From Solirubrobacteraceae bacterium (GTDB taxonomy: Bacteria; Actinomycetota; Thermoleophilia; Solirubrobacterales; Solirubrobacteraceae), in assembly GCA_025451035.1 (NCBI GenBank), contig JANWLE010000015.1:1-64000 (forward strand): a stretch of 64,000 nt of DNA, in the 5' to 3' direction. Under the pieces are notes generated by a model. The model was not told the DNA's origin. It made no database searches and was given only the letters and a program-made list of their open reading frames with translations. The translations under genes were made by a program, and so were the position numbers. Shown here piece after piece: positions 1 to 64,000 of this stretch. The stretch's first letter is position 1. Every line of letters starts with the position of its first letter.

Positions 1-461
1 CGTACGGGGCGCTGCGCGCCTTGCTCTCCTGGCGTCCAGCGACTTTCGAAATCGAACTGGATCCACCGGGCGAGCGCGTGAGTTTCACCGGCTACACGGT
101 GGCCGCGGCCAATTCTCGAGCGTACGGCGGCGGCATGCTGATGGCACCCGAGGCCGCCCTCGACGACGGCCTCCTGGACATCGTGCTGGTAGAGCGCGTA
201 GGCAGACTGCGATTTGTGATGAACCTGCCGAAGGTCTTCAAGGGCGAGCACGTCCGCCTGCCTTCCGTGCGAGTTCTGCGTGCTCGCGAAGTCGAGATCT
301 CAGCAGACCGTCCGTTCACGCTGTACGCCGACGGAGATCCCATCTCTCAGCTGCCCGCAAGGGTGCGCTGCGTCCCGGGCGCGATGAGGGTGCTGGTCCC
401 CCCCACGCAGGGCGAGTCTTCAGTGTTCTCCAGCTCAGCCGCCTCGCGGCAAGAGACCTGA
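1..461 (+). CDS. Diacylglycerol kinase / YegS-like lipid kinase, C-terminal part (5' end truncated by window)
   Basis: ORF 21..461 contains NSRAYGGGMLMAPEAALDDGLLDIVLVE...ADGDPI, typical of the DAGK/YegS C-terminal domain; the frame appears to run in from the window edge. Confidence 0.8.
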   Translation, partial: YGALRALLSWRPATFEIELDPPGERVSFTGYTVAAANSRAYGGGMLMAPEAALDDGLLDIVLVERVGRLRFVMNLPKVFKGEHVRLPSVRVLRAREVEISADRPFTLYADGDPISQLPARVRCVPGAMRVLVPPTQGESSVFSSSAASRQET

Positions 462-1867
462 TGGGAGCCTCGCTGGAGCTCAAGCTCACGCTCGCGCGTT
501 GGCTGGGCAGGCTCTCGCGAGTGCGCGGGGGCGGGGCCACAACGGCCCCCGGGAAGCTCTTGATGCGCCTTCAGCCAAGGGCGATCGAAGAGCTCGGGGC
601 GCGCTTGAGCAGAGGCAGCGTCCTCATATCGGCCACCAACGGCAAGACGACCACGGCAGCGATGTTCGCGGGCATACTCGCCGAGACCGGCGTGTCGGTC
701 GTACACAACCAGGCGGGAGCCAACATGGCCGGCGGGATCGCCTCCACGCTGCTGGCGGCTGCCCGGCCCAAAGACGCGATCGCAGGCGAAATCGGGCTGT
801 TCGAGGTTGACGAGTTCTGGCTCGAGAGGATCGCCGCCGAGCTGCATCCCCGCGCGATTCTGCTGAACAACCTGTTCCGCGACCAGCTAGACCGCTACGG
901 CGAGCTCGAGACGATCGCTGACAGGTGGGCGCTCAGCGTGCAGAGCGGGCCTGCCCGTGACGCGCGGCTCGTGCTGAACGCCGACGACCCGCTGATCGCC
1001 GACCTCGGCCGCGCGAGAGCTGACGCCTCGAGTGCCGACGCGCCGCTGTACTTCGGCGTCGAGGACCCGTCGCTGGCCCAAGCCGGCATGGCGCACGCCG
1101 CGGACGCCAAGCACTGCCGCAATTGTGGCGCGCCGTACGTCTTCGAGCACGTGTTCCTCGGCCATCTCGGTCACTACTACTGCCCCAACTGCGGCCAGCG
1201 CAGGCCGACGCCACTCGTAAGCGCCAGCGAGGTCACTCTCGAAGGCGTCCGCAGCGCGCGCTTCATGCTGAGAACACCCTCCGGCGAGCGGCCGGTGTCG
1301 CTCGCGCTGCCGGGCCTCTACAACGTCTATAACGCCCTTGCCGCCGCCGCGCTCGCGACAGCGCTCGAGATCCCCTTGGCTGACATCGTCGCTGGGCTTC
1401 AGGGGACCGAGGCCGCCTTCGGCCGTGCCGAGACAGTCACGCTCGCCGACCGACCGATGCAGATCCTGCTCATCAAGAATCCAGCTGGAGCCAACGAGGT
1501 GCTGCGCACCCTGGCGCTCGAGGCGGGCGAACACGATTTGCTGGGCGTTCTCAACGACAACACCGCCGACGGCCGTGACGTCTCCTGGATCTGGGATGCC
1601 GATTTCGAGCTGCTGGCCGATCGCGTACGCCGCGTCACTTGCAGCGGCACGCGTGCCGCCGATCTAGCGGTGCGCCTGAAGTATGCCGGCGTCGAGAGCA
1701 GCCGCATCCACGTCGACATGAACCTGAAGAAAGCCCTGTCCTCGGCGGCCGCAGACATAGCGCCGGGGTCAGGTGCACCGCTGTATGCGCTGCCGACATA
1801 CACCGCGATGCTCTCGCTTCGGGAGCTGCTCGTCGCGCGCGGGGAGGCGCGCAGCGCATGGTCATGA
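461..1867 (+). CDS. murT: Lipid II isoglutaminyl synthase subunit MurT (Mur ligase family)
   Basis: Mur-ligase P-loop ATNGKTTTA; internal zinc ribbon CRNCGAPY...YYCPNCGQRRP and C-terminal DUF1727-type region; GatD-like gene nearby. Confidence 0.9.
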   Translation: MGASLELKLTLARWLGRLSRVRGGGATTAPGKLLMRLQPRAIEELGARLSRGSVLISATNGKTTTAAMFAGILAETGVSVVHNQAGANMAGGIASTLLAAARPKDAIAGEIGLFEVDEFWLERIAAELHPRAILLNNLFRDQLDRYGELETIADRWALSVQSGPARDARLVLNADDPLIADLGRARADASSADAPLYFGVEDPSLAQAGMAHAADAKHCRNCGAPYVFEHVFLGHLGHYYCPNCGQRRPTPLVSASEVTLEGVRSARFMLRTPSGERPVSLALPGLYNVYNALAAAALATALEIPLADIVAGLQGTEAAFGRAETVTLADRPMQILLIKNPAGANEVLRTLALEAGEHDLLGVLNDNTADGRDVSWIWDADFELLADRVRRVTCSGTRAADLAVRLKYAGVESSRIHVDMNLKKALSSAAADIAPGSGAPLYALPTYTAMLSLRELLVARGEARSAWS

Positions 1868-2610
1868 GCGTGCCGGCAGCGACCCAGACCGAGGAGGTCA
1901 TATGGCATGAGCTCGAGTGCGGCCTCTACAGCGCTGACCTTCCCCTTTGGAGCGAGCTAGCCAGCGAGCACCCAGGGCAGCTGCTCGACGTCGGTGCGGG
2001 CGCGGGCCGAGTCACGCTTCACCTTGCCGCGGAAGGCCACGCGGTCATCGCCCTCGATCGCTCCCCCACCCTGCTGCGGGCCCTGCGCGAACGGGCGGAC
2101 GGGCTGCAAGTCAGAACCGTTTGCTCAGACGCGCGAGCGTTTGAGCTGCCAGAGCAGCGAGAATTGTCTCTGTGCATCGTGCCGATGCAGACGGTGCAGC
2201 TGCTGGGCTCAAAGCAGGGGCGGCTCGAGTTCCTCGCCTGCGCACGAGCTCATCTGCGCCGTGGAGGCCTGCTTGCCTGCGCGGTCGTCTGCGACGTCGA
2301 GCCGTTCGATAGCACTGCCGAAGGAGGCCCCGCTGCGGAGCGGACGCGTGTCAGCGATCTCCTCTACAGCACGCGCGCGACACGCGTCGCGCTGAGCGAC
2401 TCGGCGATAGTGCTCGAGCGCGAGCGGACGGTGCAGCGACTCGGTGCCACCCAGCGCCGCACCTCGTGCGAGGTGGTCGAGCTCGACTGGGTTAGCCCGG
2501 CTGAACTGTGGAGCGAGGCGCGAACGGTCGGCTTGACGCCCGAGTCCTCCCGCCTGATTGAGGCGACCGACGAATACGCGGGAAGCACGATCGTGATGCT
2601 GCGTGCCTAG
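1864..2610 (+). CDS. Class I SAM-dependent methyltransferase
   Basis: LLDVGAGAGRVTLHLAAEGHAVIALDRSP motif I; ATGA overlap with murT (ORF track start 1639 is too far upstream). Confidence 0.8.
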   Translation: MSVPAATQTEEVIWHELECGLYSADLPLWSELASEHPGQLLDVGAGAGRVTLHLAAEGHAVIALDRSPTLLRALRERADGLQVRTVCSDARAFELPEQRELSLCIVPMQTVQLLGSKQGRLEFLACARAHLRRGGLLACAVVCDVEPFDSTAEGGPAAERTRVSDLLYSTRATRVALSDSAIVLERERTVQRLGATQRRTSCEVVELDWVSPAELWSEARTVGLTPESSRLIEATDEYAGSTIVMLRA

Positions 2611-3352
2611 CCAGGCGCGCAAGCTGCGCGTCTGCGCGCTCTACCCGGACCTGATGAACATCTACGCCGATCGCGGCAACCTGATCGTGCTCGAGCGGCG
2701 CTGCGCCTGGCGAGGAATCGGCTTTCAGCTGAATGTCTGCGGAATGGGTGAGCAGCTTGACAGCGACGGCAGCGACCTCTTCTATCTTGGCGGGGGCCAG
2801 GACCGCGACCAGCTGTTGTGTGCCGCGGATCTTGTCAGCTTCAAGCGGGCCGCCCTTCACCGAGCAGCCGACAGAGGCGCCGTTGTACTAGGCGTCTGCG
2901 GCGGCTACCAGCTACTTGGTCACTCCTATGTGGTTGGCGAGCAAGAGATAACCGGCGTCGGGCTGGTCGATGTGCACACTGTCCGCGCAGCTGCGCCGAG
3001 ACTCATCGGCAACATCGCGATCGAGGTTCAGCTCGAGCAGCAGAGCCCCCCGCGGGTGCTGGCGGGCTTCGAGAACCACGGCGGGCGCACGCACCTCGGC
3101 GCGCACGCCGAGCCACTCGGCCGTGTCCTGAAGGGACACGGCAACGACGGCACGAGCGGCTATGAGGGTGTCCGGCGGGCAAACGTGATCGGCACCTATC
3201 TACACGGGCCCCTGCTGCCGAAGAACGCCTGGTTCGCGGACTGGCTGATCGCGGCTGCGTTGGGCGTACAGCCACGGGATTTGGGCGAGCTGCCGGACGA
3301 CGAGCTCGAGAGCCAAGCGCACGCCAGCGCGCTGCGCGCGGCGGGCATGTGA
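2603..3352 (+). CDS. gatD: Lipid II isoglutaminyl synthase glutaminase subunit GatD (class I GATase, CobB/CobQ-like)
   Basis: LYPDLMNIYADRGNLIVLERRCAWRGI and VLGVCGGYQLLG nucleophile motif; downstream of murT. Confidence 0.88.
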   Translation: MPSQARKLRVCALYPDLMNIYADRGNLIVLERRCAWRGIGFQLNVCGMGEQLDSDGSDLFYLGGGQDRDQLLCAADLVSFKRAALHRAADRGAVVLGVCGGYQLLGHSYVVGEQEITGVGLVDVHTVRAAAPRLIGNIAIEVQLEQQSPPRVLAGFENHGGRTHLGAHAEPLGRVLKGHGNDGTSGYEGVRRANVIGTYLHGPLLPKNAWFADWLIAAALGVQPRDLGELPDDELESQAHASALRAAGM

Positions 3353-3358
3353 GCCAAC

Positions 3359-3390
3359 CATCGCACAAGTTGTGCGCAAACTGCGCGATG
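3359..3390. repeat. Inverted repeat/hairpin just after gatD stop, containing a perfect 7+1+7 palindrome CGCACAAGTTGTGCG (3362-3376)
   Basis: CATCGC...GCGATG outer arms and CGCACAA-G-TTGTGCG inner palindrome read directly; no U-tract. Confidence 0.6.
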
Positions 3391-3430
3391 ACGACGCTTG
3401 TCCCTCCCAGGCGCTCCGTAGGATCACCGC

Positions 3431-3757
3431 GTGGAGCTCTCCGAGTACCAGCGCCTGTCGCGACGCACCGCCGAGTATCCCCGCGAGGCTTGGTTGGCGT
3501 ATCCCGCGCTTGGCCTCTCCGGGGAGGCGGGAGAGGTAGCAGAGCACGCCAAGAAGGTGATTCGTGACGATGGCGGCGAGATCACCGACGCGCGACGTGC
3601 GGCTATGGCCAAGGAGCTCGGCGACGTCCTCTGGTACGTAGCGCAGCTCGCCAGCGAGCTGGAGTTGAAGCTCGAGGACATCGCGCAAGCAAACCTGCAG
3701 AAGCTGCTCTCCCGCCAGCGCCGTGGGGTGCTCTCCGGCAGCGGCGACGACCGCTAG
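3431..3757 (+). CDS. MazG-like nucleotide pyrophosphohydrolase
   Basis: GLSGEAGEVAEHAKKVIRDDG...KELGDVLWYVAQLASELELKLEDIAQANLQKL MazG motif. Confidence 0.85.
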   Translation: MELSEYQRLSRRTAEYPREAWLAYPALGLSGEAGEVAEHAKKVIRDDGGEITDARRAAMAKELGDVLWYVAQLASELELKLEDIAQANLQKLLSRQRRGVLSGSGDDR

Positions 3758-5070
3758 CTGCAGGCGACCTCAAAACGCTGATAACGCTGCACCAAACGGG
3801 CGGGAAGCAAGGCCCTCACCCGCACACCCTCAGGGGTGTCTTGGCGGCTGACCTGCCCCGCAAGCTCGTGCAGCTCAGCCAGGCTGCCGCCGTCCGCATA
3901 GGGGACCAGCAGCTCCACCTGACGCAGCGTGCGGCGGAATTCGCGCTCGATCGCCTCACCCAGCGCCTCGAGGCCCTCTCCCGTCTGGGCGCTCACGAGA
4001 ATCGCCTGCGGATGGTTCAGCTGCAGTTCGTGACGCGTCTCCGCAGTGAGCCTGTCGATCTTGTTGAGAACCAAGAGCCGCGGGCTATCATCGGCGCCGA
4101 TCTCGCCAAGCACGCTCTCGACCGAGCGGCGCATCGCCAGGGAGTCCTCCTCGCGCGCGGAGGCGTCCATCACGTGCAGCAGCAGATCGGCCCGTCTGGT
4201 CTCCTCGAGGGTCGCGGCGAACGCTTCGACGAGCTCGTGAGGCAATTTGCGAATGAAACCGACTGTGTCTGTCACCAGGTACGGCCTGCCGTTCAGCCGC
4301 AGCGTACGGGTGCTCGGGTCAAGCGTGTGGAACAGGCGGTCACGAACCGCGACGTCAGAGCCCGTCAGCGCGTTCAGCAGCGTCGACTTCCCTGCGTTGG
4401 TGTAGCCCGCGAGGGCTATCGTCGGCAACGCGACGCGTTCGCGCTCAGCGCGCTGCACCGCACGGTTGGCCTTGACATGGTCGAGCCGCCTGCGCAACGC
4501 CGCGATGCGATCCCGCGCCAGTCGGCGGTCGGTCTCGATCTGGCTCTCGCCCGGGCCCCTCGTGCCGATGCCACCACCAAGCCGCTCGAGATGGCTCCAC
4601 AACCCCCGCATCCGGGCAAGGTTGTATTCGAGCTGGGCGAGCTCGACCTGGAGCTTTCCCTCGGCGCTGGCCGCGTGTGACGCGAAGATGTCGAGGATCA
4701 CCGCTGTTCTGTCGACCACCGGCAGGCCGAGCTCGGCCTCGAGATTGCGCTCCTGGCGCGGCGTTAGCTCGTCGTCGCAGGCGATTAGGTTGGCGTCAGC
4801 GGCCTGGGCCGCGAGCTTGACGTCGAGTATCTTGCCGCGCCCGAGATAGGTGTCCGGGTGGGGGCGGTCACGGTGCTGGACCATCTCCCCCATGACCGCC
4901 ACCCCGGCTGTGCGCAGCAACTCACCTAGCTCGGAGAGATCCTCTCCGTCGGGCATTGCCGCGATGCAGAAGGCGCGCTGGCGCGCCCGCGGGAGTTGGC
5001 GTGAGCCGTTGTCCGCGCGATCCGCGGCTCGCGCGCTCGCCGTCTTGCGTCCATTGCGGCCTCTATCCAT
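3754..5070 (-). CDS. hflX: GTPase HflX
   Basis: LIACDDELTPRQERNLE, GGIGTRGPGESQIETDRR, GYTNAGKSTLLNALTG, DTVGFIRKLPHELVEAF. Confidence 0.95.
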   Translation of the reverse strand: MDRGRNGRKTASARAADRADNGSRQLPRARQRAFCIAAMPDGEDLSELGELLRTAGVAVMGEMVQHRDRPHPDTYLGRGKILDVKLAAQAADANLIACDDELTPRQERNLEAELGLPVVDRTAVILDIFASHAASAEGKLQVELAQLEYNLARMRGLWSHLERLGGGIGTRGPGESQIETDRRLARDRIAALRRRLDHVKANRAVQRAERERVALPTIALAGYTNAGKSTLLNALTGSDVAVRDRLFHTLDPSTRTLRLNGRPYLVTDTVGFIRKLPHELVEAFAATLEETRRADLLLHVMDASAREEDSLAMRRSVESVLGEIGADDSPRLLVLNKIDRLTAETRHELQLNHPQAILVSAQTGEGLEALGEAIEREFRRTLRQVELLVPYADGGSLAELHELAGQVSRQDTPEGVRVRALLPARLVQRYQRFEVACS

Positions 5071-5100
5071 CCACTTGGAAGTCTAGGGCCTCCACGGGCG

Positions 5101-6267
5101 TTAGCCAGAGAGCGAGGCCAGCCGCGCAACTGCCTCGGTGATCCGCTCGTCCGGCGTGGTGAGCGAGATGCGAAACCATCCCTCGCCGCTTTGCCCGTAG
5201 GCGGACCCAGGTGAGATTACGACGGCAGCCTCATCCAAGACGTGCTCGCAATACGCCACCGAGCTGTCGAAACCATCCGGCACCGGCGCCCACACGTAGA
5301 TGGTCGCCTTTGGCGGCGTAACGTGCACCCCGGCCTTCGCCAGGGCCTCACACACGAGGTCACGGCGGCGGTGATAGAGCTCGTTCATCGAGGCGACCTC
5401 CGCATCCGCGTCAGGCGACAGCGCCGCGATGCCGGCGAGCTGCACGGCCTCGAACAGCCCCGAGTCGATGTTGGTCTTCAGGCGCCAGTAGAGCTCGACC
5501 GCCTCGGTGTTACCGAGCACCGCCGCACAGCGCCAGCCGGTCATGTTGTAGGGCTTCGACAGTGAGAAGACCTCGATCCCGACCTCCTTGGCGCCGGGCG
5601 TCGCTAGAAACGACGGCGCACGGTAGCCATCGAAGGTGATCTCGCTGTAGGCGTTGTCGTGGACGACGAGGATGTCATGAGCGCGCGCGAACTCGATCAC
5701 CCGCTCGAAGAATCCGGGTGGCACCACGGCCCCCGTGGGGTTGTTCGGATAATTGATGTACATCAGCTTCGCCTGCCGCGCGGTCGCCTCGTCGATCGCG
5801 TCGAGGTCGGGCACGAAGCCGAGCTCGGGGAGGAGTGGCATCAGCACGGGCTCCGCGCCAACAAGCAGAGGGCCGGCGGTATATACCGGGTAGCCGGGAT
5901 CGGAGGCGAGCGCCACATCCCCCGGATTGAGGAACGCGAGGTTGAGGTTGAAGATCGCCTCCTTGGCTCCAATGGCCGGGATCACCTCGGTGACCGGGTC
6001 GATCTGTGCGTCGAAGCGTCGAGCGTAGAAGTCAGACAGCGCTTGGCGGAAGTCCTCGCGGCCCCTGTTCGTCGGGTATTGGTGCGTCTGCGGCTCGGTG
6101 ACGGCCTCCTGCATCGCCTCAACGATCAACGGCGGTGTTGGTCGATCGGGATCTCCGATGCCGAGGCTGATCACGTCCGCCCCTTCAGCCTTCTTGGCGG
6201 CGATCTTGCGCTCCAATTCGGCGAACAGATATGGCGGGATGCGGCTCAGGCGGTCACTGGCTTTCAT
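5101..6267 (-). CDS. dapL: LL-diaminopimelate aminotransferase-type PLP aminotransferase
   Basis: Class I/II aminotransferase: MYINYPNNPTGAV, FSLSKPYNMTGWR; next to dapF. Confidence 0.78.
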   Translation of the reverse strand: MKASDRLSRIPPYLFAELERKIAAKKAEGADVISLGIGDPDRPTPPLIVEAMQEAVTEPQTHQYPTNRGREDFRQALSDFYARRFDAQIDPVTEVIPAIGAKEAIFNLNLAFLNPGDVALASDPGYPVYTAGPLLVGAEPVLMPLLPELGFVPDLDAIDEATARQAKLMYINYPNNPTGAVVPPGFFERVIEFARAHDILVVHDNAYSEITFDGYRAPSFLATPGAKEVGIEVFSLSKPYNMTGWRCAAVLGNTEAVELYWRLKTNIDSGLFEAVQLAGIAALSPDADAEVASMNELYHRRRDLVCEALAKAGVHVTPPKATIYVWAPVPDGFDSSVAYCEHVLDEAAVVISPGSAYGQSGEGWFRISLTTPDERITEAVARLASLSG

Positions 6268-6302
6268 GGCGCTCCTTGTGCGCCGTCACACTAGGACGGC
6301 GG

Positions 6303-7157
6303 TCATTCGATTTGCTGAAGTTCACTGACGAACCGCCCGCTCAAGCGGCCCTCAAACACAGGTCTCGCCCACCCTGTCAGCTGCACGCGCATATCATCGT
6401 CGAGCTCGACCTGCAGCTCGCCGCCGTCGAGTTCGACTGTGATGTTTCGCTCCCCCGTGCTCGTGAGAGAGTGCGCGATCGCGGCGCCGCTCGCGCCCGT
6501 GCCGGAGGATAGGGTCTCCCCCACGCCGCGCTCGAAGATCCGCGCCCTTATCCGGCCCGGCTCGAGCTCGGTGTACCACGAGACGTTAGTGCGGTTGGGA
6601 AACAGCTCGCACGATTCGATTGCCGGCCCAATTGCCGGCAGATCGAGTGCCTGCAGCGTCGCGAGGTCCTCTACGTGGATCGCGCACTGCGGGTTGCCGA
6701 TCGAAACGTGCTGAAACCGCCATGTTTGCCCGTTGGCTGTGAGCTCTGCACGGCCGTCGCTTGGGCCGCTGGGAAAGTCCTTCGATGTGATCGAGGCCAC
6801 GCCCATGTCCACGCGGCATGTTTCAGGACCGGTGATCTGCGGGCGGATCTCGCCCGCCGCCGTGTCGATCGAGAAGACGTCCGAGTCCGTCCACCCACGC
6901 GTTCGTAGGTAGAGGATCGCCTCACGTGCGCCGTTGCCCGACAGCTCCGCCTCGGAACCGTCCGGGTTGAAGATGCGCAGACGCGCCACAAAACGCTCGT
7001 CGTCGTGCGTGCTCAGCTCGAGCACGCCGTCGGCGAAAACGCCGAAGTGGCCCTCGCAGAGCCGGCGTATGCGCGCCGGGGTCAGCGCGAACGGCAGCTG
7101 GGCGTGCTCGACGATCATGTAGTCGTTGCCGAGTGCCTGCCACTTCTCGAATTTCAT
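6303..7157 (-). CDS. dapF: Diaminopimelate epimerase
   Basis: KWQALGNDYMIVE, SGNGAREAI, ERGVGETLSSGTGASGAA. Confidence 0.93.
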   Translation of the reverse strand: MKFEKWQALGNDYMIVEHAQLPFALTPARIRRLCEGHFGVFADGVLELSTHDDERFVARLRIFNPDGSEAELSGNGAREAILYLRTRGWTDSDVFSIDTAAGEIRPQITGPETCRVDMGVASITSKDFPSGPSDGRAELTANGQTWRFQHVSIGNPQCAIHVEDLATLQALDLPAIGPAIESCELFPNRTNVSWYTELEPGRIRARIFERGVGETLSSGTGASGAAIAHSLTSTGERNITVELDGGELQVELDDDMRVQLTGWARPVFEGRLSGRFVSELQQIE

Positions 7158-7229
7158 CGCCGGGGATCCTTGTTCTCGTCCATCGCGAGGGGCAGTCTAG
7201 GTGGTCGTGCCCGCCGGTGAACGCAGGCC

Positions 7230-8192
7230 TCAGTGGAAGCCTGCGAGCGCTGCGATCTCGGCAGCGGCCTGTGCGTGTGAGCGTTCGCTGAGATCGACCA
7301 AGTGGACGCCCGCGAGCTTGCGCATCCATGTCAGCTGACGGCGGGCGTAGTTTCTGGTGCGGCGCTTCATTGCCTCCACGTCGCCCACGATTAGCTCCTC
7401 AAGGCCGAGCGCCTTACGCGCGGTGACGCTCGCACCCGCGGCCTGCGCGCGCTGAGCCTCCTCGCGGGCGCCCGCCATGAGCATGCGGTTCACACGGGCC
7501 TCGATGCGTGCGTAGAGCTGCTCTCGCTCCATCACCAAGCCGATGAGCAGAGTTGGCCTGCGCATCTCTGTCGTCCACAGCTCCGAGGGTCCCTCGGGTG
7601 GCTCAAGCTCACCGGCATCGTCTAGCTCCAGGGCCCGCACGAGGCGCTGCCAATCATTCGGATCGATGCGCTCGGCCGCCCATGGGGCACGTGCTTTGAG
7701 CAGCGCGTGCAGCGCTGGCGAGCCGTCGCGCTCGAGTCTCGCCAGCCAGCGCTCTCGCACCCCTTCAAGCGGCGGCGGCTTTAGTTTGAGGTCGGTCAGC
7801 GCGGCGCGCAGATACAAGCCGGTGCCGCCGACCACGAGCGGGCGTCGTCCCTGCCGTAGCAAAGCGTCGATCTCCGCATGCGCGAGCTGCGCATATTGGC
7901 CGGCGCTGAAGCTCGTGTCGAGGGGAAGAAACGAGATCAGCCGATGCTCGAGCACGGCTTGCTCAGCCGGCGAGGCGACGCCGGTGATGATCTCGAGGTT
8001 TTCGTATACCTGCAGCGCGTCTGCGGACACCGCGACGGGGTCCTCGCCCGCTGAGCGCAACAGCTGCGCCAGCTCAATCGCAACCTCGGTCTTGCCCACA
8101 CCGGTTGGGCCGAAGACCGCGATCACGCACGGCTTATGCGAGTCGGTCTCCTGGACTGCTGGCGCGTCGCTCATGTAGGTGCAAGTATCCAC
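7230..8192 (-). CDS. miaA: tRNA dimethylallyltransferase MiaA
   Basis: AVFGPTGVGKTEVAIELA, SADALQVYENLEIITG, VVGGTGLYLRAAL, TRNYARRQLTWMRK. Confidence 0.95.
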   Translation of the reverse strand: MDTCTYMSDAPAVQETDSHKPCVIAVFGPTGVGKTEVAIELAQLLRSAGEDPVAVSADALQVYENLEIITGVASPAEQAVLEHRLISFLPLDTSFSAGQYAQLAHAEIDALLRQGRRPLVVGGTGLYLRAALTDLKLKPPPLEGVRERWLARLERDGSPALHALLKARAPWAAERIDPNDWQRLVRALELDDAGELEPPEGPSELWTTEMRRPTLLIGLVMEREQLYARIEARVNRMLMAGAREEAQRAQAAGASVTARKALGLEELIVGDVEAMKRRTRNYARRQLTWMRKLAGVHLVDLSERSHAQAAAEIAALAGFH

Positions 8193-8271
8193 AGCCGCCG
8201 TGGAAGGCGCCGGCAGAAGCGATCACATTCGCGCCCGGGCATATCAGAATGCTTTTCCGTAGGCTTTCGGT

Positions 8272-9063
8272 ATGCGGATCGAAGGCTCGAAGGTTCTGCT
8301 CACGGGCGCGACCGGCGGTCTTGGCCAGGCGATCGCCCGCGCCTTGCACGCTCGCGGCGCGCAGCTGATACTCACGGGACGGCGGATCGACGTGCTCGGG
8401 CCGCTGGCCAGCGCGCTCGGGGCGCGAACGCTGTCGGTGGATCTGAGCGACCCGGTCGAGCTGGGGCGGCTGGTATCCGAGGTCGGCGATGTGGACATCC
8501 TCGTCGCCAACGCGGCTTTGCCTGGCACCGGCCCGCTGAGATCGTTCACCGTCGAGGAGATCGACAGAGCGCTCGAGGTGAACTTGCGCGCGCCGATCGT
8601 GCTCGCCCACGCGTTTGCTCCCGCAATGGTCAAGCGCGGACACGGGCACTTGGTCTTCGTCTCCTCGCTGTCGGGCAAGGCCGCCACCCCAGACGCCTCG
8701 ATCTATGGTGCGACGAAGTTTGGTTTGCGGGGGTTCGCTACCGCGATGCGGGGCGAGCTGCACGACAGCGGTGTCGGTGTCTCGACGATCTTCCCGGGGT
8801 TCATTCGCGAGGCGGGCATGTTCGCCGAGGCGAAAGTCTCGTTGCCGGTAGGTGTCGGCACGCGCGCCCCGCGTCACGTCGCCGAGGCCGTTGTTCGCGC
8901 GATCGAGCGCAACCGCGGTGAGATCGACGTGGCGCCACTATCCCTGCGTTTGGGTGCGATGTTCGCGAGTGTCGCCCCCGAGGTCAGCCTGCGCTTCCAG
9001 CGCTTGGCTGGCGGCGCCAAGGTCTCCCGCGATCTCGGCCAGGCCCAGCAGGGCAAGCGTTGA
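8272..9063 (+). CDS. SDR family NAD(P)-dependent oxidoreductase
   Basis: LLTGATGGLGQAIARALHARGA, catalytic S..Y..TK (VSSLSGKAATPDASIYGATK). Confidence 0.88.
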   Translation: MRIEGSKVLLTGATGGLGQAIARALHARGAQLILTGRRIDVLGPLASALGARTLSVDLSDPVELGRLVSEVGDVDILVANAALPGTGPLRSFTVEEIDRALEVNLRAPIVLAHAFAPAMVKRGHGHLVFVSSLSGKAATPDASIYGATKFGLRGFATAMRGELHDSGVGVSTIFPGFIREAGMFAEAKVSLPVGVGTRAPRHVAEAVVRAIERNRGEIDVAPLSLRLGAMFASVAPEVSLRFQRLAGGAKVSRDLGQAQQGKR

Positions 9064-9073
9064 GAGCCGGCCG

Positions 9074-10207
9074 CTAAAACAGCGTCTGCTGGGTTGGTGG
9101 CGGGCCGTCGCCACGCGGCATTGGCGAGCGGCGTTGGCGTAGTGGCGAGTCTTCACCTGCCAGGCGCTGGTAGGGCCGTTTGTGGCGCGAACCTATGAGC
9201 GAGTAGAGGCGCTCCCGCTCGGCGGCCGGCGCGTAGGCGCCGCGCCGGTAGAGGTCCTCATAGCGCTCCACCAGCTCTGGTCTCGCAGAGCGCAGCCACG
9301 TCATGAACAGCTCCTTCACTTCACCGCGTAGATGCAGCGCAACGCCGCCGATGCTTCTGGCCCCGGCGTCGATCGCGGCCGCCACCAGTGGCTCCACCTG
9401 GTGGGGTGCGTCGTTGATTCCCGGCATCAGCGGTGCGATCAGGACGCCGGTAGGGATACCTGTGCGGTTGAGCTCTGCCACGGCCTCAAGGCGCGCGCGG
9501 GGGTTGGGTGTGTGTGGCTCCGTTTCCCGCCAAGCCTTCTCGTCGAGCGTTGGGATCGACAGGCAAGCGCTCATTTCGGTTCGCTGCGCGATCTGCAGCA
9601 TGAGCTTCAGATCGCGCAGCAAAAGCGGGGACTTCGTCAGCACCGAGCACGGGTTGGCGGCGTCTCTGAGCGCCTCCCAGATCCCTTCCATGAGTTTGTA
9701 GCGGCCCTCCACCCATTGATAGGGATCGGTGTTGGTGCCCATCGCGACATGCTCGTGAGCCCATGACGGACGGGCGAGCTCAGCTCGCAGGACCTCGGGG
9801 GCGTTGATCTTGACCACGATCTCGCGCTCAAAGTCCCGACCACCGTCGAAATCGAGATATCTGTGTGTTGGGCGAGCAAAGCAGTAAACGCAGGAATGAG
9901 AACAGCCCCGATACGGATTAATCGTCCATCGAAACGACATCCGCGAGCGCGCAGGCACGCGGTTGAGCACAGACCGCGCCCTGACCTCATAGAAACGGGT
10001 CTGCAGCGCCTCGGGTGCGTCGAAATGGCGGACCACCGCCTCATCGCGGTAACCCGGCAGGCGTCTCTGCTCCTCCGCACCTTCGGTTAGACCACTCCAC
10101 CGCACGAACACATGTTCGTATAATGGCCGGACGGCATCTCTGTCAAGCGGCGTAGGACGTGCGGCTGAGCTCACTACCGTCCGGGAGACGCGTTGTCCTA
10201 ACGGCAC
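9074..10207 (-). CDS. Rv2578c-family radical SAM protein (spore-photoproduct-lyase-like)
   Basis: NPYRGCSHSCVYCFAR (CxxxCxxC), MGTNTDPYQWVEG; C-terminus ends TQQTLF. Confidence 0.85.
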   Translation of the reverse strand: MPLGQRVSRTVVSSAARPTPLDRDAVRPLYEHVFVRWSGLTEGAEEQRRLPGYRDEAVVRHFDAPEALQTRFYEVRARSVLNRVPARSRMSFRWTINPYRGCSHSCVYCFARPTHRYLDFDGGRDFEREIVVKINAPEVLRAELARPSWAHEHVAMGTNTDPYQWVEGRYKLMEGIWEALRDAANPCSVLTKSPLLLRDLKLMLQIAQRTEMSACLSIPTLDEKAWRETEPHTPNPRARLEAVAELNRTGIPTGVLIAPLMPGINDAPHQVEPLVAAAIDAGARSIGGVALHLRGEVKELFMTWLRSARPELVERYEDLYRRGAYAPAAERERLYSLIGSRHKRPYQRLAGEDSPLRQRRSPMPRGDGPPPTQQTLF

Positions 10208-11520
10208 GCCCGGGCCAGCAGGCTCTCCTCGCCGGAGAGCGTCTGGCTGGAGGCGGCGGCGATATCCACCATGGTGAGCTCGCCGGGGGCGGCCAGGCCG
10301 CCGAAGTTGACCACCTTGTTGTGCCGGGTGCGGCCTCGCAACTTCTCCGGGTCAGTCCGCGATGGCCCTTCCACAAGAACCTCGAGCGTACGCCCCACGA
10401 AACGCTGTGCCCGCTCGTGCGCCCTGCGCTGAACCAGCTCGACCAGGCGCTCCATGCGCCCCACCTTCACGCGGTGCGGCACGAGACCCTCGGTGATGCC
10501 CGCCGCCTCGGTCCCCCGCCGCGCTGAGAAGACGAAGGTGAAGGCCCCGTCGTAGCCGACCTCCTCGGCGACCTCGAGGGTCTGCTTGAAGTCGTCCTCG
10601 GTCTCTCCCGGGAAGCCGACGATGATGTCGGTGGTGATCGCCGCGTCGGGGACATACTCGCGGATGAGGGCAACCCGGTCCATGTAGCGCTGACGGTCGT
10701 AGGTGCGGCGCATGGCCTTCAGGATCCGGCTCGAGCCTGATTGCAGTGGTAGATGGATGTGCTCGCAGACGCTGGGAAGCTCCGCGTGGGCACGGATGAC
10801 GTCCTCGCGCATGTCCTTAGGGTGAGGACTCGTGTAGCGGACACGCTCGATCCCGTCGATTGCGTCGATCATCGCCAGCAGCTCGGCGAAGCTCGTCCGC
10901 GTGGGGCGTAGATCGCGCCCATAGGAGTTGACGTTCTGCCCCAGCAGTGTCACCTCCTTGACGCCGTCCGCGGCCATCGCCTGCGCTTCGGCGATGAGCT
11001 CGGTAGTCGGGCGGCTGACCTCGCGCCCGCGCGTCGATGGCACGATGCAATAGGAGCAGGCGCAGTTACAGCCGACGCTGATCTGCAGCCATCCTTGATA
11101 TGGGCGCGCGCGACGTGCCGGTAGGTGGCCGGTGAAGCCCTCGAACTCGAAGTAGCCCTGGGCGCTGAGTGACTCGGAGGTCAAAAACTCGGCGAGCTTG
11201 TGCACCTGCCCGGGACCGAACGCAACGTCCACGAACGGGAAGCGCTCGAAAACTTCCTCCTTGACCGATTGCGCCCAGCACCCGCCCACGCCGACGATGC
11301 GCTCCGGTTCTTCGCGCTTCAGGCGCTTGGCCTCGCCCAGATGCGCAGTGAAGCGGCTGTCGGCTGACTCGCGTATCGAGCAGGTGTTGAACAGGATCAG
11401 GTCAGCCTCGGCGCGCTCGTGAGCCTCCTCGTAGCCCAGCGACTCGAGCATTCCCTTCATGTGCTCGGAGTCGTGCTCATTCATCTGGCACCCGAAGGTG
11501 GTGAGGTGATAGCGCTTCAT
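10198..11520 (-). CDS. miaB: tRNA-2-methylthio-N6-dimethylallyladenosine synthase MiaB
   Basis: TFGCQMNEHDSEHMKGML, GCNCACSYCIVPSTRGREVSR, TRHNKVV TRAM region. Confidence 0.95.
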   Translation of the reverse strand: MKRYHLTTFGCQMNEHDSEHMKGMLESLGYEEAHERAEADLILFNTCSIRESADSRFTAHLGEAKRLKREEPERIVGVGGCWAQSVKEEVFERFPFVDVAFGPGQVHKLAEFLTSESLSAQGYFEFEGFTGHLPARRARPYQGWLQISVGCNCACSYCIVPSTRGREVSRPTTELIAEAQAMAADGVKEVTLLGQNVNSYGRDLRPTRTSFAELLAMIDAIDGIERVRYTSPHPKDMREDVIRAHAELPSVCEHIHLPLQSGSSRILKAMRRTYDRQRYMDRVALIREYVPDAAITTDIIVGFPGETEDDFKQTLEVAEEVGYDGAFTFVFSARRGTEAAGITEGLVPHRVKVGRMERLVELVQRRAHERAQRFVGRTLEVLVEGPSRTDPEKLRGRTRHNKVVNFGGLAAPGELTMVDIAAASSQTLSGEESLLARACR

Positions 11521-11576
11521 CTTTCTATGCGAAGGGTAGCTGTCGCTCGTCAGTGGGATGCAGCTCGTGAACCTCC

Positions 11577-12071
11577 CTAGCTCGCCTCGAGGCTTTCCCG
11601 GCGAGCAAGCGTCTCCTGCTCGAGCATCCGCACCGCTTTGTAGGCGACCGAGCTCGGATAGCCGCGACGCGCTAGCACCCCCAAAGCCCGCTGCCGTGCG
11701 GCCGGATCGGGCTCCAGCACCTTAACCCGCCGACGCAGCAGCGCGAGTGCCGCGGTCAGCTCCTGCTCGTCGTCCTCGGCGCGCGAAGCCTGCTGGGCTG
11801 TCTCGGGCTCGACCCCGAGCTCCAGCAGCCGGCGGTAGATGCGCTGGCTGCCCCAGCTGTCGAGGTTGCGGCGGTCTTCGGCGAAGCACCGCGCATAGCG
11901 CTCATCGTTGAGGAAATCGCGCTCGGTCAGCTCCGCGAGGACCGTCTCGATCGACTCCGTGTCAGAGTCGGTGCGCTTGGCCAGGTAGGCGCGCATCTCC
12001 TCCGTCGTGCGCTCGCGGCGATTCAGGAAGGAGTAGGCGCTGGCGAATGTCTGCTCAAGCGACCCGGACAC
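11577..12071 (-). CDS. recX: Regulatory protein RecX
   Basis: FLNRRERTTEEMRAYLAKR...LNDERYARCFAEDRRNLDSWGSQRIYRRL; directly downstream of recA. Confidence 0.9.
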   Translation of the reverse strand: MSGSLEQTFASAYSFLNRRERTTEEMRAYLAKRTDSDTESIETVLAELTERDFLNDERYARCFAEDRRNLDSWGSQRIYRRLLELGVEPETAQQASRAEDDEQELTAALALLRRRVKVLEPDPAARQRALGVLARRGYPSSVAYKAVRMLEQETLARRESLEAS

Positions 12072-12097
12072 AGCCGGTCACGGCGTCCTGGGCTACG

Positions 12098-13189
12098 TCA
12101 GGCGGCTTGCTCGATGACCTCGGACGGGACGTCTGCGCTCTCCCTGTCGCGCTCGATCGGTGCGACGAGGTCGCGGCTGACTCCGAGCGCAGCATAGATC
12201 TTGCCCTCGATCTCCTTGGCTATCTCAGGGTTCTCGTCCAGGTATGCCTTGGCGTTGTTGCGTCCCTGCCCCATGCGGTCCTTGCCATAGGAGAAGAAGG
12301 AGCCGGACTTGGTGATGATGTTGTGCTCGATGCCCAGGTCGACAAGGCAGCCGGAGGTCGAGATCCCTTTGCCGAACTCGATGTCGAACTCGGCCTGGCG
12401 GAAGGGCGCCGCGACCTTGTTCTTCACGACCTTCACGCGGACCTTGTTGCCGATCGCTTCAGTGCCGTCCTTGAGTGTCTCGATGCGGCGAATGTCAAGG
12501 CGCTGGGAGGCATAGAACTTCAGTGCGCGACCGCCCGGCTGGGTCTCCGGGGAACCGAACATGACGCCGACCTTCTCGCGGATCTGGTTGGTGAGGATGC
12601 AGAGGGTGCTGGTCCGGTTGAGGTTACCTGCAAGCTTGCGCATCGCCTGGCTCATCATGCGCGCTTGGGCGCCCACCGACTGGTCACCCATCTGTCCCTC
12701 GAGCTCCAGGCGCGGGGTCAACGCGGCGACCGAGTCGATCGCGACGACATCGACAGCGCCTGAGCGCACGAGCATGTCGGCGATCTCCAGCGCCTGCTCT
12801 CCGTAGTCTGGTTGCGAGACGAGCAGCTCGTCGATGTCCACCCCGATCGCCTTTGCATACAGCGGGTCCATCGCGTGCTCGGCGTCGATGAACGCACAGA
12901 TGCCGCCGAGTTTCTGCGCTTCGGCAAGCACGTGGTAGATGAGCGTGGTCTTGCCGGAGGACTCCGGCCCAAACACCTCCACGATCCGGCCGCGTGGCAC
13001 GCCGCCGATCCCCAACGCGAGGTCGAGCGACAGCGCGCCAGTGGGGATCGCGTTTACGCGTACATGGGCGCCCTCGTCCCCCATGCGCATGACCGTGCCC
13101 TTGCCGAACTCGCGCTCAATCTGGCTGAGCGCCCCCTTGAGCGCCGCGTCGCGCGCCTTGGCGGCCTTCTCCTGATCGACTGTGGGCAT
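12098..13189 (-). CDS. recA: Recombinase RecA
   Basis: [56 protein letters not shown]. Confidence 0.98.
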
Positions 13190-13276
13190 GATCGGGCTCC
13201 TTGTTGACTAGGTTTCGGCAAAGAACGGTAGACCTAGCTGTGGACGGAACGGTTCGCTCGCTGCGAAGTCCGCTCC

Positions 13277-13879
13277 TCAGCGTTCCTGGGGTTCTACGCT
13301 GGGGCCAAGTGGTAGCTCGAGCAGCGATTCATAGCTAGCGCCCTGCGACGAGAGCAAGGAACGGTAAAGCGAGAGGCTCTCGCCGGCGAAGGCCAGATCG
13401 GGAGTCGGCGGTAGTGACAGTCGCCTGGGTGCAGCACCGGACTTCATCCTGGCGACGGTTAGGTGGGCGCGAAAACGTCGTCGCGGGCGCTCGAGCTCGA
13501 TCTCCCGGGAGAGCTCGAGCATCACCTGCCCCTGCAGGGCGCCGAGCGCGCCAGCGTGGTCGTGGACCTCGATAGCGAGCGCCCGCGGACGGCGCTTGGG
13601 TAGCCACAACGGCGCTCCCAGCGACAGGCCCTCGGCTGCGCCCCGGCATCCAGACAACGCGAGCGCTATCCGCTCGAGCTCCGGGGCGGACCTGTTCCCG
13701 AGAAAGCAAAGGGTTATGTGGATCATGTCGGCGTGCACCAGGCGCAGCGGCGAGGAGCGCCAATGGTCGGCGGCTCCTGCGGCGGCTGCCGCGCGCGCCC
13801 ACCAGGCCAGGCGCTCACGGACCTGCTCGGGCGGGTCGACGGCCACAAATAGCCTTGCGGTCGTTCGGTGCCGACTCAC
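13277..13879 (-). CDS. thpR: RNA 2',3'-cyclic phosphodiesterase / 2'-5' RNA ligase
   Basis: Two H-x-T/S-type motifs ([14 protein letters not shown]); GTG start 13879 gives a GTGA overlap with cinA. Confidence 0.82.
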
Positions 13880-15219
13880 GCCTTCAGCCGAGTTGCTCCT
13901 CCAACGGGCATCGGCGACTCGCCCTGGCCCGAAAGCACGCGTCGCAGCAGGTGCATGGCGACTGTCGTGGCGCGATCGCGTACATCCGCGCGGCTGCCCG
14001 GGATGTGCACCGAGCGCGTCAAGCTCGCCTGGCCGGGACCGCTCACGCAGAACCACACTAGGCCGACCGGCTTTTGCGCGCTGCCCCCGGTCGGCCCCGC
14101 GATACCGGTGATGCCGACCCCGATGTCGGCGCCCACCGCGGTGATCGCTCCCCGTGCGAGTGCCTGCGCGACCTCGGCTGACACGGCACCGTGGCGGTCG
14201 ATGAGCTCTGCCGGCACGCCCGCAAGCGCGGCCTTGGCGTCGTTGGAGTAGGCGACTATTCCGCCCAGCACATAATCGGAGGCACCGGGCGGGTTAGTCA
14301 GGCGCGCCGCCAGCAGCCCGCCGGTGCACGACTCGGCTGTCACGACCGTGTAGGGGCGCTCGCCCGGTCCCGTCCTCAGCAGCGAGGCGATCTGCTCATC
14401 TATGGTGCTTCCGTCCTCGGAGAACAGGGTGTCCTGGTGGCGCTCACGAACCATCGCGTGAAACGCCTCGTAGGCCTCCTGGGCGTGCGGCTCGTGACGC
14501 GTCACGACCTCTATTTCGCCGTGGTGCATGCAGGTCGTGATCTCCAGCTGTCTGAGATCGATCCCCGAGCGTTCGGCCACCCTGAGCGTCTCGGCGATCT
14601 CCGACTCGGGGATCCCGAACATGCGCAGTGTGCACTGGTGGTAGTCACTGGCGTTCGCGAGCACGTCGGACAGCGCGCCGTCCGCGACCGCCGCTCGCCA
14701 CATCGGTTGAAGCTCGCGTGGCGGGCCGGGTAGAACGACCACCGTCGGGCCAGGCGTTCCCGGCTGTGGCGGCACGATCAGCCCGGGCGCGGTGCCGACC
14801 GGCTCGAGGATCACGGAGCCAGCGGGGATCATCGCCTGCTTGCGGTTGCCCTCCCTGAGCGCGCGCAAGTCGAGGTTCGGTCTGCGCTTTGCGAAGTCAC
14901 GCAGGATCTCGTTGATGCGCCGCTCGAGCGCCTCGTCGAGGACCATCGCGCGGCCCTGGAACTCGCCCACCGTCTCGGCCGTGAGGTCATCGGCGGTGGG
15001 TCCCACCCCGCCGCTGGTCGCGATCAGGTTCAGTCCCTGGTCGGCCATGAACCGCAAGGCCGCGAGTATGTCTGCGGGGCGGTCCCCGACGGTTGTTATG
15101 TGCGTAAGCTCGACCCCCAGCTCGTGCAGCCGGTCCGCCAGCCAGGGCCCGTTGCGGTCTGTGACGCGGCCACCGAGAACCTCGGTGCCGGTAACGACGA
15201 TCCCGGCCCGTACGCTCAT
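13876..15219 (-). CDS. cinA: CinA family protein (competence/damage-inducible, NMN amidohydrolase)
   Basis: [52 protein letters not shown]. Confidence 0.93.
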
Positions 15220-15986
15220 CCGCAGGTTGGCAGCTGGGCTGCGGGTATACGGCGACGGCCGTTCGCGGAGATGGCGTAGCCGATCGGTTGGCTTGAGGGG
15301 GGAACCGTCAGGGCCCTCCCATCGACATACATCTTCACCGCGTTATTACCGAGCGTCAGGTCGAAGTGTTGCGCGTGGTAGGTGTGCGTGCGTGTGCCTG
15401 CCGAGAGTTCGAGGCCCGGGATTGCCCTCCGGGTGTAGTCGGCTATCAAACACACATACACCTGGCCGGTCGATTCGAGCGAGAGCGATACAGCTGAGCG
15501 GGTTGGGCTCTTGCGCGTTGCGGTGGCCGCTGTTGCGTGACCACGGGTGCTGGTCGCGGTCGGCTTGAGCGTGGCGCTCGTTTTTTTTGACGGTTTGCCG
15601 GTGACGAGCAGCACGATCAGGAGCAGGATCAGGACGCTGAACACGCCGACGGCGATCGTGTATCCCCGCGAGCTTCTGGTGCCCCTCGGGCCTGACCGTG
15701 GACGTGGCCGCCGCTGGGGAGCGACGATCACCTGAAAGTCGCCCTCGTCTAGGCGCTCGTAAGCGAGCCGGTACTGCTCGACCAGCGCCTTGCCATCGAG
15801 GCCGAGCGCATTGGCGTAGGTGCGCAGGAAGCTCTTGACGAAGGTCGGCCCAGGGAGCAGGTTCCACTCCTCGTTCTCCAGCGCACGCAGGTACTTAGCC
15901 CGGATCTTCGTCTGAGCCTCGATCTCTGATACATCTATGCGAGCGCGCATGCGCGCTTCGCGCAGCGTGGCTCCTATATCGGCCAT
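15216..15986 (-). CDS. RodZ-like protein: N-terminal HTH, single TM, DUF4115-like C-terminal domain
   Basis: [38 protein letters not shown]..., [22 protein letters not shown]. Confidence 0.83.
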
Positions 15987-16008
15987 AGCCTCCGAAGGCT
16001 ACAACGCT

Positions 16009-18492
16009 TCAGTCCTCAGACGGGGTGTTGACCGCGAGCTGCTCCTCGCCCGCAGGGTCTGGAGAATCCTTGTGCGGATCGATGGAAGCCAGCACCCTGG
16101 GTAGATCGGCCTCTGCGATCAGCACTTGACGCGGCTTGGATCCCTCATAGCCTGAGATCACACCGCGACGCTCGAGCATGTCTATCAGCCGGCCGGCGCG
16201 GGTGTAACCCAGTCGCAGACGGCGCTGCAGCATCGAGGTTGACGCCGTCTGCATTTCGGCGACCAGCGTGATCGCGTCCGCCAGCAGCGGATCCTCGTCC
16301 GGATCGAACTCGTCGGGACTGGAACCATCCTTGGTCTCAGGCTCCACCTCCTCCAGCAGCTCCTCGCGGAACTCCGGTTCGCCCTGGCGGCGCCAGAACT
16401 CCGTCAGCTTGGCGATCTGCGCCTCATCGATGTAGGCGCCCTGGATGCGCTGCAGGCGTGAGGTGCCGACGGGGCTGAACAGCATGTCGCCCTGGCCGAG
16501 CAGGGACTCAGCCCCGTTCTGGTCGAGGATCACACGGGAGTCGGTCTGACTCGAGACGGCGAACGCGATGCGCGACGGCACGTTCGCCTTGATCATGCCG
16601 GTGATCACGTCCACGCGCGGGCTCTGCGTCGCCAGTAGCAGATGGACCCCAACGGCACGAGCCTTCTGCGCCAGGCGGATGATTGAGTCCTCGACGTCGG
16701 CGGGGGCCACCATCATCAGGTCAGCGAGCTCGTCGATGACGCACAGGATGTACGGCAGCGGGGCTTCTCCCCTGCCTTCCCGCACGCGGTTGAGCTCGGT
16801 CAGGCTGCGGGTGCGCGCCAGCGACATGACTGCGTAACGCTGCTCCATCTCGCGAACGAGGTTCTGCAGCGCGTTCGCGGCCATGCGGGGGCTCGTGATC
16901 ACGGGCGTCAGCAGATGCGGGATCGACTCGTAGTGGTTGAGCTCAACTTGCTTGGGGTCGACGAGCACGAGGCGCACGTCGTGAGGCGTGGCTCTGAGCA
17001 GCACGCTCGAGAGCATCGCGTTGATCGCCCCCGACTTGCCGGCGCCGGTGGTTCCTGCGACCAGCAGGTGAGGCATCTTCGCCAGGTCAGCGCCGATCGC
17101 CTTGCCGGCGACGTCCTTGCCCAGCCACACCGTCAGGGGCGACCAGTCGGCGGGCGGTTCCTGGAAGACATCCCCCAGGCGCACGATTCTGCGCTTCGCG
17201 TTCGGCACCTCGACGCCGACGGCCTGCTTGCCGGGGATCGGCGCGAGAATGCGAATGTCGGTTGCAGCCAGCGCGTAGGCGAGATCGTCCTTGAGTTGAG
17301 CGACCTTGCCTACCTTGATGCCGGGCGCCAAGCGCAGCTCGTAGCGGGTGATGTGCGGGCCGGCGACGGTGCCAATCACCTTGGCCTGTACGCCGAAATG
17401 CCCGAGTGCCTCGACCAGGCTCGAGGAGGTCCGCTCCTGCCCGGCTGTATCGGGACGGGTTTGCTCTGCGGTGGAGCGGGCGAGCAGGCGTTCAGCTGAC
17501 GGCAGCTCCCAGGAGAAATCGGGGTCGTCTGTGATCGCGTCGCGCAGGCGGCCCTGTGGGGTGAGGTCCACGCCGTCTCTCAAGGGCGGCTTCTCGTCCG
17601 CCTGCTCGGCGTCGTCGTTGTCTGGCTCTTGCACGCAGGCGAGCTCGGACTCGTCTTGCTCACTTTCCCAGTGATCGGGCTCGGGCTTGGCATCCAGGTC
17701 ATCGAGGGAGGGCGCTTCGACGTGGGTCGCCCTGACGATCAGCTCGTGCGCATCTGGCTCCGGCGGCTGCAGCGTGGCGGGGCCCGGCTCGCCAGCGGAG
17801 GGTGTTTGCGTTTGCGCGCGCCGTGCGCTGAGCGTGCGCGTCGTGTCGAGCAGGCTGGTGCTTGTGTTCGCGATCAGCGTCGCGATCGACGCTCCGCTGA
17901 GCAACGTCACTCCCGCCAAGAACAGGAACACGACGAGGATGCTCACGCCGGCGTCCTGCACGAGACGGTGCGCCACCCAATACAGCGACTGGCCCACCAG
18001 GCCTCCATGGGAGGTGAGGAAGTCAGACTGCCACTGTGAGACGGTCGCGCCCGTGCCGTCGGTGACGCCCAGGGTGCCCGCCGCCAGGGCGAGCGTGAGC
18101 GCCGCGAAGAGGCACAGCGAGCCGGTGCGTAGCGGCCCCAGCGCAGGCAGCACTGGACGCAAGAGAATGACCCCTCCGGCCAGCACCAGGGCGACCGGAG
18201 TCAGGGCGCGGGTCTCGCCGACGCAGAAGCCGAGCACGACTTCCAGCCCGCGCCCGACACGCCCGCCGTCCCAGTGTCCGTAGAGCACGAAGCCGAGGTA
18301 GACGCCGAGCGCCAGGAGCCCGAGGCCAAGCACGTCGCGCTGGCGCTCGTCGAGTGTCGGCAAGCCGATGTGGAGGCTGAATGGCGCCCGCCGCGAGCGG
18401 GCCGCTCTCCTACGACGCTTGGCCGCGCGAGACCGGTGACGGCGGGCGGGGCTCCTTCGCCGAGCATTGTTGGTCCTGCGAGTGGCGGCCAT
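16009..18492 (-). CDS. ftsK: DNA translocase FtsK/SpoIIIE
   Basis: N-terminal TM helices, MPHLLVAGTTGAGKSGAINAML, winged-helix gamma domain LLQRRLRLGYTRAGRLIDMLERRGVI. Confidence 0.95.
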   Translation of the reverse strand: MAATRRTNNARRRSPARRHRSRAAKRRRRAARSRRAPFSLHIGLPTLDERQRDVLGLGLLALGVYLGFVLYGHWDGGRVGRGLEVVLGFCVGETRALTPVALVLAGGVILLRPVLPALGPLRTGSLCLFAALTLALAAGTLGVTDGTGATVSQWQSDFLTSHGGLVGQSLYWVAHRLVQDAGVSILVVFLFLAGVTLLSGASIATLIANTSTSLLDTTRTLSARRAQTQTPSAGEPGPATLQPPEPDAHELIVRATHVEAPSLDDLDAKPEPDHWESEQDESELACVQEPDNDDAEQADEKPPLRDGVDLTPQGRLRDAITDDPDFSWELPSAERLLARSTAEQTRPDTAGQERTSSSLVEALGHFGVQAKVIGTVAGPHITRYELRLAPGIKVGKVAQLKDDLAYALAATDIRILAPIPGKQAVGVEVPNAKRRIVRLGDVFQEPPADWSPLTVWLGKDVAGKAIGADLAKMPHLLVAGTTGAGKSGAINAMLSSVLLRATPHDVRLVLVDPKQVELNHYESIPHLLTPVITSPRMAANALQNLVREMEQRYAVMSLARTRSLTELNRVREGRGEAPLPYILCVIDELADLMMVAPADVEDSIIRLAQKARAVGVHLLLATQSPRVDVITGMIKANVPSRIAFAVSSQTDSRVILDQNGAESLLGQGDMLFSPVGTSRLQRIQGAYIDEAQIAKLTEFWRRQGEPEFREELLEEVEPETKDGSSPDEFDPDEDPLLADAITLVAEMQTASTSMLQRRLRLGYTRAGRLIDMLERRGVISGYEGSKPRQVLIAEADLPRVLASIDPHKDSPDPAGEEQLAVNTPSED

Positions 18493-18558
18493 ACCAAGCC
18501 AGACTTCGACGCCGAATGCCCGGAACCTGCCCCCGACCCCTTACCATCGCTTAAGTCG

Positions 18559-18572
18559 TTGTCGATAGACAA
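18559..18572. repeat. Short inverted repeat TTGTC-GATA-GACAA upstream of response regulator start
   Basis: Read directly in the ftsK/response-regulator divergent spacer. Confidence 0.4.
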
Positions 18573-18581
18573 AGGACGGAT

Positions 18582-19268
18582 ATGAACGATTTTTCACGTG
18601 CTCCACGGGTTCTCGTTGTCGAGGACGACGAGGACATAGCCCAAGTGCTGCAACGCTCACTTCGAATAGAGGGCTACGAGGTGCGGTGTGCCTCAGACGG
18701 AGCGCTGGCATTGGAACAGGGGCGCTCATTCGCGCCGGATCTCGTGATCCTCGATCTCGGCTTGCCCGAGATGGACGGACTCGACGTCGCGCGCAACCTC
18801 CGCGAGCACGACGACGTGCCGATCCTGATCCTCACCGCGCGTGACGCAGTGGAGTCGCGCGTGGAGGGCCTGGACGCAGGCGCTGACGACTATCTGGTCA
18901 AGCCGTTCGAGCGCCAGGAGCTGCTCGCCAGAATGCGTGCGCTGCTGCGGCGCCGCCCGCCACGGGGGTCTGCGTCGCTGCGCGTTGCTGACCTCTCGCT
19001 GAACGTCGACACGCACGAAGTGACCCGTGGTGAGCGGGTGATCGAGCTGACGCAACGCGAGTTCGAACTGCTCGAGTACCTGATGCGCAACGAGCGGATC
19101 GTCATCTCCCGCCAGCGCTTGCTGGACGAGGTGTGGGGGTACGACCCCTTCTCGACCACGAACACGATCGAGGTGTTCGTCTCGAATCTGCGCCGCAAGC
19201 TCGAGGCCGAGGGCGAGCCCCGCCTGCTGCACACGATCAGAGGGGCCGGTTACGTCCTCCGCGCCTGA
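18582..19268 (+). CDS. OmpR-family two-component response regulator
   Basis: VLVVEDDEDIAQVL, DLVILDLGLPEMDG, winged-helix LRRKLEAEGEPRLLHTIRGAGYVLR. Confidence 0.95.
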   Translation: MNDFSRAPRVLVVEDDEDIAQVLQRSLRIEGYEVRCASDGALALEQGRSFAPDLVILDLGLPEMDGLDVARNLREHDDVPILILTARDAVESRVEGLDAGADDYLVKPFERQELLARMRALLRRRPPRGSASLRVADLSLNVDTHEVTRGERVIELTQREFELLEYLMRNERIVISRQRLLDEVWGYDPFSTTNTIEVFVSNLRRKLEAEGEPRLLHTIRGAGYVLRA

Positions 19269-19380
19269 GCGCCCGGCCCAGCACGCGCTGCTCGCCTCGC
19301 TGAGGCGCGCGGGTAAACGTATATCGGCAGTCCTGGACCGCGCGCCGATCCGCACACGACTGGCGGGTGCGTCGGCCCTG

Positions 19381-20751
19381 ATGACGTTCGTCATTCTCTT
19401 CGCCTTTGCGGTGATCGTCGGCTCGCTCACCGTTCACCGCATCCGCGCGGACTTCAACCGGGAAGTCGCGGCATCCGCCAGCGACCTGGCGGATCTGCTG
19501 CGGATCGAAGTGAAGGGCAGCTCGATCGAGGGCTACTACGTGGTCGTGCAGCCGAACCTCGACGAATTCGCTGCCTCGGAGCACGCCGTCGTGCGGATCC
19601 TGAGCTTCTCGGGAACGGTGTTGGCGAGCACCACGCACGCCCCGGACCTCGGGCTGGTCAACGAAACGTATGTCGGTGGCTACCGCGTGCACACCACCTT
19701 GTATCCACTCAGAGGCGCCAGCGGCGGTGCCCTATACGTCCAGTACGCCCGCCCCGCCGCAGGCATGCAGGACACGATCGACAGGGTGCGGCTGCTCTTG
19801 ATCCTCGGTGTGCTGGTCGGCACGGGCCTGGCGGGGCTGGTTGGGCTGAGCATCGCCCGGCGTGCGATGTCTCCGATCGCGCAACTGACTAGCACCGCCG
19901 CTGAGATAGCCAAGACACGGGACCCCAGCCGCAGCGTCCCCCAGCCAGAGGCTGACGACGAGGTGGCCGAGCTCGCACGCACCCTGCAGAGCATGCTGCG
20001 CGAACTCGACTCAGCTCACGCCGAAACGGAGGCGATCCTCGCCCGTCAACGCCAGTTCGTGGCGGACGCTTCGCACGAGCTGCGCACGCCGCTGACGAGC
20101 GTGCTGGCGAACCTCGAGTTGCTGGCCGAGACGCTCCAAGGGGAACAGGGCGAGGCGGCCACATCGGCGCTGCGCTCCTCGAAGAGGATGCGTCGTCTGG
20201 TGGCTGACCTGCTGCTGCTGGCGCGTACGGACGTCGGGCGGGTGGTGCCCCGCGAGCCCGTCGATCTGGACCAGATAGTTGTGGAGGCGGCCGCCGAGTT
20301 GGGGCCAGTCAGCTCGAGCCACGAGCTCTTCCTCGAGCTCGAACCGGTGACCGTCGAGGCTGTGGGCGATGAGCTGCATCGCCTTACGATCAACCTGATC
20401 GAGAACGCGCTGCGCCACACCCCACCGGGGACGAGCATCTGGGTGCGCACTGACACCGCGCAAGGGCAGGCACGACTGGTGGTCGAGGACAACGGCCCGG
20501 GTATCCCCGAGCGGCTGCGAAGCACCCTGTTCGAGCGCTTCGTGCGTGGTGTCGGTGACCGCGGCGGCTCGTTCGGCTTGGGTTTGGCGATCGTGCGCGC
20601 CGTCGCCGAGTCACACGGCGGGAGCGTCACCGTGGAAGGCGCCCACCGCAATGGCCTCGAGCGTGGCGCTCGTTTTATGGTCCTGCTTCCACGCCTCGCT
20701 GCCCCCGCGGAGGGGCCCGAGCGGTTGAGCTCCGCCGCGCGCTCCGTGTGA
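19381..20751 (+). CDS. Sensor histidine kinase with HAMP domain (N-terminus probably extends somewhat upstream of 19381)
   Basis: FVADASHELRTPLTSVLANLELL H-box, NLIENALRHT N-box, GSFGLGLAIVRAVAESHGG G-box; frame open upstream to at least 19261. Confidence 0.93.
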   Translation: MTFVILFAFAVIVGSLTVHRIRADFNREVAASASDLADLLRIEVKGSSIEGYYVVVQPNLDEFAASEHAVVRILSFSGTVLASTTHAPDLGLVNETYVGGYRVHTTLYPLRGASGGALYVQYARPAAGMQDTIDRVRLLLILGVLVGTGLAGLVGLSIARRAMSPIAQLTSTAAEIAKTRDPSRSVPQPEADDEVAELARTLQSMLRELDSAHAETEAILARQRQFVADASHELRTPLTSVLANLELLAETLQGEQGEAATSALRSSKRMRRLVADLLLLARTDVGRVVPREPVDLDQIVVEAAAELGPVSSSHELFLELEPVTVEAVGDELHRLTINLIENALRHTPPGTSIWVRTDTAQGQARLVVEDNGPGIPERLRSTLFERFVRGVGDRGGSFGLGLAIVRAVAESHGGSVTVEGAHRNGLERGARFMVLLPRLAAPAEGPERLSSAARSV

Positions 20752-20781
20752 ACGGCGCGCTGTCACGGGCGGCGGCGTAGT

Positions 20782-22449
20782 TCAGACCTCGACGACGACC
20801 GGGAGCACCATCGGACGACGGCGCAGGCGGTCATAGATGAGCTTGGCCAGGTCATCGTGAAGGATCTGCTGCAACACCTCGATCTCGCGGATCTCCTCCG
20901 TGGCGGCTCTGTGCAGGCAGTCCTCGGCGGTACGGCGGATCTCCTCCGCGAGTTCGCCTGCCTCGTCCATGAACGGGACCCCGCGGCAGATCACCTCCGG
21001 ATCGGTGACTGAGCGCCCATCTTGCTCTGAGATTGTCGCCACCACGATGAAGACACCGTCGGCCGAGAGCATGCGCCGGTCGCGCAGCGCGATGTCGGCG
21101 ATGTCCCCGATCTCCACCCCGTCGACGAACACCATTCCAGCGCGCTCCCGCTCGGCGAAGCGCGCACCGCGCTCGTCGATCTCGAGCGGCCGGCCGTTGT
21201 CGCCCTGGAAGACGTTCTCGGGGCTGACGCCCACCGCCTCCGCGAGTCGCGCGTGCAGGCGAAGGCGCTTGAAGTCGCCGTGGAAGGGCATCACGTAACG
21301 CGGCTTGACGAGGTTTAGCATCAGCTTGATCTCCTCCACGTAGCCGTGACCGGAGGCGTGCACGGGCGCGTCGCGGGGCGTGATCACTTTGCAGCCGAGG
21401 TGATACAGCCTGTCGATCGTCTCGTTGACGGCGCGCTCGTTGCCTGGCACCGGGGTGGCGCTGAAGACGACCGTGTCACCCGAGTGCAGATCCACCTGGG
21501 GATGGTCACGGTAGGCCATCCGCCGCAGCGCTGACAGCGGCTCTCCCTGGGAGCCGGTGGAGAGGATTACGATCCGCTCGTCGGGGAAGCTATCGAGCTC
21601 CTTCGGGCCGACGAGCATTCCCTCGGGGATCTCGATGTGCCCCAGCGTCCGGCCGATGCCGACGTTCTTGCGCATCGAGCGGCCCACCAGAGCGATCTTG
21701 CGTCCCAGCGCACCAGCCGCATCGACAACCTGCTGGACACGGTGGATGTTTGAGGCGAAGCTGGTGACGAGGATGCGCCCTTCGCAGCGAGCGAAGACTT
21801 CCTCCAAATGGGGGCCCACCACCGACTCCGAGGGCGAGAAGCCGGGACGGTCCGCGTTGGTGGAGTCGCCGCAGAGCAGCAGCACGCCTTCGCTGCCGAG
21901 TTCCGCCAGCCGCGAGAAGTCCGCGGGTGGGCCGTCGACGGGTGTCTGGTCGAACTTGTAGTCGCCCGTGACGAGCACCGTGCCGAGCCCGGTCGTCAGA
22001 GCCACAGCGCAGGAGTCCGGGATCGAGTGAGTCATGTGCACAAGCTCCAGCGAGAACGGGCCCAGCTCGAGCTCTTCGGCCGGGCTGACGTCGATGAGCT
22101 CGACGTCAGCCAGCTTGTGCTCTTCGACCTTCGAGCGCGCCATCGCCATCGTCAATGGACCGCCGTAGATCGGTGGGTAGCCGCCCCGCGCAGCCAGGTC
22201 GCGCAGAACCCAAGGCAGCGCCCCGAGATGGTCCTCGTGCCCGTGAGTGATGACGATTCCCTCGATATCGGCGGCGCGCTCCCGCAGGTAGGTGAAGTCC
22301 GGGAGCACAAGGTCGATCCCGACCATCTCCGGCGTGGGGAAGCGAAGGCCGGCATCGACGACGATGATCCGACCGTCGTACTCCACGACGGTCATGTTCT
22401 TGCCGATCTCGCCCAGGCCCCCGAGGGGCAGAACCCGCAGCGCGCTCAC
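20782..22449 (-). CDS. rnj: Ribonuclease J
   Basis: LPLGGLGEIGKNMTVVEY, ITHGHEDHLGALPW beta-lactamase motif, ASGHGYVEEIKLML. Confidence 0.94.
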   Translation of the reverse strand: MSALRVLPLGGLGEIGKNMTVVEYDGRIIVVDAGLRFPTPEMVGIDLVLPDFTYLRERAADIEGIVITHGHEDHLGALPWVLRDLAARGGYPPIYGGPLTMAMARSKVEEHKLADVELIDVSPAEELELGPFSLELVHMTHSIPDSCAVALTTGLGTVLVTGDYKFDQTPVDGPPADFSRLAELGSEGVLLLCGDSTNADRPGFSPSESVVGPHLEEVFARCEGRILVTSFASNIHRVQQVVDAAGALGRKIALVGRSMRKNVGIGRTLGHIEIPEGMLVGPKELDSFPDERIVILSTGSQGEPLSALRRMAYRDHPQVDLHSGDTVVFSATPVPGNERAVNETIDRLYHLGCKVITPRDAPVHASGHGYVEEIKLMLNLVKPRYVMPFHGDFKRLRLHARLAEAVGVSPENVFQGDNGRPLEIDERGARFAERERAGMVFVDGVEIGDIADIALRDRRMLSADGVFIVVATISEQDGRSVTDPEVICRGVPFMDEAGELAEEIRRTAEDCLHRAATEEIREIEVLQQILHDDLAKLIYDRLRRRPMVLPVVVEV

Positions 22450-23351
22450 GTGCGGAGGGCGGCAGATGGGTGCTGGGCCGTCTGGGCGCCTTGCGCGCCC
22501 AGCAAACCGTGGCGCTCCAGCATCGTCCTGACTTGCGCGAGCTCGTCCGTGGACGCCTCGATCAGCGGCAGGCGCAGCCCTCCGACGTTGTGTCCGAGGA
22601 GGTTCAACGCGGCCTTCGTGCAGGTCGGGCTCGCCGTCAAGAAAAGAGTCTCGTACACGTCCCTGAGTGACTCGTCGATCTCCGCCCGCCGCTGCGGCTC
22701 GGTGACCATGCGCTGCATTTGATCACCCACGATGTGGCTCGCGACGAGGATCCCCCCCGCCCCGCCGAGGTCGAGCACGCGGGCGAAGCTCGCGTCATCG
22801 CCCGCATACAGGTCAAGGCCGTCGATCAACTGCAGCTCCGCCGCGTTCGCCTGCTTGAGGCCGGTCACGCCCTCGATCTGGGCGAGCTCGGCGAGCAGCT
22901 CCGGGTCCATGTTCAAAGCCGTGCGCCCGGGAATGTTGTAGAGCAGGATCGGCCTGTCGGTCGCCTTCGCGACCTCTTCGTAATGACGCACGAGTCCGCG
23001 CGGGCTGGGCTTGTTGTAGTAGGGAGTGACGCTCAGGGTGGCGTCCACGCCGAGTTCGGTGGCGCGCTCGGTGAGATGCACGGCGTGGCGCGTGTCGTTT
23101 GAGCCGGTGCCCGCGATGACTGTCTTGCCGGCGGGACGCTCGCGCACGGCGAGCTCGATCAAGCCGAGATGCTCCTCGTCGGTGAGCGTCGCCGCCTCGC
23201 CCGTGGTACCGCAAACAACGAACCCATCCGACCCGTGTGCGGCGAGATGATGCATCAGCGCCACAAACGACTCCTCGTCGACGCGCAGGGCGGAATCGAA
23301 AGGGGTGACTATTGCCGTGAGGATCGTTCCGAGCCCGCTCATGCCGTTCAT
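22446..23351 (-). CDS. dapA: 4-hydroxy-tetrahydrodipicolinate synthase
   Basis: GFVVCGTTGEAATLTDEEH, YYNKPSPRGLVRHYE, LYNIPGRTALNM, GLKQANAAEL. Confidence 0.93.
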   Translation of the reverse strand: MNGMSGLGTILTAIVTPFDSALRVDEESFVALMHHLAAHGSDGFVVCGTTGEAATLTDEEHLGLIELAVRERPAGKTVIAGTGSNDTRHAVHLTERATELGVDATLSVTPYYNKPSPRGLVRHYEEVAKATDRPILLYNIPGRTALNMDPELLAELAQIEGVTGLKQANAAELQLIDGLDLYAGDDASFARVLDLGGAGGILVASHIVGDQMQRMVTEPQRRAEIDESLRDVYETLFLTASPTCTKAALNLLGHNVGGLRLPLIEASTDELAQVRTMLERHGLLGAQGAQTAQHPSAALRT

Positions 23352-23413
23352 TATCCCATGCTCGAGGACCCAATGCAGGCTCTGCTAGCTGAAGCGACGG
23401 CTATCGTCGACTG

Positions 23414-25558
23414 ATGAGCGCGAGCGCCGCACAGGACGCACTGTCGGATTACACCGTCGAGGTGATGTCGGTGCGCTACCGTGCCCCGGAGGGCGACTTC
23501 GCCGTCCTGCAGGGGCTCAGTGAAGAGGGCGAGGAGATCACATTGACCGGGGCGCTGGCGTTTTTGCGCGCCGGCGAGACGCTACAGGTGTCCGGACGCT
23601 GGCGCGAGCATGGCCGCCATGGACGCCAGCTGCAGGTGGTCCAAGCCCACGTCAAGGCGCCAACCAGCGAGCTCGCGTTGTTGAGCTATCTCGAAGACAT
23701 CAAGCATGTCGGCCCGCAGGGGGCGACGTTCCTGCTCGAGCGCCACGGCAGCGAGGTGCTGAACGTCGTGGACCGCTCACCCCGCGCCCGTCTGCTCGAG
23801 GTGCCGGGCATCGGCCGCGCCCGCATCGCGGCGGCCGTGAGCTCCTGGCAAGAGCAGAGCGTCCAGCGCGAGGTACGCATGTTCCTAGCCTCGCTGGGGG
23901 TGCAGGCCGCGGTTGCCGCGCGCATCTACCGCGTATGGGGCGCCGAATCGATCGACCGGCTCAAGGAGGATCCGTACGGCATCACGGCGCTCCCCGGAAT
24001 CGGGTTTCTGACCGCCGACTCGCTCGCGCGCGTGCTCGGGACGCCCGCTGACGCGCCCGAGCGCCTCCACGCCGGCCTGCACTACACGTTGAGCCAGGCA
24101 GAGCTCGACGGCCACTGCTACCTGCCCGCCGGCGAGCTGTACGCGCGCGCGAGCAGGCTGCTGGAATGCGACGTCAGGAAGCACATACCCTCGCTGCGCG
24201 AGGTCCCCTTGCTGGTCTGCGAGCCGGCCGAAAGCGGCGAGGAGCTCGTGTACGACTCCGCGATGTTCGAGATAGAGAGGGCGCTGGCGTCAGCCGTGAG
24301 GACCCTTCTGGAGGGCCAGCCGACACTCGCGCTCAAACGGGTCAGGCGGCCGCGACAAGGTGCGTTTCTGCCCACCGACGACCAGTGGCATGCCGTGAGG
24401 GTGGCGCTCGAGAACCGCCTGTCGATCCTCACGGGCGGGCCTGGGACAGGCAAGACGATGAGCATGCGGGTGCTGGTCGAGATCCTGCGCGCAGAAAAGC
24501 ACAGCGTGCGTCTGTGCGCGCCGACCGGTAAGGCCGCGCGGCGTCTCTCGGCGGCGACGGGCGAGCCGGCGAGCACCATTCATCGACTGCTCGAATGGAT
24601 GCCCGAAGAGGGCTTCACGCGCGGACCGGACCAGCCGATCGAGGGGGCCGACGTGTTGATCGTCGATGAGGCGAGCATGCTCAGCGTGCGCCTGGCGGAG
24701 GCGCTGTTCAGCGCTGTCGGGCCGAACACGCACGTGCTGCTCGTCGGCGACGTCGACCAGCTGGCGCCGGTGGGTCCGGGCCGCGTGCTTGAGGATCTGA
24801 TCGCCTCCAGGCGTGTAGAGGTGACCGCGCTTCAGGAGATCTTCCGTCAGGCCGCGCGCTCGCTGATAGTGCGTGCGGCGCACGCCATCAACCGCGGGGA
24901 CTCGCCGCCCCTAGCCGGTGATGAGGACACGATCCGCGACTTCTTCTTCATCCAGTGCAGCGGCGCCGAGGAGATCTTCGACGAGGTCATCACGCTCGCC
25001 ACCGGACGGCTCGCCAACTACTACAAACTCGACCCCACGATCGAGATACAGGTGCTCGCGCCGATGCGCAAGGGCGCGACCGGGATCGACGCGATAAACG
25101 GCGAGCTGCGGGCGAGGCTGAACAAGCGCGGCAAGGCGGTGCCGGGGACGCAACTGCGAGTCGGCGACAGGGTCATACAGACCCGCAACGACCACGAGCA
25201 TGAGCTCATGAACGGCGAGGTGGGCGTGATCAGCGAGTACATGCCCGAGCGCGAAAAGGTGCGTCTGACGACAGACGACGGGCGTAGTCTGACGCTCCCG
25301 ACCGGGGCGCTCGACACGGTGCAGCTGGCATACGCCATCTCCATCCACAAGTCGCAAGGCTCACAGGCGCCGGCGATCGTCGTCGTGCTCAGCCGCGCGC
25401 ACGGGAACATGCTTACCCGCAACCTGCTCTACACCGGTGTGACGCGCTCGGAGAAGGTCTGCGTGATAGTCGGTGAACCCGAGGCGCTGAAGCTCGCGCT
25501 CAGCCGGCGCGACGCGCGCGCGAGATACACCCGGCTATCTGGGCTCGTGAGCTCCTGA
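23414..25558 (+). CDS. recD2: ATP-dependent RecD-like (RecD2) DNA helicase
   Basis: ILTGGPGTGKTMSMRVL, VLIVDEASMLSVRLAEALF, YAISIHKSQGSQAPAIVVVLS; N-terminal OB and HhH regions. Confidence 0.93.
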   Translation: MSASAAQDALSDYTVEVMSVRYRAPEGDFAVLQGLSEEGEEITLTGALAFLRAGETLQVSGRWREHGRHGRQLQVVQAHVKAPTSELALLSYLEDIKHVGPQGATFLLERHGSEVLNVVDRSPRARLLEVPGIGRARIAAAVSSWQEQSVQREVRMFLASLGVQAAVAARIYRVWGAESIDRLKEDPYGITALPGIGFLTADSLARVLGTPADAPERLHAGLHYTLSQAELDGHCYLPAGELYARASRLLECDVRKHIPSLREVPLLVCEPAESGEELVYDSAMFEIERALASAVRTLLEGQPTLALKRVRRPRQGAFLPTDDQWHAVRVALENRLSILTGGPGTGKTMSMRVLVEILRAEKHSVRLCAPTGKAARRLSAATGEPASTIHRLLEWMPEEGFTRGPDQPIEGADVLIVDEASMLSVRLAEALFSAVGPNTHVLLVGDVDQLAPVGPGRVLEDLIASRRVEVTALQEIFRQAARSLIVRAAHAINRGDSPPLAGDEDTIRDFFFIQCSGAEEIFDEVITLATGRLANYYKLDPTIEIQVLAPMRKGATGIDAINGELRARLNKRGKAVPGTQLRVGDRVIQTRNDHEHELMNGEVGVISEYMPEREKVRLTTDDGRSLTLPTGALDTVQLAYAISIHKSQGSQAPAIVVVLSRAHGNMLTRNLLYTGVTRSEKVCVIVGEPEALKLALSRRDARARYTRLSGLVSS

Positions 25559-25948
25559 GCGGCGAGGCTTCTCCTCGAGCGCGTCGGTGAAGCGCCGCGG
25601 CACGCGTCCTGCGCCCAGGCGCTCGCGCTCCCACAACGTGATGACGAGTAGCTCGCCGGCGAGCTGGTCGTGGCGGCAGACGAACACAACGTCGCGGTCG
25701 AGTAGGTCATACACGTGGAGCACGCCGCGTTGAGCTCCACCATCGTGGCGCGAAGGTGCCTGCGAGAACCGTCCGGTGGACCACGCTTCGCTGACGCGCG
25801 AGGCTATCTCGGGACGTGCATCGAGCTCACCGCGGCGGCTCGCGACACGTTGGCGGAAACGTTCCACCGCATGGTCGCTCACGGCGACGAGAACCCCCGG
25901 GGTCCCGGATGGCGAGGCCTTTGCGCTCTCGGGTCGCTCTCCCGGCAA
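25535..25948 (-). CDS. Hypothetical protein (SDHAVERFRQR... motif), convergent with and overlapping the recD2 3' end
   Basis: Open frame of 137 aa with core VSDHAVERFRQRV...VFVCRHDQLAGELLVITLW; no confident family. Confidence 0.5.
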   Translation of the reverse strand: MPGERPESAKASPSGTPGVLVAVSDHAVERFRQRVASRRGELDARPEIASRVSEAWSTGRFSQAPSRHDGGAQRGVLHVYDLLDRDVVFVCRHDQLAGELLVITLWERERLGAGRVPRRFTDALEEKPRRSGAHEPR

Positions 25949-25959
25949 GCTGCTGCCAG

Positions 25960-26625
25960 CTAGAAGAGCAGGTTCTCGAGCCCGACTACCGGCGAGCTGT
26001 CGAGGTCCCCTACGCTGCGTATCGCCAGCAGCACGCCGGGCATGAACGACTCCCGCCCGGTGGTGTCGTGACGGATCGTGAGCGTCTGCCCGACATCGCC
26101 GAGGATCACTTCCTGGTTTGCCACCAGGCCCGGGAGCCTGACCGAGTGGATCGGCGGCTCGTTGCCTCCCGACGCCTCGGCCATTAGCTTCGCGGTGCGC
26201 GCGGAGGTGCCGCTCGGCGCGTCGAGCTTGTCCGGATGGTGAAGCTCGACGATCTCCGCCCCGGCCATGTGGCGCGCAGCCTCAGCGGCGAAACGCATCA
26301 TCAGCACCGCCCCGATCGCGAAATTCGGCGCGATCAGCACGTTCGCTCCGGATGCGCCGAGCAGCGACTCGGGGTCAAAGCCGGTCGTCCCGATCACCAC
26401 ATGCGCTCCGGCCTGCAGGCAAATCATCGCGTTGGGCAGCGCTGTATCGGGCCGCGTGAAGTCCACCACAACCTCGGGCTGGCACTCGCTGAGCACCTGC
26501 CCGAGCGTCGTGCCCAGCTGCGGGTCGGCGCGACCGACGAGCAGCATGTCGTCGGCGCCTTCGATCGCGTCGCAGACGGTGCTCCCCATGCGCCCGGCGG
26601 CGCCGGCTACCGCGACGCGGATCAT
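25960..26625 (-). CDS. dapB: 4-hydroxy-tetrahydrodipicolinate reductase
   Basis: VAVAGAAGRMGSTVCDAIEG, VIGTTGFDPE, ELHHPDKLDAPSGTSARTAKLM. Confidence 0.94.
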   Translation of the reverse strand: MIRVAVAGAAGRMGSTVCDAIEGADDMLLVGRADPQLGTTLGQVLSECQPEVVVDFTRPDTALPNAMICLQAGAHVVIGTTGFDPESLLGASGANVLIAPNFAIGAVLMMRFAAEAARHMAGAEIVELHHPDKLDAPSGTSARTAKLMAEASGGNEPPIHSVRLPGLVANQEVILGDVGQTLTIRHDTTGRESFMPGVLLAIRSVGDLDSSPVVGLENLLF

Positions 26626-27914
26626 GCGTCCTCCGGGCCTAGCACCGACAGCGCCGCGTCAAACGCCCCGCGGTCCGGCCCCACGCCGGCGGCTGAGAGC
26701 GCGTTCGCGCTGAAAAGGGGCGCCAGCTCGAGTAGGTCGGATGCCTTCACGCCATCAACCTTATCCATGATCTCGTCCATAGAGATGATCGGCAGTTCGC
26801 CCAGGACAGAGGAGGCAAGTCGGCTCATGCGCGCGGAGGTCGACTCGAGCGCCAACCCGAGGCGGCCCTTAACGTTCTCGCGGGAACGCGCGAGCTCCCG
26901 CTCGTCCGCGGGTTCGCTCACGAAACGCTCGAGCTGCTCTGAGATCGTGGCCATCGCCTCGCAGAGGTTCTCCGGCCGCGTTCCCACATACAACCCCACC
27001 TCGCCGGTGTGCGCATGCAGGTTCGAGAAGGAGAACACAGAGTAGGCGAGTCCCCGCCTCTCCCGCACCTCCTGGAACAAGCGTGAGGATGCGCTCGCCC
27101 CGAGTACCCCTTCGAGTACCCGCAACGCATAGCGCCGCTCGTCGTGACGGGAGATGCCGGGCCCGCCCAGGCACACGTGATACTGCTCGGTGTCCTTGCG
27201 CAGAAAGCTGATCCTGCGCTTCAGCGTGTCGGGCGCGAGCGGGGGCGCGCTCGGCACGGCACTGGCCTGTCCCCCAGGACGCCCGTCCCACAGTTCGTCG
27301 CAGGCGCGTTCGGCGAGGCCTACGAGCGCGTCGTGGTCGACAGACCCGGCCGCCGCGAGCACCATCTGCTCGGGCTTGTAGCGCTCTGAGTGAAAGGCGC
27401 GCAGGCGCCCCTCGTCGATCGCCGCGACCACCTCGGCCTTGCCGATCACCGCCCGCCCGAGCGGATGCGATCCGAACACCGCCTGGCCCAACGCGTCGAA
27501 GACGAGGTCCTGCGGGTCGTCTTCGTACATCGCTATCTCCTCGAGCACCACCTCCCGCTCGGCGGCGAGGTCTTCAAAGCGCGGCTGCCACACCATCTCG
27601 CTCAGGACCGATAGCGCCCTGTCCATGTGGCGGTCCAGGACGCGTGTGTACAGCGAGGTGTATTCGCGGTCGGTCTCGGCGTTGCACTCGGCGCCCATCG
27701 CGTCGAAGATCTCGTCGATCTCGCGGGAGGTGTGGCTGGCGCAGCCACGAAACAGCATGTGCTCGAGCAGATGCGAGATGCCGGCCTGCTCGTCTGACTC
27801 CATCGCCGACCCGGTCGCGATCCAGAATCCGAGCGCGACAGAGCGGACGGTCGGCATCCGTTCGCTGATCACGCGCAAGCCGCATGGCAGTGTGCTGATG
27901 TGATGCTCTGTCAT
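26622..27914 (-). CDS. M16 family metallopeptidase (MPP/PqqL-like)
   Basis: Inverted zinc motif HLLEH (ISHLLEHMLFRG), downstream E; start chosen at MTEHHISTLPCG. Confidence 0.92.
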   Translation of the reverse strand: MTEHHISTLPCGLRVISERMPTVRSVALGFWIATGSAMESDEQAGISHLLEHMLFRGCASHTSREIDEIFDAMGAECNAETDREYTSLYTRVLDRHMDRALSVLSEMVWQPRFEDLAAEREVVLEEIAMYEDDPQDLVFDALGQAVFGSHPLGRAVIGKAEVVAAIDEGRLRAFHSERYKPEQMVLAAAGSVDHDALVGLAERACDELWDGRPGGQASAVPSAPPLAPDTLKRRISFLRKDTEQYHVCLGGPGISRHDERRYALRVLEGVLGASASSRLFQEVRERRGLAYSVFSFSNLHAHTGEVGLYVGTRPENLCEAMATISEQLERFVSEPADERELARSRENVKGRLGLALESTSARMSRLASSVLGELPIISMDEIMDKVDGVKASDLLELAPLFSANALSAAGVGPDRGAFDAALSVLGPEDA

Positions 27915-28033
27915 CGTCGGGGAGGCCGTCACGGGCACGACCTTCTCAGCCAACCCCGTGTCCGGCCTCGGTGCGGCGTGAGCGGCCACGGCCGACGAAG
28001 CGGTCGTTGTCGCTCACGCGCACTGGCGGTTCA

Positions 28034-30301
28034 CTAACGGTGGTCGCGACCGCTGCCGTGGCGGGGACGGCCCGAGCCACGCTCGCCGCGGCCGTTGCTC
28101 GACGAGCGCCGTTCGCCGTCGTCGCGGCCACGTCCGCCGGTGCCGACCGACGCCAGTTCCTGCGCGGACTTGCCGGCTATCTCCGGGTCGTCGGCGAGGC
28201 GCAGGCCGATGCGACCGCGCTCGCGGTCGACCTCGACCACGCGCACCGCGACTTCGTCGCCCTTGTTGAGCACATCCTCGACCGACTCCACGCGCTGGCC
28301 TGGAGAGATGTTGGAGATGTGCAGCAGGCCGTCGGTGCCCTTCGCGAGCTCGATGAAAGCACCGAAGGCGGTGGTCTTGACCACCTTGCCGGCGTACTCG
28401 TCGCCGACCTCGACCTCCTTCATCATCATGCGGATCCGCTCGACCAGAGCGTCGCCGAGATCGCCGTTGGCCGAGTAGATCAGCACCTGGCCGTCGTCGT
28501 TGACGTCGATCTGGGACTCGAACTCCTCCGAGAGGCCACGGATCGTTTCGCCACCCTTGCCGATCAACAGGCCAATCTGCGACGGGTCGATCTGGATCGT
28601 CTGGATGCGCGGAGCGAACTGCGAGAGCTGTGAGCGCGGCGCGCCGATCACTTCGGCCATCTTGCCGAGAATGAACTCGCGCGCCGTGTGCGCCTGCGTC
28701 AGCGCGTCGCGCAGGATGTCGAACGTGACACCGGAGATCTTGATGTCCATCTGCAGCGCGGTGATCCCTTGCTCGGTGCCGGCCACCTTGAAGTCCATGT
28801 CTCCCAGGTGGTCCTCCACGCCGGCGATGTCGGTCAGGACGATGTAGTCCTCGCCCTCCTTGATCAGGCCCATCGCGATACCTGCGACCGGCCGGCGGAT
28901 CGGTACCCCGGCCTCCATCAGCGACAGCGATGAGCCGCACACCGACGCCATCGAGGAGGAGCCGTTGGACTCAAGGATGTCAGACACCACACGGATCGTG
29001 TAGGGGAAGTCCTCGATCGAGGGGACAACCGGGACCAGCGCACGCTCGGCGAGCGCGCCGTGGCCGATGTCGCGGCGCTTGGGGCCAAGCCGCCCGGCCT
29101 CGCCCACCGAGAACGGCGGGAAGTTGTAGTGGTGGAAGTAGTACTTCTTGGTCTGCAAGCCGAGCGTGTCGAGGCGCATCTCCTCCTTGAGCGTCCCGAG
29201 CGCCGCGACCGACAGGGCCTGCGTCTGCCCGCGGGTGAACAGCGCCGAGCCGTGCGTGCGTGGGGTCACTCCCACTTCGATCGTGATGTCGCGGATCTCG
29301 TTCTCGGCGCGTCCATCCGGGCGCTTCTTGTGAACCGCAATGCGCTCGCGAATGATCGCCTTCTCGAGCTTGTCGAACCCCAGCTGCACAGCGGCGCGGC
29401 GCTCCTTGGCCTGCTCCAGCACGTCCTCGGGCGAGCCCTCCGCGGGGGCGGGAGCGTACTGCTCGAGTACGGCCGCCTCGACGGCTTTGGTCGCGTCCTG
29501 GCGCTCCAGCTTGTCCTCCACTTGGGTGGCGTCATCCAGCGCGGCGCCGTGCGAGGCGCGAATCGCGGCCAGGGTCTCCTCGTCGACGACGAGTGCCTGT
29601 ACCGGGGTCTTCTCCTTGCCCACTTTTGCGGCAAGCTCGTGCTGGACGGCGCAGATCTTCTTGATCTCCGAGTGGGCGATATCGAGCGCGTCGAGGATCT
29701 CGGCCTCCGAGATCTCGTTCGCGCCAGCCTCGACCATCAGGATCGCCTCCTCGGAGCCGGCAACCACGAGGTCGAGGTCAGAGCCCTCCAGGAGGTCCTC
29801 CTCGTTTGGGTTGACGACGAAGTTTCCGTCGACCTTGCCGATCCGTACCGCGCCGACCGGACCGGCGAACGGGACGTTGGAGATCATCAGGGCGGCTGAG
29901 GCGCCGTTCATCGCGAGCACGTCGTAGGGATGGACGTGGTCGACCGAGATCGGGATCGCGACGAGATGGGTCTCGTAGTTCCAGCCCTTCGTGAACAACG
30001 GGCGCAGCGGCCGGTCGATCATGCGCGCGGTCAGCGTGGCCTTCTCGCCGGAGCGGCCCTCGCGCTTGAAGAACGAGCCGGGGATCTTCCCGGCCGAGTA
30101 CATCCTCTCCTCGACGTCGACCGTCAACGGCAGGAAGTCGACGTCTCGCTGCCCGCCGGCGGTCGCGGTACAGAGGACCATGGTGTCGCCCTGGCGGACC
30201 ACGACCGCACCGGAGGCCTGCTTGGCCATCTTGCCGGTCTCAAACGAAATCTCGCTGCCGGCGATCTCCGCGGAAACCCGCGTCACATTGTCACTGCTCA
30301 T
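28034..30301 (-). CDS. pnp: Polyribonucleotide nucleotidyltransferase (PNPase)
   Basis: RPLRPLF, FTRGQTQALSVAALGT, C-terminal KH (IGKGGETIRGL) and S1 domains. Confidence 0.97.
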   Translation of the reverse strand: MSSDNVTRVSAEIAGSEISFETGKMAKQASGAVVVRQGDTMVLCTATAGGQRDVDFLPLTVDVEERMYSAGKIPGSFFKREGRSGEKATLTARMIDRPLRPLFTKGWNYETHLVAIPISVDHVHPYDVLAMNGASAALMISNVPFAGPVGAVRIGKVDGNFVVNPNEEDLLEGSDLDLVVAGSEEAILMVEAGANEISEAEILDALDIAHSEIKKICAVQHELAAKVGKEKTPVQALVVDEETLAAIRASHGAALDDATQVEDKLERQDATKAVEAAVLEQYAPAPAEGSPEDVLEQAKERRAAVQLGFDKLEKAIIRERIAVHKKRPDGRAENEIRDITIEVGVTPRTHGSALFTRGQTQALSVAALGTLKEEMRLDTLGLQTKKYYFHHYNFPPFSVGEAGRLGPKRRDIGHGALAERALVPVVPSIEDFPYTIRVVSDILESNGSSSMASVCGSSLSLMEAGVPIRRPVAGIAMGLIKEGEDYIVLTDIAGVEDHLGDMDFKVAGTEQGITALQMDIKISGVTFDILRDALTQAHTAREFILGKMAEVIGAPRSQLSQFAPRIQTIQIDPSQIGLLIGKGGETIRGLSEEFESQIDVNDDGQVLIYSANGDLGDALVERIRMMMKEVEVGDEYAGKVVKTTAFGAFIELAKGTDGLLHISNISPGQRVESVEDVLNKGDEVAVRVVEVDRERGRIGLRLADDPEIAGKSAQELASVGTGGRGRDDGERRSSSNGRGERGSGRPRHGSGRDHR

Positions 30302-30317
30302 ATTTTTCTGCCTTCCT

Positions 30318-30339
30318 ATCCGCCCGTCGGTCGGCGGAT
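30318..30339 (+). terminator. GC hairpin ATCCGCC-N8-GGCGGAT followed by a T-rich tract on the + strand; lies in the pnp 5' leader (antisense-oriented terminator or leader hairpin)
   Basis: Perfect 7-bp arms at 30318-30324 and 30333-30339, then CCTTTTTCTTTTGTCTC on +. Confidence 0.55.
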
Positions 30340-30374
30340 CCTTTTTCTTTTGTCTCTATCCGAGCCCACAGAGC

Positions 30375-30890
30375 TTAGCGGACGTGCATGGGCGCGAGCA
30401 TCGCTAGGAGCTCCCCCGTCGGCGGCCCGGGATAAACGACGCCGTCGAGCACCAATGTTGGCGTGCTCGCCACCCCACCGCGCAAACCGCTCTGCAGATC
30501 TCGGCGTATGCGCTCGAGTACCACCTCGGAGCGACGGTCCGCTTGAAAGCGGTCGAGGTCAAGCCCGAGCTGCTGAACGTGGCGCCAAAGATCGGGGTCC
30601 TCGGTGTGGGCGGGGTCGGAGAAAAGGGCGTCGTGCATCTCCCAGAAGGCTCCCTGGCGGGCGGCTGCCTCCGCCGCGGCGGCGAGCGCTACCGCTCGTG
30701 GGCGGCTCTTTAGCGCGAAGTGACGGAAGGCGAGACGGATCCGGATGCCGCGCAACTGCTGATAGGCGCTCGCGCAGTACGGGCAGGTGAAGTCGCCGTA
30801 GAAGATGACCGTAGTGATCCCGGCGGGCCCGCGCACGTGATCCTCGCTACAGGGCGGCGGGATCGGCGAGCTGCGCAGGTCATCTTTCAC
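30375..30890 (-). CDS. DsbA/thioredoxin-fold oxidoreductase
   Basis: TVIFYGDFTCPYCASAYQQL (CPYC), VASTPTLVLDGVVYPG. Confidence 0.87.
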   Translation of the reverse strand: MKDDLRSSPIPPPCSEDHVRGPAGITTVIFYGDFTCPYCASAYQQLRGIRIRLAFRHFALKSRPRAVALAAAAEAAARQGAFWEMHDALFSDPAHTEDPDLWRHVQQLGLDLDRFQADRRSEVVLERIRRDLQSGLRGGVASTPTLVLDGVVYPGPPTGELLAMLAPMHVR

Positions 30891-30968
30891 GCCACGTCCG
30901 AGAGTAGCGCCCGCAAAGGGCGCGCGGCCACCGCGAGACGGCCATCTCAGAGAGACCTTCCGCTCCGC

Positions 30969-31430
30969 CTAGAGTGAGGCCAGGCCGTCAAACAAGAGGT
31001 TCACTCCAGGCAGCTCTCCCGGCGAGTCGGCCTGGTAGCTATAGCCGACGGTGCCGTCGCCCTTGACGATCACCAGCGCCCGCTGCGGAAAGCCGCCGGG
31101 GTGTAGAACCCCGAACACCCGGCAGGTCGCGCCCTTCGGCTCAAAGTCAGACAGCTGCGGGATCTGCACGCCGAGCTTTTCGCGGAACGCTCGCTGCGAC
31201 CACGTCGAGTCGCAGGAGACGCCGTAAATGGATGCGCCGTGCTCGTCTGCGAGCTGCTCTCGCACCTCCTCGTACAGCTGGAGCTGGTCGGTGCAGACCG
31301 GGCTGAACGCGAACGGGTAGAAGACGAGGACCGTCGTCGTCTCCGACAGGTCAGCTGCGGTGAAGGTTCCCGCCTCTTCGGTGGCGAGGGAGAAGTCAGG
31401 GACTTGAGTGCCTGCGGCCAGGACACTCAC
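30969..31430 (-). CDS. Peroxiredoxin (AhpC/TSA-Bcp/AhpE-like)
   Basis: [22 protein letters not shown] peroxidatic Cys motif. Confidence 0.9.
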
Positions 31431-31696
31431 TTGCGCAGTCCGAGCTCCTTGATCAGCGCCCTGTAACCCTCCAGGTCGGTGCGCTGCATGTAGTTGAGGA
31501 AGCGCCGGCGGCGCCCGACGAGCATCAGCAGGCCACGACGGGAGTGGTGGTCCTTCTTCTGCTCACGCAGATGCTCGGTCAGGTGGTTGATGCGCTCGGT
31601 CAGCAGCGCGATCTGGACCCTGGTGTTGCCGGTGTCTTTCTCGTTCGTGCCGAACTTCGTTGTGATCTCGTGCTTGCGCTCGGTGGTCAAAGTCAT
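31427..31696 (-). CDS. rpsO: 30S ribosomal protein S15
   Basis: [74 protein letters not shown]. Confidence 0.97.
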
Positions 31697-31729
31697 GCGG
31701 CCGCACACGGTAGCAGAAGGGTTGCTCGC

Positions 31730-32602
31730 TTACGGGGCGGTGATGACCGCGCGTGTCTGCTCGACATCGGCGCGCATCTGCTCGACGAGCTGCTCGACGC
31801 TCTGAAAACGCCGCTCTCCTCTGAGGCGGTGCAGGAAGTCAAGGCGTAGCTCCTGGCCGTACAGGTCCTCTTCGAAGTCGAGGATGTACGCCTCGACGAG
31901 CTCGCCTCTGCCGCTCGCGAAAGTCGGGCGCACACCGACGTTCACGGCGGCCGGGCGGCCGCCTGCCAAGCAGGCGTAAACGCCATGGCCGGGGCACACC
32001 AGAGCCTCGTCGGGAATCAGGTTGGCGGTCGGAAAGCCGAGCTCGCGCCCGCGCTTGTCCCCGTGGACGACCTCTCCCCGCATCTGAAAAGGCGTGCCCA
32101 AAAAGCGTGCCGCACGCTCGACGTCACCGGCCAGGACCAGGCCCCGGATGTGGCTCGAGGAGACGATTTCGCCGTTGACCTCGAGCAGTGGGTGAACGTC
32201 GGTGACGAAGCGCTCGTCGGCGGCGAGCATCGCGGTGTCGCCCTTCGCGCCCTTGCCGAAGCGGAAGTTCTCGCCGACGGATACGCGTACGGCACCGAGC
32301 GTGCCGTGCAGGATGTCGTCTATGAACTGCTGGGCCTCGTGGGCCGCGAAGGCAGCGTCGAACGGGATCACGATCAGCTCGCTCACACCCAGCCGCGCGA
32401 TCAGTTCGGCCTTGGCGGCCAGGCTTGTCAGCAGCTTCGGTGTGTGTGCCGGTGCCACGACCGACACCGGGTGCGGATCGAACGTGAGCACGCTGTCGGC
32501 GCCGTCGATCACCCGACGGTGGCCGAGATGCACGCCGTCGAACATCCCGACGGCGACGTGGCGCGGCCGGGGCTTCGTGTCGGGCAGGCGAACGATCTCC
32601 AC
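31730..32602 (-). CDS. ribF: Bifunctional riboflavin kinase/FAD synthetase
   Basis: RHVAVGMFDGVHLGHRRVI, GENFRFGKGAKGD, RGRELGFPTANL; GTG start 32602. Confidence 0.93.
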   Translation of the reverse strand: MEIVRLPDTKPRPRHVAVGMFDGVHLGHRRVIDGADSVLTFDPHPVSVVAPAHTPKLLTSLAAKAELIARLGVSELIVIPFDAAFAAHEAQQFIDDILHGTLGAVRVSVGENFRFGKGAKGDTAMLAADERFVTDVHPLLEVNGEIVSSSHIRGLVLAGDVERAARFLGTPFQMRGEVVHGDKRGRELGFPTANLIPDEALVCPGHGVYACLAGGRPAAVNVGVRPTFASGRGELVEAYILDFEEDLYGQELRLDFLHRLRGERRFQSVEQLVEQMRADVEQTRAVITAP

Positions 32603-32616
32603 GGTGGCAGCAAAGC

Positions 32617-33327
32617 CTACGTAACTGGCTTGCCCGGCGGAGCGCTCAGCGCGTCCCAGTCCGCGCGGTTGGCTCTGGCGAGCTCGAGTGCTGCGTCGAT
32701 CCCCAGCAGCGGGGGATCGGTCCACGTCTCTGTGCGCGCCGGTGGCGCGATCGCTTGCTCGACGTGGAAGGGCCCGATCGCGGTGCGCCTGAGCTCCTCG
32801 CAGTAGGCGTCGGCGAGGTCGGCGATCAACGAGCGCACATATGTGCCGGAGGAGCACTCGATCGTGAACGCCGCCCTGTCCCCCTCCCGCCAGCGCTGCT
32901 CGAAGCGATACACCGTCACGAGTCGCGGAGGCATCTCGAACTGTTCGCCGCGGCGGGCTCGCTTGTACGCCCGCTCGCCTTTTATCTTCACCGCCGAGTA
33001 GCTCGGTGGGCGCTGCAGGATCTCGCCGGTGGGCAGGCGCGGTGGGTCATCGGGCAGGCGACCGGTGTGAACGATCTGCCCCTCGGGGTCGCCCGTGGTA
33101 GAAGTCGCCCCCAGCCGCGCGAGCGTCTCATAACGCTTGGGTAGGACCATGAGCTCCTGCTGTATGCGGGTCGCCCGGCCGACCAGGATGAGCAGAAGGC
33201 CGCTAGCGAACGGGTCGAGCGTGCCCGCGTGGCCTGTCTTGGCTTTGCCCACCGCGCGCCGTACGGCGGCAACCGCGTCGTGCGAGGTGATGCCCTTCGG
33301 CTTGTCGATCAACAGCACGCCGTCCAT
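32617..33327 (-). CDS. truB: tRNA pseudouridine(55) synthase TruB
   Basis: GVLLIDKPKGITSHDAVAAVRR, KTGHAGTLDPFASGLLLILVGRATR. Confidence 0.95.
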   Translation of the reverse strand: MDGVLLIDKPKGITSHDAVAAVRRAVGKAKTGHAGTLDPFASGLLLILVGRATRIQQELMVLPKRYETLARLGATSTTGDPEGQIVHTGRLPDDPPRLPTGEILQRPPSYSAVKIKGERAYKRARRGEQFEMPPRLVTVYRFEQRWREGDRAAFTIECSSGTYVRSLIADLADAYCEELRRTAIGPFHVEQAIAPPARTETWTDPPLLGIDAALELARANRADWDALSAPPGKPVT

Positions 33328-33359
33328 CAGCTACTCCGCAAGGGCGCCGGCTTGGATGC

Positions 33360-34394
33360 TCAGGCGAGCGTCGGCTCGGGATCAGTCTTTGAACGCTCGT
33401 GCAGCTGCGCGTCGATCTCGCGGCCCAAACGGGAGATCAGCTCGCCCACCTCGGCCGTGGTGGAGAAGCCTGCGGCGCGACGGTGCCCGCCGCCACCCTG
33501 CGCGCGGGCGATGACCGACACGTCGACGTCGTCGTCGGTCGCGCGCAGCGATACCTTGCGCTGCCCACGCCGCTCCGGGGCTGTCAGCTCACGCACCAGC
33601 GCCGCGACCTTCGTCCCCTCGATCGCGCGGAGGTGGTCGATGATGCCCTCGGAGTGGCTCGATTGCGCCTGCGTTGACTGAAAGTCCTCGGCGCTGAGCG
33701 AGACGAGCGTCAGCTCGCCGTTGTTGAACCGCTGGATGTGCGACAGGGCGAGCGCGAGCAGCTTGATCTTCGCGTACGGCATCTCCTCGTACAGGCAGCG
33801 GTATATCCCCTGCACGTCAACACCGACCTCGAGCAGCTGAGCTGCCATTTGATGGGCGCGCGGGCCGGTGTTCTCGTACATGAAGCGGCCCGTGTCGGTT
33901 ATCAGGCCGATATAGAGGGCCTCGGCGATCTCGCGGGTCGGGGTGAACGACAGTCCGTTCATGAGGTCCCACACGATCTCGGCGGTACAGGAGGCGGTGG
34001 CCACCACGTGATTGAGCGTGCCGAAACGGGTGTTGTCGTGGTGGTGGTCGATGTTCAACAGGTGCGCTCCGTCCTGTAGCACGCCAGCCGGGTTGCGGTC
34101 GATGTTGCCGCAGTCGAGGAACACGACGGTACGCTCGGCGATGTCGGCGGGCGGCACCTGTATCAGCCCGTCCAGCGAGAACAGGGCGTATTCGTGCGGC
34201 AGTGGGAACTCGCTTGCGGGGATGAACATCTCAGAGTCCTTGCCGAGCCCGCTCAGCAGCGCTTGCATCGCCACGAGTGAGCCGAGCGCGTCGCCGTCGA
34301 GATTTTCGTGGGTTGCCAGCACGAAACGAGAGCCAGAGCGAAGGCGCTCGAGGACCTGCTCGCGGCTGGCCGCAGTGTCGCCGGCCTGGCTCAT
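33360..34394 (-). CDS. nrnA: DHH/DHHA1 phosphoesterase (NrnA-like oligoribonuclease / pAp phosphatase)
   Basis: THENLDGDALGSLVAM, LNIDHHHDNTRFG, AQGGGGHRRAAGF. Confidence 0.9.
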   Translation of the reverse strand: MSQAGDTAASREQVLERLRSGSRFVLATHENLDGDALGSLVAMQALLSGLGKDSEMFIPASEFPLPHEYALFSLDGLIQVPPADIAERTVVFLDCGNIDRNPAGVLQDGAHLLNIDHHHDNTRFGTLNHVVATASCTAEIVWDLMNGLSFTPTREIAEALYIGLITDTGRFMYENTGPRAHQMAAQLLEVGVDVQGIYRCLYEEMPYAKIKLLALALSHIQRFNNGELTLVSLSAEDFQSTQAQSSHSEGIIDHLRAIEGTKVAALVRELTAPERRGQRKVSLRATDDDVDVSVIARAQGGGGHRRAAGFSTTAEVGELISRLGREIDAQLHERSKTDPEPTLA

Positions 34395-34783
34395 GCGTCG
34401 CGATCCTCGCCCGGTGCGGACTTCTCCTCAGCTGCCGGGTCTTGCGCCGGATCGTGCTTGAGCAGCTCCTCGAGCGCCAGGGCGCGGTCAGTCGTCTCGT
34501 CGTAGGAGAAGCTGAGCGTCGGTGTGCGCTTGAGGTGAAGCTCGGCCGCCACCCGGCGCTGCAGGTAGCCGTGGGCGCTCTGCAGGCCGGCGATGGTGTC
34601 CTTGCGCTGCTCGTCGTGCCCGAGCACGCTCACATACACGCGCGCATGGCTCAAATCGGTGCTGGTCCTGACATCGGTCACTGTCACAAATCCCACTCGA
34701 GGGTCCTTTAGGCCGGAGGCGATCGCCTCACCGACGACCTGCCGGATCGCCTCATCCACCCGACGCATCCGGTCTGAGCTCAT
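34391..34783 (-). CDS. rbfA: 30S ribosome-binding factor RbfA
   Basis: RVDEAIRQVVGEAIASGLKDPRVGFVTVTDVRTSTDLSHARVYVSVLG. Confidence 0.93.
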   Translation of the reverse strand: MSSDRMRRVDEAIRQVVGEAIASGLKDPRVGFVTVTDVRTSTDLSHARVYVSVLGHDEQRKDTIAGLQSAHGYLQRRVAAELHLKRTPTLSFSYDETTDRALALEELLKHDPAQDPAAEEKSAPGEDRDA

Positions 34784-34832
34784 CCTATCCCTCGATCAGG
34801 TTGGGGGGAACACCGCCGTGCTCGCCGCCCGC

Positions 34833-37100
34833 CTACAGCTCTCGCTCGACCTGGCGAGTCTCGTAGGTCTCGAGCACATCTCCCTCGCGCAGATCCTGGA
34901 AATTCGTAAGCACGATCCCGCACTCGTATCCCGAGGAGACCTCGCGCGCATCCTCGTTGAAGCGCCGCAGCGAGCCGATCGTCGTGTCGTAGATGACTGT
35001 GCCCTCGCGTACGACGCGGGCCCGCGCGCCGCGGGTGACCTTGCCCTCGGTCACAAATGAGCCGGCGATCACGCCTATCTTCGAGGCGCGGAAAAGCTGG
35101 CGCACCTCCGCTTGGCCGAGCGCGGTCTCGACCTCCTCCGGCTCGAGCATTCCCTGCATCGCGGCCCTGAGCTCCTCGATCGCGCGGTAGATCACCGCGT
35201 AGGAGCGGATCTCCACGCCCTCTCGTTCGGCGAGCTGACGCGCGTCCTGCACCGGGCGTACGTTGAACGCCATGATCAGCCCCTCGGAGGCCGACGCGAG
35301 CATCACATCCGACTCGTTGATGCCGCCCACTCCGCGGTGGATGATGTTGACCTTCACCTCGTCCTGCGGGAGCTTGGCGATCTCGTCCTCGATTGCCTCG
35401 AGCGATCCGGCGACGTCCGCCTTGATGACCAGCCCAAGTTCCTTGACCGCGCCCTCCTGGGCGAGCCGGAAGACATCTTCGAGGGATACCTTGCGCCCAG
35501 AGCGCCTGGCCAGGGCCTCGGTCTTCAGGCGGTTGGCGCGCTCGCCAGCGAGCTGACGCGCGCGCCGCTCGTTCTCGACGACACGCACAACTTCGCCGGC
35601 CTGTGGGACGCCGTCGAAGCCGAGCGCCTCCACCGGCTCACCTGGCATGGCTCGCTTGACACGAGCGCCGTTGAAGTCGTGCATCGCTCGCACCCGCCCA
35701 AAGTGGGCGCCGGCGACGAGCGCATCCCCGACGCGTAGCGTTCCGCGCTGGATGAGGATGCTGACCACCGGTCCGCGCCCCGGGTCGAGCTTTGACTCGA
35801 TCACAGTGCCGGACGCATCGGCGTTCGGGTTCGCCTTCAGCTCCTCGAGGTCGGCGACCACCTGGATCGTGTCGAGCAGGCTCTCGAGACCCTGCTGCGT
35901 CTTGGCCGACACGTCCACAAACTCGATTTCTCCGCCCCACTCTGATGGCTGCAGCCCGCGCTGGGTGAGTTCGGTCCGGACCCGTTCGGGCTGCGCGCCC
36001 TCCTTGTCGATCTTGTTAACGGCCACGATGATCGCAACGTCAGCGGCCTTGGCGTGGTCTATCGCCTCCTCGGTCTGTGGCTTGACGCCGTCGTCGGCTG
36101 CCACGACGATCACCGCGAGGTCGGTCACGCGCGCGCCGCGCGCGCGCATCGCCGTGAACGCCTCGTGACCGGGCGTGTCCAGGAAGGTGATCTCCTTGCC
36201 AGCGTGGCGCACCTGGTAGGCACCGATGTGCTGGGTGATGCCCCCCGCCTCGCCGGCCGCGACCTCGGTCTTGCGGATCGCGTCCAGCAGCGAGGTCTTG
36301 CCGTGGTCGACGTGCCCCATGATCGTCACCACAGGGGGCCTGTCGACGAGCTCGTCAGGGGTGTCCTCGAAGGCTGGCTCCACCTCGATCTCGTCGGCGG
36401 CGTGCACGATCTCGATCTGCTTGTCGAATTCGTCGGCGAGCACCTGGATCGCGTCATCTGAGAGCGTCTGTGTCAGCGTCGCCATCTCGCCGAGCATCAT
36501 CAGCTTCTTGATCACCTCGGGCACCGGCACGCCGAGGTATTCGGCGACATCCTTGACCGTCGAGCCCGAGTTGATGCGGATCAGGTCGGTTGCCTCCATC
36601 GCGGCCGTGTCGATCGGGGAGATCGTCTCGTCGTAGGTGCCGCGCCGGCGACGCCCGCGGCGGGGTCTACGTTGAGGCTGTTGCGCGGCCGGGCCGCCGC
36701 CTGGCTGGCGGCGTGAGGCCTGTGAGTCGATGACTACGCGTCGTCTACCGCCCGCGCCGACCCCGGGTGCACGCTCGCCCGTCCTCGAGTCACGGGTCGG
36801 CCGGACACGCTCGGCGTGCTGTCCGGGTGACTGCTCGCCCTCGGTCGGCGTCGCGGCGCTGTCCGAGGGCGGTGTGGGAGCTGGTGGCTGGCTCGCCGCC
36901 GCTGGGCTACTGGGGGGCGGTGCTTGCTGCGTGGCCGTGGCGCTCGCCCCGTTGCTCTCGAGCGCCTTCAGGGCGAGCGCCTCATCGACGGTGGAGGCTG
37001 CGGCCTTCGCCTCGACGCCGGCGGCTTTGAGCTTCTCGAGCAGATCCTTGCTCGAGATGCCTCGCTCCTTGGCTATCTCGTGAACACGCTTCTTTGTCAT
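34833..37100 (-). CDS. infB: Translation initiation factor IF-2
   Basis: [36 protein letters not shown]; start at [14 protein letters not shown]. Confidence 0.97.
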
Positions 37101-37372
37101 TGCCCCACCGATTGTACGAGCTCGGAATCTATCTTCGCTTGGGAACGCAGGGTTCTGGTGATGCTTTTCTTTGCTTGTGCCTTGGCCAGACATGCCGCGG
37201 CGATGTGCCGGCCGTCTACGGCTCGGCACAGATAGGCGCCTCGGCCCGGCATGATGCCGTCGCGATCGAGTACGACCCGTCGCTCAAACGTGCCGGGCTT
37301 CTCTGCAGTGAGGGCTAGTCGAAAGAGCTTTGTCTTTGGCGCCGCCTGTCCGCAGCCGGTGCAGCGGCGCAA
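37097..37372 (-). CDS. ylxR: YlxR/DUF448 RNA-binding protein
   Basis: MRRCTGCGQAAPKTKLFRLAL...GRGAYLCR; between nusA and infB. Confidence 0.9.
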   Translation of the reverse strand: MRRCTGCGQAAPKTKLFRLALTAEKPGTFERRVVLDRDGIMPGRGAYLCRAVDGRHIAAACLAKAQAKKSITRTLRSQAKIDSELVQSVGQ

Positions 37373-37386
37373 TGGGGTGTGTGCCG

Positions 37387-38820
37387 CTATGACCCCTGCT
37401 CCTCTGCCGGCTGGGGCTCGAGTGACGCCTCGGGTGTGCTCTCTGCTGCGGGCTCGGGTGTCGCGTCGGCGGCGGGCTGCTCCTCGGCCTCACCGACGGG
37501 CTCGGGTGTCTCGGCGGCAGTGTCGTCGGCCGCGGGCTGCTCCTCGGCGTCGCCACCGGCAGTCAGGTCGGCGACGTTGTCGCCCTCGATGCCCTCGAGC
37601 GCCTGGTGAGTCTCGATCCCGCAGTAGCGGGACCCCGGCAGCGCCGCGTTGGGGCAGCGCCTGCCACTGGAGAGGATCGCGGCGCAGCGGCCTTGGATCT
37701 CCTCCTCCTCGTAACCATGCTCGGCCTCTTCGGCGGCGAACTCCGTCTCCGAGCGGATGTCAACTCGCCAACCCGTCAGGCGTGCGGCCAAGCGCGCGTT
37801 CTGGCCCTCGCGCCCGATCGCGAGCGACAGCTGATCGTCAGGCACGATCACGGTCGCCTGCTTGGCCTCGTCGTCGACTAGCACCTCGCGCACGCGCGCC
37901 GGCGAGAGCGCCTTTGCGACGAAGCGCGCCGGCTCGTCGTTGAAAGGAATGATGTCGATCTTCTCGCCGCGCAGCTCGGAAACAACCATCCTCACGCGCG
38001 ACCCGCGCGGGCCCACACACGCGCCGACTGGGTCGACCCCGTCGACGTGGGAGACCACGGCTATCTTCGAGCGATAGCCAGGCTCGCGCGCGACGTTCGC
38101 GATCTCGACCAGGCGATCGGCGATCTCGGGGACCTCGAGCTCGAACAGCTTCTTGATCAGCTCCGGGTCACGACGGGAAACGATGATCGATGGCCCCTTG
38201 GTGGAGGGCGAGACTTCCTTGATCACCGCCTTGATGCGCTGCGAGTGGTCGTAGCGCTCGCCGTCGACCTGCTCGGACTTCGGCAGCAGCGCCTCCACGC
38301 GCTCCCGCAGCTGCACCAGCGTGTAGCGGGAGTCGGATTGCTGCACGATGCCGGTGATCAGCTCGCCGACCCTGTCGCGGTACTCCTCGTACATCATGTC
38401 GCGCTCAGCCTCGCGGATGCGCTGCAAGATCACCTGCTTGGCCGTCTGCGCGGCGATACGGCCGAAGTCGTCGGGGGTGACGTCGCGTTCGTCGATCTGG
38501 TCGCGATATTCCTCGAACTTCTTGGGATCGATTTCCGGTTCCTCCGGTTCGCGCATCTCGCCGGTCTCGGGGTCGACGGTGGTTTCCTCGTCGATCGTCT
38601 CGACGATCAGGTGCGCCTCGAGCTGTTCGGGGATGATCAGTTCGATGACCCTGAAGTCGGCCGTGTCACGGTCCATTTCCACGCGCGCGTACTTCGCCGA
38701 GCCGGGCTGCTTCTTGTAGGCGGACAGCAGCGCGTCCTCCAGCGCAACCATGAGCTTCTCCGGCTCGATGTTCTTCTCGCGCGCCAGCGCGTGCATGGCT
38801 TCAAGGATCTCGCGTGACAT
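37387..38820 (-). CDS. nusA: Transcription termination/antitermination factor NusA with extra C-terminal Cys/His motif and acidic tail
   Basis: S1 and KH domains (GACVGPRGSRVRMVVSELRGEKIDIIPF, LAIGREGQNARLAARLTGWRVDI), then RCAAILSSGRRCPNAALPGSRYCGIETH. Confidence 0.96.
   Translation of the reverse strand: MSREILEAMHALAREKNIEPEKLMVALEDALLSAYKKQPGSAKYARVEMDRDTADFRVIELIIPEQLEAHLIVETIDEETTVDPETGEMREPEEPEIDPKKFEEYRDQIDERDVTPDDFGRIAAQTAKQVILQRIREAERDMMYEEYRDRVGELITGIVQQSDSRYTLVQLRERVEALLPKSEQVDGERYDHSQRIKAVIKEVSPSTKGPSIIVSRRDPELIKKLFELEVPEIADRLVEIANVAREPGYRSKIAVVSHVDGVDPVGACVGPRGSRVRMVVSELRGEKIDIIPFNDEPARFVAKALSPARVREVLVDDEAKQATVIVPDDQLSLAIGREGQNARLAARLTGWRVDIRSETEFAAEEAEHGYEEEEIQGRCAAILSSGRRCPNAALPGSRYCGIETHQALEGIEGDNVADLTAGGDAEEQPAADDTAAETPEPVGEAEEQPAADATPEPAAESTPEASLEPQPAEEQGS
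37447..37560 (-). repeat. Degenerate in-frame tandem duplication in the nusA 3' end encoding EEQPAAD...PEP repeats
   Basis: GCGGGCTGCTCCTCGGC and GGGCTCGGGTGTC each occur twice (+ strand). Confidence 0.6.
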
Positions 38821-38822
38821 GG

Positions 38823-39257
38823 TTACTCCTCGACCAGGTTGGAACGGCGGATCTGTGAGTAGGGGATCGCGATGACACCCCCGTCGGCGGCGAGCGTCAC
38901 CTCGCGCTCTGTGGCTCCGACGAGCTCACCGGTGAAGCTGCGGCTCGAGATCGCAGAACCCACCTGGGCGCGCGGCTCGCAGGTGCGCACACGGGCACGC
39001 CTTCCCATGAAGCGCCGGAAGTGATCGGGCTTGGTCAGCGGGCGCTCAACACCCGGAGAGGAAACCTCCAGGGTGTAGCGCTCACACAGCGCTGAGAGCT
39101 CCCGCGTCACGCGCTCGCACAGCGCGAGCGTGACGCCGTCGGGATGGTCAATGAACACGCGCAGGGTCTGGCCACCGACAACCTCAGCCAGCACGACCTC
39201 GACCTCTGGCTCGCATGGTGAGAGTTGCTGTTCGATGTCTGTCTGTAGTGATGTCAT
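38823..39257 (-). CDS. rimP: Ribosome maturation factor RimP
   Basis: CERVTRELSALCERYTLEVSSPGVERPLTKPDHFRRFMGRRARV; strong SD AGGAGG; start 39257. Confidence 0.9.
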   Translation of the reverse strand: MTSLQTDIEQQLSPCEPEVEVVLAEVVGGQTLRVFIDHPDGVTLALCERVTRELSALCERYTLEVSSPGVERPLTKPDHFRRFMGRRARVRTCEPRAQVGSAISSRSFTGELVGATEREVTLAADGGVIAIPYSQIRRSNLVEE

Positions 39258-39276
39258 TGGACCTTCCTCCTGAAAC

Positions 39277-39300
39277 AAAAAAAGCGGGCTGACCGCCCAC
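39277..39300 (-). terminator. Intrinsic terminator immediately upstream of rimP SD (leader attenuator candidate)
   Basis: Minus strand GTGGGC-GGTCA-GCCCGC-TTTTTTT: 6-bp stem, 5-nt loop, 7-T tract; SD follows 5 nt later. Confidence 0.8.
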
Positions 39301-39386
39301 TTTCGGTACGACAGCCAGTCACCGACCCTGGCGCGAAAGCTGTTGACCGAGAATAGCATTGGGGAGCAAAGCCCGCCCTGGGCCGC

Positions 39387-39770
39387 TCACCGCTTACGGC
39401 GTCTGTCGCGCAGCGCGGCACGGCGCGCCTGATCCCGGTAGCGCCGGTAGTCCTCGCGTTCGGGGCGCAGGGAACAGGCCAGCGCGAGCGGGTGGCAAGC
39501 TTCGTCGTGGCGGCCGAGCAGTTGCATCGCTCGCCCCAGGCAGAACAGCGCGTAATCGTCGGTGGGCTTGGCGAGCGTGAGCGCACGAAACTCTGCCGCC
39601 GCGTGCTCGTAACGCTGGGCGTGAAAGAGGGCGCGCGCGAGCGCCTCGCGGATCGATGCCTTCTGTGGCTCGAGATCCCGTGCTCTGCTCAGCGGTACGA
39701 TCGCGGCCTGGTAGTCGCCGTGGTTGAGTAGATCGCAGCCACGCTGGTAGAGGTCATACACATTGTCCAC
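39387..39770 (-). CDS. TPR-repeat protein
   Basis: VYDLYQRGCDLLNHGDYQAAIVPLSRARDLEPQKASIREALARALFHAQRYEHAAAEFRALT. Confidence 0.85.
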   Translation of the reverse strand: MDNVYDLYQRGCDLLNHGDYQAAIVPLSRARDLEPQKASIREALARALFHAQRYEHAAAEFRALTLAKPTDDYALFCLGRAMQLLGRHDEACHPLALACSLRPEREDYRRYRDQARRAALRDRRRKR

Positions 39771-39806
39771 CTACCTCACTTTAGGAGCACCGCGCGATCT
39801 TGGGCT

Positions 39807-41060
39807 CTAGGAACCGGCGTCGTCTTGCCGCCCTTTGCGCAACCGTCCGACGGCGTCGAGGATGCCCTCGGCGATCTCCGCCTTGCTTGCGCGCGTGAGA
39901 GGCTCTTCGCCGGTGGCGGTGACGATCGTGACCTCGTTGGCGTCGACCTCGAAGCCAATGTCGGCTCTCGAAATATCGTTTACGACAATCGCGTCGAGGC
40001 TCTTCGCCGCAAGCTTGCCGCGCCCGTAGCTGACGGCGCGCTCGCCGTGCTCGGCGGCGAAGCCGACCAGCGTCTGTCCCACTCGGCGGCGGGCGGCCAG
40101 GGCGCTCAGCACGTCCGGGGTGGGCTCGAGCTCTAGCGTTAGGCGCTCGCGACCTGACTTCTTGATCTTCTCGTCGGCTGGTGCGCTGGGGCGGAAGTCC
40201 GCGACGGCCGCGGCCATCAGCAGCACGTCGCAGTTTTCGAACTCCTCGGCACAGACCCGCTCCAGCTCAGCGGCGGTCTTCACCGCCTTCAAGGTGATCC
40301 CCGGCGGCGCCGGAAGCGCCACGTTGGCGGCGATCAGGGTCACTTGGGCGCCGCGCGCCTGCGCGGCCTGCGCGAGCGCGAGGCCCATGCGCCCTGAGGA
40401 GCTGTTGCCGATGAACCTCACGCTGTCGATCGGCTCGCGGGTGCCGCCGGCGGTGACGAGCACGTGCAGCCCCTGCCAGTCGCCGCCCCGCTGAAGCGCG
40501 GTGAGACAGGCCTGCAGGAGCTCCTCCGGTTCCGCCAATCGGCCGACGCCGTGCTCGCCCTTCGACGCCAAGCGCCCGACGCCGGGAGCTATGACTGTGA
40601 CTCCGCGCGCGCGCAATGACTGGAGGTTGGCACGGGTGGCGGGATGCTCATACATGCGGTCGTTCATCGCCGGTGCTAGGAGCACGGGGCACTCGGCGGC
40701 CAGCGCACAGCTGGTCAGCAGGTTGTCGGCGTGCCCGTGAGCGAGCTTCGCGATCGTGTTGGCGGACGCCGGCGCGATCAGGTAGATGTCGGCGTTGGCG
40801 ACGAGCTGCAGGTGTCCGATCGGCTCATGCTCGGGTAGATGCTGGTCGGGGAACGCGCCCCGCGCCGGGTCGCGCTCGAATTCGTCTGAGAGCACGGGGG
40901 CGCCGGTCAGCGCGGAGAAAGACGCCTCGCCGACGAAACGGCGGCTCGTCGGCGTCTGGATGACGCGGACGGCGTGCCCTGCGGCGGTCGCCAAGCGGAC
41001 GAACTCAAGCGCCTTGTAGGCGGCGACGCTAGCGCTTACGCCGAGCAGGATCCTGGGCAT
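39807..41060 (-). CDS. coaBC: Bifunctional phosphopantothenoylcysteine decarboxylase/phosphopantothenate-cysteine ligase
   Basis: LGVSASVAAYKALEFVRLA, APAMNDRMYEHPATRANL, TAGGTREPIDSVRFIGNSSSGRMG. Confidence 0.95.
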   Translation of the reverse strand: MPRILLGVSASVAAYKALEFVRLATAAGHAVRVIQTPTSRRFVGEASFSALTGAPVLSDEFERDPARGAFPDQHLPEHEPIGHLQLVANADIYLIAPASANTIAKLAHGHADNLLTSCALAAECPVLLAPAMNDRMYEHPATRANLQSLRARGVTVIAPGVGRLASKGEHGVGRLAEPEELLQACLTALQRGGDWQGLHVLVTAGGTREPIDSVRFIGNSSSGRMGLALAQAAQARGAQVTLIAANVALPAPPGITLKAVKTAAELERVCAEEFENCDVLLMAAAVADFRPSAPADEKIKKSGRERLTLELEPTPDVLSALAARRRVGQTLVGFAAEHGERAVSYGRGKLAAKSLDAIVVNDISRADIGFEVDANEVTIVTATGEEPLTRASKAEIAEGILDAVGRLRKGRQDDAGS

Positions 41061-41117
41061 GGGCTTGCCTTGTACACGCCCGCGTGCTGGCGGGCAAGCG
41101 ATGGTCGGGCGCTTGCG

Positions 41118-41135
41118 CTACCGCGCTAGCGGTAG
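41118..41135 (-). repeat. Hairpin CTACCGC-TAGC-GCGGTAG overlapping rpoZ stop codon
   Basis: Perfect 7-bp arms with 4-nt loop; no U-tract. Confidence 0.5.
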
Positions 41136-41356
41136 TGGTACTTCAGCTTGCCCGCCGCGACCTCCTCGAGGGCGATCGTGAGGTAGTTCTTTGACGCGGT
41201 TTCGATCATCGGCGGCGGGAACTCGTCGAAGGTGCCCTCGCCGAGGTTGTGGTAGTAGCTGTTGATCTGCCGCGCGCGCTTGGCGGCTACCAGCACGCTC
41301 GCGTAATTGGAGTCGACGTTCTCGAGCAGACGGTCTATTCGGGGTGAGATCATCAC
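41126..41356 (-). CDS. rpoZ: RNA polymerase omega subunit
   Basis: ISPRIDRLLENVDSNYASVLVAAKRARQINSYY...PPMIETASKNYLTIALEEVAAGKLKY. Confidence 0.93.
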   Translation of the reverse strand: MMISPRIDRLLENVDSNYASVLVAAKRARQINSYYHNLGEGTFDEFPPPMIETASKNYLTIALEEVAAGKLKYHYR

Positions 41357-41967
41357 GGTTGCGTTGCCTTTCCTTGTTGGCCCCTAGTGTAGTGGCTGGT
41401 GGGCGCGCGGCACTTCGCGAGGCTGCCCTGGACGATCTCGGTGAGCAGCTCCAGCGCCCGCTCCAGGCTGTCGTTGACGACGACGTGCTCGAACTCCGAG
41501 CGCGCCGCTAGCTCGTCCTCGGCGACGGCCAGGCGTCGTTGCACCTCGGCAGCGTCGTCGGTGCCGCGGTGCTCCAGGCGCAAGCGCAGATCCTCGAGCG
41601 ACGGCGGTGCGATGAATACCTGCACTGCCTCGGGCATCGTGCGGCGGATTTGGCGCGCGCCCTGCACCTCGATCTCGAGCACGACCGGGCTGCCGGCCCG
41701 CAGGCGCCGGTCGAGCTCGCTGCGCAGCGTGCCGTAGCGGCGGCCGGCGTAGTCGGCGTGCTCGACGAACTCCCCGGCCTGCAGCCGACGCTGGAACTCG
41801 CTCGAGCTCATGAAGTGATAGTCAACCCCGTCCCGCTCGCCGGTGCGCGGCTCGCGGGTGGTCGCGGAGATCGAGAGCTCGAGCTCGGGCAGGCACGTCA
41901 TTAGCCCCTGGATGAGCGTGCCCTTCCCCACGCCGGAGGGTCCTGTGATCACGAAGACTTTGGCCAT
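41353..41967 (-). CDS. gmk: Guanylate kinase
   Basis: VFVITGPSGVGKGTLIQGL, SISATTREPRTGERDGVDYHFMS. Confidence 0.95.
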   Translation of the reverse strand: MAKVFVITGPSGVGKGTLIQGLMTCLPELELSISATTREPRTGERDGVDYHFMSSSEFQRRLQAGEFVEHADYAGRRYGTLRSELDRRLRAGSPVVLEIEVQGARQIRRTMPEAVQVFIAPPSLEDLRLRLEHRGTDDAAEVQRRLAVAEDELAARSEFEHVVVNDSLERALELLTEIVQGSLAKCRAPTSHYTRGQQGKATQP

Positions 41968-42093
41968 TGCGCTCAACCTAATCCGGCGAGGGTGTGGAGA
42001 CTGACCGGATATGGGCTCTGCTGGCGCTCTGCGCGCTGGAGAGGGACGGGGTTTGCTCCACCTGGCGCACGTGGGTGAGCGCGAGGTGGTCGG

Positions 42094-42438
42094 CTAGCGG
42101 CGCAACAGGGAGACCAGCTCGCTGCGCTGGCGCTCGGACAGCCCGCCGATCGTCTTGCTCGGCGAGATGCGGCACACGGCGAGGATCTTGTTGACCTTCA
42201 CCCGTCCATACTTCGGAACTGCGAGCAGCATGTCGAATACCTTTGCCGTCTCGAGATACTCCGGCGGGTCGTTCAGCAGGGCGTGTATTGAGAGGCGGCT
42301 GGCCTTCAGGTCGCGCTTGAGCTGCGCGCGCTGGGTGCGGATCTCGTTCGCGCGGGCGAGTGCGTCCATGCGCTGGTGAAGTGAGCGCTCGGGAGCGGTT
42401 GAGTGCTTGGATGAGGTGGCGCTCGTCGCGGTGACCAT
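42094..42438 (-). CDS. mihF: Actinobacterial integration host factor (mIHF)
   Basis: KVFDMLLAVPKYGRVKVNKILAVCRISPSKTIGGLSERQRSELVSLL; upstream of gmk-rpoZ as in other actinobacteria. Confidence 0.92.
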   Translation of the reverse strand: MVTATSATSSKHSTAPERSLHQRMDALARANEIRTQRAQLKRDLKASRLSIHALLNDPPEYLETAKVFDMLLAVPKYGRVKVNKILAVCRISPSKTIGGLSERQRSELVSLLRR

Positions 42439-42446
42439 GGGCGGCG

Positions 42447-42474
42447 AGTCTACACGCCCCGCCCACGCGATCAA
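42447..42474 (-). promoter_or_regulatory. Putative mIHF promoter (TTGATC-16 nt-TAGACT), predicted leaderless
   Basis: -10-like TAGACT ends 8 nt before the ATG at 42438. Confidence 0.45.
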
Positions 42475-42494
42475 GATGTGAAGCAAGAATTCAT

Positions 42495-42517
42495 CTATAG
42501 CTCAAGTTGAGGTATAG
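42495..42517. repeat. 23-bp AT-rich near-perfect palindrome CTATAGCTCAAGTTGAGGTATAG (operator candidate)
   Basis: 10 of 11 arm positions complementary, read directly. Confidence 0.7.
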
Positions 42518-42597
42518 ACATATCGAGGGTGCTGTACGGTTTCGGTGCGGGTTTGCAGGGGTTTTGGCGGGATCCGTGACGCCCCCTATCGCATCCC

Positions 42598-43464
42598 CTA
42601 TTTGTCGAGGTCAAGGGCGATTCGCGCAGCCGCGGTGGGGTCGCGAAAGCTCTCGGTCCCAACCGCGACGAGCGTCGCCCCGACATCGATCAAATCCTGG
42701 GCGTGGCGCGACGTTTGGACGCCGCCCATGCCGATCACGGGGATTTCGACGCGCTCTGTGACCGCGGCGACCTGCGCGAGCGCGACCGGCCTGATCGCCG
42801 CGCCGGACAGGCCCCCGCTGCCGCCTCCCAGCCAGCGCGCGCTCGCTCGCGGCGCACGCCGCGGATCGAGCGCGCTCGCACGCAGCGTGTTGATCAACGA
42901 GACGGCGTCCGCGCCGGCTGACTCGGCCGCCTGGGCGCAGGCGGGGACATCCGAGGCATTGGGGGTCAGCTTGACGATCAGCGGCTTGCTCGTCAGCGGT
43001 CTGAGCGTCGACAGCAGCTTCTGCAGCTGGGCGGGGTCCGCGCCGATGTCAAGGCCGGTCTTGACGTTCGGGCAGGACACGTTCAGCTCGATCGCGGTGA
43101 TCTGTGTGAACTGGGCGCATGCTTCCACCAGCCTCGAGAGTTCCTGCGCAGTGGACCCCATGACGTTGGTGAAGAGCGGCACACCGAGTTTGGCCAGCTG
43201 CGGCAGATCCTCGCTCAGGTAGCGGTCCAGACCCTTGTTGGGCAGTCCGATCGAGTTGATCAACCCGGCCTGCGCCTCCCACAGCCGCGGCGGCGGGTTG
43301 CCCTCCCGCGGCGCGAGCGTGATCGTCTTCGACACGAAGGCCGTGAACGGGAAACGCTCGTACAGCTCATCGCCGAACACCCGTTGCGCGGCGATCGCAT
43401 CGAAGGTCCCGGACCCGTTGATCACCCGGTGGCGCAGATCAAGGCCGCAGAAAGAGACGCTCAC
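42598..43464 (-). CDS. pyrD: Dihydroorotate dehydrogenase (class 1B catalytic subunit)
   Basis: VINGSGTFDAIAAQRVFG, NSIGLPNKGLDRYL, ELNVSCPNVKTGLDIG; GTG start 43464 with GTGA overlap to pyrK. Confidence 0.93.
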   Translation of the reverse strand: MSVSFCGLDLRHRVINGSGTFDAIAAQRVFGDELYERFPFTAFVSKTITLAPREGNPPPRLWEAQAGLINSIGLPNKGLDRYLSEDLPQLAKLGVPLFTNVMGSTAQELSRLVEACAQFTQITAIELNVSCPNVKTGLDIGADPAQLQKLLSTLRPLTSKPLIVKLTPNASDVPACAQAAESAGADAVSLINTLRASALDPRRAPRASARWLGGGSGGLSGAAIRPVALAQVAAVTERVEIPVIGMGGVQTSRHAQDLIDVGATLVAVGTESFRDPTAAARIALDLDK

Positions 43465-44264
43465 GGGCTCGCCCCGGCGTGCTGATCTACCCGCTCGAGC
43501 CTGGCCGCGTCGATCACTGGCCCATCGACGCACACGCGCAGATAGCCATCGCGGCTGGGGACTACGCACCCGAAACAGGCGCCGAAGCCGCACGCCATGC
43601 CTGACTCGAGCGCCAGTTGGGCTGGAAGCTTGCGCCGCTCGCACTCCGCCCTGACCGCCTCGAGCATCGCCGCGGGCCCGCACGCGTACACGACGGCGTG
43701 CGCGTCCTGGTCGAGCTCTCGCTGGAGCAGGTCGAGCACCAGCCCGTGGTGTCCGACCGAGCCGTCGTCGCTCGCCACACGAGCGTCGCGCAACAACTCG
43801 GCTGCCTGTGCCCGCGCGCGGTCGCGGAACCCCAGCAAAGCGAGCGCCTGCGTGCCCTGCTCGAGCAGTGTGTCCTGCCAGATCACAAGCGGCGCGATGC
43901 CAACGCCTCCGCCTACCAGCAGCGCTCGTCGCCCGTCGGCTGGGGCGCTGAAGCCGACGCCGAGCGGCCCGAGCAGCCACATCTCATCACCGACCGTCAG
44001 CTCGTCCAGACGGTTGGTTCCCGGACCGACATCCTCCAGCAAGAACTGCGCCTCGCCGCCAGCGAAACGGGCATAGGAAAACGCTCGCGGCAGGTAGGGG
44101 CGCTCATCCTCTCCTCCTCCCCAGCGTTCGACGCTCTGAAGCATCGCGAACTGACCGGCCACGGGGGCGGGCCCCTCGGGGTCGGCGGCATGCAACACAC
44201 GGTAGGCGCCGACCGTGTCCGAGCGCGTGATCTGCACGGTCCTGCGACCAAAGGGCGCTACCAC
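43461..44264 (-). CDS. pyrK: Dihydroorotate dehydrogenase electron transfer subunit
   Basis: FAD/NAD domain LVGGGVGIAPLVIW and C-terminal 2Fe-2S CGFGACFGCVVPSRDGYLRVCVDGPV. Confidence 0.92.
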   Translation of the reverse strand: MVAPFGRRTVQITRSDTVGAYRVLHAADPEGPAPVAGQFAMLQSVERWGGGEDERPYLPRAFSYARFAGGEAQFLLEDVGPGTNRLDELTVGDEMWLLGPLGVGFSAPADGRRALLVGGGVGIAPLVIWQDTLLEQGTQALALLGFRDRARAQAAELLRDARVASDDGSVGHHGLVLDLLQRELDQDAHAVVYACGPAAMLEAVRAECERRKLPAQLALESGMACGFGACFGCVVPSRDGYLRVCVDGPVIDAARLERVDQHAGASP

Positions 44265-44312
44265 GCGACGCTCGCTGGGTTCGCCGGCGGGTGCTTTGCG
44301 TGCGCTATCACC

Positions 44313-47300
44313 TCAGGGCACCTTGTTGGCGTCGAACGAGGCATGCAGCTCCTGCAGGCAGAGCACCTGAGGCTCGCCGTCGCGCCGCGCGCTGGCGATC
44401 GCGCGGGCGGCTGAGACGCCCGCCGAGAGTGTCGTCAGGCAAGGAATGCCGCGCTTGACGGCGGCGTTGCGGATCTCCCAGCCGTCGGTACGCGCACCGG
44501 AGCCGGTCGGTGTGTTCACGACGAGGTCGACTTCGCCCCGTTCGATCCAGTCCACGACATGGGGCGAGCCTTCGCCGATCTTGTTCAGCGCCTTGACCGG
44601 CACCCCCATGCGCGCGATCGTCTGGGCAGTGCCGCGCGTGGCGAGGATGCGAAAGCCGCAGTCGTGCAGGAGCTGGGCGATCGCGAACGCGCCGGGCTTA
44701 TCCGAGTCTGTGACCGTGATGAACGCGGTTCCGTCTGATGGCAGCGGCACGCCCGCCGCTGCCTGCGCCTTCGCGAACGCGGTCGGGAAGTCTCGGGCGA
44801 TGCCCATCACCTCGCCGGTCGAGCGCATCTCCGGGCCGAGGAGCATGTCTATCCCGTCGAAGCGGTCAAATGGCAGTACGGCCTCCTTGACCGAGACGTG
44901 GTCGCCAAAGCCGACACCCTCCCGCCCGCGCGGCAACGACAGCTCGGAGATCTTCTCCCCCAGCATGATGCGGCACGCTAGCTTCGCGAGCGGAAGGCCC
45001 ACGGCCTTGGAGACGAAGGGGACGGTGCGCGAGGCGCGCGGGTTGGCCTCGATCACATACAGGCGTCCTTCGTGCACCGCATACTGGACGTTCAGCAAGC
45101 CCACTACGCCGATCTCAAGCGCTAGCCCGCGGGTGGCCTCTCTGATCTGCTCGAGCATCTCCTCGCCCAGGGAGTGCGGCGGCAGCACGCACGCGCTGTC
45201 ACCGGAGTGCACGCCGGCCTCCTCGACGTGCTGCATGATCCCGCCGATCCACACATCCTCGCCGTCGCAGAGCGCGTCCACGTCGACCTCGACCGCGTTC
45301 TCCAGGAAATGGTCCAGGAAGATCTCTCGCTGGGACTCGCCCACCTCTCGTCGCAGATAGTCGGCTAGGCCGTCGCGGGAGTAGACGATCTCCATCGCCC
45401 GGCCGCCCAGGACGTAGGACGGCCGCACCAGCAGCGGGAAGCCGACGCTCTCGCCGGCATCGAGCGCCTCCGTCACAGATTGAGCTGTCGCGTAGGGAGG
45501 CGCCTCATAGCCGAGCCGCTCGAGCAGCGCCCCGAAGCGCCCCCGGTCCTCCGCTAGGTCGATGGCGTCGACGCTCGTGCCGAGCAGCGGTACGCCTGCG
45601 GACGCGAGGCCTGCGGCTAGCTTCAGCGGCGTCTGGCCACCGAACTGCACTATCACGCCGTCGAGCCCCGCCCCGGTGCGCTCCTGCTCGATCACGCCGA
45701 GCACGTCCTCGAGCGTCAGCGGCTCGAAATACAGGCGGTCGGAGGTGTCGTAGTCGGTCGAGACGGTCTCCGGGTTGCAGTTGATCATCACCGCTTCGCG
45801 CCCGGATTCACGGACTGTCATTGCCGCATGCACACAGCAGTAATCGAACTCGATGCCCTGCCCGATCCGGTTCGGACCAGCGCCGAGCACGACCACGGAA
45901 GGCCGCTCGCCGCGACGGACCTCGTGCGCGCACTTTTGCTCCCAGCCGGAGTAGTAGTAGGGGGTGCGCGCGGGGAACTCCGCGGCACACGTGTCCACCG
46001 AGCGGAAGGAGCGCTCCCCCTCAAACGGGTGCTGCTCATCTTCGGCGAGCAGCTTGAACTCTGCCAGGTACCACGGGTCGATCGACGTGCGCTCGTGGAT
46101 TGACTGCACCGGCACGCCACGGCGCAACAGCTCGAGGATCACCTCGAAGCGGTCGTGTCGCGGGGTGGAGAGCTCTTCCAGCAACTGGCTGTCCGATAGG
46201 CCTTTGAAGCTCGCCGGCTTATCCAGCTCGCGCGAGCGCATCGCCTTAGCAAACGCCTGCGTGAAGGTCCGGCCGATCGCCATCACCTCGCCGACCGACT
46301 TCATGTGCGTGGACAGTTCTGTCTCCGCACCCGGGAACTTCTCGAACGCGAAACGGGGCCACTTCACCACGACATAGTCGATCGTCGGCTCGAAGCACGC
46401 AGGCGTCACACCGGTGATGTCGTTTGAGATCTCCTCGAGCAGGTAACCGACCGCCAGGCGCGCGGCGATCTTGGCGATCGGAAAGCCTGTCGCCTTGGAC
46501 GCCAGCGCCGAGGAGCGCGACACGCGGGGGTTCATCTCGATCACAAGGATCTGCTCGGTGAGGGGGTTCACCGCGAACTGCACGTTAGACCCGCCGGTCT
46601 CCACCCCTACCTCGCGGATCACCGCGATCGCCTGGTCGCGCAGACGCTGATACAGCGAGTCGGGAAGCGTCTGTTGCGGGGCGACGGTGACGGAGTCGCC
46701 GGTGTGGACTCCCATTGGGTCGATGTTCTCGATCGAGCAGACGATCACGACGTTGTCGGCACGGTCGCGCATCACCTCGAGCTCGAACTCGCCCCAGCCG
46801 ATCACCGACTGGTCGATGAGGATCTGGCCGATCGGCGAGGTCGCGATGCCGCGGCTGACTATCCGCCTGAACTCCTCCTCGGTGCGGGCTATCCCTCCGC
46901 CGCGCCCGCCGAGTGTGAACGCGGGGCGCACTATGCACGGCAGCCCGATCCGCGGCAGGGCGTCGAGGGCCTCCGTGAGGCCACGCTCGACATCCACCGA
47001 GCCAGTGGTCTGGTCGTAGCCGGAGACGATCGCGTTGGCGGGCATGTGAAGGCCCGCCTTCGTCATCGCCGTGCGGAACAGGTCGCGGTCCTCGGCGCAG
47101 GCGATCGTGTCATAGTTGGCGCCGATCAGCTCCACACTGAGGCGCTCGAGCGTGCCATCGTCGTGCAGCTGCTTAGCGAGGTTCAGCGCCGTCTGGCCAC
47201 CCAGTGTCGGCAGCAGCGCATCGGGGCGCTCGCGTTCGATCACCTGCGTGAGCGGGCCCGGGAGCAGCGGCTCGATGTAGGTCGCGTCGGCGAACTCTGG

Positions 47301-47471
47301 GTCAGTCATTATCGTCGCGGGGTTTGAGTTGACCAGCACGACCTCGTATCCCTCTTCGCGCAGCACCTTGCAGGCCTGCACGCCGGAGTAGTCGAACTCC
47401 GCGGCCTGCCCGATCACGATCGGCCCGGAGCCGAGGATCAGGATCTTGTGGATGTCCTGGCGTCGTGGCAC
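44313..47471 (-). CDS. carB: Carbamoyl-phosphate synthase large subunit
   Basis: [58 protein letters not shown]. Confidence 0.98.
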
Positions 47472-48601
47472 TAGCGGCGGGCCTCTTGGATCCGTTGCAG
47501 GAAGCGGTCGAACAGGTAGAGGCTGTCGTGCGGGCCGGGGCCGGCCTCCGGGTGGTACTGGACGGTACCGCCGGGGACGTCCAGGAGCTCAAGGCCCTCG
47601 ACAGTGCGGTCATAGAGGTTCACGTGCGAGAGCGCCGCGGCGCCGAAGTCGGTTTCCCAGCGCACGGGCTCGTCACGCTCGAGCGTGCGCACGCCGCCGG
47701 GACCGAGGACGGCGAAACCGTGGTTCTGGGAGGTGATCTCGACCCGTCCGCTCTGCAGGTCCTTCACGGGATGGTTGGACCCGTGGTGCCCGAATGGCAG
47801 CTTGAAGGTGTCCAGGCCGACGGCGCGGCACAGCAGCTGGTGGCCGAGGCAGATCCCCCAGACTGGACGCTTGCCCACCAGTTCCCGCACGGTCTGCACC
47901 ACGTAGTCGAGCGCGGCCGGGTCGCCGGGCCCGTTGGAGAGAAAGACAGCGTCGGGGTCCTCGGCGAGGAGATCCTGCGCGCTGGAGGTGCACGGGTGCA
48001 GTGTCACGCGCGCACCGCGGGCCAGCAGGTTGCGCACGATCGAGCCCTTGATGCCGGTGTCGAGCACGGCGATGCGGGGGCCATCGCCCTGGCCGTGGCT
48101 GGTCCTCTCGCGCGGCGTCACCACACGCGCGAGGTCCTGTCCTGTCATCGGCGGCTCGGCGTCGATCAGCGCGCGCGCCTCGTATTCGCTGATCTCGGCA
48201 GGGAAGAGGCCGCCGCGCATCGCGCCAGCCTCGCGAATGTGGCGCACCAGCGACCTGGTGTCTACACCGGTGATCGCCGGAAGGCCGTGATCGGCCAGCC
48301 AGTCAAGCCAGCCGCCCTCCGCCGAGGGGGCATCCTCGCGGTTGACCGCGGCGCGCATGATCGCCGCGCGCGCCCAAGGGCGCTCTGACTCCATCGCCTG
48401 GGAGTTCACGCCGTAGTTGCCGATGTGCGGGTATGTGAACGTGATCAGCTGCCCGGCGAAGGACGGGTCGGACATCGACTCCTGGTAGCCGGACATCCCG
48501 GTCGTGAAGACGATCTCCCCCACCGCGTGACCGTGGGCTGCGCACGCCTGGCCGTCAAAACGGGTGCCGTCCTCGAGCAGCACATACGCCCGTCTGCTCA
48601 C
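47471..48601 (-). CDS. carA: Carbamoyl-phosphate synthase small subunit
   Basis: [53 protein letters not shown] start 48601. Confidence 0.97.
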
Positions 48602-49122
48602 TTGATCAGCCCCTGGACTGCCTTGAACTCTGGGGTGCCGGCTCGCTCCAAGAGCTCGAACAGAACGGACTCGACCGTCGTGACGGTCGCCCCGGCCCGC
48701 TGCAGGCGCTCCAGTGCACGGTCGCTGTCTGCCTGGTGGCGTGAGCCGACGGCGTCCGCGGGAACGTGCACTTCTACCCCGCTCGAGAGGAGGTCGTGCA
48801 CGGTCTGCGAGACGCAGACATGCGTCTCGATCCCGCACACGATCACCTGATCGCGCTGCGCGAGATCAAAGCCATCTGCGCGTGCCGCGGAGAAAACTGT
48901 CTTTTCGATCCGCGGCTCACTCTCTAGCCCCACCTCGGGCACGGTGTGACCCAGCCCCTGCGGATACTGCTCGCTGATAAGCCGCGGGACTCCGAGGATG
49001 CGCGCGGCGGCCAGCAGCTTCGCCGTGGCCGCGGCGACCCGCGTGAACGACGCGTATGACCGGAAGGCCTCTTGCACATCGATCACCAGCAACCCCGCGC
49101 GCTCTCGCTGCAACAGGCTCAT
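48598..49122 (-). CDS. Isochorismatase-family cysteine hydrolase within the pyr operon
   Basis: LLVIDVQEAF (Asp), EPRIEKTVFSA (Lys), VIVCGIETHVCVSQTVHDL (Cys). Confidence 0.88.
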   Translation of the reverse strand: MSLLQRERAGLLVIDVQEAFRSYASFTRVAAATAKLLAAARILGVPRLISEQYPQGLGHTVPEVGLESEPRIEKTVFSAARADGFDLAQRDQVIVCGIETHVCVSQTVHDLLSSGVEVHVPADAVGSRHQADSDRALERLQRAGATVTTVESVLFELLERAGTPEFKAVQGLIK

Positions 49123-50465
49123 ACGGACACCACCGAGAAGGCGCGCTCGCGGTAGGCGACGGCGCCGTCGGCGATCGTCAGAAGCACTCGCCCGCGCAGC
49201 CGCCGTCCTGCAAAGCAACAGTTATCGGAGCGGCTCTCCCACCCCTGCTCGCCGGCGACCCACTCCGCGTCAAGGTCGATCAGCGTGAGGTTCGCGGGCT
49301 GGCCGACCTCCACGGCGAACACCGGCAGGTCAAACAGCGCCGCTCCCGCAGTCATGCGACGGACCAACAGGTCGAGGTCGATCACGCCCGGGAGGACCAG
49401 CTGCGTATACAGCGCGGCGAAAGCGGTCTCCAGGCCAGTGGTCCCCATCGGCGCCTGCTCGAATGGGACCTCCTTTTCGTCGCGGGCGTGCGGCGCGTGG
49501 TCGGTCGCGACGCAGTCGATCGTCCCATCGCGCAGCCCCTCGATCAGCGCCTCGCGGTCCTCCTCGCCGCAGAGCGGCGGGTTGACCTTCATGCGGGTGT
49601 CGAGCTTCAGGACGTCGCGGTCGCTCAGCAGCAGATGGTGCGGAGTCACCTCTGCGCTGACCCGTATGCCGTCCGCCTTTGCGGCCGCCACGGCATGCAC
49701 AGAGGAGGCGCAGCTGAGGTGCTGGAAGTGCACCCGCCCGTTCTCGTAGGCGGCGAGCGCCGCGTCGCGTGCGACCATCGTCGACTCCGAGACGCTCGGG
49801 ATTCCGCGCACGCCGAGCCTCGCGCTGACCTCCCCCTCGTGCATGCTGCCGCCGCGCGACAGCGACGGATCCTCCTCGTGCAGGCTCAACACTCCGCCGC
49901 ACAGACGCTGGTAGGCGAGCGCCCTGCGCAGCATTCCCGCGCTCGCGACGGGGTGACCGTCGTCGGTGAAGCCGACGGCGCCCAGCTCGCGCAGCTCCTG
50001 CATGTCGGTCAGCTCCTCCCCGGCCAAGCCGCGGGTGATCGCCCCCATAAAGCCGATGGGCACGCGCGCCTCGCGCGCGGCGCTCTCGCGCAGCGAGCGC
50101 AACAGCGGCCCCGAGTCCGTCACCGGGTCGGTGTTCGGCATCGCGATCACCGCGGCGAAGCCACCGGCGGCGGCGGCCCGAGTACCGGTTTCCAGATCCT
50201 CCTTGTGCTCCTGGCCGGGGGTGCGCAGATGCACGTGCGGGTCAAAGAAAGCCGGCAGCAGATGACGGCCTTTGCCGTCGAGCAGCTCGAACCCGTCCTT
50301 GGCCTCCAGGGTCAAGGCGGCGGCGATCTCGGCGATCTCGCCTTCGCGCACGAGCACGTCCTTGCGCGCGTCGAGCCCCCGCCAAGGGTCGAACAGGTGA
50401 ACGTCTCGCAGCAGCATCGAAGCCGCGCGGTGCGGTCCATGGATCAGCGGTGGGCTCGCCATCAC
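49119..50465 (-). CDS. pyrC: Dihydroorotase
   Basis: LLPAFFDPHVHLRTPGQEHKEDLETGTRAAAAGGF, CVATDHAPHARDEK. Confidence 0.95.
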   Translation of the reverse strand: MMASPPLIHGPHRAASMLLRDVHLFDPWRGLDARKDVLVREGEIAEIAAALTLEAKDGFELLDGKGRHLLPAFFDPHVHLRTPGQEHKEDLETGTRAAAAGGFAAVIAMPNTDPVTDSGPLLRSLRESAAREARVPIGFMGAITRGLAGEELTDMQELRELGAVGFTDDGHPVASAGMLRRALAYQRLCGGVLSLHEEDPSLSRGGSMHEGEVSARLGVRGIPSVSESTMVARDAALAAYENGRVHFQHLSCASSVHAVAAAKADGIRVSAEVTPHHLLLSDRDVLKLDTRMKVNPPLCGEEDREALIEGLRDGTIDCVATDHAPHARDEKEVPFEQAPMGTTGLETAFAALYTQLVLPGVIDLDLLVRRMTAGAALFDLPVFAVEVGQPANLTLIDLDAEWVAGEQGWESRSDNCCFAGRRLRGRVLLTIADGAVAYRERAFSVVSV

Positions 50466-51400
50466 GCCAGTTGCGGCTCGGGTGCCTGCGAGGGGTTGCG
50501 CTCCGGCGTGCCCGCCAGCAGCTCATACAGGACCGCCATCCGCACGACGACGCCCGCTTCGACCTGGGCGGTTATGAGCGCGCGCGGGGAGTCGATCACC
50601 TCGCCGGAGAGCTCGATGCCACGGTTGACCGGCCCTGGGTGCATGAGAACCTGTCGAGCCGACAGGCGCCGCGCGTTGATCTGGTAGCAGGCGACATACT
50701 CGCGTAGCGAAGGCAGCGAGGACTCGATCATTCGCTCGCGTTGCATGCGCAGCGCATAGACGACATCCGCGCCCGTGATCTCCTCCAGCGAGTAGCGCAC
50801 CTCGCAGCCGAGCGCCTCGATCCCGCGGGGGATCAGCGTCGGCGGGCCCGCGACGGTGACCTTCGCGCCCATCTTCTGGAAGGCGAGGATGTTCGAGCGT
50901 GCAACCCGTGAGTGGGTGATATCGCCAACGATCCAGATGCTCGCCCCGCTTATCTCGCCGAGATGGCGTCGCAGCGTGTAGACGTCGAGCAGCGCCTGGG
51001 TCGGGTGCTCGTGCTTGCCGTCGCCGGCGTTCACGACCGCGGCGCTGCACCAGCGGGAGATCAGCTCGGCTGCGCCAGCCCACGGGGTGCGCAGCACGAT
51101 CGCGTCGGGCTTGTGTGCGCTGAGCGTGAGCACGGTGTCCTTCAGCGACTCGCCCTTCTCGACGCTCGATCCGCTGGAGGCGAAGTTGACGACGTCGGCG
51201 GACAGTCGCTTGGCGGCGATTTCGAAAGAGCTGCGCGTGCGGGTCGACGCCTCGTAAAAGAGGTTGAGCACCATCCGCCCACGCAGCGTCGGCACCTTCT
51301 TGATTTCGCGGTCGGACACCTCGGCGAAGCGTTCTGCTTGCTCCACGATGCGCTCTATCGCCGCGCGGTCGAGATCCTCGATCGAAAGCAGGTGGTTCAC
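50462..51400 (-). CDS. pyrB: Aspartate carbamoyltransferase catalytic subunit
   Basis: VLNLFYEASTRTRSSFEIAAKRLSAD, EHPTQALLDVYTL, HPGPVNRGIEL. Confidence 0.97.
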   Translation of the reverse strand: MNHLLSIEDLDRAAIERIVEQAERFAEVSDREIKKVPTLRGRMVLNLFYEASTRTRSSFEIAAKRLSADVVNFASSGSSVEKGESLKDTVLTLSAHKPDAIVLRTPWAGAAELISRWCSAAVVNAGDGKHEHPTQALLDVYTLRRHLGEISGASIWIVGDITHSRVARSNILAFQKMGAKVTVAGPPTLIPRGIEALGCEVRYSLEEITGADVVYALRMQRERMIESSLPSLREYVACYQINARRLSARQVLMHPGPVNRGIELSGEVIDSPRALITAQVEAGVVVRMAVLYELLAGTPERNPSQAPEPQLA

Positions 51401-51951
51401 GGCGTGGGCGCTCCGTTGGCGGAGGCGATCGTCACCGCGTCGTGGCCGTCGAGCTCGCGCACCTGCACGTTGACGCGCTCTTCGCGTGAGGTGGGCAGGT
51501 TCTTGCCGACATAGTCTGGGCGGATCGGCAGCTCGCGGTGGCCGCGGTCGGCGAGCACGGCGAGCTGAACGCGCTCGGGGCGTCCGTAGTCGAACAGGGC
51601 CTCGATCGCGGCTCGCACGGTGCGGCCGGTGTAGAGCACGTCGTCGACGACCACCACGGTTCTGGCCGTCACGTCGAACTCGATGTGCGAGGCGTGCAGC
51701 ACCGGCGCTCCCGGCCTGCGCGCGACGTCGTCACGGTAGAAGCCGATGTCGAGGTCACCGAGCGGGATCTCGGCCGACAGCAGCTCGCGCAGCTGGCGCT
51801 GCAAGCGGTTTGCCAGATACGCCCCGCGACGGTGAATGCCGACGATGGCGAGATTCTCTGCGCGCGGGTTGCGCTCGGCTATCTCGTGCGCAATGCGCGT
51901 CAGCGCCCGCCGCACCCCATCCCCGTCGAGGACGATCTTCTGCTTGCTCAT
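51397..51951 (-). CDS. pyrR: Bifunctional pyr operon regulator/uracil phosphoribosyltransferase PyrR
   Basis: ILDGDGVRRALTRIAHEIAERN, VVVVDDVLYTGRTVRAAIEAL PRPP motif. Confidence 0.95.
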   Translation of the reverse strand: MSKQKIVLDGDGVRRALTRIAHEIAERNPRAENLAIVGIHRRGAYLANRLQRQLRELLSAEIPLGDLDIGFYRDDVARRPGAPVLHASHIEFDVTARTVVVVDDVLYTGRTVRAAIEALFDYGRPERVQLAVLADRGHRELPIRPDYVGKNLPTSREERVNVQVRELDGHDAVTIASANGAPTP

Positions 51952-51956
51952 AACCC

Positions 51957-51981
51957 TTCCTGGCCTCACTGGACCGGATTA
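51957..51981 (-). promoter_or_regulatory. Putative PyrR-binding RNA element upstream of pyrR start
   Basis: Minus strand AATCCGGTCCAGTGAGGCCAGGAAGG resembles the PyrR binding-loop consensus (TCCNGNGAGGY) in a small hairpin overlapping the SD. Confidence 0.6.
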
Positions 51982-52001
51982 AAGGAACTTGCCGGACTGT
52001 A

Positions 52002-52988
52002 TCAGCGTGAGGCGACAGCCTCCACATCGTTGCGATTCTCTGGAGTGGCGCCGGGCTTGCGCTCGGGCCAGCGGTGGATCTTCGCCGTCCCTCGCTCGGG
52101 GAACGGCACCTCAATCGTGTCGAAGTCACGCGGCACCTGCGCCCCTGCGAAAGTCTCCCTGGCCTCTCTCTGGACTTCTCCGCCGGTGTGGCGCGCCGAT
52201 AGGTGAACGAGCGCGAGCATTCGTACTTCGGCGGCGAGCGCGAGCTCGGAGGCCTGGCGGGCCGTGCTGTGGCCGGTGTCAGCGGCACGCTCGGACTCTT
52301 GCTGCATGAACGTCGCCTCGTGTATGAGCACGTCAGCCTGGTGCGCGGCGAGCGCGACAGCCTCGCACGGCGCGGTGTCGCCCGAGAGCACGATCTTGCG
52401 GCCCTCGCGCTCGGCGCCGATAACCTGCTCCGGCGTTACGCCGGCCACGGTCTCCCCCCGCTGCAGACGCCCGAAGTCCGGTCCGGGCTTCACGCCGAGG
52501 CGCTCGGCGAGCTCGGCGTCCAGGTGCCCAGGGCGGGGATCCTCCACCAGCGCGTAGCCGAACGCGCTGGCGCGTCGGTGCTCGACGGGGATTGCGCTCA
52601 CCCGGTAGCCGCCGAACTCGACGCTCTCGCCGCCCTGTAGCTCGGTGATCTCGAGCTCATACGGCAGGCGCCCGTAGATGAAGCGCGTGGCGTCCATCAG
52701 GCGCGTCAGGCCGGCGGGCCCGTAAATCCGAAGCGGCTGGTCGCGGTCGCGTAGCGCGAAGGACTTCAGCATCCCCGGCAGGCCGAGCCAGTGGTCCGCG
52801 TGAAAGTGCGTAATGAAGACGCACTGGACATCGGTGAGGCCAACCGAGCGGGCCAGCTGGCGCTGGGTGCCTTCCCCGCAGTCGAACAGCAGACGGTCGC
52901 CTCCGCAGCGCAGAAGGACGCCGGGAAGTCCGCGCATCGGGCTCGGCACCGACCCGCCCGTGCCGGCGAAGAAAACCGAGAGATCCAT
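52002..52988 (-). CDS. rnz: Ribonuclease Z
   Basis: FITHFHADHWLGLPGML, SGDTAPCEA, HEATFMQQESERAADTGHSTA. Confidence 0.93.
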   Translation of the reverse strand: MDLSVFFAGTGGSVPSPMRGLPGVLLRCGGDRLLFDCGEGTQRQLARSVGLTDVQCVFITHFHADHWLGLPGMLKSFALRDRDQPLRIYGPAGLTRLMDATRFIYGRLPYELEITELQGGESVEFGGYRVSAIPVEHRRASAFGYALVEDPRPGHLDAELAERLGVKPGPDFGRLQRGETVAGVTPEQVIGAEREGRKIVLSGDTAPCEAVALAAHQADVLIHEATFMQQESERAADTGHSTARQASELALAAEVRMLALVHLSARHTGGEVQREARETFAGAQVPRDFDTIEVPFPERGTAKIHRWPERKPGATPENRNDVEAVASR

Positions 52989-53083
52989 GCCCGGAACGGT
53001 AGCGGCGCGGCACGCGCGACGGTGCGAGGCCTCGAAGTGCCGCTAAGCTGCCAGGCCGGTGGTCTCACGGTCACCTCGTGTTG

Positions 53084-53156
53084 GCGCCCGTAGCTCAGTG
53101 GATAGAGCGTCCGCCTCCGGAGCGGAAGGTCGCGTGTTCGAATCACGCCGGGCGCG
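53084..53156 (+). tRNA. tRNA-Arg (anticodon CCG)
   Basis: Cloverleaf GCGCCCG-TA-GCTC-AGTGGATA-GAGC-G-TCCGC-CTCCGGA-GCGGA-AGGTC-GCGTG-TTCGAAT-CACGC-CGGGCGC-G. Confidence 0.95.
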
Positions 53157-53276
53157 TCTATCGCTGTCCGTAAGCGGGCACTGCTCGCTCGATCAGGCCA
53201 TGTGGTTCCTGCCGCGCTCTTCGTCCCGGAGGTGTAGCGGTCCTCGAAAGCGTCGCATTCGCGGAGAGGGGTTCGT

Positions 53277-53671
53277 ATGGCAACGATCGATCACCGTCGG
53301 CTCTATCGCCTTCCATGGTCACTGCCGGACAACGCGATAGCTTGGCTAGAGCCGACCAAGAAGTGCAACCTCGCCTGCCTGGGCTGCTATCGCGAAAACG
53401 ACCCAAGGGGACACAAGACCAGAACCTGCGTAGCGTCGCGCGTCGCTGGCTGACGGCGGTCGCCCGCAAACTGCCGCGAATCGGCGAGAAGCTGCGCTTC
53501 CAGTCGGTGATGATCATCCAGCCAGCCGACATATACGAGGACGGCCACCAGAAAATGTGTGACGGGTGCCCAGACATGACGGTGTGGAACGACCGTCTGG
53601 TCTGGTCCTGCAGGCTCGAGGAGCCCGAACGCTACGGCGACTTCGTGCAAATGGTGCCCAACGGGAGCTAA
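53277..53671 (+). pseudogene. Decayed radical SAM protein gene: N-terminus with CxxxCxxC plus out-of-frame C-terminus, most of the core deleted
   Basis: Frame 53277-53453: MATIDHRRLYRLPWSLPDNAIAWLEPTKKCNLACLGCYRENDPRGHKT..stop. Different frame to 53671: LRFQSVMIIQPADIYEDGHQKMCDGCPDMTVWNDRLVWSCRLEEPERYGDFVQMVPNGS. Confidence 0.8.
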
Positions 53672-53809
53672 GGCACAGTGCAGGCTCGGCAGCGGTGAGA
53701 AGCCACCCGCGGAGCGACAATTGGCGTATCGGTGCCACCACGTGTGCCGAGCTCACGGCAACAGCCACCGTGTCCTTACCTCCGTCCGCCGCGAAGGAGG
53801 GCGCAACTG

Positions 53810-54955
53810 TCAGCTTGCGTCGAGCGCGCGCTCACGTGCGCGCCTGCGCGTGAACGCAAGGGAGGCTGCTATCGCCGCCACTAGCGCAGCGATAGGGAGC
53901 ACCGCACTCCCCACCAGGACGAGGACAGCCAGCGCCGTGGTCAGGATCTCTCCCGCCTGGTCAAGCGCGCCGCCCGGCGAGAGCACGGCGGCCGGCTTCT
54001 TTTCGTTTTCGGGCGTGAGCGACAGCGCCACCTCGGTGTAGGTGACACGCCCCGTCAGTGCGCGCAGCGACGCCTGCAAGTTTGAGATGCGCGCCTCGGC
54101 GGCGTGCAGGCGGGCCGCGAGGGCTTGCGCCTGCCGGTAGTCCACCGCCCGCTTGAGCTGCACAAGCAGGCTGGCGCGCTCGGCCTGCGCGTCGGTGAGG
54201 GCGCGCCGCGTGCCGTCCAGCTCGTCGGTGATGTCATTGGTGGTGTTCGTCTCAGAACGCACCCGCCCCAGGTCGGCCAGGGCGGAGATCAGCCCGGAGA
54301 GCTTCACGCTGGGTACACGCAGGTCAAAGCTCGCGCCGCCCTGTTCGCCCTGCCCCGAGCTCACGGTCGACTGCTGCACATACCCGTGAAAGCTGCCGGC
54401 GAGCGTGAAGACCCGCTGTGCTGTCGCGTTGATGGAGGCCGGCGAGACGCCCACATCAAGCGATGCGCTCCTCTCGACTTGGCGTGCTCCGCCGGGCGCG
54501 GCCGGCTGACTAGAGCTCTGTGTGAGTGGGGCTGGAATCGCGGGGGCGGCCGATGGGGCTGACTGGGCGGCTCCATTTGCGTACGGCGCACGTGCCGAGG
54601 AGAACTGCGATGCCGCGCCGCCGCCGCGCCTGGCGGGCACGTGACGGCCGCCGCCCAGCGTAAACGGCAGCGCCACCGCTGCCGCCAACGCCACAATGGA
54701 CGCGGCGACGATCGCGGGTTGCAGCCCAAGGCGCCTACGCGCAGGCGCCCGGCGCGCAAAGCCCCGCTCGAGGCGAGCGTCGAGCTTCGCCTGGAACGCC
54801 TCGCTCGGCTCTGGCCTGAGCTCGCGTATCTCGACCGTAAGCTCGACAAGAGGAGCGTGTTCAGCGCCCGTCGGTTCGCCGCACAACGCCCTGTCGATGA
54901 CTTCCAGCTCGCGCGTGACATCGATGTCAGTCCTGCGCCCTCTACGCCCGCTCAT
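53810..54955 (-). CDS. DUF4349 domain membrane protein, likely partner/anti-sigma of upstream ECF sigma
   Basis: VERSASLDVGVSPASINATAQRVFTLAGSFHGYVQQSTVS...DITDELDGTRRALTDAQAERASLLVQLKRA; overlaps sigma gene 3' end. Confidence 0.8.
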   Translation of the reverse strand: MSGRRGRRTDIDVTRELEVIDRALCGEPTGAEHAPLVELTVEIRELRPEPSEAFQAKLDARLERGFARRAPARRRLGLQPAIVAASIVALAAAVALPFTLGGGRHVPARRGGGAASQFSSARAPYANGAAQSAPSAAPAIPAPLTQSSSQPAAPGGARQVERSASLDVGVSPASINATAQRVFTLAGSFHGYVQQSTVSSGQGEQGGASFDLRVPSVKLSGLISALADLGRVRSETNTTNDITDELDGTRRALTDAQAERASLLVQLKRAVDYRQAQALAARLHAAEARISNLQASLRALTGRVTYTEVALSLTPENEKKPAAVLSPGGALDQAGEILTTALAVLVLVGSAVLPIAALVAAIAASLAFTRRRARERALDAS

Positions 54956-55490
54956 CGCATGCCTCTCTCAACTTGGTGATGGTCCGGTGCAGGAGCGTGC
55001 CTGCGTTTGAGTGGCTGACGCCGAGAACCCGGGCGATCTCGTGGTTGGTCAGCCCGCCGTGGAACTTCAGGGCGATCAGCTCACGCTCGCGTGGAGCGAG
55101 CGTCGCCATGGCGGCCCGCACCGTGGCGCGCAGCACTGTGGCCTCGGCTGTATCGGCGCCGTCAGCCGCGAGGTGTGCCTGCTCGCCGCTGAGTGCCGGG
55201 CTGCGCTTGCGCCGGCGCAACTCGTCCAGCGCGGCGTTGCGGGCTATGCCGAACAGCCACGCGCGCTCACTCCCGCGGCGCGGGTTGAACAGCCGCCGCC
55301 GGCGGTAGGCTCGCTCGAAAGCCAACGCGGTTATGTCCTCGGCGGTGCTCTCATCGCCCAGCAGCGTTGCCAGGTACGCGTAGAGGTCATCGCGCGAGGA
55401 TCTGTACAGATGCTCGAACCTGCGCTGGTGCGATGGCTCTTGCTCGGCGGCGGTGGCAGTGAGTGAGGCGGCCAAGGTTTCGCTGATCAC
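54942..55490 (-). CDS. ECF-type RNA polymerase sigma factor
   Basis: FEHLYRSSRDDLYAYLATLLGDESTAEDITALAFERAYRRR (sigma2), LAPRERELIALKFHGGLTNHEIARVLGVSHSNAGTLLHRTITKLRE (sigma4). Confidence 0.93.
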   Translation of the reverse strand: MISETLAASLTATAAEQEPSHQRRFEHLYRSSRDDLYAYLATLLGDESTAEDITALAFERAYRRRRLFNPRRGSERAWLFGIARNAALDELRRRKRSPALSGEQAHLAADGADTAEATVLRATVRAAMATLAPRERELIALKFHGGLTNHEIARVLGVSHSNAGTLLHRTITKLREACDERA

Positions 55491-55595
55491 ACCCTAACTA
55501 CGAACCACAAGCAGTCCCGTCACAGAAATAGTGGGTTAGAGCATCTCTGCCTGGATCGCTCAACGCGCAGCTTCGCGGTCTACGCTACAGGTGAA

Positions 55596-56507
55596 ATGAC
55601 CCTCCTCACACCACTAGCGACGCTGCTCTCGAACGAGAATCTCATCCAGCTGACCCCGACGCTCATCTTGGCGGCGCTGTACGGACGGCGCGTTCGCACA
55701 CTCGCGCGCTCCAGCCACCCCGTCTCAACGTGGCGACAGGCCTCTTTCTACAGCGGGCTCGCGCTGATCCTCATCGCCCTGCTGTCCCCGATCGGCGATC
55801 TCAGCGACGAACTTTTCTACGTGCACATGATCGAGCACATCCTGATGGGTGAATTCGCCTCGCTGCTGATCGTGCTCGGGCTGACCGGCCCGCTGCTGGT
55901 CCCCATCCTGCGCATCGGCTTCTTCGACCGCCTACGGGCTCTCAGCCACCCGCTCATCGCCTTCCCCCTGTGGGCGCTCGACCTCTACACGTGGCATTTG
56001 CCGTTCTTCTACCAGGAGGCGCTGCGTCACCTCGCGGTGCACGCGCTCGAGCACACCATGTTCATCGCCTTCGGGGTGAACATGTGGATGTGCCTGTTCG
56101 GGCCGCTGCCGAAGCCGAGCTGGTTCGGCAACCTCGGCAAGCTGATCTACATCATCGCCGTGCGCTTCGCCGGATCGGTGCTGGGGAACATCTTCTTGTG
56201 GTCGGGCACGGTCTTCTACCCCTTCTACAGCCACCCGGACGCGGTACACAAGATCGCCGCGCTGACAGACCAGCGCATGGCCGGCGGCATCATGATGACC
56301 GAGGAGGGGATCCTCACGATCTGCCTGTTCTGTTGGCTGTTTTTGCGTGCCGCTAGCGACAGCGAGCACCGCCAGGAACTGCTCGACCTCGCCCACGACC
56401 GCGGCGTCGAGTTGAGCGAGCAGCGCGCCGCGCGGGCAGTCGCCGCCGGTCGCGGCGGCGAGTTGCGCAAGCGGATCGAGTCAGCCGGGTCAGTCGACGC
56501 GTACTGA
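55596..56507 (+). CDS. Cytochrome c oxidase assembly protein (CtaG/caa3-type membrane protein)
   Basis: Multi-TM; YVHMIEHILMGEFASLLIVLGLTGPLL, HALEHTMFIAFGVNMWMCLFGP. Confidence 0.85.
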   Translation: MTLLTPLATLLSNENLIQLTPTLILAALYGRRVRTLARSSHPVSTWRQASFYSGLALILIALLSPIGDLSDELFYVHMIEHILMGEFASLLIVLGLTGPLLVPILRIGFFDRLRALSHPLIAFPLWALDLYTWHLPFFYQEALRHLAVHALEHTMFIAFGVNMWMCLFGPLPKPSWFGNLGKLIYIIAVRFAGSVLGNIFLWSGTVFYPFYSHPDAVHKIAALTDQRMAGGIMMTEEGILTICLFCWLFLRAASDSEHRQELLDLAHDRGVELSEQRAARAVAAGRGGELRKRIESAGSVDAY

Positions 56508-56532
56508 ACGTCAGACGCGCCCGAGGTCGTTT

Positions 56533-56808
56533 TCAGCCGCCCGCGACGGCCGGCAGGATCGTCAGCTCGGCGCCGTCATTGACCTCGGTGTCCAGGCCAT
56601 CCAAAAAGCGGATGTCCTCGCCCGAGACGTAGATGTTCACGAAGCGCCGCAGCGACCCGTCTTCGTCGGATATGCGTTCGCGCAGCTCTCCGAAGCGGTC
56701 GTACAGGCTGTCGAGGACCTCCTTGACAGTGGCGCCGTCGACCTGGGTCTCCGACGCCCCGTCGGCGGCCCCACGCAGCTGCGTGGGGATCTTCACCGTG
56801 ACCGCCAC
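56533..56808 (-). CDS. MoaD/ThiS-family ubiquitin-like sulfur carrier protein (C-terminal GG)
   Basis: VTVKIPTQLRGAADGASETQVDGATVKEVLDSLYDRFGELRERI...VNIYVSGEDIRFLDGLDTEVNDGAELTILPAVAGG; stops 2 nt after thrC. Confidence 0.9.
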   Translation of the reverse strand: MAVTVKIPTQLRGAADGASETQVDGATVKEVLDSLYDRFGELRERISDEDGSLRRFVNIYVSGEDIRFLDGLDTEVNDGAELTILPAVAGG

Positions 56809-56810
56809 CG

Positions 56811-58091
56811 TCAGCTCCCCGTGCCCGCGAACGCCGGGATGCGCTCCACATGCGTCTGGAACTGCTCGACGGTGGGGTCAATCTCGCTGTATTCGAATGT
56901 GCCTCTGACGGCGTCGAGTGTCTTTAGCCCCTCGCCGGTTATCACCAGCACCACCCGCTCGGACGGGTCGATGTCGCCGCGGGCAGCGAGCTTCGCGAGC
57001 ACCGCGGTCGTCACGCCGCCCGCAGTCTCGGTGAAGACGCCGGTAGTCTGCGCCAACAGCGCGATCCCGGCCCGGATCTCGTCGTCTGAGACAGCGTCGA
57101 TCGAGCCGCCTGAGCAGCGCGCCTCCTCGAGCGCGTACGGGCCATCGGCGGGATTGCCGATCGCGAGTGACTTCGCGATCGTGTCGGGCTTCACAGGCCT
57201 GCAGACCTCGTGACCGGAGGCGAAGGCGTTCGCGACAGGCGAGCAGCCCTGCGCCTGCGCCCCGTTCATCGTCGGCAGCTCGCCGTCGACGAGACCCAAA
57301 TCGCGCCACTCGGCGAAGCCCTTGGCGATCTTCGTGAACAGCGACCCGGAGGCGATCGGCACCACGCAACGGTCGGGCAGCTCAAAACCGAGCTGCTCTG
57401 AGATCTCATACGCGAGCGTCTTGGACCCCTCGGCGTAGTAGGGGCGCAGGTTGACGTTCACGAACGCCCAGTCACGTTCGGCTGACAGCTCGGTGCACAG
57501 CCGGTTGACGTCGTCGTAGTTGCCCTTCACGGCTACGAGCTTGGTCCCGTAGACGCCCGTGGCGAGCACCTTCTGCTCCTCCAGGTCCGCGGGAATGAAG
57601 ACATAGGAGTCGAGGCCCAAGGCGGCGGCGTGGGCGGCGACCGAGTTGGCGAGATTGCCGGTCGAGGCGCACGCGATCACCTGGAAGCCGAGCTCGCGCG
57701 CCCGCGCGGCCGCGACCGAGACCACCCGGTCCTTGAAAGAGTGGGTTGGGTTCGCCGCGTCGTTCTTGACCCAGACCTCGCGCAACCCCAGCCGCTTGGC
57801 GAGGCGGTCTGCGCGGATCAGCGGCGTGCAGCCAGCGGGAAGCCCCGTGCGCGAGGCCAAACGGCCGGATGGCCCGGGGGGACCATCCACCAGTGGCAGG
57901 AAGTCGGCGTAGCGCCAAATGTTCTGAGGGCCTCCCTGGATGCGCCGGCGCAGCTCGTTGACGCCGCCCTCAACCAGACGGCTGTGATCGTAGATCACCT
58001 CCAGCGGCCCGAAGCAGCGCTCGCAGACATACAGGGCATCCAACGGATACTGCGCCTTGCACTCTCGACACTGTAGGTTGCTAACAGCCAT
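56811..58091 (-). CDS. thrC: Threonine synthase-like PLP enzyme with N-terminal zinc ribbon
   Basis: LQCRECKAQYPLDALYVCERCFGPLEV, PTHSFKDRVVSVAAARARELG, ACASTGNLANSVAAHAAA; start 58091 with SD AGGAG. Confidence 0.9.
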   Translation of the reverse strand: MAVSNLQCRECKAQYPLDALYVCERCFGPLEVIYDHSRLVEGGVNELRRRIQGGPQNIWRYADFLPLVDGPPGPSGRLASRTGLPAGCTPLIRADRLAKRLGLREVWVKNDAANPTHSFKDRVVSVAAARARELGFQVIACASTGNLANSVAAHAAALGLDSYVFIPADLEEQKVLATGVYGTKLVAVKGNYDDVNRLCTELSAERDWAFVNVNLRPYYAEGSKTLAYEISEQLGFELPDRCVVPIASGSLFTKIAKGFAEWRDLGLVDGELPTMNGAQAQGCSPVANAFASGHEVCRPVKPDTIAKSLAIGNPADGPYALEEARCSGGSIDAVSDDEIRAGIALLAQTTGVFTETAGGVTTAVLAKLAARGDIDPSERVVLVITGEGLKTLDAVRGTFEYSEIDPTVEQFQTHVERIPAFAGTGS

Positions 58092-58149
58092 CTCGCGACT
58101 CCTTTTGCCCTTCGCCGGTTTCCCGTGTGGCGCTGAGCGTAAAGTCGCC

Positions 58150-58239
58150 ACACATCTGTCTGGAATTGGCACCTTCCCGCTGGGACGCGGTGGTTGCCGG
58201 GGCTTCGTAGGGCCAGTCCCTCCACCCCTCTTGATGTGT
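58150..58239 (-). ncRNA. SAM-I (S-box) riboswitch aptamer upstream of thrC-like gene
   Basis: Minus strand ACACATCAAGAGGGGTGGAGGGACTGGCCCTACGAAGCCCCGGCAACCACCGCGTCCCAGCGGGAAGGTGCCAATTCCAGACAGATGTGT; matches the conserved S-box core, with a perfect 7-bp P1 (ACACATC/GATGTGT). Confidence 0.92.
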
Positions 58240-58252
58240 CCTACTGGCGGGC

Positions 58253-58280
58253 ATTATAGCGACGGTCTTGGTCAGCGCAA
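58253..58280 (-). promoter_or_regulatory. Sigma70/SigA-type promoter for the riboswitch-thrC-moaD transcript (TTGCGC-16 nt-TATAAT)
   Basis: Perfect -10 TATAAT at 58253-58258 and TTGCGC at 58275-58280, just upstream of the aptamer 5' end. Confidence 0.75.
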
Positions 58281-58338
58281 CCTGACGGCCGAGGCCAACG
58301 GCTCGTAACGCTCGACCAGGCGCGGTGTAAGCGGTGGC

Positions 58339-59331
58339 ATGGAGGGCTCCCTGCGCGCGGATGAGCAGCTGCGCGAACAAACATCGCAGTTCGCTCTGGC
58401 CGAGCATGCGCCGAAGAAGCGCATGCTGATGATCGTAAACCCCTACGCGAGTACGGTCTCAGACCGTCTACGCCACCTGGTCCTGTACGCGCTCGAGGCT
58501 CGCTATGAGCTGGACGCGGTCGACACTGAGGCGCGCGGCCACGCGATCGAGCTCTGCCGCGAGGCCGCCCACGAGGGCTACGACGTGGTCGTCGCGTTCG
58601 GCGGGGACGGCACCGTCAACGAAGCCGCCAACGGCTTGATCGGCTCCGAAACGCCGCTGTGTTGTCTGCCGGGCGGCTCGGCGAACGTGTTCGGAAAGAT
58701 GCTCGGCATCCCCGGGGAGCTGATCGAGGCGACCGAGCACCTGCTGGCGATGGCAGATGACTGGCGGCCGCGCAAGGTGGACGTCGGGGTGGTCAACGAC
58801 CGCTACTTCACGTTCTCCTCCGGCCTGGGCATCGACGCGAGCGTCGTTGAGCGCGTCGACGCGAACCCCAAGCGCAAGGCCCGCTTCGGCCCCTACTACT
58901 TCACGTGGACCGCGGTCCGCACTTGTACCCGGCGCTATCTGCTGCGCCCGCCGCGCATGCGGGTGAAGGCTGGCGAGCAGACGCTCGAGGGTGTCACCGC
59001 GGTGGTGCAGAACGGCTCCCCGTTCACGTATTTCAAGGACCGGCCGATCGAGATCGCCGACGGCGGCGCACTGGACTCCGGTCAGCTCGTCGGCTGCGTG
59101 CTTCACCGCGCCAGCGTCCTGGGCATGCCGTCGCTCGCGTGGCGGGCGTTCTCTCCCCGCGCTCGCCTTAGCCGTCACCGGCAGGTATCAGCCTTCGATG
59201 GCGTCAGCGAGCTGACCGTCAGCAGCTGCGACGGGCGTCCGTTGCCCCTCCAGGTCGACGGCGACTACCTCGGCGAGGTGCAAGAGGCGCGCTACACGAT
59301 CCGCCCGCGGGCGCTGAGCGTCATCTCCTGA
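58339..59331 (+). CDS. Diacylglycerol kinase family lipid kinase
   Basis: MLMIVNPYAS, VVAFGGDGTVNEAANGLIG, LCCLPGGSANVFGKMLGIP. Confidence 0.92.
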   Translation: MEGSLRADEQLREQTSQFALAEHAPKKRMLMIVNPYASTVSDRLRHLVLYALEARYELDAVDTEARGHAIELCREAAHEGYDVVVAFGGDGTVNEAANGLIGSETPLCCLPGGSANVFGKMLGIPGELIEATEHLLAMADDWRPRKVDVGVVNDRYFTFSSGLGIDASVVERVDANPKRKARFGPYYFTWTAVRTCTRRYLLRPPRMRVKAGEQTLEGVTAVVQNGSPFTYFKDRPIEIADGGALDSGQLVGCVLHRASVLGMPSLAWRAFSPRARLSRHRQVSAFDGVSELTVSSCDGRPLPLQVDGDYLGEVQEARYTIRPRALSVIS

Positions 59332-59362
59332 AAGCAAGGGCCGCGCCGCCCGCGAGGCGCAG

Positions 59363-61684
59363 CTAGCCCGCGCCGGGGGTGACCCTGTAGGCGTCGAACA
59401 CCGACTCGGTGTTGCGCAGGCGGTTGATAGCGCTCTTAAGCGAGTGCGTGTCGGCGACCTCGATCACGAAGCGGTTCTTGACCATCGGGGGGTTCGACAG
59501 GCAGCGCGCTTCGACGATGTTCGCTCCTGACTCGGAGAAGACGCGCGAGAGGTCCTCCAGCAACCGGTGGCGGTCCCATGCGTCGATTTGGATTTCGACG
59601 ACGAACGCTCGCGCCTGGTCTCCCTCCCACGAGACGTTCGTGAAACGCTCGGGGTTCTTGCGCAGCAGCTGCGCGTTGGGGCAATCCTCGCGGTGGATCG
59701 TGATCCCGCGGCCGAGCGAGATGTAGCCGACGATCGGGTCTCCCGGGACCGGACGGCAGCACTTGGCCAGGCGCAGCATCACGTCGCCCACGCCCTCCAC
59801 GCGGATCCCGTACTGGCCGGATGAGCTAGTCGGACGCCGCCGGGGAGGGCCGACGCGCAATAGATCGGTGGCTGCCGTCGCGGCGTTGTCTGCAGCCTCG
59901 CCGCGCTTGAGCCGCTGCATGATCTTGTTGACGACGATCTTTGGCGAGATCTTCGCCGCGCCGAGAGCGATGTAGAAGTCGTCGGCCTTGCGGTAGCCCA
60001 TCTCGCGGATCACGTCGGCGAGCAGTGCCGAGCCGGTGATCTTCTGGGCCGGCAGACCCTGCTTTTTGAGGTGGTCCTGCAGGACCTCGCGTCCGGTGTG
60101 CTCGGTGTCCTCGCGCGACTCGGCCTTGAACCACTGCTTGATCTTGTTGCGCGCCCGTGTCGTTTTGACCATCGCCAGCCAGTCGCGCGAGGGGCCCCGC
60201 TCGCGCTTGCCGGTGAGGATTTCGACGATCTCACCCGAGTGCAGTTCGTAGTGCAGCGGCACGATCTTGCCGTTCACGCGAGCCCCGACACAGCGGTGAC
60301 CGATCTCGGTGTGGACCTCGTAGGCGAAGTCGAGCGGTGTCGCTCCGGCCGCCAGCGACTTGACCTCGCCCTTGGGGGTGAACACGTACACCTCGTCCTC
60401 GAACAGGTCGATCTTGAGGTTCTCCATGAACTCCCGGGGGTCGGACAGCTCCTTCTGCCAGTCCATCATCGATCGCAGCCAACCGAGCTTCGCCTCCTCG
60501 CTGACGCTCTCTGCTTCCCCGTCTGTCTGGCCGCGATCGTTGCGCCGCTGCTTGTACATCCAGTGCGCGGCGACGCCGAACTCGGCCAGCTCGTGCATCT
60601 CGTGGGTGCGGATCTGGATCTCCAGCGGCCTACCCTCGGGGCCGATCACGGTCGTGTGCAGCGACTGGTAGCGGTTGAACTTCGGCATCGCGATGAAGTC
60701 CTTGAAACGGCCGGGCAGCGGCTTCCACAGCGAGTGGATCACGCCGACGGTGCCGTAGCAATCCTTCACCGATTCGACGATCACGCGCATCGCGGTGAGG
60801 TCGTAGATCTCGTTGAACTCACGGCCCTTCTTGGTCATCTTCGAGTAGATCGAGTAGAAGTGCTTGGCGCGTCCGGCTATCTGCGCGTCGATGCCGACCG
60901 CCCGCAGCTCCGTCTGCAGGTACTCGCCGGCCTCTGTCACGTAGCGCTCGCGCTCCTCTCGCTGCTGGGAGACCAGATCCTTGATTTCCTGGTACTTGCG
61001 CGGGTGCAGCGTCGCGAATGCGAGGTCCTCTAGCTCCCACTTGATCGCGTGGATGCCGAGGCGATGCGCGATCGGCGCGTAGATCTCGAGCGTCTCACGC
61101 GCCTTGTCGTTCTGCTTCTGCTTGGGCAGCGCGTCGATTGTGCGCATGTTGTGCAGACGGTCGGCGAGCTTGATCAGGATGACCCGCACGTCGGTGGCCA
61201 TCGCCACCATCATCTTGCGGTAGTTCTCCGCCTGCGCCTCGTCGCGCGACTGGAAGGTGATGCCCGTCAGCTTGGTGACGCCGTCCACGATCTGGGCGAT
61301 CTGCTCGCCGAAGCGCTCTGAGACCTCCTCGATCGAGGCGGAGGTGTCCTCGACCGTGTCGTGCAGCAGCGCTGCGCAAAGCGTCTCGGTATCGAGCCGC
61401 ATGCCGGCGCAGATCCGCGCAACGCCGACGGGGTGCACGATGAAGTCCTCGCCGGACTTGCGGCGCTGCGCGGCGTGGTGCTCGCAGGCGAAGACGAACG
61501 CGTCCGTGACTCTCGCGCGGTCTATCTCGACAGCCGAGTCGGCGGCGTGCTCGGAGACGATCGCGAACAAATCGCGCAACAGCCGCCGCTCGAACACGTT
61601 TAGGTCGGGCGCGGGCGCCACCGAAGCGCCGCGCGCGGTGGAGGGCTGCTCGGCATCGGTCGGTGGGTGCCCCAGATCAGTCAT
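59363..61684 (-). CDS. relA: Bifunctional (p)ppGpp synthetase/hydrolase RelA/SpoT
   Basis: HD domain ALLHDTVEDTSASIEEV, synthetase YQSLHTTVIGPEGRPLEIQIRT, TGS and ACT domains; start MTDLGHPPTD at 61684. Confidence 0.96.
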   Translation of the reverse strand: MTDLGHPPTDAEQPSTARGASVAPAPDLNVFERRLLRDLFAIVSEHAADSAVEIDRARVTDAFVFACEHHAAQRRKSGEDFIVHPVGVARICAGMRLDTETLCAALLHDTVEDTSASIEEVSERFGEQIAQIVDGVTKLTGITFQSRDEAQAENYRKMMVAMATDVRVILIKLADRLHNMRTIDALPKQKQNDKARETLEIYAPIAHRLGIHAIKWELEDLAFATLHPRKYQEIKDLVSQQREERERYVTEAGEYLQTELRAVGIDAQIAGRAKHFYSIYSKMTKKGREFNEIYDLTAMRVIVESVKDCYGTVGVIHSLWKPLPGRFKDFIAMPKFNRYQSLHTTVIGPEGRPLEIQIRTHEMHELAEFGVAAHWMYKQRRNDRGQTDGEAESVSEEAKLGWLRSMMDWQKELSDPREFMENLKIDLFEDEVYVFTPKGEVKSLAAGATPLDFAYEVHTEIGHRCVGARVNGKIVPLHYELHSGEIVEILTGKRERGPSRDWLAMVKTTRARNKIKQWFKAESREDTEHTGREVLQDHLKKQGLPAQKITGSALLADVIREMGYRKADDFYIALGAAKISPKIVVNKIMQRLKRGEAADNAATAATDLLRVGPPRRRPTSSSGQYGIRVEGVGDVMLRLAKCCRPVPGDPIVGYISLGRGITIHREDCPNAQLLRKNPERFTNVSWEGDQARAFVVEIQIDAWDRHRLLEDLSRVFSESGANIVEARCLSNPPMVKNRFVIEVADTHSLKSAINRLRNTESVFDAYRVTPGAG

Positions 61685-61737
61685 GTCTAAAGCGTAGGGA
61701 ACCGGGCCAGTGAACTGAAGCTCTTGTCCTTCACATT

Positions 61738-64000
61738 TCAAGCGACCTGCAGCTGCATCGAGCCGAGCAGGGCGCGGCCGTCCGCGAGCCGCTCGGTGTG
61801 CCAGCGGAAGGTGGCTGAGAGCTCGAGCTTCGTGCGCTCGGCTGGCTTGACCAGGACGCGTTCGGCCGCAGTGTCGATCTCGATCAGCTCGAGCTCCTCG
61901 AGGATCCGCAGCAAATCGGCGGCCACGGGGACCGGGCGCGGCGGCACGCGCGTGTCCGATCCCACGCGTCCCGCGAGCAGCCGTTCGAGGTCTACCCCGG
62001 ACGCGGAGCCGGCTTTGCGCAGCTCGCGGTAGAGGTGGCGCAGGGCATCTCGCAGGTCGTGGTTTCGCTCGAGCGTCTTTTCGGCGAAGCGGATCTGAGC
62101 GTCCCCCCAGAGCAAATGCGCGTGCTGGCCCGAGCCCCCCATCAGGGCGAGCCTGTGCTCGCTCGGATGCGTCGGCGGGTCCAGTAGGGCGACGTGCATG
62201 TAGTCGGCTGCTATTTGCGGTTCGCGTTCGAGGGCGAGATATGAGCAGAGCGGAAAGTCGCCGATCCTTCCGCTCAGCTGCTGGTGGCGGGCGGGCGCAT
62301 CGGCGCACAACACGAGCACGGGCTCGCCGCTTGCGAGCAGCCCGCACAGCGTGCCGGGGATCGATGACCCGCGACGGTCGTGCACCTTGCGCTTGCCGCG
62401 CAAAACGCCCGTGTCTCCTCGGCGGCCCGGCCCGCCGGTGCTGGCGAGCTCCTGCCACAGAGCCTGCAGGTATTCCTCGCTCTCGCCGAGAAGCACGATC
62501 GGTTCGGGGTCCGAAGGCTGCGCGTGGCGGAGATTTAGGCGGGGTTCTGATACGCCGTTCCACTCGTTGACCTCCAGCGCGAACACCCCGTCGGTGGGGG
62601 TGTCTTCGTCGACCGGCAGCGCTCCACCCATCCCGAAGGCGACGGCACGCAGGCGGCTCGACCCGGAACGCACGGTGAAACGCAGGTGTTTGCCTTCGCC
62701 CATGCTGTGCGGGTCGGTGAATCTCGCCGCCGGCAGCAGCAGGGAGACCTTCGGGTTTCCCTGCCCAAACGGAGCGAGAGCCTGCAGTTCCTCGGCCAGA
62801 TCCAGGCCCAGGTCGCTGCCGGAGGCCACGGCGTCGATGCGCAGCGTGGAAAGAAAGTCCTCGGGGGTGAGGGTGGCTTCGGCGTGCGCCGTAAAAGCCT
62901 GCCTGAACTGCTCCAACCGCGAGCGGTCGACCTCTAGGCCGGCTGCGGCCCGGTGCCCTCCGTAACGCAGAAGGTGCTCGCCGCAAGCGTGCAGCGCCTC
63001 CAGCAGGTCGAAGCCGTCGATGCTGCGGCCCGAGCCCTTGCCGGACTCCTCGTCGAGGGCGATCACGACCACCGGGCGGTTGTGACGCTCGGCTAGGCGA
63101 GAGGCAACGATGCCGATCACGCCGGAGTGCCAGTTCTCCCCTGCCAGGACGTAGGCGGCCCTGTCACCCTGCTGGGCGATCTGTGCTTCGGCTTCAAACA
63201 GGATGCGTGTCTCAGAGTGCCTGCGCTCCTGGTTTGCGCGGTGCAGCTCGTCGGCGATCTGCGTCGCCCGCACTGGATCCTCGGTCATGATCAGCTCGAG
63301 CGCGGCGTCAGCGCGATACAGGCGCCCGGCGGCGTTCAGGCGAGGCGCGAGCGCGAAGCCGACCGCGCGTTCGCTGACGCGGCTCGGGTCGACGCTGGCG
63401 ACGGCCATCAGGGCCTGCAGGCCGAGCTTGCTCGTGCCCTGCAGGCGACGCAGCCCGCGGGTGACGAGGTTGCGGTTCTCGCCGCGCAACGGGACGATGT
63501 CGGCGATCGTCGCGAGCGCCACGAGGTCCAGGTCTTCTTCGAGCTGCTCGATGTCCTTGCCGGCCGCTTCCCACAAGCCCTGGGCGAGCTTGTAGGTGAC
63601 GCCCGTGGCGCAAAGGTCCCTGCACGGGTACTCACAAACCACCGGGTGCAGGATCAGCGCGTCGGGCAGTGAGCCGTCCGCCGGGGGCGTGTGGTGGTCG
63701 GTCACGATCACCTCGAGACCCCTCTCCTTCGCCGCCCGTACCTCCGCTACCGCTGTGATCGCGCAGTCGGCGGTGATCAGCAGCTTCGTGCCTCTTGCCG
63801 CGAGCCGCTCGACCGTGTCCGGATTCAGGCCGTAGCCGTCGGTGGAGCGGTCAGGCAGATACCAGTCGACCTTCCCGCCCAGCGCGCGCACGGCGCGGAC
63901 AAGCACCGCTGTCGAGCAAACGCCGTCGACGTCGTAGTCGCCGTGGACAGTTATCTGCGAGCTCTCGCTGATGTGCGCGAGCAGACGCTCGGTGATCTGC
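61738..64000 (-). CDS. recJ: Single-stranded-DNA-specific exonuclease RecJ (5' end beyond window)
   Basis: DHH-type QITVHGDYDVDGVCSTAVLVRAV at window edge, VTDHHTPP, GGHRAAAGLEV; RecJ OB plus long C-terminal domain. Confidence 0.93.
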   Translation of the reverse strand, partial: QITERLLAHISESSQITVHGDYDVDGVCSTAVLVRAVRALGGKVDWYLPDRSTDGYGLNPDTVERLAARGTKLLITADCAITAVAEVRAAKERGLEVIVTDHHTPPADGSLPDALILHPVVCEYPCRDLCATGVTYKLAQGLWEAAGKDIEQLEEDLDLVALATIADIVPLRGENRNLVTRGLRRLQGTSKLGLQALMAVASVDPSRVSERAVGFALAPRLNAAGRLYRADAALELIMTEDPVRATQIADELHRANQERRHSETRILFEAEAQIAQQGDRAAYVLAGENWHSGVIGIVASRLAERHNRPVVVIALDEESGKGSGRSIDGFDLLEALHACGEHLLRYGGHRAAAGLEVDRSRLEQFRQAFTAHAEATLTPEDFLSTLRIDAVASGSDLGLDLAEELQALAPFGQGNPKVSLLLPAARFTDPHSMGEGKHLRFTVRSGSSRLRAVAFGMGGALPVDEDTPTDGVFALEVNEWNGVSEPRLNLRHAQPSDPEPIVLLGESEEYLQALWQELASTGGPGRRGDTGVLRGKRKVHDRRGSSIPGTLCGLLASGEPVLVLCADAPARHQQLSGRIGDFPLCSYLALEREPQIAADYMHVALLDPPTHPSEHRLALMGGSGQHAHLLWGDAQIRFAEKTLERNHDLRDALRHLYRELRKAGSASGVDLERLLAGRVGSDTRVPPRPVPVAADLLRILEELELIEIDTAAERVLVKPAERTKLELSATFRWHTERLADGRALLGSMQLQVA

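Follow-up and report, generated by a model that had tools for sequence, protein, structure and literature searches.

Within the window, that is, the whole stretch of 64,000 nucleotides analysed here, the minus strand carries a SAM-I (S-box) riboswitch aptamer followed by a metM-like and a metO-like gene, whose positions are gathered in Table 1 with those of the signals around them. The near-canonical S-box that the first-pass annotation had recognized upstream of a ThrC-like PLP enzyme is borne out by the covariance model RF00162, matched over its full length (model positions 1-108) with 78 bits and an E-value of 1.2e-16, the gathering score being 44.4 bits; a genome-wide search finds this aptamer of metM to be the only S-box of the host genome. 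Two further observations of that annotation agree with the coordinates, namely the gap of 2 nt between the stop codon of the ThrC-like gene and the start of the MoaD/ThiS-like reading frame, and the free GG tail of the MoaD-like protein, the 91-aa product ending in AVAGG. The end of the aptamer lies 57 nt from the start codon of metM, and immediately 5′ of the aptamer a possible promoter can be read by hand, with a TTGCGC (58275-58280) and a TATAAT (58253-58258) separated by a spacer of 16 nt; a consensus scan of the window for sigma-70 promoters and terminators made no call, this TATAAT included. The metM-metO operon is very probably functional.

Table 1. Features of the riboswitch-metM-metO locus (positions in the window)
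Feature	Position	Strand	Basis
SAM-I (S-box) riboswitch aptamer	58149-58240	minus	Rfam RF00162 covariance match
metM-like gene, 426 aa from ATG	56811-58091	minus	Pfam PALP, TIGR00260
metO-like gene, GTG start, 91 aa, C-terminal AVAGG	56533-56808	minus	NF041918, ThiS
Candidate promoter TTGCGC-16 nt-TATAAT	58253-58280	minus	read by hand; weak
Probable expression platform	58092-58153	minus	folds and 20-sequence comparison; modest support
SD AGGAG of metM	58099-58103	minus	read from sequence

Downstream of the aptamer, the P1 3′ strand or anti-sequestor GUGUGGCG (58146-58153) can pair with CGCCACAC (58125-58132), the partner of CGCCACAC in the window's clade being the P1 3′ strand plus GGCG, and in a competing helix the SD sequestor GCGACUUU (58141-58148) pairs with AAAGGAGUCGC (58095-58105), leaving the SD hidden. 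Among 20 relatives, 98.1% of the cells of the anti-sequestor helix are paired and mostly invariant, and a second hairpin (stem B, of the CUUCGCC/GGCGAAG type) is paired in 93.4%, with one doubly changed pair. Other clades have, instead of the SD sequestor, a hairpin and then a U run, terminator-like in appearance. The two competing folds of the window are about 5 kcal/mol apart, the P1-closed state being favoured, and the access to the SD predicted by equilibrium folding is unchanged between them. All this could correspond to an SD-sequestering platform governed by competition between P1 and the anti-sequestor, a mechanism that we infer tentatively, because the equilibrium fold alone shows no switching in the window. 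The leader of metM-metO would bind SAM and shut off the two genes in a SAM-dependent manner.

The metM product matches Pfam PALP (242.6 bits) and TIGR00260 (271.6 bits, above the cut-off), carries an N-terminal Cys4 segment resembling a zinc ribbon, and has in common with canonical ThrC the fold type II of PLP enzymes, the SFKDR lysine motif and the ASTGN motif. At 38 positions, active-site ones among them, the 93 MetM and 17 ThrC sequences compared each have a near-fixed residue, and the two residues differ. The Schiff-base lysine is retained (K120, Thermus K61); T88, S155, R160 and Q164 of Thermus become L147, N214, Y219 and S223 in MetM, and the PLP-phosphate loop GNAG of ThrC becomes ASGS, with the L, N, Y and ASGS that replace T88, S155, R160 and the GNAGN loop present in 97-100% of the 93 MetM. 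Several of the replaced residues are, we assume, those that contact the substrate phosphate, which in ThrC presumably helps the addition of water, and the loss of such phosphate-holding residues would suit a sulfur nucleophile. The phylogenetic tree, drawn from 63 proteins, lacks the MetM of S. albulus, and its MetM of other Actinomycetota are S-box/metO-linked homologues. These fall together with the MetM of Solirubrobacterales (SH-aLRT 80); a separate group is made up of ThrC, solved structures included (SH-aLRT 89), and a third ThrC-like paralogue stands in a group of its own (SH-aLRT 100).

The enzyme could also be read as an ordinary threonine synthase put under SAM control as a Thr/Met branch switch, the MoaD-like protein being kept for other sulfur needs, given that threonine-synthase models are matched above the TIGR00260 cut-off and the same substrate is expected. 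However, such a role is very improbable, firstly, because of the replacement of residues invariant in ThrC, secondly, because a canonical ThrC is already encoded on contig C12, within lysA-hom-thrC-thrB, and finally, because the genome would then have no homocysteine synthase that the searches detected. The identity of the window's enzyme as ordinary ThrC was rejected on these replaced signatures, on its separate phylogenetic group and on the second thrC.

The genome holds three relatives of ThrC, namely the MetM of the window, the canonical enzyme on C12 and the third paralogue on C95. The latter (L021:5537-6856) has a zinc-ribbon-like N-terminus and an AAGGT loop, adjoins genes resembling HpnH/HpnG of the hopanoid cluster, and is found in a minority of Solirubrobacterales genomes. 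No enzyme of the PP family (PF01053; MetB/MetC/MetY/MetZ) was found in the host genome by profile search, its weak PF01053 matches being other PLP-enzyme genes, BioF included, nor was MetX found in a search of the contigs; this search for homocysteine enzymes took in PF01053 and MetX. Since the assembly is about 94% complete and divided into 122 contigs, single absences could be gaps. The first-pass annotation had named as places to look for its reading the genes metB, metY/metZ and metX, a second thrC, and a MoeB-like enzyme with a JAMM protease, and the genome answers in its favour on each; the last two proteins are both encoded elsewhere, on contig C19. There, a JAMM-CysM pair is found with a second SAMP1-like MoaD adjoining an E1 of MoeB plus rhodanese type, and with Suf genes, identified by eye through the succession of the reading frames; MetH lies at C17:31373. 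As the supply of O-phosphohomoserine, the activation of the carrier and MetH are all present, the missing homocysteine step would fall to metM-metO, apparently the only homocysteine route of this genome, no alternative having been found with PF01053 and MetX.

The metO product scores 74.5 bits with the SAMP1 model NF041918 (above the cut-off) and 53.6 bits with Pfam ThiS, and its relatives in the PDB are 4n6e (ThiS/MoaD family) and 3dwg/3dwm (M. tuberculosis CFP-10A). This similarity to SAMP1 and to CFP-10A would be in accordance with a protein devoted to CysO/CysM-type cysteine synthesis or to SAMP conjugation, the pair forming a sulfur-homeostasis operon, and the CysO-CysM-Mec system of mycobacteria does resemble the present one in joining a GG carrier to a fold-II PLP enzyme, an E1 and a JAMM protein. 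The mycobacterial system, however, yields cysteine, and its likely counterpart is the separate set on C19, where CysM, JAMM and MoeB have a MoaD of their own, for which the CysO-CysM identity of the window's pair was rejected; moreover, the linkage to metM and the S-box indicate methionine, so that a function in cysteine synthesis or conjugation is very unlikely for MetO. A further MoaD/SAMP1-like GG protein is encoded on C41 (L026:1471-1731), adjoining a protein with BNR/sortilin-like repeats.

It is thus with considerable confidence that the metM-metO operon, under its SAM-I riboswitch, is proposed to make homocysteine from O-phosphohomoserine and the thiocarboxylate of MetO. The C-terminal GG of MetO would be activated by the MoeB-type E1 with rhodanese domain encoded on C19 and converted to a thiocarboxylate; MetM would then replace the phosphate of O-phosphohomoserine with the sulfur borne by MetO, and the resulting homocysteine would be methylated by MetH to methionine. 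With SAM in abundance, the aptamer would close and the operon would be turned off, leaving O-phosphohomoserine to the true ThrC for threonine. The anatomy of the locus, the riboswitch match, the gene content, the phylogeny, the residue replacements and the conservation were obtained here; we infer SAM binding, the switching and the chemistry, the last by comparison with the enzymes described in Streptomyces, of which MetO is said to act as the thiocarboxylate sulfur donor. The idea of homocysteine made from O-phosphohomoserine, already advanced by the first-pass annotation, thus finds support in the MetM/MetO precedent, the gene content and the conservation, as a reading by analogy and one already published.

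In that precedent, MetM of Streptomyces is a homocysteine synthase using O-phosphohomoserine (Hasebe et al., 2024, AEM 90:e01247-24, cited in PMC12172450), and in S. albulus a SAM riboswitch lies upstream of metM, metO being the sulfur-carrier gene, according to the same source (PMC12172450). The likeness extends to a ThrC-related enzyme, an adjacent MoaD-like carrier, a SAM riboswitch and the lack of canonical homocysteine genes. The differences are that the host belongs here to the Solirubrobacterales, that in some relatives metH is also under S-boxes, that the platform varies between an SD sequestor and a U-run terminator, and that MetO is capped in some relatives. Microcystis has a ThrC 51.6% identical to S. 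albulus MetM and with an adjacent metO-like gene, without a SAM riboswitch and with reported threonine deaminase activity (PMC12172450); it shares the metO neighbour with the MetM of the window, to which the latter adds the SAM riboswitch.

The arrangement recurs throughout the order, as the first-pass annotation had thought worth counting. Among 101 Solirubrobacterales genomes, 95 have a metM orthologue, in all 95 with an aptamer 48-157 nt upstream, and a MoaD gene adjoins metM, or is fused to it, in 73 of the 79 loci with downstream sequence; with such figures the aptamer-metM-metO layout is not due to chance. In one record (L093), MetM and MetO lie in a single frame of about 511 aa, either a fusion or a sequencing frameshift, and in its close relatives metM and metO overlap as ATGA. 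Aptamer and metM are present in every one of the 46 genomes that lack a PP-family enzyme, and each of the six genomes that lack a metM orthologue has an enzyme of that family. The MetM/MetO route is not exclusive everywhere, because 55 of the 101 genomes also have a PP-family enzyme, about 28 of them with metY-metX-like pairs; MetX is confined to genomes bearing the PP family (29, of which 28 with strong matches, mostly adjacent to the PP-family gene). Additional S-boxes are found directly upstream of metH in G007, G011, G023, G026, G029, G038, G050, G089 and G100, relatives from one family of Solirubrobacterales. Beyond the order, MetM is found at E<=1e-110 in 109 of 298 Actinomycetota genomes, the MetM proteins of some other actinobacterial genomes being 54-56% identical and having the same layout; in 16 loci outside the order, a Nonomuraea record included, the S-box is present in 15 and metO in 14. 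Four records with metM of Solirubrobacterales type (L043, L078, L085, L107) are titled Chlamydiae or Bifidobacterium breve, probably wrongly.

These numbers also bear on whether MetM could take free sulfide, MetO being auxiliary or belonging to another pathway. Six of the 79 loci (L044, L045, L049, L056, L059, L094) have metM and the S-box without a neighbouring metO, which would favour it, though a MoaD remains beside an E1-like gene elsewhere in these genomes, and therefore one carrier may serve two pathways. The adjacency of metO to metM in the other loci of the order and in most of those elsewhere in the phylum, the GG motif in nearly all metO, and the published donor role of MetO, as it is reported, make free sulfide unlikely, and MetO is retained as the sulfur donor of the proposed route.

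The MetO of the window is uncapped and ends in GG. By contrast, when the complete MetO genes are compared, about 106 distinct ones in all (L194 and L212 being counted as one), 16 have a short cap after the GG, of one residue in 12 genes (L050, L061, L066, L072, L078, L102, L105, L108, L110, L173, L204, L210), of two in three (L176, L177, L194) and of six in one (L207); the single residue is C in five, R in three, S in two and A in two. On the MetM tree, no fewer than 12 changes are required to account for the trait. Since in none of the 95 MetO genes that end in GG is the stop codon immediately followed by another, exact one-residue caps are unlikely to have arisen by chance loss of the stop. 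A capped carrier would not be adenylatable until trimmed, which would point to maturation by a JAMM protease. It is about as likely as not that many lineages of Actinomycetota make MetO as a capped precursor, requiring JAMM trimming for homocysteine synthesis; if true, homocysteine synthesis in those lineages would depend on proteolysis of the carrier. The GG-Cys end of some capped MetO resembles the CysO-Cys adduct cleaved by Mec, and the capped forms in general resemble HcyS of Wolinella, with its one residue after GG.

In Wolinella, a protein thiocarboxylate, on a carrier with one residue after the GG, reportedly donates the sulfur for homocysteine, protease trimming is said to have been proposed for HcyS-Ala, and the route is said to use O-acetylhomoserine and MetY, of the PP family. 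The present system differs from it in having a ThrC-fold enzyme and, presumably, O-phosphohomoserine; a Wolinella-type route was rejected for the host genome, which has neither a PP-family enzyme nor MetX in the searches made. This HcyS/HcyD/HcyF/MetY thiocarboxylate route to methionine is that of Krishnamoorthy and Begley (2011, cited in PMC5764234). Operons of MoaD, E1, JAMM and cysteine synthase were described by Iyer et al. (2006), where threonine synthase is not mentioned (PMC1779556), and a literature search for SAM riboswitch, threonine synthase and MoaD together found no report.

In summary, the principle of a SAM-controlled MetM/MetO is already known from Streptomyces since 2024, and what is new, by computation, is the gene content of the host genome, the order-wide conservation, the grouping of MetM and the residue replacements, to which the capped MetO genes are possibly to be added. 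The metM-like genes are annotated as "threonine synthase", and the genomes that carry them seem methionine auxotrophs in automatic reconstructions; the ASGS loop, L147, N214 and Y219 provide sequence signatures for the re-annotation of MetM. The Streptomyces discovery is thereby extended to a large and poorly cultured order of soil bacteria, the Solirubrobacterales, in which MetM/MetO is nearly universal and, in nearly half of the genomes, the sole homocysteine route found.
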